From an uncultured Bacteroidales bacterium (GTDB lineage: Bacteria; Bacteroidota; Bacteroidia; Bacteroidales; Muribaculaceae), in contig CAMWLW010000015.1 of the NCBI GenBank assembly GCA_947175245.1, positions 1 to 41,012 of the forward strand: a DNA stretch of 41,012 nucleotides. The letters are read 5' to 3'. The notes below the pieces were generated by a model. That model had not been told where the DNA came from. It did no database searches and was given only the letters and a program-made list of their open reading frames with translations. Position 1 is the stretch's first letter, and every line of letters starts with the position of its first letter. Positions 1 to 41,012 of this stretch are shown piece by piece. The position numbers and the translations under genes were made by a program.

Positions 1-30
1 GTTATTTGGTTTTGTATCGATTAGCGACCG

Positions 31-61
31 CAAAGGTACGCATTATTTGTGAATTACCAAA
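31..61 (-). promoter_or_regulatory. Bacteroidota-type promoter firing out of the left edge
   Basis: Read on the minus strand, TTTG (58-61) is followed after 19 bases by TACCTTTG (31-38), an exact match to the Bacteroidota -33/-7 consensus TTTG-N19-TAnnTTTG. The start site would be near base 24, so the gene served lies outside the window to the left. Confidence 0.7.
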
Positions 62-152
62 CAAATTGCGCCTAAATTCCACAATATCACAATAAATTCA
101 GATAAAATTGCCTCCTGCCAGTGGCTCGGTCACTATCCCGGGTCGCAGATGA

Positions 153-187
153 ACAAAAATAAATCCCCGGCATCACACCGGAGATTT
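153..187 (-). terminator. Intrinsic terminator of the 230-427 gene
   Basis: Arms 161-170 and 178-187 pair over 10 positions with one mismatch around a 7-base loop. On the minus strand the stem is followed by a T-rich run (153-163). It lies about 40 bases past the stop of the minus-strand gene at 230-427. Confidence 0.6.
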
Positions 188-229
188 ACGATACATGTAT
201 GAGAAGCTGTTTTGGAATAATAAAGTAAT

Positions 230-427
230 TTATTCAATTAGCATAGACAAGGAAACAATGATAGCACCTATTACTAACATAATTAGTAAGGCCCAAAAGC
301 TTTGTGTGGTCTTGTTGCTTGAATATTTCGCCACCAATCTTTTGGCTATCGGATATCCAAAATAGAATACCCCTGAAAAGATTATCAATAGCCAAATCGG
401 TGTCGCGTCAGGATTTTGTGTAAACAT
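230..427 (-). CDS. Small two-helix membrane protein, function unknown
   Basis: This 65-residue protein has two hydrophobic segments, about residues 11-28 and 43-62, separated by a short basic stretch (AKRLVAKYSSNK). That pattern fits a small inner-membrane hairpin protein. I recognise no family. The ATG at 427 follows an A-rich untranslated stretch typical of Bacteroidota, a possible -7 box lies upstream at 479-486, and a T-tailed hairpin follows the stop. The flanking signals support a real monocistronic gene; the function is not known. Confidence 0.6.
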   Translation of the reverse strand: MFTQNPDATPIWLLIIFSGVFYFGYPIAKRLVAKYSSNKTTQSFWALLIMLVIGAIIVSLSMLIE

Positions 428-478
428 TATATTTTATGATTGTTTATATTCATATTCCGTTTGCCTTGTTTTGGCAGG

Positions 479-486
479 CAAAATTA
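479..486 (-). promoter_or_regulatory. Possible -7 box for the small membrane protein gene
   Basis: TAATTTTG on the minus strand matches TAnnTTTG. No clear TTTG is seen 19-21 bases upstream, so only the -7 element is supported. Confidence 0.35.
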
Positions 487-489
487 CTG

Positions 490-524
490 ACAATAAAAAT
501 AAAAACTCTCAACATTTGTTGAGA
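490..524 (-). terminator. Intrinsic terminator of the HxlR gene
   Basis: Arms 507-514 and 517-524 are perfectly complementary (the tip pairs must open to form the loop). On the minus strand they are followed by a strong T tract (490-505). The structure lies about 70 bases past the stop of the HxlR-family gene. Confidence 0.75.
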
Positions 525-591
525 CTCAAGGCTTTTAACACTTTTTGTTATATTTTTTTTCGACGGGCTTTCCGTATCTTTTCGTGAACAG

Positions 592-942
592 TTATTGGTC
601 ACGGTTATTGACGGCCCAATCTATGAGGTTGTAGAGTATGGGCATTAATGATCGACCTTTGTCGGTCAGCGAGTATTCGACTCTCGGTGGTATCTCGGCG
701 AACAGTTCTCGTTTGACTAAGCGCTCGTCTTCAAGTTTTTTGAGTGTAGATGTCAGTACTTTGGGCGAAATGTCGGGAATTGCCCGTGCGATTGAGTTAA
801 AGCGCGTAGTTTCGTTCTCGGATAAGACGCATAGAATAAGCATTGACCATTTACCTGTAAAATTTGATATAATGTTCCTTATGGGGCACTCTTCGATGCG
901 GGTATATTTTTCTAAATTTTCTTTTGTCTGCAATTTATTCAT
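592..942 (-). CDS. HxlR-family winged-helix transcriptional regulator
   Basis: This 116-residue protein has the HxlR (DUF24) layout: a conserved cysteine in the CP motif at residue 19, then FTGKWSMLILCVL, the recognition region PDISPKVLTSTLKKLEDE, and the wing ending VEYSLTDKGRSL. Family members are dimeric repressors or activators that often sense electrophile or disulfide stress through this cysteine. I place the start at the ATG at 942; a TTG two codons upstream is also possible. The gene is divergent from a cupin gene, and a perfect inverted repeat (953-970) lies just upstream, so autoregulation and control of the cupin are likely (inference). Confidence 0.9.
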   Translation of the reverse strand: MNKLQTKENLEKYTRIEECPIRNIISNFTGKWSMLILCVLSENETTRFNSIARAIPDISPKVLTSTLKKLEDERLVKRELFAEIPPRVEYSLTDKGRSLMPILYNLIDWAVNNRDQ

Positions 943-952
943 TTTCAATTAT

Positions 953-970
953 ACTTACCTGTGGGTAAGT
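953..970. promoter_or_regulatory. Probable HxlR operator (perfect inverted repeat)
   Basis: ACTTACC (953-959) and GGTAAGT (964-970) are perfect inverted arms separated by TGTG. The site sits in the divergent region between the regulator and the cupin gene, 10 bases upstream of the regulator's ATG. HxlR-family operators are commonly short palindromes of this type; assignment to this regulator is by position. Confidence 0.65.
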
Positions 971-990
971 GTCTTTCGGTTGTGTAACTT

Positions 991-1022
991 CTTGTTTATT
1001 GACAATCTAATTATTAATTTCG
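991..1022 (+). promoter_or_regulatory. Possible promoter of the cupin gene
   Basis: CTTG (991-994), a 20-base spacer and TAATTTCG (1015-1022) match the Bacteroidota consensus with one mismatch in each box. The HxlR operator lies about 20 bases upstream of the -33 box. Confidence 0.35.
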
Positions 1023-1052
1023 CGCTATCAATTTAATAGTAGCTATCTGCTG

Positions 1053-1060
1053 CAAAGTTA
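1053..1060 (-). promoter_or_regulatory. Possible -7 box of the HxlR gene
   Basis: TAACTTTG on the minus strand fits TAnnTTTG. No good -33 box is seen. It would give a leader of about 100 bases that contains the 953-970 inverted repeat. Confidence 0.4.
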
Positions 1061-1085
1061 ATAATAATATATAAAATTGAAAATT

Positions 1086-1496
1086 ATGAGCGAAATTAAG
1101 ATTCTTAACACTGGTGAGAAATTTGCCCATGCAACAGTGGGTGCTTTAACGACATTCGAAGGCAAGCAGTTTGTGAAGGATGCTACAGGTGCCACATCGT
1201 GTGAAATTTCTTTTGGCACACTCCCTTCGGGAGCTTCAGTACCATTCTTCCACAGCCACAAGGAGAATGAAGAAAATTACATCATTCTCTCGGGCGCCGG
1301 TAAGTTCCAGGTTAATGATCAGGTGTTTGATGTCGCTGAGGGTTCGGTAGTGCGCGTGGCTACTAACTGTGACCGCAATATTAAATGCACATCCGACAAG
1401 CCGCTCGTATATATCTGCATCCAGGCTAAGGAAGGCAGCCTTGGTGGTTACACCATGACCGATGCTGAAATAACCGAGCGCGAAAACTTACTCTAA
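1086..1496 (+). CDS. Cupin-domain protein with incomplete metal site
   Basis: This 136-residue single-cupin protein shows cupin motif 1 as HSHKENEENY (His56, His58, Glu62 or Glu63). In motif 2 (EGSVVRVATNCDRNI) the expected final histidine is replaced by Arg97, so a canonical four-ligand metal site is not complete. Possible roles are a small enzyme or a ligand-binding protein; the substrate is unknown. I chose the ATG at 1086 over an upstream TTG at 1077 because it gives a standard N-terminus. The gene is divergent from an HxlR regulator and ends at its own terminator, so it is probably that regulator's target (inference). Confidence 0.85.
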   Translation: MSEIKILNTGEKFAHATVGALTTFEGKQFVKDATGATSCEISFGTLPSGASVPFFHSHKENEENYIILSGAGKFQVNDQVFDVAEGSVVRVATNCDRNIKCTSDKPLVYICIQAKEGSLGGYTMTDAEITERENLL

Positions 1497-1517
1497 GGAA
1501 AGATTTACTCATTAGGC

Positions 1518-1560
1518 AACTGGCATGTTCTCATCGATGGCATGTCAGTTGTTTATTTTG
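1518..1560 (+). terminator. Intrinsic terminator of the cupin gene
   Basis: Arms 1518-1527 and 1541-1550 pair over 10 bases with one G-U, followed by the T-rich tail GTTTATTTTG. Confidence 0.75.
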
Positions 1561-1627
1561 TCAAGGCTCGTTCGCTTCACTTTTTATTGTAAACTTTCGA
1601 TTAATGGAATAAAAAAGTTCTTGATGA

Positions 1628-1659
1628 ATTGTATGTATCAAATAATGTAAGTATTTTTG
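1628..1659 (+). promoter_or_regulatory. Promoter upstream of a structured non-coding interval
   Basis: ATTG (1628-1631), a 20-base spacer and TATTTTTG (1652-1659) match the Bacteroidota promoter with one mismatch in the -33 box. Transcription would start near 1666, with no convincing gene before the terminator at 1922. Confidence 0.55.
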
Positions 1660-1665
1660 CAGTCA

Positions 1666-1922
1666 CATAACACTCGCGGTTTATTACCACGAGTAGCGAC
1701 ATATTTTGATGCGTTTATCGACGCTCATTTGACACATGGAAATCTGGAAAATTTCACTCGGAGTCAAATGTAGCAGTGATGGATGCCTTTCGTCAGTGTA
1801 TATCAATAGATATTCACATATCTTGCGTGAGGCTCTAACTGCTCGTTTCATTCCGAAAGGCATTCCAGAGCCTCCATGTGTGAGACGGGCAGGAGATACA
1901 GACTCTCACGCATTCTTTTTTT
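1666..1922 (+). ncRNA. Candidate structured RNA (sRNA or cis-regulatory leader)
   Basis: The 1497-1970 gap holds no convincing gene but has a promoter, a series of hairpins and a terminator. Stems seen: 1673-1679/1687-1693 (one mismatch); 1711-1714/1721-1724; 1726-1733/1763-1770 (8 perfect pairs, with an inner helix 1739-1743/1751-1755); 1796-1804/1809-1817 (one mismatch); 1829-1836/1867-1874 (8 perfect pairs); then terminator stem 1878-1885/1904-1911 followed by a T run. I do not recognise a known RNA class: I see no tmRNA, RNase P, SRP, TPP or cobalamin hallmark. The next gene starts 48 bases after the terminator, so it could be an independent small RNA of about 257 nt or an attenuating leader. 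A 62-codon reading frame at 1736-1924 cuts through the stems and is probably not translated. Confidence 0.5.
1878..1922 (+). terminator. Intrinsic terminator of the candidate RNA
   Basis: An 8-base stem with one G-U pair (1878-1885/1904-1911) is followed by ATTCTTTTTTT (1912-1922), a strong rho-independent signature. Confidence 0.75.
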
Positions 1923-1970
1923 AATCAATTAAATAGCCAACGAGGAGAGGACCGAGGCATACTTTGTGTT

Positions 1971-2450
1971 ATGAAAAGGTTGTCGTTCCTTTTATTGTTG
2001 GTACTTACTTGTACCGTGTTCGCTACTGAGGCGATTGCAGCTAAAAAAGTGGCTGTGTATGCCGAGGGTGAAATTCCTAATTCAACAAAATCCATCGTTT
2101 GTTCTTCGGTTCTTTCACGCCTTTCGGGTAATAAAGACTATAAGGCTTTTGAAAGAAATTCGGCATTTGTAAATGCGCTTGATAAAGAACAAGATTATCA
2201 GACATCGGGTGATGTTCCTGAAAAGGAGATTCGTGAGGTCGCACAGCGCATGGGGGTAGATTATGTTATTGTGGTTAATACAGTGATATCGGCTGATGAA
2301 CAATGTCATATGTCTGCGCGCTTGATTGATTTAGTAACAGGTGAGATTCTCAAGACCGTTAATCTCAAGCGCGAATACGCTGGTTCAGAGGCGATTACTT
2401 TGATGGCCAACAATCTTGCATATCGTCTGATAAATAATAACTCTAAATAA
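1971..2450 (+). CDS. Secreted CsgG/LpoB-like domain protein (paralogue 1)
   Basis: This 159-residue protein starts with a signal peptide (MKRLSFLLLLVLTCTVFA, cleavage near residue 23). The rest is one compact domain: KKVAVYAEGE, a helix with VLSRLSG, the segment KEQDYQTSGDV, then a VDYVIVVNTVISADEQ strand and SARLIDLVTGEI. This resembles the CsgG/LpoB/FlgO-like fold of envelope lipoproteins and activators (fold-level inference). It is a clear paralogue of the N-terminal domain of the next gene, which starts 7 bases after its stop, so both are probably cotranscribed and periplasmic. It follows the structured RNA and may be read through from it. Confidence 0.75.
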   Translation: MKRLSFLLLLVLTCTVFATEAIAAKKVAVYAEGEIPNSTKSIVCSSVLSRLSGNKDYKAFERNSAFVNALDKEQDYQTSGDVPEKEIREVAQRMGVDYVIVVNTVISADEQCHMSARLIDLVTGEILKTVNLKREYAGSEAITLMANNLAYRLINNNSK

Positions 2451-2457
2451 TACTTAT

Positions 2458-3456
2458 ATGAAAAGAACGATTGCTCGCTTATTGATTGTCTTGTTTTGCG
2501 GTATAATTATTAACGTGCCGTCATTTGCTCAAGACCGTGCTAAAAAGAAAGTCGCTGTATATATGACAGGCTCAACGTCTAACGAGGCATATAAAAAGGT
2601 TATTGGAGCTAAATTGGTTAGTGCAATAACTGAAAGTGGAGAGTATGCTGCAGTTGAAAGAACTGCCGATTTTTTAGCGGCATTATCAGCCGAAAGTGAT
2701 TATCAAACTTCGGGAGAGGTTCGTGACAGTCAGATAGCTCAGTTGGGCCAAAAATTTGGTGTTCGGTTTGTAGTTGTTGCAGATGTAAATGAGCTATTTG
2801 ATGAATGTTTTATTACTGCGCGAATGATAAATGTAGAATCAGGCCTTGTGGAACGTGCATATGATATTAATGGCGCGGCTGATTCGATGAATCAATTAAT
2901 ATCTCTATCACAAAAAGTGGCTAAAGGTTTATTAGGCGCTGGAGAATCCTTTAATAATTCGGATTTACAATCGACACCAACAAATATGTCGTTATGCGCC
3001 GTTAAAGGCGGAAAAGTCTTTTTTATTACTCCTTTACAATGGCAACAAATGCAAGAAGTTGAAAAGATTACATATAATAAGAAAGGTGTGTGCCTAATGG
3101 ATAATGGTAATATCATTATCATTGCCATGCAAGATAGTGGAAATGGTAATCAATATAAAGCAAGAGAACTAAAAGCTCCTACATTATTTCAGCTTAAAAT
3201 AATGTATAATAATTTAGTGGCATTAAATACTGCGTTGAGAATATTCGGTGGAGAACCATTAAATAATGAAAGTACTGGAGACGTTGGTTATGTAGCCTCG
3301 GATTATTCTACAGATGCGAGTAAAGGGTATCGGTTAGAAATGAGTAATGGAAATTATCGTGAGTCCACATGGAATGATTCATGGGTAGGAAATAGAATTA
3401 GAACTGTGTATAATTTGAATGAAATTATTCAAGAAGCTTCGATGATGTGGAAATAG
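2458..3456 (+). CDS. Secreted CsgG-like protein with extra C-terminal domain (paralogue 2)
   Basis: This 332-residue protein has a signal peptide (residues 1-24, ending SFAQ), then a CsgG/LpoB-like domain to about residue 165 that parallels the upstream gene (KKVAVYMTGS, ESDYQTSGEV, GVRFVVVADVNELFDE, TARMINVESG). The C-terminal half, about 175-332, is unrelated to paralogue 1. Its last 60 residues (GYVASDYSTD ... YRESTWNDSW ... NRIRTVYNL) weakly resemble the DUF1566/fibrobacter major-paralogous type of surface domain, which often ends with a conserved W and RVR segment. The 3' half is visibly more AT-rich than its neighbours, which suggests a separately acquired domain. Confidence 0.75.
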   Translation: MKRTIARLLIVLFCGIIINVPSFAQDRAKKKVAVYMTGSTSNEAYKKVIGAKLVSAITESGEYAAVERTADFLAALSAESDYQTSGEVRDSQIAQLGQKFGVRFVVVADVNELFDECFITARMINVESGLVERAYDINGAADSMNQLISLSQKVAKGLLGAGESFNNSDLQSTPTNMSLCAVKGGKVFFITPLQWQQMQEVEKITYNKKGVCLMDNGNIIIIAMQDSGNGNQYKARELKAPTLFQLKIMYNNLVALNTALRIFGGEPLNNESTGDVGYVASDYSTDASKGYRLEMSNGNYRESTWNDSWVGNRIRTVYNLNEIIQEASMMWK

Positions 3457-3491
3457 AAGAGTCGATTGTGAACGATTCTACAAATAATTCT

Positions 3492-3516
3492 ACTCCCTCG
3501 GGTAATCCGAGGGAGT
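3492..3516 (+). terminator. Perfect GC-rich hairpin after the CsgG-like pair
   Basis: Arms 3492-3501 and 3507-3516 form 10 perfect pairs around GTAAT. The T tail is weak (GTATATCTCC), so termination may be incomplete. It lies 36 bases past the stop codon. Confidence 0.6.
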
Positions 3517-3670
3517 GTATATCTCCAACGTCTTTCGTCGTAAATTTTGATTATATATAGTGGGTGGGGAGAACTTTATCGGGTGTAGGTTGTTGTATTA
3601 GTATAGTTGAAAGTCACGGCATGGTGCTGATGGCTGAAAAGAATTAATTAACTATTAAAAATTTACTACT

Positions 3671-3868
3671 ATGAAAGGATTAAACATTGCACTCGCTGTT
3701 GTAGCAGGCGCCGTTGCAGGTGCTGCTGTAGGTTTACTATTCGCCCCTCAGAAGGGTTCTGACACTCGCGCTCAGATTAAGGATTATCTTCGCAGCAAGG
3801 GTATCAAGCTGAAAAGAGGTGAACTCGAAGAGATTGTAGACGAGATTCAGGCCGAGATTGAAGGTTAA
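3671..3868 (+). CDS. YtxH-domain small membrane protein 1
   Basis: This 65-residue protein has an N-terminal glycine/alanine-rich membrane segment (about residues 5-24), the YtxH signature GLLFAPQKGSDTR at 21-33, and a charged helical tail. YtxH proteins are small membrane-anchored proteins linked to stress responses, with no defined biochemical activity. It is the first gene of a four-gene plus-strand set (3671-4846) and is closely followed by a paralogue. Confidence 0.8.
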   Translation: MKGLNIALAVVAGAVAGAAVGLLFAPQKGSDTRAQIKDYLRSKGIKLKRGELEEIVDEIQAEIEG

Positions 3869-3893
3869 TCGACAATAAAAAAATATTATAATT

Positions 3894-4106
3894 ATGTGTT
3901 ACAAGAGTTTGTTATATGCTTTCATCGGTGGTGCCGTTGTAGGCGCCGGTGCAGCATTGCTGTTCGCACCTAAGAAGGGTGAAGAACTTCGTGAACAAAT
4001 CAAGTCGATGTGTAAGAAGCACGGTTTGTGTAAAAACAAGGCTGAGGTCGAAGTTGACCGTCTGGTCGACGAGATTATCGCTTCGGTCTCGGTTGCTGAG
4101 AAATAA
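3894..4106 (+). CDS. YtxH-domain small membrane protein 2
   Basis: This 70-residue paralogue of the preceding protein has a membrane segment at about residues 7-25, then ALLFAPKKGEELREQIK, and a basic tail with three cysteines (Cys2, Cys39 and Cys46). It starts 25 bases after the first YtxH gene and is followed by a terminator-like hairpin, so this pair may be made in larger amounts than the two downstream genes. Confidence 0.8.
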   Translation: MCYKSLLYAFIGGAVVGAGAALLFAPKKGEELREQIKSMCKKHGLCKNKAEVEVDRLVDEIIASVSVAEK

Positions 4107-4116
4107 TATATTATAG

Positions 4117-4174
4117 GAGGGGATTGTCGGGGAGTCTGAGTGACTATCGTCCGGGCAATCTCCTCATTTTTGTT
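4117..4174 (+). terminator. Intra-operon terminator/attenuator after the YtxH pair
   Basis: Outer arms 4117-4126 and 4156-4165 pair over 10 bases with one G-U. A small inner helix 4133-4136/4142-4145 sits within the loop. ATTTTTGTTT follows (4166-4175). No strong new promoter is seen before the next ATG at 4203, so this looks like a partial terminator inside the operon. Confidence 0.6.
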
Positions 4175-4202
4175 TACTATCTACATTCAACTATTTATTG
4201 TT

Positions 4203-4550
4203 ATGGAGCAGGTCTCTAATTATTCATTACTATATAAGCTTGCAAAGCGTCTTTTTGACCTGAAAGTTGAGGATGCGCGATTGATGCTCGCCGTCAAACT
4301 AACATGTCTGCTCGGCGCAATTGTTTACCTGTTTGTCGGCTTCATGCTCCTGTTGTGCCTGTTAGGATTCATTGCAGCGGCTATGGGGCACCTGCTGTGC
4401 AATGTTATGCCTGCCGTGTGGGCCTATCTTATTATCGCGGCTTTCTATCTGATGCTGCTGGCTGTTATTGTGCTTGCCAAGAAGACGATCATCATCAACC
4501 CCATTGCGCGATTTATCTCGAAACTTATTGTTGAAGAACCCCAAAAATGA
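4203..4550 (+). CDS. Holin-like (phage holin/DUF1469-type) membrane protein
   Basis: The protein is 115 residues from the ATG at 4203. An upstream in-frame GTG at 4140 falls inside the terminator hairpin and is rejected. Residues about 28-60 and 65-92 are two long hydrophobic helices (VKLTCLLGAIVYLFVGFMLL and WAYLIIAAFYLMLLAVIVLA) after an amphipathic N-terminus. This matches the small membrane proteins annotated as phage-holin family or DUF1469 that commonly follow YtxH genes in Bacteroidota. It is an envelope protein; no phage context is present. It overlaps the next gene by ATGA, implying translational coupling. Confidence 0.75.
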   Translation: MEQVSNYSLLYKLAKRLFDLKVEDARLMLAVKLTCLLGAIVYLFVGFMLLLCLLGFIAAAMGHLLCNVMPAVWAYLIIAAFYLMLLAVIVLAKKTIIINPIARFISKLIVEEPQK

Positions 4551-4846
4551 TGACGACTATGGAAGAAATGACTGTTGTAAAAGAAACACGTGCTACCCGT
4601 GAATGGCGTGGCTATACGATCGATGAGCTTGAACAGCGCCGTGTCGTCAACAAGGTGAAGTGTGACCTGGTCAAGGAACAGTTCGGCCTGGTATATAAGT
4701 CGGCTCAGGCGTCATTGATGTCGGGTGGCGGCGGTATGCCGTTCGAGGAGCAGATTAATAAGGTGATGACCTATGCTACATACGGCATGCAGATTTACCG
4801 TTATGCCAAGGATATTTTCAGCCTGTTCAGGAGCGCCGCGCGATAG
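4547..4846 (+). CDS. Small soluble protein of the YtxH/holin-like operon
   Basis: This 99-residue hydrophilic protein starts with a Glu/Thr-rich stretch, then EWRGYTIDELEQRRVVNKVKCDLVKEQ, a glycine patch SGGGG near residue 60, and a C-terminal helix ending YAKDIFSLFRSAAR. There is no signal peptide or clear membrane segment. I do not recognise a named family. Its start overlaps the holin-like stop by four bases, so it probably works with that protein at the membrane (inference). Confidence 0.75.
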   Translation: MMTTMEEMTVVKETRATREWRGYTIDELEQRRVVNKVKCDLVKEQFGLVYKSAQASLMSGGGGMPFEEQINKVMTYATYGMQIYRYAKDIFSLFRSAAR

Positions 4847-4874
4847 GTGTGCGTGCTGACATGTTCACATCGGG

Positions 4875-4906
4875 TTTGTAGTTGTGATAATAATGTGTTA
4901 CCTTTG
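4875..4906 (+). promoter_or_regulatory. Consensus promoter of prmA
   Basis: TTTG (4875-4878), a 20-base spacer and TACCTTTG (4899-4906) match the Bacteroidota consensus exactly. The expected start is near 4913, giving a leader of about 14 bases. Confidence 0.75.
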
Positions 4907-4926
4907 CTGAGGTTAACACTGAACTT

Positions 4927-5781
4927 ATGAACGACTATATAGAAGTGAGATTTACGGTCACGCCGTGTAGTGAGGCTGCTACCGATGTGCTTGCAGCGCT
5001 ATTGTGTGACGAGGGATATGAGAGTTTCGTGCCCGATGACAGCGGCATGACTGCCTATATAAAGGACGGTTTGTTTGACGCCGCCGCTATAGATCGCGTA
5101 CTCGAGGCATATCCGATGCCCGACATTGATATAAAGTGGCAGAAAACCTTTATAGAGGGGCAAGACTGGAACCACGAGTGGGAGAAAAACTACTTCAAGC
5201 CTATAATCATAGGTGAAAGTCAGTGTGTTATTCACAGTACGTTCCACACCGATATTCCCCAGTGTGAATATGATATAGTGATTGACCCGAAGATGGCTTT
5301 CGGTACCGGTCATCACTCGACTACTTCTTTAATAATAGGTCACCTGCTGGAAATGAATCTGGCGGGTAAAAGCGTTCTTGACATGGGAACCGGCACCGGA
5401 ATACTTGCAATCCTTGCTGCCATGAGGGGCGCGACCAAGGTGACGGCAATCGAGATTGACCCTATGGCTCATGTTAACGCTATAGAGAATGTCGCCGCGA
5501 ACGGTCACCCCGAGATTGATGTGCTTTTGGGCGATGCCTCATTGTTGGATGGCGTCGGTGAGTATGACATTATGTTGGCCAATATCAACCGCAATATTAT
5601 TCTCAACGATATCGAGGCTTATACCAAAGCCATTAAGCCGGGCGGACATCTGTTGCTGAGCGGTTTCTATACCGAGGATGTGAAAGTGCTTGAAGAGAAA
5701 GCACTACCGTTAGGGTTTGAAGAGGTATCGGTTAGAGAAATGAACAACTGGTGTTGTCTCGAGTTGAGGAAGACACGATGA
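4927..5781 (+). CDS. prmA: Ribosomal protein L11 methyltransferase
   Basis: This 284-residue class I SAM methyltransferase trimethylates ribosomal protein L11 in the cytoplasm. The N-terminal L11-recognition domain covers about residues 1-75. The family signature DPKMAFGTGHH is at 120-130 and SAM motif I LDMGTGTG at 151-158. The catalytic-domain segment LANINRNI and the C-terminal LLLSGFY are also present. Length is normal for Bacteroidota PrmA. A consensus promoter is immediately upstream. The stop overlaps the next start by ATGA, coupling it to an outer-membrane-type protein of unknown role. Confidence 0.95.
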   Translation: MNDYIEVRFTVTPCSEAATDVLAALLCDEGYESFVPDDSGMTAYIKDGLFDAAAIDRVLEAYPMPDIDIKWQKTFIEGQDWNHEWEKNYFKPIIIGESQCVIHSTFHTDIPQCEYDIVIDPKMAFGTGHHSTTSLIIGHLLEMNLAGKSVLDMGTGTGILAILAAMRGATKVTAIEIDPMAHVNAIENVAANGHPEIDVLLGDASLLDGVGEYDIMLANINRNIILNDIEAYTKAIKPGGHLLLSGFYTEDVKVLEEKALPLGFEEVSVREMNNWCCLELRKTR

Positions 5782-6521
5782 AAAGGCGATTATTACATAT
5801 TTTACTTGCCGGTATGGTGTCGGTGATGGCTTCGGCTCACACGTCAGTTTCGCTGGATTCGGTGTCGGTTCAGGAGCCTGAGCAGAAGCCTGTCAAAGTT
5901 TCTCTTTCCGGGCTAATGTACGGTGGGCCGGTTTCGACCGATTCGATATATGAGCTTATTTTATTGCCCGATGATGCTCCGGGTGAGATTATTCTGCCCG
6001 ATTCACTGTCGGCAACAGTTATTACTCCTGACGCTCCACCCGAAAAGCCCGGTGTCGAACCGATAAAACACTTCACATGGGGTATTGATGTCGGCAGTGC
6101 TATCGATATGACGGGAAATGATATGTCGGCGATAGGCATCAGTGCATGCTTTGGCTACAGCGGCCCATACCTGCGCTTTGCAGGCATAGGTGCAGCTATC
6201 GATATGATGGTGAGCAGCAGTTCGAGCAGTTATCCTGTATTTGCTATGATCCGCACCTACTTCAGGCGGCAGCACCAGCTTTGCTTTCTCGAGGCGCGAG
6301 GTGGCGTAGCATTTACAAATATCAATAATTTCGCCACTCAGACAACACCATACGGATCAATCGGTGTCGGTGTCACATTGGCCAAAGGCCGCACTTTCAG
6401 CAGTCATATCCTGCTGTCATATAACTACACTAAGCTAAACGATGTAACTGTTGATGAGGGGGCGACAGTCCGTATTCATGATCTGCAGTACGCCTCGATT
6501 AAGATTGGTATTGCGTTCTGA
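5778..6521 (+). CDS. Secreted beta-strand-rich protein, probable outer-membrane barrel
   Basis: The protein is 247 residues from the ATG at 5778, which overlaps the prmA stop. An in-frame GTG at 5751 is upstream but inside prmA. A signal peptide (MKRRLLHILLAGMVSVMASA) is followed by a Pro/Asp-rich linker (about 40-100). The last 145 residues show alternating strands (FTWGIDVGSAIDM, GPYLRFAGIGAAIDM, SIGVGVTLAKG, HILLSYNYTKL) and end in the aromatic-terminated YASIKIGIAF, typical of outer-membrane barrels. No specific family is recognised. Its 3' end overlaps the convergent FAD gene by 23 bases. Confidence 0.75.
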   Translation: MKRRLLHILLAGMVSVMASAHTSVSLDSVSVQEPEQKPVKVSLSGLMYGGPVSTDSIYELILLPDDAPGEIILPDSLSATVITPDAPPEKPGVEPIKHFTWGIDVGSAIDMTGNDMSAIGISACFGYSGPYLRFAGIGAAIDMMVSSSSSSYPVFAMIRTYFRRQHQLCFLEARGGVAFTNINNFATQTTPYGSIGVGVTLAKGRTFSSHILLSYNYTKLNDVTVDEGATVRIHDLQYASIKIGIAF

Positions 6522-8073
6522 GCATTTCGGCAGCGGCGTCGGCACATCGTTCGCCATCAATAGCTGCCGAAACTATCCCGCCTGCATATCCTGCTCCCTC
6601 ACCACAAGGATATAGGCCTTGAAGCTCTACATGTCGCAGTGACTCGGGGTCGCGTGGAATACGTACGGGTGATGACGTGCGCGTTTCGGCTCCGATAAGA
6701 GTGGCTTCATTGGTGAGAAACCCACGTGATTTACGGCCAAACTCGGCAAAGCCGCGTCGCAGGCGTTGGGCAATGAATGGTGGCAGCAGTTTATCGATGC
6801 GTGCCGTATGTATGCCGGGTGCATAGGATGTCTCAGGGAGATCGGCCGATGGTTGGCCATTGACAAAGTCGAGCATGCGCTGGGCCGGGGCATTCTGAGT
6901 GTGGTTGCTCTCGTCGTAAAATGCCTGTTCGATATCTTCCTGAAATTTCATCACTTTAAGATTGCCGTAGCTGTCATATTGTGTGAGATCTTCGGGCAAA
7001 ACTTCGACAACCATGCCCGAGTTTGACCATCGAGTGCTGCGGTTGGACGGCGACATACCGTTGACCACCTGTTGATTGGGGCCGCTGGCTGCCGGAATGA
7101 TAAATCCGCCGGGGCACATACAGAAGGAGTAGACCGCACGGTCATCGACACGTGTGAGCATCGAATATTCAGCCGACGGGAGGTACTTGCCTCGCCCCTT
7201 GGGGTTGTGATACTGTATGCAATCGATTAAGTGGCGAGGATGTTCGAGACGCACACCTACAGCTATGCCTTTGGGCTCAAGAGCTATACCGGCATCATCG
7301 AGCATGTGGTAGATGTCGCGCGCCGAGTGTCCTGTAGCGAGTATTACCGGGCCGTTGAATATCAGGCCATCGGCAGTGGTAACGCCGGTCACACAATTGT
7401 CTTTCAAAATTATGCCGGTGGCACGGGTACAAAATCTCACCTCACCCCCTGACTTAATTATGCGCTCTCTCATTGCTCTGATAACGCCCGGGAGTTTATC
7501 GGTGCCTATGTGTGGATGAGCGTCGATGAGTATGTCGTCGGGAGCACCGTGGGCGTGAAATACGGCGAGAATTTTGTCGACCGAGCCACGTTTTTTGCTG
7601 CGAGTATAGAGCTTACCGTCAGAGAAGGCTCCTGCCCCACCCTCGCCGAAACAGTAGTTTGATTCTCCGTCAACAATACCTTTGCGGGCGATATTGGCCA
7701 TGTCGACACGACGAGAGTCGACATCTTTGCCACGTTCGAGAACAATGGGTTTTAGGCCAAGCTCGATGAGCCGGAGCGCTGCAAACAGTCCGGCCGGCCC
7801 GGCGCCGACTATGATAACCTGCCTTGCGTCGCTTACATCGGGATAGTCAATCTTTGGATAGGACGGTGTCATATCGACCGGCTCGTTGACAAAGACTTTA
7901 ATCGTGAGATTAACCATTACCTGACGCTGGCGTGCATCGATCGAACGTTTGATTATTCGATAGCCCGTGATTTCGGCGGCTTTGACACCGATGCGTGTGG
8001 CAGCAGTGCGTTTAAGTGCTTGAGGTGTATATGCTATCTCGGGAGTAAGTCTCAACTGCAGGTCGTGGATCAT
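6499..8073 (-). CDS. FAD-dependent oxidoreductase (COG2509 type)
   Basis: This 524-residue flavoprotein has an N-terminal domain of about 85 residues before the dinucleotide-binding site VIIVGAGPAGLFAAL (about 87-101). It carries the signatures FGEGGAGAFSDGKL and a C-terminal PCGEGAGYAGGI segment. Uncharacterised family members are annotated as FAD-dependent dehydrogenases or NAD(P)/FAD oxidoreductases; the substrate is unknown. The ATG overlaps the stop of the upstream MATE gene (TAATG), so the two are translationally coupled. This protein is unrelated in layout to the CrtI-like pair elsewhere in the window. Confidence 0.9.
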   Translation of the reverse strand: MIHDLQLRLTPEIAYTPQALKRTAATRIGVKAAEITGYRIIKRSIDARQRQVMVNLTIKVFVNEPVDMTPSYPKIDYPDVSDARQVIIVGAGPAGLFAALRLIELGLKPIVLERGKDVDSRRVDMANIARKGIVDGESNYCFGEGGAGAFSDGKLYTRSKKRGSVDKILAVFHAHGAPDDILIDAHPHIGTDKLPGVIRAMRERIIKSGGEVRFCTRATGIILKDNCVTGVTTADGLIFNGPVILATGHSARDIYHMLDDAGIALEPKGIAVGVRLEHPRHLIDCIQYHNPKGRGKYLPSAEYSMLTRVDDRAVYSFCMCPGGFIIPAASGPNQQVVNGMSPSNRSTRWSNSGMVVEVLPEDLTQYDSYGNLKVMKFQEDIEQAFYDESNHTQNAPAQRMLDFVNGQPSADLPETSYAPGIHTARIDKLLPPFIAQRLRRGFAEFGRKSRGFLTNEATLIGAETRTSSPVRIPRDPESLRHVELQGLYPCGEGAGYAGGIVSAAIDGERCADAAAEMLRTQYQS

Positions 8074-9473
8074 TATGCTGGCTGTCGATTTAATGTTTTG
8101 TTTTGATGACGTTTAGTCACTACAAGAGTTACTATGGCAATAATGCAGGCGATAATATCGCTGGAACTCATGCTTGCCCACACACCGTTGACGCCGAAAT
8201 ACCGTGGTAATATCCAAAGCATCGGAAGCAGGAATATGAGCTGACGAGTCAGGGAAAGGAAAATCGAAATTTTAGGTTTACCGACCGATTGAAAGAAGTT
8301 TTGAATCACGATCTGACACCCTACTACCGGGAAGCATATAAAGTAGATATGAAATCCCTCGTCGGCCAGTCGGATGAGTCCCTCGTCGGTAGTAAACAGT
8401 CGGTTGACCGTTCCCGGTGCCAGCATTGTTATCACCCAGCCTACAAAGGTAATAATTACTCCCAACATTATGCCCTTGTTGAGTGTGGAATTTACGCGAT
8501 TAATTTTACCGGCGCCGTAGTTGTAGCCCAATATAGGCTGCATACCTTGAGTGACACCAAAGACTATCATGACGAAGAACATAGCCGTACGGTTCATTAT
8601 ACCATACGCTCCGATTGCCAGATTACCGTCCTCGCCACCGTAGTCAAGCAGTGCTTTATTGATGAATACGACGACAACACATGCACACACATTCATAAGG
8701 AATGGTGACATGCCTATACTATATATGCGGCGCGCTATGTCGGGTGATACCCATCTGTTGCCGCGTGACAGGTGAACGTAGCTTTTCTTGTTGAGGAAGT
8801 GGCTCAAAACCCATACAAATGCAGTTGTCTGACCGCATACTGTGGCTAAAGCTGCACCCTTGATGCCGAGGTCGAGTGAAAATATGAATACCGGTGCGAG
8901 GGCAACGTTGACAACAACCGATATGAGTGCCGATATCATAGCCTTGCGCGGATAACCACTCGCACGCATCAAGTAATTGAGCCCGATAAATACAAAACTG
9001 ATTGGAGTCGCATAGAGAATTATCTCCATGAACTCGCGTGCATAGGGTATTGTCTCATCGGTTGCGCCAAATAAGTAAAGAATATCGTCGAGAAAAATCA
9101 ATGATAAGCCTCCAAAGATGACTGCATGGATGAAGCAGAATGTGATGACATTGTTTGCGACATCAGTTGCACGTGCATGGTTCTGCTGTCCAAGAAATAT
9201 GGAGCAAACGGTGGCTCCGCCCGCAGCGATGAGCATACAAAAGGCTGTGACGAGGTTCATTAACGGGAATGTTAGTGCCAGGCCGGCGATTGCCATAGGC
9301 CCGACACCCTGTCCTATAAAGATACTGTCTATGATGTTATATAGCGATGTGGCAACACTGGCTATGATTGCAGGCACTGAGTATTTTACAAGGAGTTTGC
9401 CGATTGGGCTCGTTCCAAGCATGTCGGGGCTGTCGACAGCCGCTATATTCGATTTTTGTGATGAATTGTTCAT
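8073..9473 (-). CDS. MATE-family multidrug/organic cation exporter
   Basis: This 466-residue polytopic inner-membrane protein has about 12 hydrophobic segments. MATE-typical stretches include the N-terminal LLVKYSVPAIIASVATSLYN and, in the second half, MFFVMIVFGVTQGMQPILGYNYGAG. MATE proteins exchange Na+ or H+ for drugs or metabolites; the substrate here cannot be told from sequence. It is the first gene of a two-gene minus-strand operon with the FAD oxidoreductase and is divergent from a HAD phosphatase gene. Confidence 0.92.
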   Translation of the reverse strand: MNNSSQKSNIAAVDSPDMLGTSPIGKLLVKYSVPAIIASVATSLYNIIDSIFIGQGVGPMAIAGLALTFPLMNLVTAFCMLIAAGGATVCSIFLGQQNHARATDVANNVITFCFIHAVIFGGLSLIFLDDILYLFGATDETIPYAREFMEIILYATPISFVFIGLNYLMRASGYPRKAMISALISVVVNVALAPVFIFSLDLGIKGAALATVCGQTTAFVWVLSHFLNKKSYVHLSRGNRWVSPDIARRIYSIGMSPFLMNVCACVVVVFINKALLDYGGEDGNLAIGAYGIMNRTAMFFVMIVFGVTQGMQPILGYNYGAGKINRVNSTLNKGIMLGVIITFVGWVITMLAPGTVNRLFTTDEGLIRLADEGFHIYFICFPVVGCQIVIQNFFQSVGKPKISIFLSLTRQLIFLLPMLWILPRYFGVNGVWASMSSSDIIACIIAIVTLVVTKRHQNKTLNRQPA

Positions 9474-9535
9474 ATACCTTAATTAATATATATTAATAAT
9501 GCGCCGACATGCAAAAAAGTTTACAGGTAATGTAT

Positions 9536-9543
9536 TAACTTTG
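9536..9543 (+). promoter_or_regulatory. Probable -7 box of the HAD phosphatase gene
   Basis: TAACTTTG matches TAnnTTTG; the start would be near 9550, giving a 20-base AT-rich leader. A clear -33 TTTG is lacking. Confidence 0.5.
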
Positions 9544-9571
9544 TATTATAGAACAATTGAGAATATAAATT

Positions 9572-10213
9572 ATGAAAAAAGCTGCACTGTTTGACCTCGA
9601 CGGCGTGATTGTCGACAGCGAGGGTATATATACCGGTTTCTGGGCTGCTATAGGTCGTGAGTATGGATTGGCTCCGACATTTGCTTTCGATATTAAGGGA
9701 ACAACGCTCAACGATATTCTTGAAAATCATTTTTCAGGCGAAGATGTTCCTAACGAGGTGACACGTAAGATTCACGACTTTGAAGACACGATGGAATACG
9801 TGTTGTTTGACGGCGTGATTGATTTCATCACGGCATTACGGCACGCCGGCTTTAAAACCGCGATAGTAACGAGCAGTGATGACACCAAGATGGCTTATCT
9901 GAAGCTTCAGCAGCCCGAGTTGCTTGGAATGTTCGATGCTGTTATCACAGGGTCAATGGTCAAGAAGTCGAAACCCGACCCGGAGGGTTACTTGTTGGCG
10001 GCCGGTATGGTCGGTGAGGATATTGCCGACTGCTATGTGTTTGAGGATTCTATTCAGGGTGTTGAGGCCGGAGCTCGTTCGGGAGCGACTGTGATTGGTG
10101 TCGCTACTACAAATGCGCCTGAAAAGTTAGCCCCGTTTGCCGATGAAATAATAGAGAACTTTACCGATAATGATATTTACGCTATAACTGGGATCACGCC
10201 GTTACATCACTAA
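9572..10213 (+). CDS. HAD-superfamily sugar-phosphate phosphatase / phosphoglucomutase-like
   Basis: This 213-residue HAD subfamily IA protein has motif I FDLDGVIVDSEG (about residues 7-18), motif II VTSSDD, a motif III lysine in VKKSKPDPEGYL, and motif IV VFEDSIQGVEAG. The alpha-helical cap lies between motifs I and II. This pattern fits beta-phosphoglucomutase-like or sugar/deoxyribose-phosphate phosphatases; the substrate is not determinable. It converges tail-to-tail with rlmH, with 2 bases between stops. Confidence 0.9.
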   Translation: MKKAALFDLDGVIVDSEGIYTGFWAAIGREYGLAPTFAFDIKGTTLNDILENHFSGEDVPNEVTRKIHDFEDTMEYVLFDGVIDFITALRHAGFKTAIVTSSDDTKMAYLKLQQPELLGMFDAVITGSMVKKSKPDPEGYLLAAGMVGEDIADCYVFEDSIQGVEAGARSGATVIGVATTNAPEKLAPFADEIIENFTDNDIYAITGITPLHH

Positions 10214-10215
10214 TA

Positions 10216-10689
10216 TCAATCATGGTGGTAAGGCTCTCCCCTCAAGATGGTCATGGCGCGATAAATTTGCTCGACAAAGAATAGTCTGACCATCTCGTGA
10301 GAAAATGTCATGCGTGACAGTGACAGTTTATCGTTAGCTCGATCATATACAGCTTTGGAGAATCCGTATGGGCCGCCGACTACAAAGATAATGTTGGCAG
10401 AAGTTGTGGCCATACGTCGTTCGATGAATTGTGAGAATTGGCGGGATGTCATTTCGCTACCTCGTTCGTCGAGCAAAATGACGTAGTCACCCGGTTGCAT
10501 GGCGGCGAGCAGTAACTCGCCTTCGGCCGTTTTGAGCTGTTCCTCGCTTAGCCTGCGCGAATTTTTTATGTCGGCTATTGTCTTTATCTCAAACGGAACA
10601 TAGTGTTTAAGTCTTGACTCATAGTTCTCGACTGCAGTTTTTATATATGGTGTCGAGGTCTTGCCCACGACTAATAATTGAATTTTCAT
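10216..10689 (-). CDS. rlmH: 23S rRNA (pseudouridine1915-N3)-methyltransferase RlmH
   Basis: This 157-residue SPOUT-class methyltransferase has the family-typical length. The knot motifs VILLDERG, the SAM-binding FVVGGPYGF and the C-terminal SLSRMTFSHEMVRLFFVEQIYRA followed by GEPYHH identify RlmH. It methylates pseudouridine 1915 in helix 69 of 23S rRNA on assembled ribosomes. It is divergent from nadC with an intervening 70 bases that carry face-to-face promoter elements. Confidence 0.96.
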   Translation of the reverse strand: MKIQLLVVGKTSTPYIKTAVENYESRLKHYVPFEIKTIADIKNSRRLSEEQLKTAEGELLLAAMQPGDYVILLDERGSEMTSRQFSQFIERRMATTSANIIFVVGGPYGFSKAVYDRANDKLSLSRMTFSHEMVRLFFVEQIYRAMTILRGEPYHHD

Positions 10690-10700
10690 TTGCCGGCGTG

Positions 10701-10731
10701 TTGGAAAACTTTAGCTAAAAGTTTAATTTTG
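10701..10731 (+). promoter_or_regulatory. nadC promoter
   Basis: TTGG (10701-10704), a 19-base spacer and TAATTTTG (10724-10731). Start expected near 10738. The -7 box forms one arm of an inverted repeat with the opposing minus-strand -7 box. Confidence 0.6.
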
Positions 10732-10733
10732 CA

Positions 10734-10741
10734 CAAAATTA
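10734..10741 (-). promoter_or_regulatory. Possible opposing -7 box of rlmH
   Basis: TAATTTTG on the minus strand lies head-on against the nadC -7 box, only two bases away, so 10724-10741 is a perfect inverted repeat with a CA centre. The -33 match is weak. Confidence 0.4.
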
Positions 10742-10759
10742 CTAAAAGCAATTAAAAAT

Positions 10760-11605
10760 ATGAAATCACGTGATGAGTTAATAGATGACCTGCTTACCCT
10801 TGCTTTTGCTGAGGATGTAGGTGACGGTGACCATACCACATTAAGTACTATCCCGGCTGACGAGATGGGTAAACAGCGCCTTATTGTCAAGGAGGAAGGT
10901 ATTCTGGCCGGTGTTGAAATTGCACGCAAGGTGTTTGAGAAATTTGACCCTGAGTTGAAAATGACGGTGTATATTAATGATGGTGAACATGTCAAGCCCG
11001 GCGACATAGCTTTTATTGTCGAGGGTAAGGTACAGTCACTGTTGCAGACCGAGCGCATAATGCTCAATATCATGCAGCGTATGAGCGGTATTGCGACTAC
11101 TACTCATAAGTATCAGGAGCGTCTTGCAGGACTAAAAACTAAAGTACTTGACACGCGCAAGACTACACCGGGTATGCGTCTCCTTGAGAAAGAGGCTGTC
11201 AAGATAGGAGGTGGTGCAAACCACCGCATAGGCCTCTTTGATATGATACTTATTAAAGATAATCACGTTGATTTTGCAGGAGGAATACCACAGGCTGTCG
11301 CTGCTGCCAAAAAGTATCTAAAGGAAACAGGGCGTGACTTGAAAATTGAACTCGAGGTGCGTAATACCGACGAGATAAATCAGGCTCTCGAGGCTGGTGT
11401 AGACCGCATAATGCTCGATAACTTCACTCCCGAGCGCACGGCCGAGGCAGTGAAATTGATTAACGGTCGAACCGAGATCGAATCGTCGGGAGGCATAACA
11501 CTTGACACGTTGCGTGCCTATGGCGAAACAGGTGTTGATTATATCTCGGTGGGTGCTCTCACTCATTCGGTCAAAGGTCTTGATATGAGTTTCAAAGCCT
11601 GCTGA
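10760..11605 (+). CDS. nadC: Nicotinate-nucleotide pyrophosphorylase (carboxylating)
   Basis: This 281-residue quinolinate phosphoribosyltransferase converts quinolinate and PRPP to nicotinate mononucleotide in de novo NAD synthesis. Family marks: EDVGDGDHTT near the N-terminus, ERIMLNIMQRMSGIAT, LDTRKTTPGMRLLEK, GGGANHRIGLFDMILIKDNH, and the C-terminal IESSGGITLDTLRAY and GVDYISVGALTHS. Length is typical. It has a recognisable promoter and a strong terminator, so it appears monocistronic. nadA and nadB are not in the window. Confidence 0.97.
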   Translation: MKSRDELIDDLLTLAFAEDVGDGDHTTLSTIPADEMGKQRLIVKEEGILAGVEIARKVFEKFDPELKMTVYINDGEHVKPGDIAFIVEGKVQSLLQTERIMLNIMQRMSGIATTTHKYQERLAGLKTKVLDTRKTTPGMRLLEKEAVKIGGGANHRIGLFDMILIKDNHVDFAGGIPQAVAAAKKYLKETGRDLKIELEVRNTDEINQALEAGVDRIMLDNFTPERTAEAVKLINGRTEIESSGGITLDTLRAYGETGVDYISVGALTHSVKGLDMSFKAC

Positions 11606-11625
11606 TTTAGGCTATATAATATGTC

Positions 11626-11672
11626 AAGCGGACAGGTCATCATTACCGGCGACCTGTCCGCTTTATTATTAC
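11626..11672 (+). terminator. Strong intrinsic terminator of nadC
   Basis: Arms 11626-11638 and 11651-11663 form 13 perfect pairs around a 12-base loop, followed by TATTATTACC. It ends the nadC transcript ahead of the convergent TPR gene. Confidence 0.85.
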
Positions 11673-11683
11673 CGCTATGTAGT

Positions 11684-13888
11684 TCAGGGGATTGCGTAGG
11701 TTATAGCATCAACTATCAGCGGGATTATGTCGGGGGCGATACCCATGCGGCTCAGTGCATCGCTGTCTTCCTGAAGTTTCTCGGCGAAACTATCAATGGT
11801 AAGTGTACTTTGAGCGATGTATAGTTTATAGAAGTTAAGTGCATTGTTTTCGTCGTTAGTGGCGAGAGCAAGATGACCCATGTTAAGATAGTCACCGGGC
11901 ATAGGGTTATGGGACATGATGTCTTTATACAAAACTTTGGCTTTGTCAAATTCTTTAAGCATCATGTGACACCAAGCCATCTGACGGTTAGCCCGCTGAG
12001 AATTTTCGTCGAGATAGTTAACTTTGTAATAATATTTGAGTGCTTTGTCAAACTGCCCCATTTCAAGATAGCAGTTTCCTATGGCCATATTGGTCTTGAC
12101 CGAGCCGCCCGACTCTTTTTCAACGATACGCTTGTAATATTCAAGTGCTTTGGATGGGTTACCGAGCATGCGGTATGTTGACGCTATGTGCTTGAGCGTC
12201 CACAAGCTGTCGGCATTGAGCAGTTCGGCCTGTTCGTAGTATTGGAGCGCAAGCTCATATTCGCCGAGTTTCTCATAGCAAAATCCCATCTTTTCAAATA
12301 ACTGGATATCAGGGTATGACAGGCTCTCGATCGCTTTGAATAAGTTGAGAGCGTCGGTGTAATAGCGGTGTTTGAAATAGAACTCGGCAATAACCTGCAG
12401 GCTGCTTATATCGTTAAACTCACTGCTTAGTATCGGCACGGTCACGATATTAAGATCGCTATTGAACGGATCGTTGAACTCGCATTTACGTCTAAATAGT
12501 TTAAAGAAACGATATAAATCCTGGACATAACGGTTCATAACCGAGCTACGTTTCTTCAGCTCTTTATCGAGTGATGAGTTCTGGAGTTCGAGCAGTCCGT
12601 CGACCTGTGCGTTGAGTTGGCTTTTGGCAAGCTCGCGCTGTGAAGTCGGAATATTTTTGAGAGAAAGTATAAATGAGAACTTATCGCTGTTGCAGAATAC
12701 CGGCGATGACTCCATGATATTAACGATATCGGAGATATCGCCGTTGTTGTCGATCAGTTCGGAACGGTCGGAATGAAATGGCATGAACCAGTTGGAAATG
12801 TCGTTGAAGAATGGATAGGATTTAAGGTGAGCGAAAGTTGACATGAAGACGTCGCCACCTTCGAGCTGAATTTCGAAGAGCTGGCGCATCTTGTCGGCTA
12901 CACCCGATTTTTCAAGCATATCCTGCCATTCGGGGTTGATATCAAGATCGGGATTTTCGGTGTTGAGTGCTTCGGTATTGGAGAATCGGCGAGTAATCTC
13001 AGGACGCATTTTCATTATTTCGGGAACGACCTCTTCTTGCATCGTGCGTGTAATACGTTCGGTATCACGTGCTCTGACGAGTTCAAGAAACGCATCACGC
13101 AGGTCGCTGTGCCATTGAGGATTATCAGACAAAAGTTTGAGCTGAGACTCAACGGCAGGCGCAAGCTCACGCGTGCGATACATATATAGTGAAAGCACAA
13201 TAGCTATGCATGCAACGGGGCTAATTATGGGGTCATTTGATTGATAGGCGTTGATAAGTAACTCGATCCGCCGAGAGTCGTAATATTCAAACATACCAAT
13301 CAATAAAGCCGATATTATAAACTGCCGCATTGGCGTATAATATCGTTGTGAGCTGAAAACGTTGGCAATAGCGTCGGCATCTTCCTGTCCGAGTGGGAAT
13401 GCAGTCCATATGTGATTGAATATGTCACGTTCAAGCAATTCTCGCTTTGAGCGGTTTTCGCGGCTCATCTGACTCGTAGGCTCGAGATGAGCGCCGGTAG
13501 TCCAATAATCGTTGGTGAGGGTCTCGTAACGGCGAAGCATCGAGGCGATCGACTCGCGATTGGACATGTTGATATAGCGAAGCGTGTTGAAGTACAAGGT
13601 AGGAGCATCACTTGTGAGTGCATGGCGCTCGAGTGAGTCGAGAGCACGTCGCATGCTCCTTACAATATCATTATAAACTTTATTACGTGAAGGGTCAGCG
13701 ACGCCGCGCATAGCATAGTCGAGCATGTATCGGTAGGATTGTTCGAGACGGTTTATCTCGTCGGTCGTTTCCCAAGTCATCAGGAGTTCAGAAAAAGAGC
13801 GTAGCTGTTTGAATGCTGTGGCAAGACGACCGGAGCCTATTGATGCAAGTATATTATTTTTTTTGCTTGAAATATCTTCTTTTTTCAT
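11684..13888 (-). CDS. Large cytoplasmic TPR-repeat protein
   Basis: This 734-residue protein has no signal peptide or membrane segment. The first 480 residues are helical, charged and of unrecognised family. From about residue 500 tandem tetratricopeptide repeats follow (for example HRYYTDALNLFKAIESL, EKLGEYELALQYYEQAELL, MLGNPSKALEYYKRIVEK, EMGQFDKALKYYYKVNYL, MLKEFDKAKVLYKDI). It is probably a protein-interaction scaffold. It is monocistronic on the minus strand, convergent with nadC and divergent from gdhA. Function unknown; similar long TPR proteins occur in Bacteroidales. Confidence 0.85.
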   Translation of the reverse strand: MKKEDISSKKNNILASIGSGRLATAFKQLRSFSELLMTWETTDEINRLEQSYRYMLDYAMRGVADPSRNKVYNDIVRSMRRALDSLERHALTSDAPTLYFNTLRYINMSNRESIASMLRRYETLTNDYWTTGAHLEPTSQMSRENRSKRELLERDIFNHIWTAFPLGQEDADAIANVFSSQRYYTPMRQFIISALLIGMFEYYDSRRIELLINAYQSNDPIISPVACIAIVLSLYMYRTRELAPAVESQLKLLSDNPQWHSDLRDAFLELVRARDTERITRTMQEEVVPEIMKMRPEITRRFSNTEALNTENPDLDINPEWQDMLEKSGVADKMRQLFEIQLEGGDVFMSTFAHLKSYPFFNDISNWFMPFHSDRSELIDNNGDISDIVNIMESSPVFCNSDKFSFILSLKNIPTSQRELAKSQLNAQVDGLLELQNSSLDKELKKRSSVMNRYVQDLYRFFKLFRRKCEFNDPFNSDLNIVTVPILSSEFNDISSLQVIAEFYFKHRYYTDALNLFKAIESLSYPDIQLFEKMGFCYEKLGEYELALQYYEQAELLNADSLWTLKHIASTYRMLGNPSKALEYYKRIVEKESGGSVKTNMAIGNCYLEMGQFDKALKYYYKVNYLDENSQRANRQMAWCHMMLKEFDKAKVLYKDIMSHNPMPGDYLNMGHLALATNDENNALNFYKLYIAQSTLTIDSFAEKLQEDSDALSRMGIAPDIIPLIVDAITYAIP

Positions 13889-13990
13889 AAAAATGTCAGC
13901 GTTTTCTTTATTAACAAAACCTACAGCAAAAATCTTGCCAAAGAAAGTGAAATATTGATTTTTAACTATTGTGAATAATGAAAAAAAGAT

Positions 13991-14021
13991 TTTGTAATTA
14001 AGTATAATAGGTTTATTTTTG
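13991..14021 (+). promoter_or_regulatory. Consensus promoter of gdhA
   Basis: TTTG (13991-13994), exactly 19 bases, TATTTTTG (14014-14021): a full match to the Bacteroidota consensus. Start expected near 14028, giving a leader of about 70 bases. Confidence 0.75.
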
Positions 14022-14028
14022 CATATGT

Positions 14029-14047
14029 CAACCCGAACGTCGGGTTG
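14029..14047 (+). promoter_or_regulatory. 5' hairpin in the gdhA leader
   Basis: CAACCCGA (14029-14036) and TCGGGTTG (14040-14047) form 8 perfect pairs with an ACG loop, beginning at about +1 of the predicted transcript. There is no T tract, so it is not a terminator. It may protect the mRNA 5' end or bind a regulator. Confidence 0.5.
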
Positions 14048-14097
14048 TCGAAGAGAATACTACAAACCTTAAATTTTACCTATAAATTATACTGACT

Positions 14098-15435
14098 ATG
14101 AATATTGATAAAATTATCAATGACCTGGAGGCGAAACACCCCGGTGAAAAAGAATACCTGCAGGCAGTGAAGGAAGTCCTGTTATCAGTTGGCGATGTCT
14201 ATGACCAGCATCCCGAATTTGAACGTAATAAAATTATTGAGCGCATGGTCGAGCCCGACCGTATCGTGACATTCCGCGTTACTTGGATTGATGATAAGGG
14301 CGAGATACAAAATAATATAGGTTATCGTGTACAGTTCAACAATGCCATCGGCCCGTACAAAGGTGGCATACGTTTCCATGCATCGGTTAACCTGTCGATT
14401 CTTAAATTCCTCGGTTTTGAGCAGACTTTCAAGAATGCTCTTACAACACTTCCTATGGGTGGAGCCAAGGGTGGCAGCGATTTCTCACCCCGTGGAAAGA
14501 GCGATCGTGAGATAATGCGTTTTTGTCAGGCATTCATCCTGTGTTTGTGGAAGAATCTAGGCCCCGACCGCGACGTACCCGCCGGTGATATCGGTGTAGG
14601 TGGCCGTGAGGTTGGTTACATGTATGGTATGTATAAAAAACTTGTTGATGAGAATACCGGCACGTTTACAGGTAAGGGCCTGAGCTTTGGCGGATCACGC
14701 ATTCGTCCCGAGGCTACCGGCTTCGGTGCCCTCTATTTTGTTCAGGATATTTTAAAACGTCAGAATGAATCGCTTGAAGGTAAGACTGTCGCTATATCGG
14801 GATTCGGTAACGTAGCATGGGGCGCCGCACTGAAAGCCACCGAGCTGGGTGCCAAAGTTGTGACTATCTCGGGTCCTGATGGTTATGTATATGATCCTGA
14901 CGGTATAAAGGGCGAGAAGATCGACTATATGCTTGAACTGCGCGCGTCGGGTGAGGATATCGTCGCTCCTTATGCCGAGAAATATCCTGAGGCTACATTC
15001 TTCCCGGGGCAGAAACCGTGGGTACAGAAGGTCGATATTGCCCTACCCTGTGCCACTCAGAATGAGGTCAATGGTGAGGATGCTCGTCACCTGCTCGACA
15101 ACGGCGTGAAACTTGTTGCCGAAGTATCAAACATGGGCTGCACACCTGAGGCTATCGATGCATTCATCGCCGCTAAAATCACATACGCGCCCGGTAAGGC
15201 CGTAAATGCCGGTGGTGTTGCAACATCGGGTCTCGAGATGAGTCAGAATGCCGAGCATCTGCAGTGGTCGGCTAAGGAGGTAGACGACCGTCTCCATGAA
15301 ATTATGCACAATATTCATCAGCAGTGTGTCGAACATGGCACCGAGGCCGATGGTTATGTAAACTATATGAAGGGTGCCAATATCGCCGGCTTCATGAAAG
15401 TGGCAGATGCCATGATGGCTCAAGGTGTAATCTGA
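14098..15435 (+). CDS. gdhA: NADP-type glutamate dehydrogenase
   Basis: This 445-residue hexameric-type glutamate dehydrogenase interconverts glutamate and 2-oxoglutarate plus ammonium. Family marks: YKGGIRFHASVNLSILKFLG, the catalytic-lysine region PMGGAKGGSDF, DVPAGDIGVGGREVGYM, the nucleotide-binding VAISGFGNVAWGAA, and NAGGVATSGLEMSQN. Length and the SGFGNVAWG type fit the small NADP(H)-dependent class used for ammonium assimilation in Bacteroidales; cofactor choice is inferred from family. It has its own consensus promoter, a 5' leader hairpin and a strong terminator. Confidence 0.96.
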   Translation: MNIDKIINDLEAKHPGEKEYLQAVKEVLLSVGDVYDQHPEFERNKIIERMVEPDRIVTFRVTWIDDKGEIQNNIGYRVQFNNAIGPYKGGIRFHASVNLSILKFLGFEQTFKNALTTLPMGGAKGGSDFSPRGKSDREIMRFCQAFILCLWKNLGPDRDVPAGDIGVGGREVGYMYGMYKKLVDENTGTFTGKGLSFGGSRIRPEATGFGALYFVQDILKRQNESLEGKTVAISGFGNVAWGAALKATELGAKVVTISGPDGYVYDPDGIKGEKIDYMLELRASGEDIVAPYAEKYPEATFFPGQKPWVQKVDIALPCATQNEVNGEDARHLLDNGVKLVAEVSNMGCTPEAIDAFIAAKITYAPGKAVNAGGVATSGLEMSQNAEHLQWSAKEVDDRLHEIMHNIHQQCVEHGTEADGYVNYMKGANIAGFMKVADAMMAQGVI

Positions 15436-15467
15436 TTACTTAGTATAATATATTACTGAATTTTTTT

Positions 15468-15510
15468 GCGTCCGGATATACTTAATCGGTATATTCGGAC
15501 GCATTTTATC
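15468..15510 (+). terminator. Strong intrinsic terminator of gdhA
   Basis: Arms 15468-15481 and 15489-15502 pair over 14 bases with one G-U around a 7-base loop, followed by ATTTTATC. Confidence 0.85.
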
Positions 15511-15593
15511 CCTCAGTTTGGTAATTTTAATTGGTGTATGCAATTATTTGCAAAAAAATGAATAATTATGAGTATTATTTAGAATATTTAGGC

Positions 15594-15601
15594 TATATTT
15601 G
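15594..15601 (+). promoter_or_regulatory. -7 box upstream of the DUF6377-like regulator
   Basis: TATATTTG matches TAnnTTTG; no clear -33 element is seen at the right distance. Start would be near 15608, 25 bases before the ATG. Confidence 0.45.
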
Positions 15602-15632
15602 GGGACTGAAACCGATCTGAATCCATTGAGTC

Positions 15633-17219
15633 ATGAATAGTCGATTACTGCGTATATTGACGGCAATGCTGGTATTTACAACATTTACCGTGACATTAAG
15701 TGCTGCCGAGGAATTTGACAGTGAGAAAGCCTTATCAAGACTTGACAAGGCGGTTATGGGGCGTAAAAGTTATTTCGCCAAACGAAATGAGGCGCTTGAG
15801 ACCTTGAAAGACAGTTTGCTTAACCGTAACTATGAGTCAAGTATAGGCCGGTTACTCAATATAGAAAAAGTGGGTGATGCATACTCTTCATTTAATAATG
15901 ACTCGGCATTGGCATATTATTCGCGAGGCCTTAATAGTGCTGTTGATTTTGATAATGACTCACTCGTTAAGGTGTTTTCGCTTAAACTCGCATATCACAC
16001 ATCAATTGCCGGCTTGACTCAGAATGCAATTCAGTATTATGAGAGCGTCGATACAACAGGAATGAGTCTCCCGATGATGTACCTGTATTTCAGGACTGGC
16101 CGAGACATGAGTTATTATAATGCCATGATGTTTGAGCACAGCTATGACCAGCACAAGTATTGGCGTGATAAAGTTGTTAGCAGTCAGCGTAAGATGCTTA
16201 ATTATCAGGAGCACGATACATGGCAGTTCTCTAAGGATTTGGCTGTTTATTATTATCTCACTAATGATTTCCATAAGGCCCATGAGCAGATTAATGAGTT
16301 GCTCGAGTCGCCGGATATGACAAATCTGAAAAGAGCTGCATTGATGATGTCAATGGGATATATCTCGCACGCCATGAATAGGCATGACGACGAAATATAT
16401 TGTTTTGCCGAGGCAGCGCGCTTATACATTATTGAAGGAGCCAGAGAGGTTACGCCTTTGGTGATGCTTGCAGTGGCTATGAGTCAGGAGGAGGATGGTG
16501 GCGATATTCTACGTGCATACGAGTATACCATGACTGCGCTAGAAAATGCGTCAAACTGTAATAGTGTCGCCCGTGTTATGCAGATTTCGCCAGAACTTCC
16601 CATCGTCTCACAAGCCCGTGGTGAGGTGATTGACTGGTGGTTGGATCTTTATGCTATAGTGATTGCTGTGGTTGGTATTGCTGCTTTAATAATAATTCTG
16701 ATTGCATACTTCCTTTATATGCATATCCGAAAGATGAAGGAAATGCAGAGTGTACTTGTTGAAGCAAATACTGCTAAGGAGGTTTATATAAGTCAGTTCA
16801 TGGTTCTTTGTTCAGTTTATATGGATAAACTGAATCAATTTAACGGATTGGTAACAAGAAAATTGAGTGCCGGTCAGACCGATGAACTGTATAAACTTGC
16901 TAAAAGCGGTAAGATCTTGGAGGAGCAGACTAAGGATTTTTATGGGGTGTTTGATTCGGCGATACTTCATTTGCATCCCACCTTTGTCGAAGATGTAAAT
17001 GCTTTGTTGTTACCCGATGAGCAGATTACTGTCAAGGAAGGTGAACTGCTGAATACTGATCTGCGTATCCTCGCTTGTATGCGTCTGGGTCTTGATGATG
17101 CTAACCGCATAGCGCAGGTTCTTAACTATTCGGTCAATACCATATATGCCTATCGCAACCGCTTGCGTAACCGTGCAATTAAGCGCGATACATTTGAGGC
17201 CGATATTGCCAAGATTTAA
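15633..17219 (+). CDS. Membrane-anchored TPR/HTH regulator (DUF6377-like)
   Basis: This 528-residue protein has a signal peptide (about 1-24), a helical TPR-like periplasmic region (about 25-340), one transmembrane helix (LYAIVIAVVGIAALIIILIA, about 344-366) and a cytoplasmic part with a short coiled coil. It ends in a LuxR/response-regulator-like helix-turn-helix: LRILACMRLGLDDANRIAQV then NYSVNTIYAYRNRLRNRA. The architecture is that of Bacteroidota DUF6377 proteins, which appear to carry an extracytoplasmic signal directly to a DNA-binding domain. The signal and target genes are unknown. The stop overlaps mutL (convergent) by four bases. Confidence 0.85.
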   Translation: MNSRLLRILTAMLVFTTFTVTLSAAEEFDSEKALSRLDKAVMGRKSYFAKRNEALETLKDSLLNRNYESSIGRLLNIEKVGDAYSSFNNDSALAYYSRGLNSAVDFDNDSLVKVFSLKLAYHTSIAGLTQNAIQYYESVDTTGMSLPMMYLYFRTGRDMSYYNAMMFEHSYDQHKYWRDKVVSSQRKMLNYQEHDTWQFSKDLAVYYYLTNDFHKAHEQINELLESPDMTNLKRAALMMSMGYISHAMNRHDDEIYCFAEAARLYIIEGAREVTPLVMLAVAMSQEEDGGDILRAYEYTMTALENASNCNSVARVMQISPELPIVSQARGEVIDWWLDLYAIVIAVVGIAALIIILIAYFLYMHIRKMKEMQSVLVEANTAKEVYISQFMVLCSVYMDKLNQFNGLVTRKLSAGQTDELYKLAKSGKILEEQTKDFYGVFDSAILHLHPTFVEDVNALLLPDEQITVKEGELLNTDLRILACMRLGLDDANRIAQVLNYSVNTIYAYRNRLRNRAIKRDTFEADIAKI

Positions 17220-19108
17220 AATGACCGTGTAAGTGTATCGGTATCTATAATTTTGAGAATAAGCAGCCCGTCAGGTGTATAGGTTGGTGTAGACAGCGAG
17301 AATAAGTCGCTCATCATGTGTTCCATCGCTTCGGATGTAAGTGTCTGACCGCTCTTTATAGCCGCTGAACGTGCCATTGACAACGCAATGTCTTGTTCCA
17401 GATTCTCCCGCAAATTATTGCTGCCATTCGTTGTCACGGTATCAATGATGTTATTCAGTATCTCGACCGGGTTATTGTTGGCAACAATCGCCGGGACTCC
17501 ATTTATGGCCCATGAGCCGCGTGTGGCCTTGGCTATATCAAAGCCTATCTCGGTCAGCAAGGGTAGTATCTCGGCAAGGAGAATGTCTTGGGTGGGTGTC
17601 GTGTTGAGTATCTCGGGGAATATAAGTGCTTGAGATGCATGTGACGAACCTTTTACAATGGTCAGGAACTGTTCGTAGAGAATACGTAAGTGCGCGCGGT
17701 GCTGGTCAATGATAATCAGTCCCGACTTGGCTGGCGAGAGGATATATTTGTTTTTGAACTGTAATACTGATGTTGAATCGGCGATGTTATCCGTTGCGTT
17801 ATCGAACAGGTCATTCTCAGTTGATAAGGCTGATTGAGAGATTGCCGTATCGCCTATAGGCTGAGACTCTGAATTGTTCCATCGCTCGTACAGCGACTCC
17901 CAGTTGTCGTATGTGTCACGTTTCTCATTTTTCCAATTAAGTGCCGATGACTTGACGTGCGGGGCTGCGGCCGATGTGGTCGTAGGTGTCGATTCCTGTT
18001 CAAACGGATTGTAGTTGCCGGTAGTCAGTCCGAAATCAAGCGGTGCAGTGATGTTTGGTGCAAATGCCGGTATTTCGGGAGCTTCGTCGGCTGAGAAATC
18101 CATTGCGGGAGCAACATTGAACTTCCCGAGTGACTCGCGCACTGAGGCTTGAAGAATCTGCCATATAGCCTGTTCGTTCTCAAAATTAATCTCATGCTTA
18201 GTAGGATGGATGTTGACATCTATTGTTGCTGGGTCGACCTCTAAGTTGATGAAGAAATTTGGCTGTACGTCAGGGCCAATAAGTTTCTCGTAACATGACA
18301 TGACCGCTTTCTGAAACTTGGGGTGGCGCATATTGCGGCCGTTGACAAAAAAGTACTGTAGCCAGTTGCGTTTACGTGCTCCCTCGGGTAAACCCACAAA
18401 GCCGTTTATTTTTACAATCGATGTTGCTGTCTCGATAGGTATGAGCTGACGCTCGACGGTCTTGCCGAAAAGCTGGCCGATGCGCTGTTTCAGGCTGCCA
18501 GGTACAAGCTGGTGCATCATCGTATCGTTGTGAGTCAGAATAAGCTCGAGATTAGGGTTGACAAGAGCCAGCCGTTCAAACTCATGTATGATATTTGATA
18601 ATTCTACGGCATCTTTTTTCAGGAATTTACGGCGAGCCGGTGTATTGAAAAACAGATTCTTGACCATCATGTTGCTGCCGGGCGGACATGCCTCAGGTTC
18701 CTGAGATTCCACCTTTGATCCGCTAATACACAGTCGTGTACCGATTGAATCGTCACGGCGCATGGTGCGGAGTTCAACCTGAGATACAGCGGCGATAGAA
18801 GCAAGCGCTTCGCCGCGAAATCCCATCGTGTTGAGTGCGAACAAATCGTTGGCGTTACGTATCTTAGAGGTAGAGTGTCGCTCGAAGGCAAGTCGCGCGT
18901 CAGTAACACTCATACCCGTACCGTTGTCGGTTACCTGAATGAGTGTGCGGCCTGCATCTTTAACGATTATTTTTATTGTAGTAGCGCCGGCATCGACAGC
19001 ATTCTCAACGAGTTCTTTGACTACCGCTGCCGGACGGGTTATAACCTCACCGGCGGCAATCTGATTGGCGACTGAGTCGGGCAAGAGCTTGATTATATCT
19101 GATGTCAT
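17216..19108 (-). CDS. mutL: DNA mismatch repair protein MutL
   Basis: The protein is 630 residues from the ATG at 19108; a longer reading frame to 19162 has a non-conserved extension and is rejected. The GHKL ATPase domain shows NAVDAGA (36-42), DNGTGM (61-66) and GFRGEAL (96-102), followed by the transducer domain with FVNGRNMRHP. The C-terminal dimerisation domain carries DQHRAHLRILYE where endonuclease-type MutL has DQHAxxExxxxE, and PTYTPDGLLIL where others have CPHGRP, so the metal-dependent nicking site looks absent. MutL couples MutS mismatch recognition to strand removal; mutS is not in the window. Confidence 0.95.
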   Translation of the reverse strand: MTSDIIKLLPDSVANQIAAGEVITRPAAVVKELVENAVDAGATTIKIIVKDAGRTLIQVTDNGTGMSVTDARLAFERHSTSKIRNANDLFALNTMGFRGEALASIAAVSQVELRTMRRDDSIGTRLCISGSKVESQEPEACPPGSNMMVKNLFFNTPARRKFLKKDAVELSNIIHEFERLALVNPNLELILTHNDTMMHQLVPGSLKQRIGQLFGKTVERQLIPIETATSIVKINGFVGLPEGARKRNWLQYFFVNGRNMRHPKFQKAVMSCYEKLIGPDVQPNFFINLEVDPATIDVNIHPTKHEINFENEQAIWQILQASVRESLGKFNVAPAMDFSADEAPEIPAFAPNITAPLDFGLTTGNYNPFEQESTPTTTSAAAPHVKSSALNWKNEKRDTYDNWESLYERWNNSESQPIGDTAISQSALSTENDLFDNATDNIADSTSVLQFKNKYILSPAKSGLIIIDQHRAHLRILYEQFLTIVKGSSHASQALIFPEILNTTPTQDILLAEILPLLTEIGFDIAKATRGSWAINGVPAIVANNNPVEILNNIIDTVTTNGSNNLRENLEQDIALSMARSAAIKSGQTLTSEAMEHMMSDLFSLSTPTYTPDGLLILKIIDTDTLTRSF

Positions 19109-19201
19109 GAGTATCCTGTATAAAAGTCCCGTAAAATTACCACAATACCCGTACATTAGCAAATAGTTGTTGATAATTGACGCCGATTGTAAAAAACTGT
19201 C

Positions 19202-19209
19202 TAACTTTG
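19202..19209 (+). promoter_or_regulatory. -7 box almost abutting the ATP-grasp start codon
   Basis: TAACTTTG (19202-19209) ends only 8 bases before the ATG at 19218. A partial -33 element TTGA (19177-19180) lies 21 bases upstream. The transcript would be leaderless or nearly so. Confidence 0.5.
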
Positions 19210-19217
19210 CACATGAA

Positions 19218-20327
19218 ATGAAACGACTCTATCTTTTCAATCCCGAAAACGACCTGGCGTTGGCAACTGATATGCCACACTTCACACCGCCATCGGCGGC
19301 GCTTAAATTGAAAAGCGCTGCATGTATGTTGCCCATGTGGTATGCCGATGAGGATGATTATATCATGGTTAGTGATGAATATCTTCCTACTTGTATCGCG
19401 ATTGCTGAGAGACATGGTATTAAGGTCACTTTTGTCACTGAAGTACCTGTCGGTGTGACAGGCATATTGCCCTGGGGTTGGTCGCGCCATACGCGGCAAC
19501 AACTGTTATCTCATGGATGCAAGCCTTTTCTGTTACCCGATGATGGAGTGCTCGACAATATCCGAAATCTTAGCCATAGGCGACTTACGGTGCAGATTTA
19601 TAATGCGCTTAAAAACGATGGATTCCCCTACCCTTTGCCACCTGTACCACAGGAGGTTTCCAGTCTTGGTTATTTAACAGCAGAATTTGAGGCCTGCCGT
19701 CATAAGTTTGTCAAATCGCCATGGTCAGGCAGTGGTCGTGGTGTAGTTGATACAATGACAATGCCGACACGTCAGGTTTTAAGGCTTGCCGAGGGGGTTA
19801 TAAAACGTCAGGGCAGCGTGATGGTCGAGGAGCGTTTGACCAAAGTGTGTGACTTTGCCATGTTGTTTGACATGAAATGTGGCGAGGCTCATTTTGTCGG
19901 TTACTCGGTGTTCTTTAATGAGAATTATTCGACCTATGGAGGTAACATATTGGCTGACGATGAGCAGCTTGAGGCTATGATTAGCCGTTATGTCAGGGTC
20001 GAGCAACTGCATGTAACACGGAGGGCACTTGAACAGGTATTGGTGAAAGTAATTGACGGGAAATATGAAGGGCCTCTCGGCATTGATATGATGATATATC
20101 GTTGTGGAGATGAGTACCGTGTAGCACAGTGTGTTGAGGTTAATTTACGTATGACAATGGGGCGCGTGGCTCATGAATTAGTCAAACGCCGGTTGCCGTC
20201 GGGGCATAAGGGGGTGATGAAAATTGTTCCGACTCGCAATATGGCGGTCGAGACAAGTGATAACATCTTGTATCTGACACCTAAAGACGGGAATGAGTTC
20301 GCCTTTGTGATGAAATTAGAATTGTAG
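19218..20327 (+). CDS. Uncharacterised ATP-grasp-like protein
   Basis: The protein is 369 residues from the ATG at 19218, with the conserved-looking N-terminus KRLYLFNPENDLALA. The region FVKSPWSGSGRGV looks like an ATP-grasp lysine and glycine-rich loop, VMVEERLTKVCDFAMLF like the central strand with the hinge glutamate, and PLGIDMMIYR followed by CVEVNLRMTMG like the metal-binding E/N strand. ATP-grasp enzymes form amide, ester or thioester bonds through acyl phosphates; the substrate is unknown. The family assignment is by motif only. It converges with maf, overlapping by 12 bases. Confidence 0.75.
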   Translation: MKRLYLFNPENDLALATDMPHFTPPSAALKLKSAACMLPMWYADEDDYIMVSDEYLPTCIAIAERHGIKVTFVTEVPVGVTGILPWGWSRHTRQQLLSHGCKPFLLPDDGVLDNIRNLSHRRLTVQIYNALKNDGFPYPLPPVPQEVSSLGYLTAEFEACRHKFVKSPWSGSGRGVVDTMTMPTRQVLRLAEGVIKRQGSVMVEERLTKVCDFAMLFDMKCGEAHFVGYSVFFNENYSTYGGNILADDEQLEAMISRYVRVEQLHVTRRALEQVLVKVIDGKYEGPLGIDMMIYRCGDEYRVAQCVEVNLRMTMGRVAHELVKRRLPSGHKGVMKIVPTRNMAVETSDNILYLTPKDGNEFAFVMKLEL

Positions 20328-20891
20328 CAGATGGCGGTATAAATCGTGCAGCGGAAGCCCCATGACATTATAGTAACAGCCTTTGATGCCCGATATACCG
20401 ATGTAGCCTATCCATTCCTGTATGCCATAGGCACCTGCTTTATCCATAGGTGCGTATTTCTCAATATAATAGTCTATCTGTTCATCGGTAAGATTGTCGA
20501 ATGTGACCTCGGTATTAGTGGCAAAACTGACTGTCTTGGCATTGGATGAAAGTGTCACACCTGATACCACGATATGGGTCTTTCCGCTCATGTCGCGCAG
20601 CATCTGGCGAGCCTCGTTGACCGATTGGGGTTTGCCAAGTACTCTGCCGTCAAGTACCACGACTGTATCGGCTGTGACAAGTATCTCGTTGTCAGTTAAA
20701 TTCGAGGTATCGTAGGCGTCCCTTTTCAGGCAGGCCACGTAGTGGGCGACTTCGAGTGCCGGCAGAGTGACGGGATAGTGTTCGTCAACATCATGCAGTT
20801 TGACAATCTCGACATCAGAGTCGAGTGCTGAAAGTAGCTCGCGGCGGCGCGGTGAGGCGCTTGCCAAAAGCAGGCGTTTTCCTTGAATCAT
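20316..20891 (-). CDS. Maf-like nucleoside triphosphate pyrophosphatase
   Basis: This 191-residue Maf/HAM1-fold enzyme has LLLASASPRRRELL (residues 7-20), the Asp-containing VTADTVVVLDGRVLGKP, and the C-terminal DKAGAYGIQEWIGYIG. Maf proteins hydrolyse dTTP, UTP and modified nucleotides, acting in nucleotide pool cleaning and linked to division arrest. It is the last gene of the minus-strand operon starting at 23729, 13 bases after the kdsC stop. Confidence 0.93.
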   Translation of the reverse strand: MIQGKRLLLASASPRRRELLSALDSDVEIVKLHDVDEHYPVTLPALEVAHYVACLKRDAYDTSNLTDNEILVTADTVVVLDGRVLGKPQSVNEARQMLRDMSGKTHIVVSGVTLSSNAKTVSFATNTEVTFDNLTDEQIDYYIEKYAPMDKAGAYGIQEWIGYIGISGIKGCYYNVMGLPLHDLYRHLLQF

Positions 20892-20904
20892 ATTGATATA
20901 TTAT

Positions 20905-21429
20905 TTACCAGCCAAATGCTTTTGCATCGGACATCCACGTTCCATTTGTTCTCATAATCTCCTCGAGGAGATCGCGTGCTACACCATATCCTCCGTTGAT
21001 CGGAGAGATATATCGTGCGGTACTGCGTGCTTCAGTACACGCATCGAGCGGGGCGACACTGAGTCCCACATAGTGCATACATTGCAAGTCGGGGATATCG
21101 TCGCCGACAAATGCAACCTGTTCGGGTGTCAGACCGTTCTCGGTTATCCATGACTGTAACAAAGGCAGTTTGTGTGATGCTTTGGTATATACATCGGTAA
21201 TACCGAGCGCGTTGAATCTCACTCTAATTGCTTTGCTATCAGCACCAGTAATAATAGCTATTTTAAGCCCTTGTTTAATAGCAAGCTGTAAAGCGTAGCC
21301 GTCTTTGATATTAACCATACGCTGTGGAATTCCGTCTATGCCTAACGGAATTGTCGATGGAGATAGTACGCCGTCGACGTCAAATGCGACGGCTTTAATG
21401 AGCCTGAGGTCATAGCTAATCTTACTCAT
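20905..21429 (-). CDS. kdsC: 3-deoxy-D-manno-octulosonate 8-phosphate phosphatase (KdsC type)
   Basis: The protein is 174 residues from the ATG at 21429; ten extra upstream codons are in frame but lie in the preceding gene. It is a capless type-C0 HAD phosphatase: motif I AFDVDGVLSPS, motif II ITGADSKAIRVRFNALGI, motif III lysine in KASHKLPLL, motif IV VGDDIPDL. The length and GIxDVY-type segment match KdsC, which releases Kdo from Kdo-8-phosphate for lipopolysaccharide core synthesis. It overlaps the preceding DUF2520-like gene by 8 bases. Confidence 0.9.
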   Translation of the reverse strand: MSKISYDLRLIKAVAFDVDGVLSPSTIPLGIDGIPQRMVNIKDGYALQLAIKQGLKIAIITGADSKAIRVRFNALGITDVYTKASHKLPLLQSWITENGLTPEQVAFVGDDIPDLQCMHYVGLSVAPLDACTEARSTARYISPINGGYGVARDLLEEIMRTNGTWMSDAKAFGW

Positions 21430-22240
21430 GACTGATGTCCTGATTATATTGTTTGACAATCATGTCGGACAGTAGACTGTAAATGGTCTTGGCGTCGCCC
21501 GACAAGTCTAACAGGTGTTTATTTATTATGTTAAGGTCTCCGCGACGAGCCGGACCGGTCTGAGCTTCGGCCGGCGATAAGTGGTTGAGTTTGTTGAGCG
21601 TTTCTTTCAACAGCGGCATCATGAAGGTGATGTCGAGGTTGTCGCGGCGCAGCAGTGTGTCGGCCTGCGTCCACATGAAGTTAACAAAATTGCATGCAAA
21701 TACCGCAGCGATGTGGAGGGCTTTGCGGCGGTTGCTGTCAGCAGGTTCTACAACTATTGAAATTAGCGAAGCAAGTGCAAAAAGTCGGTCAAACGCGGTA
21801 GTGTCGTTTCCTTCGATGAAGAATGGTACCTGAGAAATGTCCAAATCGGCAGTGCGTGAGAACGTCTGCAACGGGTAAAAAACCCCGTAATTGGTTTTTA
21901 ATCCGGCAAATACCGACATGTCTATGCTTCCTGATGTGTGCGCCCAGATACCACAGTCGGGTGTATGTGCAGCGACATCGGCAATGCAGTCGTCCTTTAC
22001 GCTTACAATATATATATCAGCATCGTGCGTAATATTATCGATAGCGTCGGTCGCGGTGTGAGGCCGTCCAATATGTTCGGCAAGTCGTCGGGCATTAATG
22101 AGCGTGTGGCTGTAAATCTGCACAATATCGGCAACGGTATTCAGAGCGATAGTCAAATGTGTGGCTACATTTCCGGCTCCTATCATGCAGACTCGCAGAC
22201 GGGCTGTCGGTATATTGTTATCAGTTTGTGAAACCGACAT
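21422..22240 (-). CDS. Rossmann-like/DUF2520 domain protein
   Basis: The protein is 272 residues from the ATG at 22240, 4 bases after the nitroreductase stop. The N-terminal NAD(P)-binding Rossmann motif is VCMIGAGNVATHLTIAL, with the later IYIVSVKDDCIADVA and the substrate-loop IWAHTSGSIDMSVF. The C-terminal all-helical domain (NRRKALHIAAVFACNFVNF) is the DUF2520 type. Members resemble 6-phosphogluconate dehydrogenase or F420-dependent NADP reductase folds but have no assigned reaction. It is embedded in an operon with kdsC. Confidence 0.87.
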   Translation of the reverse strand: MSVSQTDNNIPTARLRVCMIGAGNVATHLTIALNTVADIVQIYSHTLINARRLAEHIGRPHTATDAIDNITHDADIYIVSVKDDCIADVAAHTPDCGIWAHTSGSIDMSVFAGLKTNYGVFYPLQTFSRTADLDISQVPFFIEGNDTTAFDRLFALASLISIVVEPADSNRRKALHIAAVFACNFVNFMWTQADTLLRRDNLDITFMMPLLKETLNKLNHLSPAEAQTGPARRGDLNIINKHLLDLSGDAKTIYSLLSDMIVKQYNQDISHE

Positions 22241-22244
22241 CTTA

Positions 22245-22781
22245 TTAACGCTGAGTCCAGCTGTTGATGTGTACCTGCTCCCATTTGAGTTTGTCAAGCG
22301 CCTGAGGTTTACGCTCTTCGGCAGGGTGTCCTATAGCGAGGATACACACGATTGGCAATGTGTCGGGCATGTGTAGCAGTTCCTGAACATATTCTTCGGC
22401 CGGTGTCCCGTCATCGCCATAACGGTCGCGTACTTGAATCCAACAAGTGCCGAGACCAAGATCTGTGGCCTGGAGCTGCATGTAGGCTGCGGCAATCGAA
22501 GCATCTTCAATCCAGGGTTCGGTCGCTGATGGGTCAACCGCAACGACGACTGCCAGCGGGGCGCGAGCTATTGGCTCGGCAGCGCGTGATTTGCAGTGAC
22601 TGAGGCGTTCAAGCATGTCTGGCTCGTTGACAATGATAAATTGCCAAGCACGTGAACTTTTTGATGTGGGTGCCATAAGCCCGGCTTCGATGATGGTTTT
22701 AATCTGCTCCTCGTCGACATGTTCAGAGGTAAAGTGTCGTATGCTGCGACGCTTTATGATGAGTGACTGAAAATTGTCCAT
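22245..22781 (-). CDS. Nitroreductase-family FMN oxidoreductase
   Basis: This 178-residue protein has the nitroreductase signature RRSIRHF (residues 11-17), APTSKSSRAWQFIIV (FMN phosphate contact region), and DASIAAAYMQLQATDLGLGTCWI. The fold dimerises around two FMN molecules and reduces nitro, quinone or flavin-like substrates with NAD(P)H; the physiological substrate is unknown. It is the second gene of the 23729-20316 minus-strand operon, 30 bases after the HU/SPOR gene. Confidence 0.93.
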   Translation of the reverse strand: MDNFQSLIIKRRSIRHFTSEHVDEEQIKTIIEAGLMAPTSKSSRAWQFIIVNEPDMLERLSHCKSRAAEPIARAPLAVVVAVDPSATEPWIEDASIAAAYMQLQATDLGLGTCWIQVRDRYGDDGTPAEEYVQELLHMPDTLPIVCILAIGHPAEERKPQALDKLKWEQVHINSWTQR

Positions 22782-22811
22782 AAAAATGTATCTGAATACT
22801 GTGTATCCTGT

Positions 22812-23729
22812 TTAAAGTTGACACGGCCATGCGTCAGGAAACGAAGCAAGCAACTTCTGGCTCATGACCGAATCGATAGTAGGGCCGGTTGCTGCATATA
22901 CGCGATAACGACCGTTAGACTCAATCACTCCGAGTGTCAGTGTCGGATTGTCGGCAATGAATTGATCGGCCAATTGGCGCGAGGCTAAAGACGCAACGAT
23001 AAGGCAGAATCTATCGGTCGATGATGAGCTACTCATGGTATCATCAACCTTGGTAGCGGGGTCTGCAATCATAAATGCCGGGGCGCCATCAAGGTCGTAT
23101 GTATTGATAGCGCTATCGTCAGTATGAACAATAGCATCGATAGGCGACATTGATGCCTTGACTACTTCATATCGGGCATCGTCAGACATCGGTGTAGAGA
23201 GCACTATACCTATAGTCAGAAGGACAACGAACATGGCGGCATACTTCATCATGCCCTGCAGTGTGCGTGTAAATCGGTCGGGTGCAGCAAGTATGACAGG
23301 CTCATCCGTGCCTACCTCTTCGGCAATCGGTGAAACGGTGGCAATCGGTAGCCCGAAATCAGTGAAAATAGAATCAGACGGGACAAAAATATAGTGTCCG
23401 TTATCAAGGCTCATGGTGCCAATGCAACCAAGATCAACTTTTGGTTGGAATTTGAGCGTAGATTTCAATAACTCAATATCTTTGGATAATGAAGCTGAAG
23501 CTGAAGTAAATGGCTGATTTTCGGCACGGGAATATGATGATGCAAGCAAACCATCGTCAAATGTGAGCTCACTATTGAATGTCAGTGACCTGTGGGGCGG
23601 GTATATGACGCCTGACTCAGCATCAATCGACGCCGGGCATATGGCTTTGATGAAAGCCCCAAATCCTGGAATTGTCACACAATCGTGACAGTCAAGGAGG
23701 TATTCAATATGTGATATGATTCGTTGCAT
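22812..23729 (-). CDS. HU-CCDC81-like / SPOR domain membrane protein
   Basis: This 305-residue protein starts with the Bacteroidota HU-CCDC81-like domains (HIEYLLDCHDCVTIPGFGAF and PHRSLTFNSELTFDDGLLA; about 1-125), which resemble DNA-binding HU but are predicted cytoplasmic. A single transmembrane helix follows (MMKYAAMFVVLLTIGIVLS, about 163-181). A periplasmic linker leads to a SPOR-like domain at about 233-305 (FCLIVASLASRQLADQFIAD ... GRYRVYAATG). SPOR domains bind denuded septal peptidoglycan, so a link between cell division and an internal partner is plausible (inference). It heads the operon and has a near-leaderless promoter. Confidence 0.85.
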   Translation of the reverse strand: MQRIISHIEYLLDCHDCVTIPGFGAFIKAICPASIDAESGVIYPPHRSLTFNSELTFDDGLLASSYSRAENQPFTSASASLSKDIELLKSTLKFQPKVDLGCIGTMSLDNGHYIFVPSDSIFTDFGLPIATVSPIAEEVGTDEPVILAAPDRFTRTLQGMMKYAAMFVVLLTIGIVLSTPMSDDARYEVVKASMSPIDAIVHTDDSAINTYDLDGAPAFMIADPATKVDDTMSSSSSTDRFCLIVASLASRQLADQFIADNPTLTLGVIESNGRYRVYAATGPTIDSVMSQKLLASFPDAWPCQL

Positions 23730-23738
23730 TTAGGTAGG

Positions 23739-23770
23739 CAAAGGTACAAATTTTGTGTGTACTTAACAAA
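23739..23770 (-). promoter_or_regulatory. Consensus promoter of the HU/SPOR-kdsC-maf operon
   Basis: On the minus strand TTTG (23767-23770), 20 bases, TACCTTTG (23739-23746). The ATG begins at 23729, only 9 bases past the -7 box, so the 5' leader would be a few bases at most. Confidence 0.7.
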
Positions 23771-23810
23771 TTTTGTTTTGCATAATGCGGCGCCAATCAG
23801 TGATAATTTG

Positions 23811-23818
23811 TACTTTTG
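23811..23818 (+). promoter_or_regulatory. -7 box of the TPR/CrtI-like operon
   Basis: TACTTTTG matches TAnnTTTG; start expected near 23825. The -33 region is poor (GC-rich around 23787-23793). Confidence 0.5.
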
Positions 23819-23864
23819 CGATAGATAAAAGCCTGTGGTTTTTATTAATTTATATATGCTTAAA

Positions 23865-24698
23865 ATGAATAAAATTCGATTTATAATAGGACTGTATATA
23901 ATATTGTGTACAGTGTCAGGAGCCTATGCCGAGACAAAGTACATGCAGCTCATAAGTGATGCAGACAAGGCTATCGGCAAGGGCGAATATGCGAAAGCTA
24001 TCGGCCTGTTGGGAGAGGCATTGCAAACTGAGCCTGACAATTCGGGCAATGTTATGCTGATGTCTAATATAGGTATGTTGCATTATTATACTAATAATGA
24101 CTCTATGGCGATAGCATTCCTGAGTATGGCCCACGATATGGCGCCTGAGTCCATTACTATCCTAAGCAACCGTGCCAAAGTTTACAGTGATGCCGGTTAT
24201 CTTGGCAGTGCTCTCGATGACTGGAATGCTGTTGCCGCCCTTGACTCGACATTATATCGCCCCTATCTTAGTAAAGGTGTTATATATATGCAACTCGGCG
24301 ATACGCTTAATGCACGTCAGGAACTTGACAGGATGTGTCAGCTCACCGAGACAGCAAAGTCTACTGAGTGTACGGCTGCTCTTGCGTGGCTTGCGGCCAT
24401 GACGAGAGATAATGCCGAGGGGGTAAAACAGTATTCGATATTGATTGCCGACGAACCGACGGCTGATCTATATGCAGCACGAGCTATGTGTTATGTCGAA
24501 CTCGAGGAGTACACATCAGCATCTGAGGATATTGCCGAGGGCTTGAAACTTAATGCCGATTGCCCCGACTTGTATCTGGCACGGGCGCTGCTTAACAAGC
24601 GTACATATCGTAATGACGATGCACTGAATGATGCGCAGCGCGCTATTGAGCTTGGCGCAGACAAACAGCGTGTCCGAAAAATCGTAACCGAACTATGA
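23865..24698 (+). CDS. Secreted TPR-repeat protein
   Basis: The protein is 277 residues from the ATG at 23865; ATG 23856 and GTG 23835 are in-frame alternatives. A signal peptide (MNKIRFIIGLYIILCTVSGAYA) is followed by about five to six tetratricopeptide units (KGEYAKAIGLLGEALQTEP, NNDSMAIAFLSMAHDMAP, GYLGSALDDWNAVAALD, EYTSASEDIAEGLKL, RNDDALNDAQRAIEL). It is probably a periplasmic scaffold. Its stop overlaps the start of the CrtI-like gene (ATGA), so the two are coupled, which is an unusual partner for a polyene-type oxidoreductase. Confidence 0.88.
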   Translation: MNKIRFIIGLYIILCTVSGAYAETKYMQLISDADKAIGKGEYAKAIGLLGEALQTEPDNSGNVMLMSNIGMLHYYTNNDSMAIAFLSMAHDMAPESITILSNRAKVYSDAGYLGSALDDWNAVAALDSTLYRPYLSKGVIYMQLGDTLNARQELDRMCQLTETAKSTECTAALAWLAAMTRDNAEGVKQYSILIADEPTADLYAARAMCYVELEEYTSASEDIAEGLKLNADCPDLYLARALLNKRTYRNDDALNDAQRAIELGADKQRVRKIVTEL

Positions 24699-26191
24699 GC
24701 CGTGTCGATGTGATTATTGCCGGTGGTGGTCTCGGCGGTCTCTTTACCGGGGCATTGTTGGCTCATAACGGTTTGACGGTAACTGTTCTTGAAAAAAACG
24801 CTATACCCGGCGGCGGTCTGCAATCGTTCAGCCGCGACGGAGTGATGTATGACACGGGTATGCACGTTATGGGTGGATGGCGCCAGGGTGGTACACTCGA
24901 TAAGATCACCCGCTATCTTGGCATACGCGACAAACTTGAAATCGTCGAAATAAATGATGACTGCATGGATCAGGTAACGTCTCTTGCCGACGCTGTAACA
25001 TACAAGATTCCGGCCGGTCGAGAGGCATTTATTGATGCTCTCGCCCAGTATTTTCCGAATGAACGCGAGGGATTGGAACAATACGTGGCTGCGATTGAAC
25101 GTATCGCCGATTCGTTTGATTTGTATAATCTCAGGCCCTACAGTCACTCGGCATCTTTTGAAATGCTGCCTGAGGCTATTATACCTGCCGATGAGTTGAT
25201 TGCCCGGTATATTAATGATGCGCGACTACGCTCACTTCTTGCCTATAACAATGGATTGTATAATGGTGAGGCCGGGCGTACACCGGCCTACGTTCATGCT
25301 CTCATATCGGTGCTATATATGAAAGGCGCGTCGCGCTTTGTCGGTAATTCAGTGCAACTTGCCCGTGCGCTCACTGAAGTTATTGCTGCCAATGGTGGCA
25401 GTGTATTGTGTGGTCGCGAAGTTACAGCGATTGAGGTTGACGGTAGTCGCAATGTGACTGTCATGAAATGCTCTGACGGTGAAAGATACACGGCTTCAAA
25501 ATTTGTATGGGCAGCTCATCCTGCCGAATTGTTGCGTGTTATACCTGACGGAGTTTTCACAAAGGCGTATAAGCGACGTGTTGCCGGTGTGAAGCCTACG
25601 TGTTCGGCTTTCAGTTTGTTCATCGAGTTCCTCCCCCACTCTTTTCCATATATAGACCACACATGCTACATTCATGACGATATGGTTGACGCGTGGAGTC
25701 TGCAAAGTGTCGATGCCGAGGGTATTCCGCGCGGGTTCATGTATATGACACCTCCACAGCAACGGCAGGACGGATATGCCAAGACTATGCTTGTGACTGC
25801 GCTTATGGATTTTGATCTTGTTGAGCGATGGGCTGACCGACGGGATAATGTATATTATGATTGGAAGCGACATGTCGCTGACGGAATAATCTCAAAAATA
25901 GAATGTTGCTATCCGGGATTCAAGGATTGCATCAAGACCGTTTATACTGCGTCGCCTTTGACCATACGCGACTATTATCATGCTCCCCGAGGCTCGGTTT
26001 ATGGTTTCTCAAAAGACTGCAATAACCTGTTGGAATCACAGTTGCCAATTGTGACAAAATCACCAAATCTATTCCTTACGGGTCAATGTGTCAATCTGCA
26101 CGGTATCTGCGGCGTACCGCTCACCGCCATTACAACCGCCGAGGCGATACTCTACCTCCGAACAATTCTATCAGACATAGCATCCATATAA
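24695..26191 (+). CDS. CrtI-like FAD oxidoreductase, paralogue A
   Basis: This 498-residue phytoene-desaturase/retinol-saturase-superfamily flavoprotein starts at the FAD-binding site DVIIAGGGLGGLFTGALL, followed by LEKNAIPGGGLQSF. The C-terminal FAD segment is NLFLTGQCVNLHGICGVPL. Family members desaturate, saturate or isomerise conjugated polyenes. It is clearly paralogous to the protein at 30833-32347, sharing PGGxLQxFxRxGV near the N-terminus, LTxRDY, and LFLxGQxxNxHGIxGV at the end. It lies on the opposite strand from the polyketide-like operon with guaA between, and ends at a bidirectional terminator. Confidence 0.9.
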   Translation: MSRVDVIIAGGGLGGLFTGALLAHNGLTVTVLEKNAIPGGGLQSFSRDGVMYDTGMHVMGGWRQGGTLDKITRYLGIRDKLEIVEINDDCMDQVTSLADAVTYKIPAGREAFIDALAQYFPNEREGLEQYVAAIERIADSFDLYNLRPYSHSASFEMLPEAIIPADELIARYINDARLRSLLAYNNGLYNGEAGRTPAYVHALISVLYMKGASRFVGNSVQLARALTEVIAANGGSVLCGREVTAIEVDGSRNVTVMKCSDGERYTASKFVWAAHPAELLRVIPDGVFTKAYKRRVAGVKPTCSAFSLFIEFLPHSFPYIDHTCYIHDDMVDAWSLQSVDAEGIPRGFMYMTPPQQRQDGYAKTMLVTALMDFDLVERWADRRDNVYYDWKRHVADGIISKIECCYPGFKDCIKTVYTASPLTIRDYYHAPRGSVYGFSKDCNNLLESQLPIVTKSPNLFLTGQCVNLHGICGVPLTAITTAEAILYLRTILSDIASI

Positions 26192-26194
26192 TAA

Positions 26195-26236
26195 TGTATA
26201 AAAAGCCCCACCTTAAAATAGATGGGGCTAAATTAT
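26195..26236. terminator. Bidirectional terminator between CrtI-like A and guaA
   Basis: Arms 26204-26210 and 26223-26229 are perfect over 7 pairs around a 12-base loop. On the minus strand TTTTATACAT follows (for guaA); on the plus strand AAATTATTGT follows (weaker). Confidence 0.7.
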
Positions 26237-26255
26237 TGTTAAATAGAAAGTTGGG

Positions 26256-27779
26256 TCACTCCCATTCTATGGTCGATGGCGGTTTTGACGAGATGTCGTA
26301 GCAAACGCGGTTGATACCCTTGACATGGTTGATGATGTCGTTTGACACTTTTGCCAGGAATTCGTAGGGAAGATGTGCCCAGTCGGCTGTCATAGCATCG
26401 GTTGAAGTGACGGCGCGGAGAGCTACGGCACGCTCGTAGGTGCGTTCATCGCCCATTACACCAACGCTCTGAACCGGCAGCAGAATTGCGCCGGCCTGCC
26501 AAACCTGATCGTAGAGGCCCCAGTCGCGGAGACCCTGTATGAAGATATGGTCGGCTTCCTGCAGTATTGCAACCTTCTCGGGAGTGATGTCACCGAGGAT
26601 GCGAACGGCGAGGCCGGGGCCGGGGAACGGATGACGCTTGATAAGGTGGTCGGGCATACCGAGTTGGTGGCCTACAGCACGAACCTCGTCTTTGAACAGC
26701 AGTCGGAGTGGCTCACATAGTTTAAGATTCATGCGCTCGGGCAGACCGCCAACATTGTGGTGACTCTTGATGACCATACCGGTGATTGACAGTGACTCGA
26801 TGCAATCGGGGTAGATTGTGCCCTGGGCGAGCCATTTGACATCTTTGAGCTTGCTTGCCTCGGCATCAAACACATCTATAAAGCCTGCACCGATAATTTT
26901 GCGTTTACGTTCAGGGTCAGTGACTCCGGCGAGTTCGCTGAAGAATTTTTTGCTCGCATCAACACCGATAACATTGAGGCCAAGGCACTCGTAGTCGCGG
27001 AGAACGTTTTTGAATTCGTCCTTGCGCAGCATACCATGATCAACAAATATGCAGGTGAGATTCTTGCCGATAGCCTTATTGAGCAGAACGGCTGCAACCG
27101 AAGAGTCGACACCGCCGCTGAGACCGAGAACTACCTTGTCGTTGCCAAGCTGTTCACGCAGCTGTGCAACTGTTGTCTCGATGAATGCATCGGCATTCCA
27201 GTCCTGACGGCCGCCGCAGATATCAACTACAAAGTTACGCAGTAACTGCAGACCACATGTCGAGTGGAAAACCTCGGGGTGGAACTGTACGCCCCACAGC
27301 GGGAGTGACTTGGACTGATAGGCTGCAATGTGAACTTTCTCGGTCGAAGCCACCACCTTGAAGTCATCGGGGATTGACGTGATGGTATCACCGTGGCTCA
27401 TCCACACCTGTGCACCGGTTTCGATATCCTTGAATAAGGGTGATTCGGGGTCGATGAATGTAAGATTGGCACGGCCATATTCGCGCGAGCCGGCAGGTTC
27501 GACTGTTCCGCCGGCGGTATAGGCCATGAACTGAGCACCATAGCAGATGCCGAGGAGCGGGAGTTTTCCTTTGATTTGAGACAGGTCGGCTTTAAATGCT
27601 TTCTCATCGTAGACCGAGAACGGCGACCCTGAGAGAATGACGCCAATGACCGACTCGTCGCCGTGGGGGAATTTGTTGTAGGGTACGATTTCGCAGTACA
27701 TGTTCAGCTCACGAACGCGTCGGGCGATGAGCTGAGTGGTCTGAGATCCGAAATCGAGAATGATAATTTTTTGTTGCAT
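26256..27779 (-). CDS. guaA: GMP synthase (glutamine-hydrolysing)
   Basis: This 507-residue enzyme converts XMP to GMP with glutamine and ATP. The class I amidotransferase domain (about 1-190) has the nucleophile in GICYGAQ (Cys79) and the VQFHPEVF histidine and glutamate. The ATP-pyrophosphatase P-loop is [10 protein letters not shown]. The C-terminal dimerisation domain includes [15 protein letters not shown] and ends [14 protein letters not shown]. It lies 28 bases downstream of the polyketide-like operon on the same strand, with no clear promoter of its own, so it may partly be cotranscribed with it. Confidence 0.97.
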
Positions 27780-27807
27780 CGATTAGTGATGTTTTATTTT
27801 GGTTGAT

Positions 27808-29121
27808 TTATTTTTTGCTTCGTGTATCGACAAATTTGATCGGTTTACGTGCTGTAGGTGGCAGGAGCATCCTGTTCACGGCGTCAACAGGAAGCACTTC
27901 GACCATTGGTGCGACACGTAATCGTGAGCGGAATCGGTCTTTCAACTCTTTGACTGCATCATCGGGGTGACCTGGATTGAGACCTACGTACACAATTACC
28001 TCGTCAGTACCGGCAGCAGAGTCACGCACCTCAACCACATAATTAGCCACCCACGGCGTGTTATCGAGAACGTCGTTTATAGCGGGCGGGTAGAGGGTTG
28101 TGCCTTTCAGTTTAATCATATTGTTCTTGCGGCCTACCAGTGGCGTGAGACGGTATGAGTTACGGCCACAAGCACATTGGCCGGGGATGCGGGCCGCGAT
28201 GTCACCCGTGCGGAAGCGCAGCAGCGGCATGCCTTCGACGCCGAGTGTAGTGACGACAATCTCGCCGGGGGTGCCGTCGGGTACAGGCTGATCGTTCTCA
28301 CCGATGATTTCAACAATAATCAGTTCGGGGTGTACATGTCCGCCGCAACCATAGGGACATTCAGCGAATGTCGCGCTCATTTCGGTTGATGAGTATGTTG
28401 CAAAAAGGTCTACATCCCACCGATTTTTTATGGTTGTGCCGAGCAGATTGAGGTTTAGATTAGCGTCGCGAAGACCCTCGCCAATGCCTATGATACGTTT
28501 GACCGATGAGTTTCGGTAGTCAATACCGTGTTGGTCGGCGTAGTCGAGCAATCGAAGTATGAATGACGGCACGCACATGATGGTGTCGGGATGCAGTCGG
28601 TTAATAGTGTCCCACTGTAATTCGGGAACGCCGTTACCGACACGTATAATCGAGGCACCGAGTTCTCTGATGCCGAGAAAATATGCCAGTCCGGCCATGA
28701 AACGCTTGTCGATGGTTGTCATGAGCTGGACGATGTTGCCGGGCTTTAGTCCGGCAGTCATAAATGACTTTTTCTCGTTGTATGCAAGGCGTTGCAGGTC
28801 GCTCTCGGTACAGCAGAATGTGACCGGATCGCCCAATGTACCTGACGTTGTCACGTAGTCGACTACAGCTGAGCGTGGAACGCATAAAAATTCGTCGTTG
28901 TGCTGCTGCAAGTCGGCTTTTGTAGTAAACGGTATATCGGTGAGCCGGTCGACTGATGTGATTGACCGTGGGTCAATATTATTGGCTTTGAACATCTTGC
29001 GATACCACGGAGAACGTGTGGCTACGTAATAAATTGCCTGTGAGAGGCACTGATCCTGATACCGGGCGATGACATCGGCGGTCTCAAATTCAATATCGGG
29101 TATCGGGGGCGTAAATATCAT
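27808..29121 (-). CDS. PaaK-like adenylate-forming ligase
   Basis: This 437-residue enzyme is of the phenylacetate-CoA ligase type. The P-loop is TTSGTLGDP (91-99), preceded by the motif DIPFTTKADL; later YSSTEM, FRTGDIA and the C-terminal lysine region PPTARKPIKF are visible. Cysteines in ECPYGCGGHVH and GQCACGRNS look like the zinc-site cysteines of some PaaK relatives. It probably activates an aryl or other carboxylic acid as AMP ester for CoA or ACP. As the only acid-activating enzyme in the visible operon it is the best candidate for starter loading (inference). The ATG overlaps the preceding gene by four bases. Confidence 0.88.
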   Translation of the reverse strand: MIFTPPIPDIEFETADVIARYQDQCLSQAIYYVATRSPWYRKMFKANNIDPRSITSVDRLTDIPFTTKADLQQHNDEFLCVPRSAVVDYVTTSGTLGDPVTFCCTESDLQRLAYNEKKSFMTAGLKPGNIVQLMTTIDKRFMAGLAYFLGIRELGASIIRVGNGVPELQWDTINRLHPDTIMCVPSFILRLLDYADQHGIDYRNSSVKRIIGIGEGLRDANLNLNLLGTTIKNRWDVDLFATYSSTEMSATFAECPYGCGGHVHPELIIVEIIGENDQPVPDGTPGEIVVTTLGVEGMPLLRFRTGDIAARIPGQCACGRNSYRLTPLVGRKNNMIKLKGTTLYPPAINDVLDNTPWVANYVVEVRDSAAGTDEVIVYVGLNPGHPDDAVKELKDRFRSRLRVAPMVEVLPVDAVNRMLLPPTARKPIKFVDTRSKK

Positions 29122-29483
29122 GACTGCTTTATCTCGTCAATCTGTTCGGGTGAAAGTCGGGTGTACTTCTTTGCCGGATCAGTCGCTTTGAAGTCGACCT
29201 CATAAAATTCCTCGTCGTAGAATGACAGTTTGGAATTGGTGTCGGGGGTACATTCGATGTATCGCACCGTGTCGTGGTCGAGCCCTTTGGCATCGCATAT
29301 CTGCCGCGCAAGAGATTCACCGGCGTATGTTACCGATGTGCCCGGATTTTCCTGATATAGCTCGGTGACAATGATTACGGGCGTACCTTTGACATTGCGT
29401 ATCTTCAGACCGCAACGCGACGGCATGTCCCATTGTCCTTTGAAATCAAATAGTTCGTCGTAGTAATCCGTTGAGACTTTCAT
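29118..29483 (-). CDS. Small uncharacterised protein of the polyene-type operon
   Basis: This 121-residue soluble protein has no signal peptide. It has alternating strands (CGLKIRNVKGTPVIIVTELY) and helices (VTYAGESLARQICDAKG), then DTVRYIECTPD and many acidic and aromatic residues. I do not recognise a family. It sits between the radical SAM and ligase genes and is translationally coupled to the ligase (ATGA overlap), so it may be an accessory subunit of either (inference). Confidence 0.75.
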   Translation of the reverse strand: MKVSTDYYDELFDFKGQWDMPSRCGLKIRNVKGTPVIIVTELYQENPGTSVTYAGESLARQICDAKGLDHDTVRYIECTPDTNSKLSFYDEEFYEVDFKATDPAKKYTRLSPEQIDEIKQS

Positions 29484-29504
29484 GATAATGTATGTTCGTA
29501 TGGA

Positions 29505-30791
29505 TTATTTCTTTATGTTACGTACTACTTCGCGGCCAAACGACTTGTTGGCGAGACGACGGTCACGTGGGCGGTAAGTACCTTCCTGCATCTCACGGAG
29601 AGCTACGTTGCAGAATAGTCGGAACATTTTCTGCTCCTGGCTTTCATCGGCATAGAACGATTTCCAAGCGTAGTCGTAGAGTTCCTGAAGTCGTTCGGGG
29701 CTCATGTGTTTGGGCTGGAATACAACTTGTCCGGCATTGTAATGATCCCAGTCAAAGTCAAATATACGGCCCTGACGCAAAAGGTCATCATAGCCTTTGG
29801 TATGAGGGAATGGTGTCATGACTGTAAACTCGGCAAGGTCGAGGTCAATCTCGCCTAAGAAGTCTATTAGGCGCTTGATATCGTCTTCAGTCTGGTTGTC
29901 AAGGCCAAGCAGAATAGTACCTTCGACGCCGATGCCGTTGTCATGGTAACGTTTTATGCGCTCCTTGATGTAGTCACTGGTATCGTACACGGCCTGATAA
30001 ACGTACCATGCTCCGGCTTTACCGGCAAGGTCAAGAATCTCGGGATCGTCCTCGATAGTGTGGCTTATCCATTTCTTTTTAAGGGGCGCGATGGCGCGGA
30101 ACAGCTCTTTCTCCCACTCTTTGTTCTGAGCGAGTGAGTTGTCGACGATAAATAGGCGATTGTTGTCGATACCTGCCATGTCCTCGACCACTTTATCGAT
30201 GGGGCGCGGACGGAATATGCGGCCACCGAGATATGATACGGCGCACGGATAGCAACTGAAGCGGCAACCGCGACTTGCATGGAACAGGTCGACCATCTGG
30301 ACTCCTTTGTGATTATACAGCTCGCGTTTGTAAAGGTCACGGCGGCAGGGGCCTACAAGCTCGATAGGGGGCTGTTGGCCCATATAGTTGTATATCTTTC
30401 TGAGCTTGCCCTCTTTCCAGTCGTTGAGAACCTCTTCCATGCGCCCTTCTGACTCTCCGAGGAATACCGAATCTACATGGTTTACTGTATCCTCGGCATG
30501 CAGCATGGTCGAGATACCGCCGGCAATGACCTTGATGCCGCGGCGTCGGTATTCGTCGGCAATTGCCCATCCGCGTTTCACCTGTGTCGACAGCATCATC
30601 GAGATAGCGACGATGTCACACGGGTCATCAAAGTTTAAATCTTCAACGTTCTCGTCGACAAAGTCGATGTCGACCCACTCGGGAAGCGTGGCGGCAAACG
30701 CTACCGGGCCGTGAGGTGGAAGATTAAAGGTAGTTTGCCCACGAAGCTTTTGCCAGCGTGGGTATATGAGTTTCATTTTGATAGTTTCCAT
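29505..30791 (-). CDS. Radical SAM protein with B12-binding-type N-terminus
   Basis: In this 428-residue protein residues 1-130 resemble the cobalamin-binding Rossmann domain of BchE-type enzymes (DIVAISMMLSTQ, GIKVIAGGIST, HVDSVFLGESEG). The DxHxxG histidine motif is not seen, as in many BchE relatives. The radical SAM site RGCRFSCYPC gives CxxxCxxC at Cys176, Cys180 and Cys183. The TIM-barrel region includes RLFIVDNSLAQN and ILLGLDNQTEDD. Enzymes of this class methylate unactivated carbons, cyclise or rearrange; the reaction here is unknown. An internal promoter lies upstream. Start at 30791; an alternative Met is at residue 6. Confidence 0.9.
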   Translation of the reverse strand: METIKMKLIYPRWQKLRGQTTFNLPPHGPVAFAATLPEWVDIDFVDENVEDLNFDDPCDIVAISMMLSTQVKRGWAIADEYRRRGIKVIAGGISTMLHAEDTVNHVDSVFLGESEGRMEEVLNDWKEGKLRKIYNYMGQQPPIELVGPCRRDLYKRELYNHKGVQMVDLFHASRGCRFSCYPCAVSYLGGRIFRPRPIDKVVEDMAGIDNNRLFIVDNSLAQNKEWEKELFRAIAPLKKKWISHTIEDDPEILDLAGKAGAWYVYQAVYDTSDYIKERIKRYHDNGIGVEGTILLGLDNQTEDDIKRLIDFLGEIDLDLAEFTVMTPFPHTKGYDDLLRQGRIFDFDWDHYNAGQVVFQPKHMSPERLQELYDYAWKSFYADESQEQKMFRLFCNVALREMQEGTYRPRDRRLANKSFGREVVRNIKK

Positions 30792-30812
30792 ATAGTGTAA
30801 TTATCGGTTTAA

Positions 30813-30844
30813 CAAAGATACCACTAACTGCATTATTGTGCAAG
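30813..30844 (-). promoter_or_regulatory. Internal promoter before the radical SAM gene
   Basis: On the minus strand CTTG (30841-30844), 20 bases, TATCTTTG (30813-30820). Start expected near 30806, 15 bases before the ATG. It would give the radical SAM, small protein, ligase and possibly guaA genes independent transcription. Confidence 0.55.
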
Positions 30845-32347
30845 TTTTGGGTCGTAAAATGCCTTAATTTGCTTAAAGATGGTATCAATCGGAATAAATT
30901 CGGAACAAGTGATGACTGCGCCGACTATAACGCCGAGTATGCCGTGGGAATTTATGTTCTGCCCCGAGAGAAACAGGTTTGGAATACGGGTCGCATGGGT
31001 TACGCGACCTGCGGCCCCAAGGTTGATATCCTTGGCGATACCATACATTCCCCCACCCTCTACACCTGTATAGTCGCGGTATGTAAGAGGCGTCGATGTA
31101 TAGTAGTTTTGAATGGTGTCCCGAAATCCCGGATGTCGCTTCTCAATAAGGTCTATGAGACGTTCGGCATGTTCCTTTTTGAATTGCTCGTATTCATGCC
31201 CACGGCGCATAGGTTCGGTGCCTTCCCATTGTTTCACTTCGTCGTAGTGCATATATGATAGTATAACACCTGTTTTGGCTGTGTCGGTAGCCTCGTCACG
31301 GCTGAAGTGCATATAAAGGTAGCCAAGCGGCCAATTATCGGTCGTATAGTTGTCACATTCCCAAGGATCACCGGCGGGGTACTCATAAACGTTTGAGCGT
31401 AAATAAGGTACCGTGCCGGGCTTAAATTTAAGATATAAGCTGAATGCGCCAAGCGAATTAGGCAGCCCATTGATGCGTTGACGGTAGGCGGGGCGCAGTA
31501 ACTTAGTGTCGCGTAACCATTCGATAGTACGTGCCGGGTGAGTTGTGGAAATGATATAATCGGCTTCGTAACACGAACCGTCTGATGTTTCGACAGTACG
31601 TGCGTGAGTGCTGTCACAGGTGATGTGAACTACCTGTTTGTCGGTCAGCAGTCGGCCGCCATACTCAGTGAATTTCCTAATCAGTTCGTTGCTGAGAGCC
31701 TCGCTGCCATCGGCAAACCGATAGGCGCTTTTCAGATAAAAATCAGTTATGAAGGCGTAGGTTGAAAACGGTGTCTTATCCTTAATACCGGCATACAACG
31801 GCAGATTGCCTACCAGCACACGTTTGAGCAGCGGGTCGGTGATGTATTGGTCAATGACGCTGTTGATACTCTCCATCTGGTAACGTGTCGTGAGGACAAA
31901 ATCGCTGTCATCGACCGATAGACGGTGCATAGCCGAAGCGTTTGCCACGTCTTTAATCAATTTAAAAAGAGCCGAAATATTTGATGCTTCGGCCGGAAAA
32001 CGTTGGCTCAGTGATTGAATCAGTGCATTGTAACCTTGAGGAAACTTAAATTCTTCATTGCCGATAACCACAATCTCATACGCATCAGGATCAAGCGGTT
32101 GCAGACGCAGGTTGTCGTACACCTCAAGATAGCGCAGAACGAGTCCGAGTAACTGGTTGGGGGCTGCGCTACCTATAAAGTGCATGCCAGTTTCAAATTT
32201 AACACCTGAGCGGGTAAAACACTGCAGGCATCCACCCGGACGCGACTGTTGCTCGAGAATGGTGACGTCGTGACCTTCTCGGGCGAGTATGAGGCCGCAG
32301 GTAAGGCCTCCGAGGCCGCTTCCTATAACAATGATTTTACTGCCCAT
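30833..32347 (-). CDS. CrtI-like FAD oxidoreductase, paralogue B
   Basis: The protein is 504 residues from the ATG at 32347; the TTG three codons upstream is unlikely. FAD-binding KIIVIGSGLGGLTCGLIL is followed by LEQQSRPGGCLQCF, with the C-terminal LFLSGQNINSHGILGV. It belongs to the same phytoene-desaturase/retinol-saturase superfamily as the plus-strand protein at 24695. It overlaps the PlsC-like gene by 11 bases, so it is cotranslated with the polyene assembly enzymes. It probably oxidises, reduces or isomerises a conjugated chain or its aromatic head group (inference). Confidence 0.9.
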   Translation of the reverse strand: MGSKIIVIGSGLGGLTCGLILAREGHDVTILEQQSRPGGCLQCFTRSGVKFETGMHFIGSAAPNQLLGLVLRYLEVYDNLRLQPLDPDAYEIVVIGNEEFKFPQGYNALIQSLSQRFPAEASNISALFKLIKDVANASAMHRLSVDDSDFVLTTRYQMESINSVIDQYITDPLLKRVLVGNLPLYAGIKDKTPFSTYAFITDFYLKSAYRFADGSEALSNELIRKFTEYGGRLLTDKQVVHITCDSTHARTVETSDGSCYEADYIISTTHPARTIEWLRDTKLLRPAYRQRINGLPNSLGAFSLYLKFKPGTVPYLRSNVYEYPAGDPWECDNYTTDNWPLGYLYMHFSRDEATDTAKTGVILSYMHYDEVKQWEGTEPMRRGHEYEQFKKEHAERLIDLIEKRHPGFRDTIQNYYTSTPLTYRDYTGVEGGGMYGIAKDINLGAAGRVTHATRIPNLFLSGQNINSHGILGVIVGAVITCSEFIPIDTIFKQIKAFYDPKLAQ

Positions 32348-33518
32348 GTTTATCAAAATTTGAGTATGAATCGGTGAAAGTTAGATTTTTAGGTGTTGCC
32401 GGGGTGGACCGGGCTATAGTTAGTTGTGAGGGATTGTCAATGACTCCTACCACATTAACACCGGGATGTGTGAGAGCCATTAGCCATGACTCGGCCCCAA
32501 GAGAATTATCATTTATGACAATTGTCTCGCCATCAGGAATATCGTGGTCGACTGTAACCCGGTAGTTGTGATGCTTTTGCAGCAATTCGGTAACTTTACG
32601 CTCGGGATGTCCGGGTAAATATTTGTATTTGTTGATGACATATTTTGAAAAATAGTCGGCTGTCTCAAGTTCGTGGCGTAGTTCTTCATATCGTTTTAGA
32701 TATATACTACGCGTAGCGTTAGCAATATGTCTAAGATGCAGCGGATTGTCATCATCGTCAACTTTGATGCGTTTCATGACCTCAAGATACATGTGACCGG
32801 GCCGCAGCATGAAATCTTCTTTGGGTATGCAATGTCCGACTCCGTGAAGCAAAACAGGAATTATGTCGACTTTAAGCTCTCGTGCAAGATAAAATGCACC
32901 CGTGTGAAATCGCAGTATGTCGCAATGTGGTGAACGAGTGCCCTCGGGGAACACCACCACTGAATAACCGCTGTCAATAAGTTCTCTAAGCTGTGTTATG
33001 TTATATTCGAGACCGTTTGTTACAGGATAGAACTTGGCAAGACGTATAATCCAGCCATATAAAGGATTATGCCATACGCGCTCGTTGGTTAATACCACAA
33101 GGTTAGGTGTCATCATCATGATGCACATGATGTCGAGGTGTCCCTGGTGGTTGCTGACTATAACACCGGGAGGTGAGAATGTCTCACCCACGTTATTAAT
33201 ATATGTGAAGTCGATTAGCGGAAGTGCCTTGAGAATGAATTTTGCCGATTTTTGTAAAAATTTGTGGAATATTGCAAGTCGGCGTCGCGGTGACCAGACG
33301 AATATATAGAGAAGAATCGTCACGGGAAGCGCACAGCCATATACCATGAAGATGAAGAAAATGAGGCTGTAGATTGAGGCGAGAAAGCGTAACGGCGTTA
33401 CAGGAACATCACGACGATGTCCATTATTAAACAGGAACCATTTGAACCGCATCCAAAGCATTATTGCTATCAGAATAACGGCTGCAAATATAAGCGTTAT
33501 TATTCCGATCGCACTCAT
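32337..33518 (-). CDS. PlsC-type acyltransferase with C-terminal extension
   Basis: The protein is 393 residues from the ATG at 33518, which overlaps the glycosyltransferase stop by four bases; a 64-codon longer frame is rejected. N-terminal membrane helices lie at about 3-24 and 46-76. The 1-acylglycerol-phosphate acyltransferase motifs are NHQGHLD (123-129) and FPEGTRS (190-196). After about residue 290 a tail includes ETIVINDNSLGAESWLMAL and VNVVGVIDNP, which resembles a degenerate Rossmann nucleotide-binding segment. It may attach the polyene acyl chain to a lipid or sugar acceptor at the inner membrane, as proposed for aryl-polyene loci. Confidence 0.87.
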   Translation of the reverse strand: MSAIGIITLIFAAVILIAIMLWMRFKWFLFNNGHRRDVPVTPLRFLASIYSLIFFIFMVYGCALPVTILLYIFVWSPRRRLAIFHKFLQKSAKFILKALPLIDFTYINNVGETFSPPGVIVSNHQGHLDIMCIMMMTPNLVVLTNERVWHNPLYGWIIRLAKFYPVTNGLEYNITQLRELIDSGYSVVVFPEGTRSPHCDILRFHTGAFYLARELKVDIIPVLLHGVGHCIPKEDFMLRPGHMYLEVMKRIKVDDDDNPLHLRHIANATRSIYLKRYEELRHELETADYFSKYVINKYKYLPGHPERKVTELLQKHHNYRVTVDHDIPDGETIVINDNSLGAESWLMALTHPGVNVVGVIDNPSQLTIARSTPATPKNLTFTDSYSNFDKHGQ

Positions 33519-34243
33519 TGTGATTGTTTGATGAATTTGTGCCATGCCATTGACGGATAGCCATATACTACGGCAAGAAAACACAGGCACGTGTTGAGAA
33601 TACTGATGCGGGCAAAGTCGCGGGCCGGTCGGAAGTGAGAGATGCGCTCTTCTACTGGTGGATAATATACCCTGATCGGGACTGATATGAGACGAAAGCC
33701 GCGCCAACAAGCATCGACAAGAACTGCGAGCTCGGCTTCATAACGGGAAGTTATGAAGTGTAGGGGGCGATGGAGCGGATAAACGCGGAAGCCGGTCTGA
33801 GTGTCGCCGGGAGACTTGAAGGTCTGCACGGTAAACCAAAAGTTTGAAAAACGGTTGGCGAATGTACTGGATGCTGCCATATTTTCGTGGCGCGTACCGC
33901 GACGTCCGAGTATTATGGCGTAGGGAGCCGTTCGGGCTACTTCAAGCAGTCCGGGAATATCTGACGGGTAGTGCTGCCCGTCAGAGTCAATTGTTACTGC
34001 GTGAGTGAAACCGAGAGAGCGGGCCCGTTCTATACCGGCTTTGAGAGCGGCACCTTTACCGCGGTTATGTTTGAACGAGATAATTTCTACAGGAATACTA
34101 ATACTATTAAGTATTTGTGCTGTCAAATCGGTACTTCCGTCATTGACAACGATTATATCGCTGACATAAGTAGCAACTTCTTCAACAACCTGTCGCAATG
34201 TGTTGCAGTTGTTATAGGTCGGTATGACGGCACAGGGTTTCAT
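33515..34243 (-). CDS. GT2-family glycosyltransferase
   Basis: This 242-residue GT-A fold enzyme resembles dolichol/undecaprenyl-phosphate sugar transferases: AVIPTYNN, VVNDGSTD, NRGKGAALKAG, and the metal-binding DSDGQH. There is no long membrane tail, only a weak hydrophobic C-terminal segment. GT2 and acyltransferase genes are paired, sometimes fused, in aryl-polyene loci and are thought to build the glycolipid anchor. It overlaps the PlsC-like gene by four bases and the dehydratase gene by one. Confidence 0.9.
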   Translation of the reverse strand: MKPCAVIPTYNNCNTLRQVVEEVATYVSDIIVVNDGSTDLTAQILNSISIPVEIISFKHNRGKGAALKAGIERARSLGFTHAVTIDSDGQHYPSDIPGLLEVARTAPYAIILGRRGTRHENMAASSTFANRFSNFWFTVQTFKSPGDTQTGFRVYPLHRPLHFITSRYEAELAVLVDACWRGFRLISVPIRVYYPPVEERISHFRPARDFARISILNTCLCFLAVVYGYPSMAWHKFIKQSQ

Positions 34244-34608
34244 TAAGACTCAAGTGTGAGTGAGATGCGTGCGAATGTGGTTGTTTGATTCTTGACGGCA
34301 GTCTTGGCTTTGACTTTGCCATCGGCAATATTGAACGTTATATCATATAATACCTCGGGTGATGTCACGGGTGTTAATACCGACATGTATTTTACTGACG
34401 GTACACCTGTAAGAGTTAGCGGCGAGTCAAATGCACGGGCTATGAGTTCGCGTGCTATACCGATCATAACTACACCCGGGGTTATAGGGTTGCCGGGGAA
34501 GTGTCCTTTATATATGTCTGACTCGGGATTAAGGACAATCACTGCTGTACAGTGCCCATTGTCAGATTCTATTGACCTGATGGTATATATATCATGTTCA
34601 AGTTTCAT
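34243..34608 (-). CDS. FabZ/FabA-like hotdog dehydratase 1
   Basis: This 121-residue hotdog-fold protein contains KGHFPGNPITPGVVMI, the FabZ/FabA active-site histidine loop. It is short, similar to the ApeI-type dehydratases of aryl-polyene pathways. It should remove water from 3-hydroxyacyl-ACP to give the 2-enoyl intermediate, keeping double bonds in conjugation. It overlaps the KS-like gene upstream by four bases and the glycosyltransferase gene by one. Confidence 0.85.
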   Translation of the reverse strand: MKLEHDIYTIRSIESDNGHCTAVIVLNPESDIYKGHFPGNPITPGVVMIGIARELIARAFDSPLTLTGVPSVKYMSVLTPVTSPEVLYDITFNIADGKVKAKTAVKNQTTTFARISLTLES

Positions 34609-35621
34609 AATGATACTTTTGATAATTTCATGAGCGAGATATCGTTACCCGAAGCGTTAATTATCAATACCGAATTGATATTTGCAGGAACAGAACCGCT
34701 GCGATACATCGAATTGTGGAAATTACCGGTCGAAATTATACGCACAGCCGCATATAGCCCTAATGCCGAGGCTGTCATAGACTCACCGAAAAGGTTCTTG
34801 TATTGCAGTACAGGCGTATCGGGATTGTCTCTAAGTGAAATAATATTGTCATATAGCATGTCATTCTCAGGCTTGCCGTTATATCCTGCAAGTATGCAGT
34901 CAACATTACTTATAGTTGTCAAATAGGCACGTAGGGACTCAGTCGCGGGCTTATAAAATACAGCTATATCATCGATTAAACACAAGGCTTCTCGGTCAGC
35001 GTTACTTGAGAGCATGAATGAGACAGCTACTTCTCCCGAAGACACCATTGATTCGTGTCCGTAGTACCCGCTGCGGTTTAGCAGTGTATAATAGTTTGGT
35101 GTCATCTCGTCATGAGCACCAACAAGTGCCGTTTTAATGTCACCGAGTGATAGTTGTGTAACAGCATCAAGAAGAGCAACATCGGCCGACATGTCTCCTT
35201 GAGCATAGGTTACGTTATATCCGTGGCACTTGTTGAGTATGGCGATGAGTGAGCTGATTGTGTTGTGGGTCGACTGCATGAACTGTGTAGGCTTCAGCAG
35301 TGACTCACCTTGAGTGCAGAGATCGGTGAGAAACAGTTCAGTGTTTTTGACGCAGCCAAGTCCCGTGGCTGTGATAATGGCATCTGGCATAGTTATGCCC
35401 GACGCTTTCATACATTCGGCCGATGTAACGACCGCACGTTTCATTATCTTGCCGAGCCGTCGTGCCTCACCGGGTGACATCCACTCCTTGAACACCGGGT
35501 CAATCGCCTCATTATAGCCCGAAAGACCGAGACGTGGTTCTGACATCCACTTGTCGCACAATGGTTCCTGAATCGAAATCTGGCAAGCTGCCGTTATATA
35601 TATAGGTATATTCGGTTTCAT
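34605..35621 (-). CDS. Cysteine-less ketosynthase-like protein (CLF type)
   Basis: This 338-residue thiolase-fold protein aligns with ketosynthases by ATGLGCVKNTE, MQSTHNTISSLIAI and LVGAHDEMTP. At the nucleophile position it reads TYAQGDMSADVALLDA with no cysteine, and the usual HGT and GHT histidine motifs are not seen. It is shorter than a full KS (about 400). By analogy with aryl-polyene KS/CLF heterodimers (ApeO-ApeC), it is probably the non-catalytic partner that helps set chain length. It overlaps the active KS gene by four bases. Confidence 0.82.
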   Translation of the reverse strand: MKPNIPIYITAACQISIQEPLCDKWMSEPRLGLSGYNEAIDPVFKEWMSPGEARRLGKIMKRAVVTSAECMKASGITMPDAIITATGLGCVKNTELFLTDLCTQGESLLKPTQFMQSTHNTISSLIAILNKCHGYNVTYAQGDMSADVALLDAVTQLSLGDIKTALVGAHDEMTPNYYTLLNRSGYYGHESMVSSGEVAVSFMLSSNADREALCLIDDIAVFYKPATESLRAYLTTISNVDCILAGYNGKPENDMLYDNIISLRDNPDTPVLQYKNLFGESMTASALGLYAAVRIISTGNFHNSMYRSGSVPANINSVLIINASGNDISLMKLSKVSL

Positions 35622-36829
35622 TGGAATTTTATGCGCTTAAACAAGAGTGATGAATCGTTACCGCCGAAACCGAACGAATTGCATAGCGCATAATCTACGC
35701 GTGTGTTTAGCTTCGGAGTTGAAACAGGAGACATTCCACCATCGATGGGTGTATGGAATCCTATATTGGCAGGCAGGAAGTTGTTGGTTATGGCCATGAT
35801 TGTTATAACTGACTCAATGGCTCCTGAGGCACTCGTAGTATGACCTGTGGACGATTTGGTCGATGATACCGGCGGAACGTTATCGCCGAAGAGGCGTTGC
35901 ATGGCGTGAGTCTCGCTGATGTCATTATTGGGTGTGCCGGTGCCGTGGGCATTAATGTAGCCGACATTGGCCGGATTTATGCAAGCACGCTCTACTGCCT
36001 GTTTCATTGCGAGGTATGCACCTTCCCCATCATCTGACGATGCCGTCTGGTGGAATGCGTCGCATGCGTTACCCCACCCTGCCAGTTCGACAATAGGAGT
36101 GACACCGCGCTTTGCGGCGTGAGATTGTCTTTCCATCACAAGATAGGCGGCTCCTTCACCGAGATTAAGACCCGCGCGGTCGCGGTCAAACGGACGGCAC
36201 TGCTCGCGGTCAAGAATCATCAGCGTATTAAATCCGTTTAAATGAAACTTAGTGATACACTCGCTGCCGCCGGCTACGACGATGTCCGACTGTCCCGACA
36301 GCAACATACGCGCACCAAGAATAATTGCATTGGCGGCTGACGAACATGCTGTTGATGGTGTGGCGACAAAGTTTAATATATCATGTCGGGATGCAATCAT
36401 TTCACTACATGCGCCACAGTCGTGAGTCGAGATGTACTGTTTGAAGTCTTCACCGGCCAGAAAATCGAGATAGTGTTGTTCGCTGCGATCCATGCCTCCG
36501 ACAGTTGTACCTGAGATGAAGGCAATGCCATTCTGAGAACCGGATTCACGGGTTAGATGTGCCATAGAGACGGCCCGGTCGAGAGCTATCATTCCCATGA
36601 GAGCGGTACGGGTTGTAACCGAATCGGCTGGTAGTGATAAAGCACTTTCCATCTCCTCATTAGTCATTTTGACTTCGCCTACCGGGAACTCTGTATGAGA
36701 CGTGGCAAGATGGCGTATGGCTCCGATGCCACTGATACCGTTTGTCAAGGCCGACAAGGTGGTATCGTGATCATTGCCCAGTGCCGACAATATGCCGTAG
36801 CCGGTTATGACGATTGGATCCTCGTGCAT
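35618..36829 (-). CDS. Beta-ketoacyl-ACP synthase, catalytically complete
   Basis: This 403-residue FabF/KS II-type condensing enzyme has Cys162 in STACSSAANAI, His295 in NAHGTGTPNND, and Lys325 with His330 in STKSSTGHTT; the C-terminal NSFGFGGNDSSLLF is present. It catalyses decarboxylative condensation of malonyl-ACP with the growing chain. It is coupled to the cysteine-less KS-like gene (four-base overlap), as expected for a KS/CLF heterodimer, and is preceded by an ACP gene. Confidence 0.93.
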   Translation of the reverse strand: MHEDPIVITGYGILSALGNDHDTTLSALTNGISGIGAIRHLATSHTEFPVGEVKMTNEEMESALSLPADSVTTRTALMGMIALDRAVSMAHLTRESGSQNGIAFISGTTVGGMDRSEQHYLDFLAGEDFKQYISTHDCGACSEMIASRHDILNFVATPSTACSSAANAIILGARMLLSGQSDIVVAGGSECITKFHLNGFNTLMILDREQCRPFDRDRAGLNLGEGAAYLVMERQSHAAKRGVTPIVELAGWGNACDAFHQTASSDDGEGAYLAMKQAVERACINPANVGYINAHGTGTPNNDISETHAMQRLFGDNVPPVSSTKSSTGHTTSASGAIESVITIMAITNNFLPANIGFHTPIDGGMSPVSTPKLNTRVDYALCNSFGFGGNDSSLLFKRIKFQ

Positions 36830-36851
36830 ATAACGAACAACAGGTTGGTGA

Positions 36852-37109
36852 TTATTTTGTGCGGTTCTTGCTGATGAAGTCGGCCATGACTGCTACCGAC
36901 TTGAAAATCTCTTTGCCCTGTGCGGGGTCGGTAAGGCGTATACCGTAGTTTTTCTCCATAAGAACGATAAGTTCGAGAGCGTCGATAGAGTCCAGTCCGA
37001 GACCGTCGCCGAATAGAGGCGCATTGTTGTCAATATCGGCAGGAGTTACCTCTTCAAGATTGAGAACTTCTATAATTTCGTTTTTAAGCTGGTTGATTAA
37101 CTGTTCCAT
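36852..37109 (-). CDS. Acyl carrier protein 1
   Basis: This 85-residue acidic four-helix protein has the phosphopantetheine attachment site GLGLDSIDALEL (Ser41). It is one of two ACPs in the operon; paired ACPs are usual in aryl-polyene pathways, where they may separate starter loading from elongation. No phosphopantetheinyl transferase is visible in this window. Confidence 0.92.
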   Translation of the reverse strand: MEQLINQLKNEIIEVLNLEEVTPADIDNNAPLFGDGLGLDSIDALELIVLMEKNYGIRLTDPAQGKEIFKSVAVMADFISKNRTK

Positions 37110-37130
37110 TTTATTGAGTTTTGTTGTTAT

Positions 37131-37733
37131 TTATCGGTTAATTTCAACAGGATGTTGATTGAAAAATTCAATGATTTGTTGTGGCGAAGTGTCTCGACCG
37201 ACAGTTACAAATCTTAGGGAGAATGGTTTATCACCGGCAGGTGCATCGATCCATCCTCCTGTTACTGTCTTTATCGTCGGGTCGGCTAACGCTGAAAAGA
37301 GTAATTGAGTAACCAAAGCCGAGTCAAAAGAGTCTATAAGGTAACTTGATGTCTCGCCGTATATTTTGTTGCGAATGGCAATTTCGCCAGTGACGATATT
37401 TGCAAGAGTATATACAAATACCGATGGGCTTGGGAAATAGTTCTCAGAATCACATATTGTCTCGCAATATCGTGAGTCAGTATTAATTGAGCCGGAGTAG
37501 CCTATAGCGACGATAGCATGCGAGTCTCCGTCAATCTCGGTCTTATCGCCTAAAAGTAACTCGGTGGCAATGAATCCGAGGCGACAAAGGCTATCCATTT
37601 TGTAAAATTTAGGATAGGCAAACCCACACATTTTGTAAACATGGGTCAGCATTGCCTGACCAATAGTTTCAGAAGTATCTACGGGCTGATTATTGAGTAT
37701 TATCCTGTCGTTATCTATGACGATATTCCTCAT
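37131..37733 (-). CDS. KS-N-terminal-like small protein
   Basis: The protein is 200 residues from the ATG at 37733, which overlaps the upstream KS stop by four bases; 13 extra upstream codons are rejected. The segment CRLGFIATELLLGDK, followed by AIVAIGYSGSINTD and FPSPSVFVYTLANIVTGEIA, resembles half of a ketosynthase, the beta-ketoacyl-synthase N-terminal-like type (PF13723-like, by memory). Where a KS has its cysteine it reads YLIDSFDSALV. It cannot condense alone and may be a structural partner. Assignment is moderate. Confidence 0.65.
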   Translation of the reverse strand: MRNIVIDNDRIILNNQPVDTSETIGQAMLTHVYKMCGFAYPKFYKMDSLCRLGFIATELLLGDKTEIDGDSHAIVAIGYSGSINTDSRYCETICDSENYFPSPSVFVYTLANIVTGEIAIRNKIYGETSSYLIDSFDSALVTQLLFSALADPTIKTVTGGWIDAPAGDKPFSLRFVTVGRDTSPQQIIEFFNQHPVEINR

Positions 37734-38866
37734 GACACTACCTCCTTTCTGAAACGGGCAGCGGCATTGCAACCTCCGAACCCTGAGAGCAGTTTAATAA
37801 ACATATTTGCATCGGTATGTAGTGGACGGTTAACAATGTTTATCGGTCGACTGACACCAATGTCGTGGTAGCCCAGTGTCGGAAGTATCGTGTGGTTGTC
37901 GATACTCATCATTGACAAAATCGACTCGAGGATTCCTGCCGCTCCAAGTGTGTGGCCAAGATACCCTTTGTAAGCGTTGACATTGACACTGCTAAGACCG
38001 GCACGATCTATTGCGATAGATTCCATCTCGTCGTTATATAACGTCGCTGTACCATGTGTATTGATGACGGCGATGTCATGTGGGTTCAAGCCATCGGCTA
38101 CGTCGGTCAATGCGCGGTAACTGCCCTCGCCTACCCTTGATGGCCCCGAAATATGGTTGGCGTCGTTATGAATCGAGCCGGCATCGAGATACCACCTATC
38201 TTTGGTAGGGTTGTCGGTGTGACGTAATATTATGGTTGCGGTTGCCTCTCCAAGATTTAATCCTTGACGATCTTTGTCGAATGGTTGACAACGTTTGGGT
38301 GAAAGCGCCTTGAATGACTGGAAGCCTGAAACTGTAAAACGAGTCAGTTCGTCAGCGCCGACGACTACAGCGGTCTCACATGCGCGAGTTTCTATGAGAC
38401 GTTTGGCAAGTATCAGAGCCGATAGCCCGGAAATGCAAGCGTTAGAAACGACTATGGGCTGACGCGAATTGCCAAAATGACGGGCTATGAATGTTGCCAT
38501 CACGGGCATATTGACACGTGACGGGTGAATATTTGAATTTGTAGTATTGTTATCAAGCAGATTGATATTACCCTTAGTCGACGATAATATGAAAAGCGTA
38601 TCAGGTGACGTGATGTCGATGTCACATCTGGCCAAGGCGTCGGTTATTGAATGAATGGCCATGTGCTCAAGCCGTGTCATGGGTTGGTCGCTGTATGATG
38701 GCAGTGTGCGTGTGTCAACAGTCGAGGCCATGAAATCTTCAGACACTCCATGCGATGAGCTTTTGTGCAGGCTTATGCCACATTGTCCCGAGGCAATCTC
38801 TTTGTAAGCCGACTCGGATGTAATGCCCAATGCACACGTAATATTATGACCGATTATCTCTACCAC
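37730..38866 (-). CDS. Second catalytically complete beta-ketoacyl synthase
   Basis: This 378-residue KS has Cys144 in VSNACISGLSA, His271 in NTHGTATLYND, and Lys300 with His305 in YKGYLGHTLGAAG; the C-terminal SGFGGCNAAARF is present. The N-terminus is shorter than FabF. It may make the first condensation on the starter unit while the KS/CLF pair elongates, as separate KSs do in aryl-polyene systems (inference). It is followed by the KS-N-like gene with an ATGA overlap. Confidence 0.9.
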   Translation of the reverse strand: MVEIIGHNITCALGITSESAYKEIASGQCGISLHKSSSHGVSEDFMASTVDTRTLPSYSDQPMTRLEHMAIHSITDALARCDIDITSPDTLFILSSTKGNINLLDNNTTNSNIHPSRVNMPVMATFIARHFGNSRQPIVVSNACISGLSALILAKRLIETRACETAVVVGADELTRFTVSGFQSFKALSPKRCQPFDKDRQGLNLGEATATIILRHTDNPTKDRWYLDAGSIHNDANHISGPSRVGEGSYRALTDVADGLNPHDIAVINTHGTATLYNDEMESIAIDRAGLSSVNVNAYKGYLGHTLGAAGILESILSMMSIDNHTILPTLGYHDIGVSRPINIVNRPLHTDANMFIKLLSGFGGCNAAARFRKEVVS

Positions 38867-38870
38867 TGCT

Positions 38871-39314
38871 TTAATTGATACCTTGTTTTACTTTCCATTC
38901 CTGATAGAAATCGGGATTAGTCCACACAAGCTGATATTGCTTATCGAGGAATACCTGTGTAGACGAGCCCGTAGCCATTAATTGACCGTCGGCAACGTTA
39001 TAAATTTCGTAATCGAACACAATCTTGGCTGCATCAGTCGGTCGATAAAAAATGTCAACGCGTATAGTCATTCCGTAAACAATCGGCCGTTTATACTGAA
39101 AACTCAGGTCGACGAGCGGGGCATAATAGCCGTTACCGAAGATAGTGAGGTAATCGATGCCATATTTATGTCCGAATGCCTCGCGTGCGTCTTCAAAATA
39201 GAGTGGATATGAGCCGTGCCACACGATGTTCATCGAATCGACCTCGCTGAACCTTACAGTAATCTCACGGCTGGCACTGAGGCAATCATTGGTATGTGAT
39301 TTGCTGTTTTTCAT
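38871..39314 (-). CDS. 4HBT-type hotdog thioesterase
   Basis: This 147-residue protein has the 4-hydroxybenzoyl-CoA thioesterase motif RFSEVDSMNIVWHGSYPLYF, with the catalytic Asp in VDSMN, followed by EDAREAF. It should hydrolyse acyl-CoA or acyl-ACP, for editing or product release in the polyene pathway. It overlaps the dehydratase-2 gene by one base and lies 4 bases before the KS gene. Confidence 0.88.
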   Translation of the reverse strand: MKNSKSHTNDCLSASREITVRFSEVDSMNIVWHGSYPLYFEDAREAFGHKYGIDYLTIFGNGYYAPLVDLSFQYKRPIVYGMTIRVDIFYRPTDAAKIVFDYEIYNVADGQLMATGSSTQVFLDKQYQLVWTNPDFYQEWKVKQGIN

Positions 39315-39757
39315 TACTTTGCTGCGTCAATATCGCTGAGGGCGATTTTCATTGTTGTGTGCGCTATGGCTTTGTCACCGCTGAATATGTCGGCATCTAC
39401 GAGCGTGATACCAAATATTTCTTCACGCACGGTGACCTGTGTACGTATTTTGTCACCAACGTTAGGCCGTTCGTTGGCTATGAAATCCTTGACGGCACCT
39501 ATGAACCCGAGTTTAACTGTAGCTCCGGCTTGTAAATTCAGATAACCTATACGTGCCGCACATGTTTGTGCGATATTTTCGAGCATACCCTCAGCTGTCA
39601 ATTTGCCGTTATCAACCAGTAGGCAATCGGCAGACACTTTATATTTGGTTACCGTCGCAGTTGAATCACACTGCACGAGACTGTCTATCAACACCATCGG
39701 CGGGCGCTGTGGTATAATATCGTAGAGATTGGCTATAGGTTCATTCATCGTTGTCAT
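39314..39757 (-). CDS. Hotdog dehydratase 2 (ApeP-like)
   Basis: This 147-residue hotdog-fold protein has IIPQRPPMVLID near the N-terminus and AEGMLENIAQTCAARIGYL, the pattern of 3-hydroxylacyl-ACP dehydratase-like proteins of the ApeP group, which work with a second dehydratase in aryl-polyene synthesis. The canonical GHFPGxPxxPG loop is absent, so the catalytic base differs. It overlaps the LpxL-like acyltransferase stop by 17 bases. Confidence 0.85.
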   Translation of the reverse strand: MTTMNEPIANLYDIIPQRPPMVLIDSLVQCDSTATVTKYKVSADCLLVDNGKLTAEGMLENIAQTCAARIGYLNLQAGATVKLGFIGAVKDFIANERPNVGDKIRTQVTVREEIFGITLVDADIFSGDKAIAHTTMKIALSDIDAAK

Positions 39758-40661
39758 TCAATTCGTTCCAAAAGTCGTAGTAATTAAACCACTGTGACGG
39801 GTAGCGTCGAACTATCTCGTCAAGTGCGGCAGCATATTTACGTCCCATAGCGGTCATCCGTTCCCTGCGGCTTAGTGAGTTTTTCTCACTCTCGTCAAGC
39901 TTTATTGGCTTGACAATGAGCCGGTATTGCTTGGCCGATTCTTTCATCATAAACACGGCTACCGCTGCTACATCGCGTTGAACGGCAGTGGCAAACGGGC
40001 CAAGCGGGAATTGAGTCGGCACGCCGAGAAATATAGTATCGAATACTTTTTGTGAGCCGATAATACGGTCGGCCGGCATACCGATTATGTTGCCGTTGCC
40101 GAGTGCATCATTTATCAGAAACAGATGATCAAGAGTCTCATCGACAGGTATGAGGTGGATATTGTGTTGCTCAAGCAGGCGACGTCGGTTCTCCATTACC
40201 GATTTTGATTCGCCGGCGTATGCAAGTGCTGACATAGTTTTGATCGATGACCCGAGAGAGTAACCTATCATTTCAGAGTTGCCGACATGTGCACTAAGCA
40301 TGATAAATCCTTCAGGTCGAGATTCAAGTTCTTTAAATGCCTCATTGCCTTCGAGCTCATACTCGAAACGAGTCCCTCCGTATGCTGCAAACCTGTCAAT
40401 TACAATCTGCATCATAAGGTAGTGATTATTCCAGACAGCACGAGCAAGTTTCACGCCATGCAGACCGTGACGCCCTCTGAAGTATTGACTAATTGCTTTA
40501 ACCGGCCCCCGGTTAAATGCAATACAAAACGGGAGAACAAAGACGGCCGCAAACCCATACATGAACTGCAATGGTATAAACCGCAGCATTTGTATGAGCG
40601 AGCGGTGCATCCATGTGCTACCCGAAGTCGTACCCGTCCACTGTCGAGCTTTCCTTGTCAC
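39741..40661 (-). CDS. LpxL/HtrB-like acyltransferase with GTG start
   Basis: This protein of the lipid A-type lysophospholipid acyltransferase family has a membrane segment at about residues 24-50 and the HX4E motif in LSAHVGNSEMIG. The conserved-looking QWTGTTSGSTW precedes the first downstream ATG (40610), so I choose the GTG at 40661 (306 residues), 28 bases after the ACP stop; a longer frame to 40784 runs through the ACP gene and is rejected. The enzyme probably transfers the ACP-bound product or a fatty acid to a glycolipid. Confidence 0.83.
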   Translation of the reverse strand: MTRKARQWTGTTSGSTWMHRSLIQMLRFIPLQFMYGFAAVFVLPFCIAFNRGPVKAISQYFRGRHGLHGVKLARAVWNNHYLMMQIVIDRFAAYGGTRFEYELEGNEAFKELESRPEGFIMLSAHVGNSEMIGYSLGSSIKTMSALAYAGESKSVMENRRRLLEQHNIHLIPVDETLDHLFLINDALGNGNIIGMPADRIIGSQKVFDTIFLGVPTQFPLGPFATAVQRDVAAVAVFMMKESAKQYRLIVKPIKLDESEKNSLSRRERMTAMGRKYAAALDEIVRRYPSQWFNYYDFWNELNDNDE

Positions 40662-40689
40662 GTCGTTTTTGAGAACGTTGCTTGAGGAA

Positions 40690-40929
40690 TTAGACGTTAC
40701 GTTCGATGTAATCGCAGAAGTCGCTGCGAGTAACCACGCCAGCCATCTCTTCGGGTTTAATTTTGAATCCGAAGTTGCGCTCAACGATGACTACAATATC
40801 GACAAAGTCGAGACTGTCGATACCGAGGTCATCTTTAAGTTTGGCGTCGGGAGTGATGACTGCCTCGTCAACTTCAAGATCGTCAATAAGGAAGTTCTTT
40901 ACTTTCTCTTCAATTTCTTCACGTTTCAT
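40690..40929 (-). CDS. Acyl carrier protein 2
   Basis: This 79-residue acidic ACP has the attachment site DDLGIDSLDFVDIV (Ser39). It is the second carrier of the operon and is more FAS-like than ACP 1. It lies directly before the LpxL-like acyltransferase, a common pairing that suggests it delivers the acyl chain to that enzyme. Confidence 0.92.
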   Translation of the reverse strand: MKREEIEEKVKNFLIDDLEVDEAVITPDAKLKDDLGIDSLDFVDIVVIVERNFGFKIKPEEMAGVVTRSDFCDYIERNV

Positions 40930-40950
40930 ATTTATAAATGTGATATGTTA

Positions 40951-41012
40951 TTATTTGCTTTTACATTCAATTATGCTATGGCCTTGACCGAGATTATCGT
41001 GTATTGCACAAA
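40951..41012 (-). CDS. C-terminal end of an operon gene cut by the window edge
   Basis: One minus-strand frame is open from the edge to a TAA at 40951-40953, encoding the tail HDNLGQGHSIIECKSK. The spacing to the ACP start (21 bases) fits the operon. A second frame is also open to a stop at 40971 (ending SVKAIA), so the choice is tentative and the product cannot be named. Confidence 0.4.
   Translation of the reverse strand, partial: CAIHDNLGQGHSIIECKSK

Follow-up and report, generated by a model that had tools for sequence, protein, structure and literature searches.

Structured leader RNAs that act in cis on accessory operons include put RNA of phage HK022 and EAR RNA of Bacillus, and we know of no sequence that either has in common with the RNA described here. 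Few RNA regulators are known in Muribaculaceae, Bacteroides and Prevotella, which are dominant in the gut. UpxY proteins reportedly keep transcription from ending prematurely in the leader that precedes upxY (PMC7819879), and the transcript map of B. thetaiotaomicron contains long 5' UTRs with no assigned role (PMC7366714). Inspection of the window, by which we mean the whole 41,012-nt stretch of Muribaculaceae DNA that was analyzed, reveals a structured RNA in the non-coding stretch that separates a cupin gene (1077-1496) from two genes for secreted CsgG-like proteins (1971-2450 and 2458-3456). Comparison with the sequences of its relatives makes it fairly likely that this RNA represents a new class of cis-acting, attenuator-like 5' leader, which would control an accessory gene 40-60 nt behind it.

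A recurrent structured RNA ahead of the CsgG-like genes

Coordinates below are those of the window, where R1 denotes a covariance model based on A1, a MAFFT alignment of 27 copies that was not fitted to structure.

1628-1659, + strand: Bacteroidales-type promoter by consensus match only, with ATTG (1628-1631), a 20 nt spacer and TATTTTTG (1652-1659), which matches TAnnTTTG
~1666, + strand: predicted transcription start, deduced from the promoter position
1666-1970, + strand: putative 5' leader of the gene at 1971, from sense-ORF distance statistics, with the start site deduced from the promoter
1672-1694, + strand: 5' hairpin ACTCGCGG..CCACGAGT, from folds and the sequences of copies
1698-1923, + strand: conserved family core, scoring 189 bits (E 3.7e-48) with R1, of whose 27 training sequences the window copy is one; the best other copies reach 278 bits
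1904-1922, + strand: 3' strand of a terminator-like stem plus U-run, the U-run itself at 1915-1922
1936-1958, + strand: second conserved hairpin GCCAACGAGGAGAGGACCGAGGC ahead of the start codon, with a purine-rich GAGGnGAG loop, identified by eye
1971-2450, + strand: gene 1 behind the leader, encoding a secreted CsgG-like protein of 159 aa
2458-3456, + strand: gene 2 of the same unit, encoding a secreted protein of 332 aa with a weak LpoB-like stretch

The 5' hairpin occupies the place of a larger 5' domain found in other copies, and the second hairpin is visible by eye in nearly all copies inspected. In other copies this second hairpin lies at +10 to +45, between the U-run and the start codon, and its loop reads, for example, GAGGUGAG or GGGAG. 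The GAGGUGA of the loop is complementary to the anti-Shine-Dalgarno sequence UCACCUC, which is unusual for Bacteroidetes. The 159-aa CsgG-like protein itself matches nothing in Pfam or NCBIfam.

Folding of the RNA at 1664-1924 yields -91.7 kcal/mol versus -61.5 +/- 4.6 kcal/mol for shuffled sequences, corresponding to a z score of -6.60 with none of 200 shuffles as good. Together with overwhelming covariation across 100 non-redundant copies, this bears out the structured RNA proposed in the initial annotation. Its statement that no known RNA class is recognizable also holds, where a scan with Rfam 15 gives no gathering-threshold match on the window, none on the RNA itself at E values up to 10, and nothing on the RNA itself in own-genome and related copies. 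A U6 identity was rejected, the one relative concerned scoring 18.6 bits, far under the 44-bit threshold. We found no published description of this RNA; earlier RNA surveys were incompletely covered, so a prior description is possible. Translation of the frame at 1736-1924, which had been named as grounds against an RNA, is likewise rejected, with ATG in 1 of 100 copies, no conservation of the frame and a core length that varies between 226 and 339 nt.

With at least 14 copies in its own genome and a family found across an order, the RNA is no longer the orphan it had been called. BLAST with the region returns two more own-genome copies and matches in 24 of 61 genomes, while R1 scores 14 own-genome copies as strong (E <1e-29) and three more as weak. 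Of the 147 nearly complete genomes sampled from the window's own family, 140 carry the RNA by R1, often with 5-13 copies among the 13 candidates scored. An order-level sample contains it in 38 of 148 genomes (35 of 145 outside the own family), and a phylum-wide sample returns the own genome and two weak matches only, indicating that the RNA hardly occurs elsewhere in the phylum. Full scoring of four genomes of other families gives 19, 17, 13 and 11 copies.

Named carriers recovered by pattern search are Bacteroides acidifaciens, Bacteroides sp. GM023, Phocaeicola oris, Prevotella denticola, Prevotella lacticifex, Hallella mizrahii, Xylanibacter rodentium and Paraprevotella xylaniphila, with further carriers among metagenome-assembled genomes (MAGs) of Muribaculaceae, Paludibacteraceae and Salinivirgaceae. 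These names point to Muribaculaceae as the own family and to Bacteroidales as the order. R1 confirmed all 16 of the pattern-search loci tested. Copies are present in the culturable strains Bacteroides acidifaciens DSM 15896 and Prevotella denticola NCTC13067. The RNA also occurs in MAGs labelled Pseudoflavonifractor and Clostridium (L190, L221), more likely through mis-binning of Bacteroidales contigs than through inter-phylum transfer. At one further locus, two copies stand back to back (L048:951-1193 on the - strand and 1501-1768 on the + strand), each facing outward to its own gene.

Covarying pairings and probable alternative folds

An unbiased scan of all column pairs of A1 recovers the main helices without a prior model. 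Pairing was also scored in A5, an alignment of 100 non-redundant copies (<90% identical) fitted to helices d, e and f.

1732-1740 (ACACAUGGA) with 1873-1881 (UCCAUGUGU), + strand: helix d, rod fold; 96.3% paired in A1 with double changes in 7 of 9 pairs, 99.8% in A5
1743-1749 (UCUGGAA) with 1863-1869 (UUCCAGA), + strand: helix e, rod fold; 97.8% and 88.5% in A1 for its two parts, 99.9% in A5
1759-1764 (CGGAGU) with 1850-1855, + strand: helix f, rod fold; 92.6% in A1 with double changes in 6 of 6 pairs, 99.2% in A5
1772-1776 (AGCAG, segment X) with 1839-1843 (CUGCU), + strand: rod fold; 98.5% in A1, 98% in A5
1711-1719 (GCGUUUAUC) with 1778-1786, + strand: helix b, local fold; 97.9% in A1, 97.4% in A5
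1728-1733 (UUUGAC) with 1763-1768 (GUCAAA), + strand: helix i, local fold; 92.6% in A1 with one-sided changes only, 93.5% in A5
1839-1848 (CUGCUCGUUU), + strand: segment C, which pairs with segment Y at 1883-1892 (helix g, local fold) or with X (rod fold)
1825-1832 (GCGUGAGG) with 1904-1911 (UCUCACGC), + strand: helix T, base of the terminator-like 3' hairpin; 93.3% in A5, 90.3% in A1

The covarying pairings of the family are mostly long-range, and the alignments support two largely exclusive folds, namely a long rod and a pair of local hairpins, the 3' one ending in the U-run. For the rod, 95.6% of cells in A1 are paired versus 36-44% when the pairing is slid, and both-sided changes occur in 27 of 43 pairs (188 such cells versus 19-37 slid). 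For the local fold, 95.2% of cells are paired versus 43-48% slid, where both-sided changes occur in 12 of 37 pairs (38 such cells versus 3-10 slid). Several segments have alternative partners: 1716-1719 pairs with 1895-1898 or 1778-1781, 1839-1843 with 1772-1776 or 1888-1892, and 1908-1911 with 1711-1714 or 1825-1828. The 5' strand of helix b, moreover, overlaps the rod partners 1706-1714/1908-1916 (94.9% paired) and 1716-1719/1895-1898 (98.1%). Largely exclusive pairings, terminator-like and antiterminator-like as in a transcription attenuator, are conserved by covariation in A1. G-U combinations at paired positions outnumber A-C combinations by 791 to 55, and selection therefore acts on the + strand RNA.

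Helix g, which is absent from model R1, is 99.2% paired over 10 bp in the 100 copies of A5 and has double changes in 7 of 10 pairs in A1. As far as the alignments indicate, support for the local fold depends mainly on helices g and b, and a single knotted fold may hold helices d, e, f and g at once, in place of an alternation. A pseudoknot GGCUCU/AGAGCC crossing helix g was a first idea, superseded by the unbiased covariation scan. The rod lies energetically below the local fold in 100 of 100 copies, with mean energies above the minimum of 0.4 kcal/mol for the rod and 17.8 kcal/mol for the local fold.

These pairings also refine the hairpins first drawn at this locus. The perfect stem at 1726-1733/1763-1770 is present, and its conserved part is helix i. 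The second perfect stem, 1829-1836/1867-1874, pairs perfectly here; across the family it is imperfect and only a minor alternative (A1 columns 219-225/267-273), and it was discarded as main structure. The terminator placed at 1878-1922 retains its U-run, where the last 16 nt of copies hold a mean of 8.9 T; a simple terminator scan lists no terminator at 1915-1922, because the conserved hairpin (1825-1832/1904-1911 with 1839-1848/1883-1892) has a large loop. This 3' hairpin loop measures 34 nt, unlike textbook terminators.

Other families, and with weak scores also the window's own genome, contain a compact form of ~180 nt. Inspected by eye, GCUCACGCC pairs with GGCGUGGGC, which alternatively pairs with UCCCACGC ahead of the U-run, and AAUAAG and AUAAG are rivals for CUUAUU; read in this way, the compact form shows the same logic of two segments competing for one partner. 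The RNAalifold structure of its alignment, A4, contains helices d and e plus a GCUCACGC/GCGUGGGC hairpin, with double changes in 16 of 26 pairs. At L310, L311, L312 and L108 (G228), contigs end ~200-290 nt upstream of the compact copy, and the near-identical sequence upstream of these copies points to a repeat there.

The RNA probably switches the downstream genes on or off. The 5' hairpin (1711-1786) would form first during transcription, the local fold being expected ahead of the rod, whose formation requires the half of the RNA that is made last. An energy ~18 kcal/mol above the minimum fits a fold that is favored early in transcription. The 3' hairpin (1825-1911) and the U-run would then act as an intrinsic terminator, leaving the gene off. 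Alternatively, the 5' half would capture the emerging 3' half through helices d, e and f (~22 bp), leading to a rod that would keep segments C and Y apart and allow polymerase to read into the gene, turning it on. The balance would be set by a signal common to all copies, for which a small ligand, a protein or polymerase speed are options. The rod, too, extends at its base into the U-run, which makes the assignment of the terminating fold a guess.

Genes behind the leader and competing explanations

Few of the 83 proteins behind leaders match a common family, seven carrying BspA-type repeats, and 57 of 96 downstream proteins look exported by a simple hydropathy rule. In named species, the genes behind the RNA include upxY (NF033644, 151 bits), GrpE/Hsp70 operons, a sulfatase-family protein and PEGA or Ig-like proteins. 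A role as defence-gene leader was rejected, where each PADLOC family listed corresponds to a single protein match, mostly in helicase-type families.

A riboswitch proper is a special case of the attenuator-leader explanation, and we entertain it tentatively. The core would be an aptamer for one order-wide metabolite or second messenger, and the two folds its bound and free states. The size of the RNA and its conserved unpaired residues (invariant columns) are consistent with an aptamer, as are the many copies per genome ahead of diverse, mostly exported proteins; second-messenger regulons have many leader copies per genome ahead of diverse genes. However, no downstream gene function points to a ligand, and base pairing accounts for most of the conservation.

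The RNA precedes upxY in three cases, lying 15 nt ahead of the gene in two Prevotellaceae and ~200 nt ahead in the third. UpxY is an attractive partner where upxY follows the RNA, because it is reported to prevent leader termination (PMC7819879). These cases, and the operons and exchangeable accessory genes found behind the RNA, would suit a processive antitermination leader resembling put or EAR RNA, one that modifies polymerase or recruits a NusG-like factor such that accessory operons are read through. We consider such a leader unlikely, as UpxY is not a general partner: 16 of 37 genomes, all RNA carriers, have no UpxY above the NF033644 cut-off, and UpxY was rejected as universal partner. 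The window's own genome has two UpxY in the same search.

The position of the RNA argues for an attenuator-like leader over a free-standing transcript. The promoter annotated at 1628-1659 fits the Bacteroidales pattern, and TAnnTTTG occurs upstream of 92 of 99 copies versus 6% expected from shuffles, mostly 50-70 or 90-100 nt ahead of the core. Between RNA and gene, the motif is absent from all 99 of the 60-nt segments that follow the RNA. In 95 of 99 copies, an ORF of 60 aa or more on the same strand begins no more than 300 nt behind the RNA, usually 40-60 nt downstream; 76 of 99 starts fall at 30-69 nt, compared with 9% for random positions and 2 of 35 for upstream divergent genes. Among own-genome loci, DNA similarity mostly covers the leader alone and extends to ~+40 beyond the U-run, just short of the start codon. 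With a single upstream promoter (consensus match only), none in the gap and a same-strand gene at a short, constant distance, the RNA is therefore best read as a 5' leader and not as a free-standing sRNA. An independent trans-acting sRNA with its own terminator and an incidental neighboring gene would account for the promoter, the U-run and the stable rod-like fold, but the gene distances, the promoterless gap and the similarity that continues past the U-run make it quite improbable. Of the two roles first offered for this RNA, the leader is thus favored, also by the conserved second hairpin; its proposed dedication to the CsgG-like pair is not upheld, since the genes vary by copy and are swapped in a sister species.

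That exchange belongs to a variable region:

100-3642, no strand assigned: accessory island, approximate, comprising an HxlR-type regulator, the cupin gene, the leader and the CsgG-like pair; missing from three congeners

In the three congeners, 110-220 nt separate the two island flanks (window 1-50 and 3643 onward), and the stretch ahead of prmA contains no leader in any of the five congeners examined. The sister species (G003) carries the leader at the same locus, with an identity per 60 nt of 97-100% across 1581-1940 compared with ~80% in the flanks, and wholly different genes stand behind it. The two leaders differ at three positions, of which 1888 and 1890 fall in helix g with pairing preserved. 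Given the exchange in the sister species and the absence from congeners, leader and genes are therefore accessory and turn over fast. The right flank of the variable island is stable and consists of two small paralogous YtxH-type genes ahead of prmA (3671-4106).

A mobile or exchangeable cassette, in which the leader would mainly be a recombination site for moving or swapping downstream genes, would explain the identity of the leader between sister species with diverged flanks and unrelated genes, the missing island and the many copies near contig ends. It is very improbable given compensatory changes and a G-U excess that reflect selection on a transcribed RNA, no recombinase or end repeat noticed around copies in a non-systematic look, and the lack of blastn hits for the window copy in phage and plasmid records, together with a single exact-pattern match in 2.9 million viral contigs; these last searches also led us to reject a phage or plasmid element.

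Significance and comparison with known systems

It is conceivable, although we hold this view loosely, that the leaders form a riboswitch-like class that subjects dozens of accessory Bacteroidales genes, unrelated and exchangeable, to a single shared signal, such that acquired genes join the regulon by landing behind a leader. If true, a leader present up to ~19 times per genome ahead of mostly exported accessory proteins would control one of the largest RNA-controlled gene sets of the order, and would offer a handle on the control of horizontally acquired surface genes in these gut bacteria. The copies in culturable strains make the family experimentally testable.

Among known RNAs, 6S RNA is alike in its long rod-like fold; in contrast to 6S RNA, this RNA has several to many copies per genome, a leader position and no Rfam match. 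DUF805 RNA (RF03081) is likewise a multi-copy cis-regulatory candidate RNA of Bacteroidales, but is 68 nt long and has another sequence and structure. In two cases, a DUF805 RNA follows a copy of the leader RNA at a distance of 37-39 nt. Among the DUF805 matches listed in 12 genomes, 41 of 43 are not in tandem with a listed copy of the leader RNA, and half of these genomes, the window's own included, have no DUF805 match. Identity with DUF805 RNA was rejected on the absence of an RF03081 match from the window and its genome, with two tandem cases only. One contig carries at least eight DUF805 RNA matches over ~32 kb at 0.4-23 kb spacing (G048:C350:8055-40043), an arrangement that resembles an array of leader or cassette repeats.

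The put and EAR RNAs are alike in being structured cis leaders on accessory operons, where antitermination by the present RNA is only conjectural. UpxY-dependent leaders of Bacteroides capsule operons provide a case of conditional leader termination ahead of accessory surface genes, and three copies of this RNA precede upxY; unlike those leaders, most copies have no upxY behind them and many carriers have no UpxY. Riboswitches combine an aptamer with a short expression platform, whereas the alternative fold here is a rod of two whole halves, and this RNA has neither a match to a known aptamer in Rfam nor a coherent gene set. With attenuators and riboswitches that use an intrinsic terminator, it nonetheless shares the leader position 40-60 nt ahead of the start codon and two competing folds, one of which is a stem followed by a U-run.
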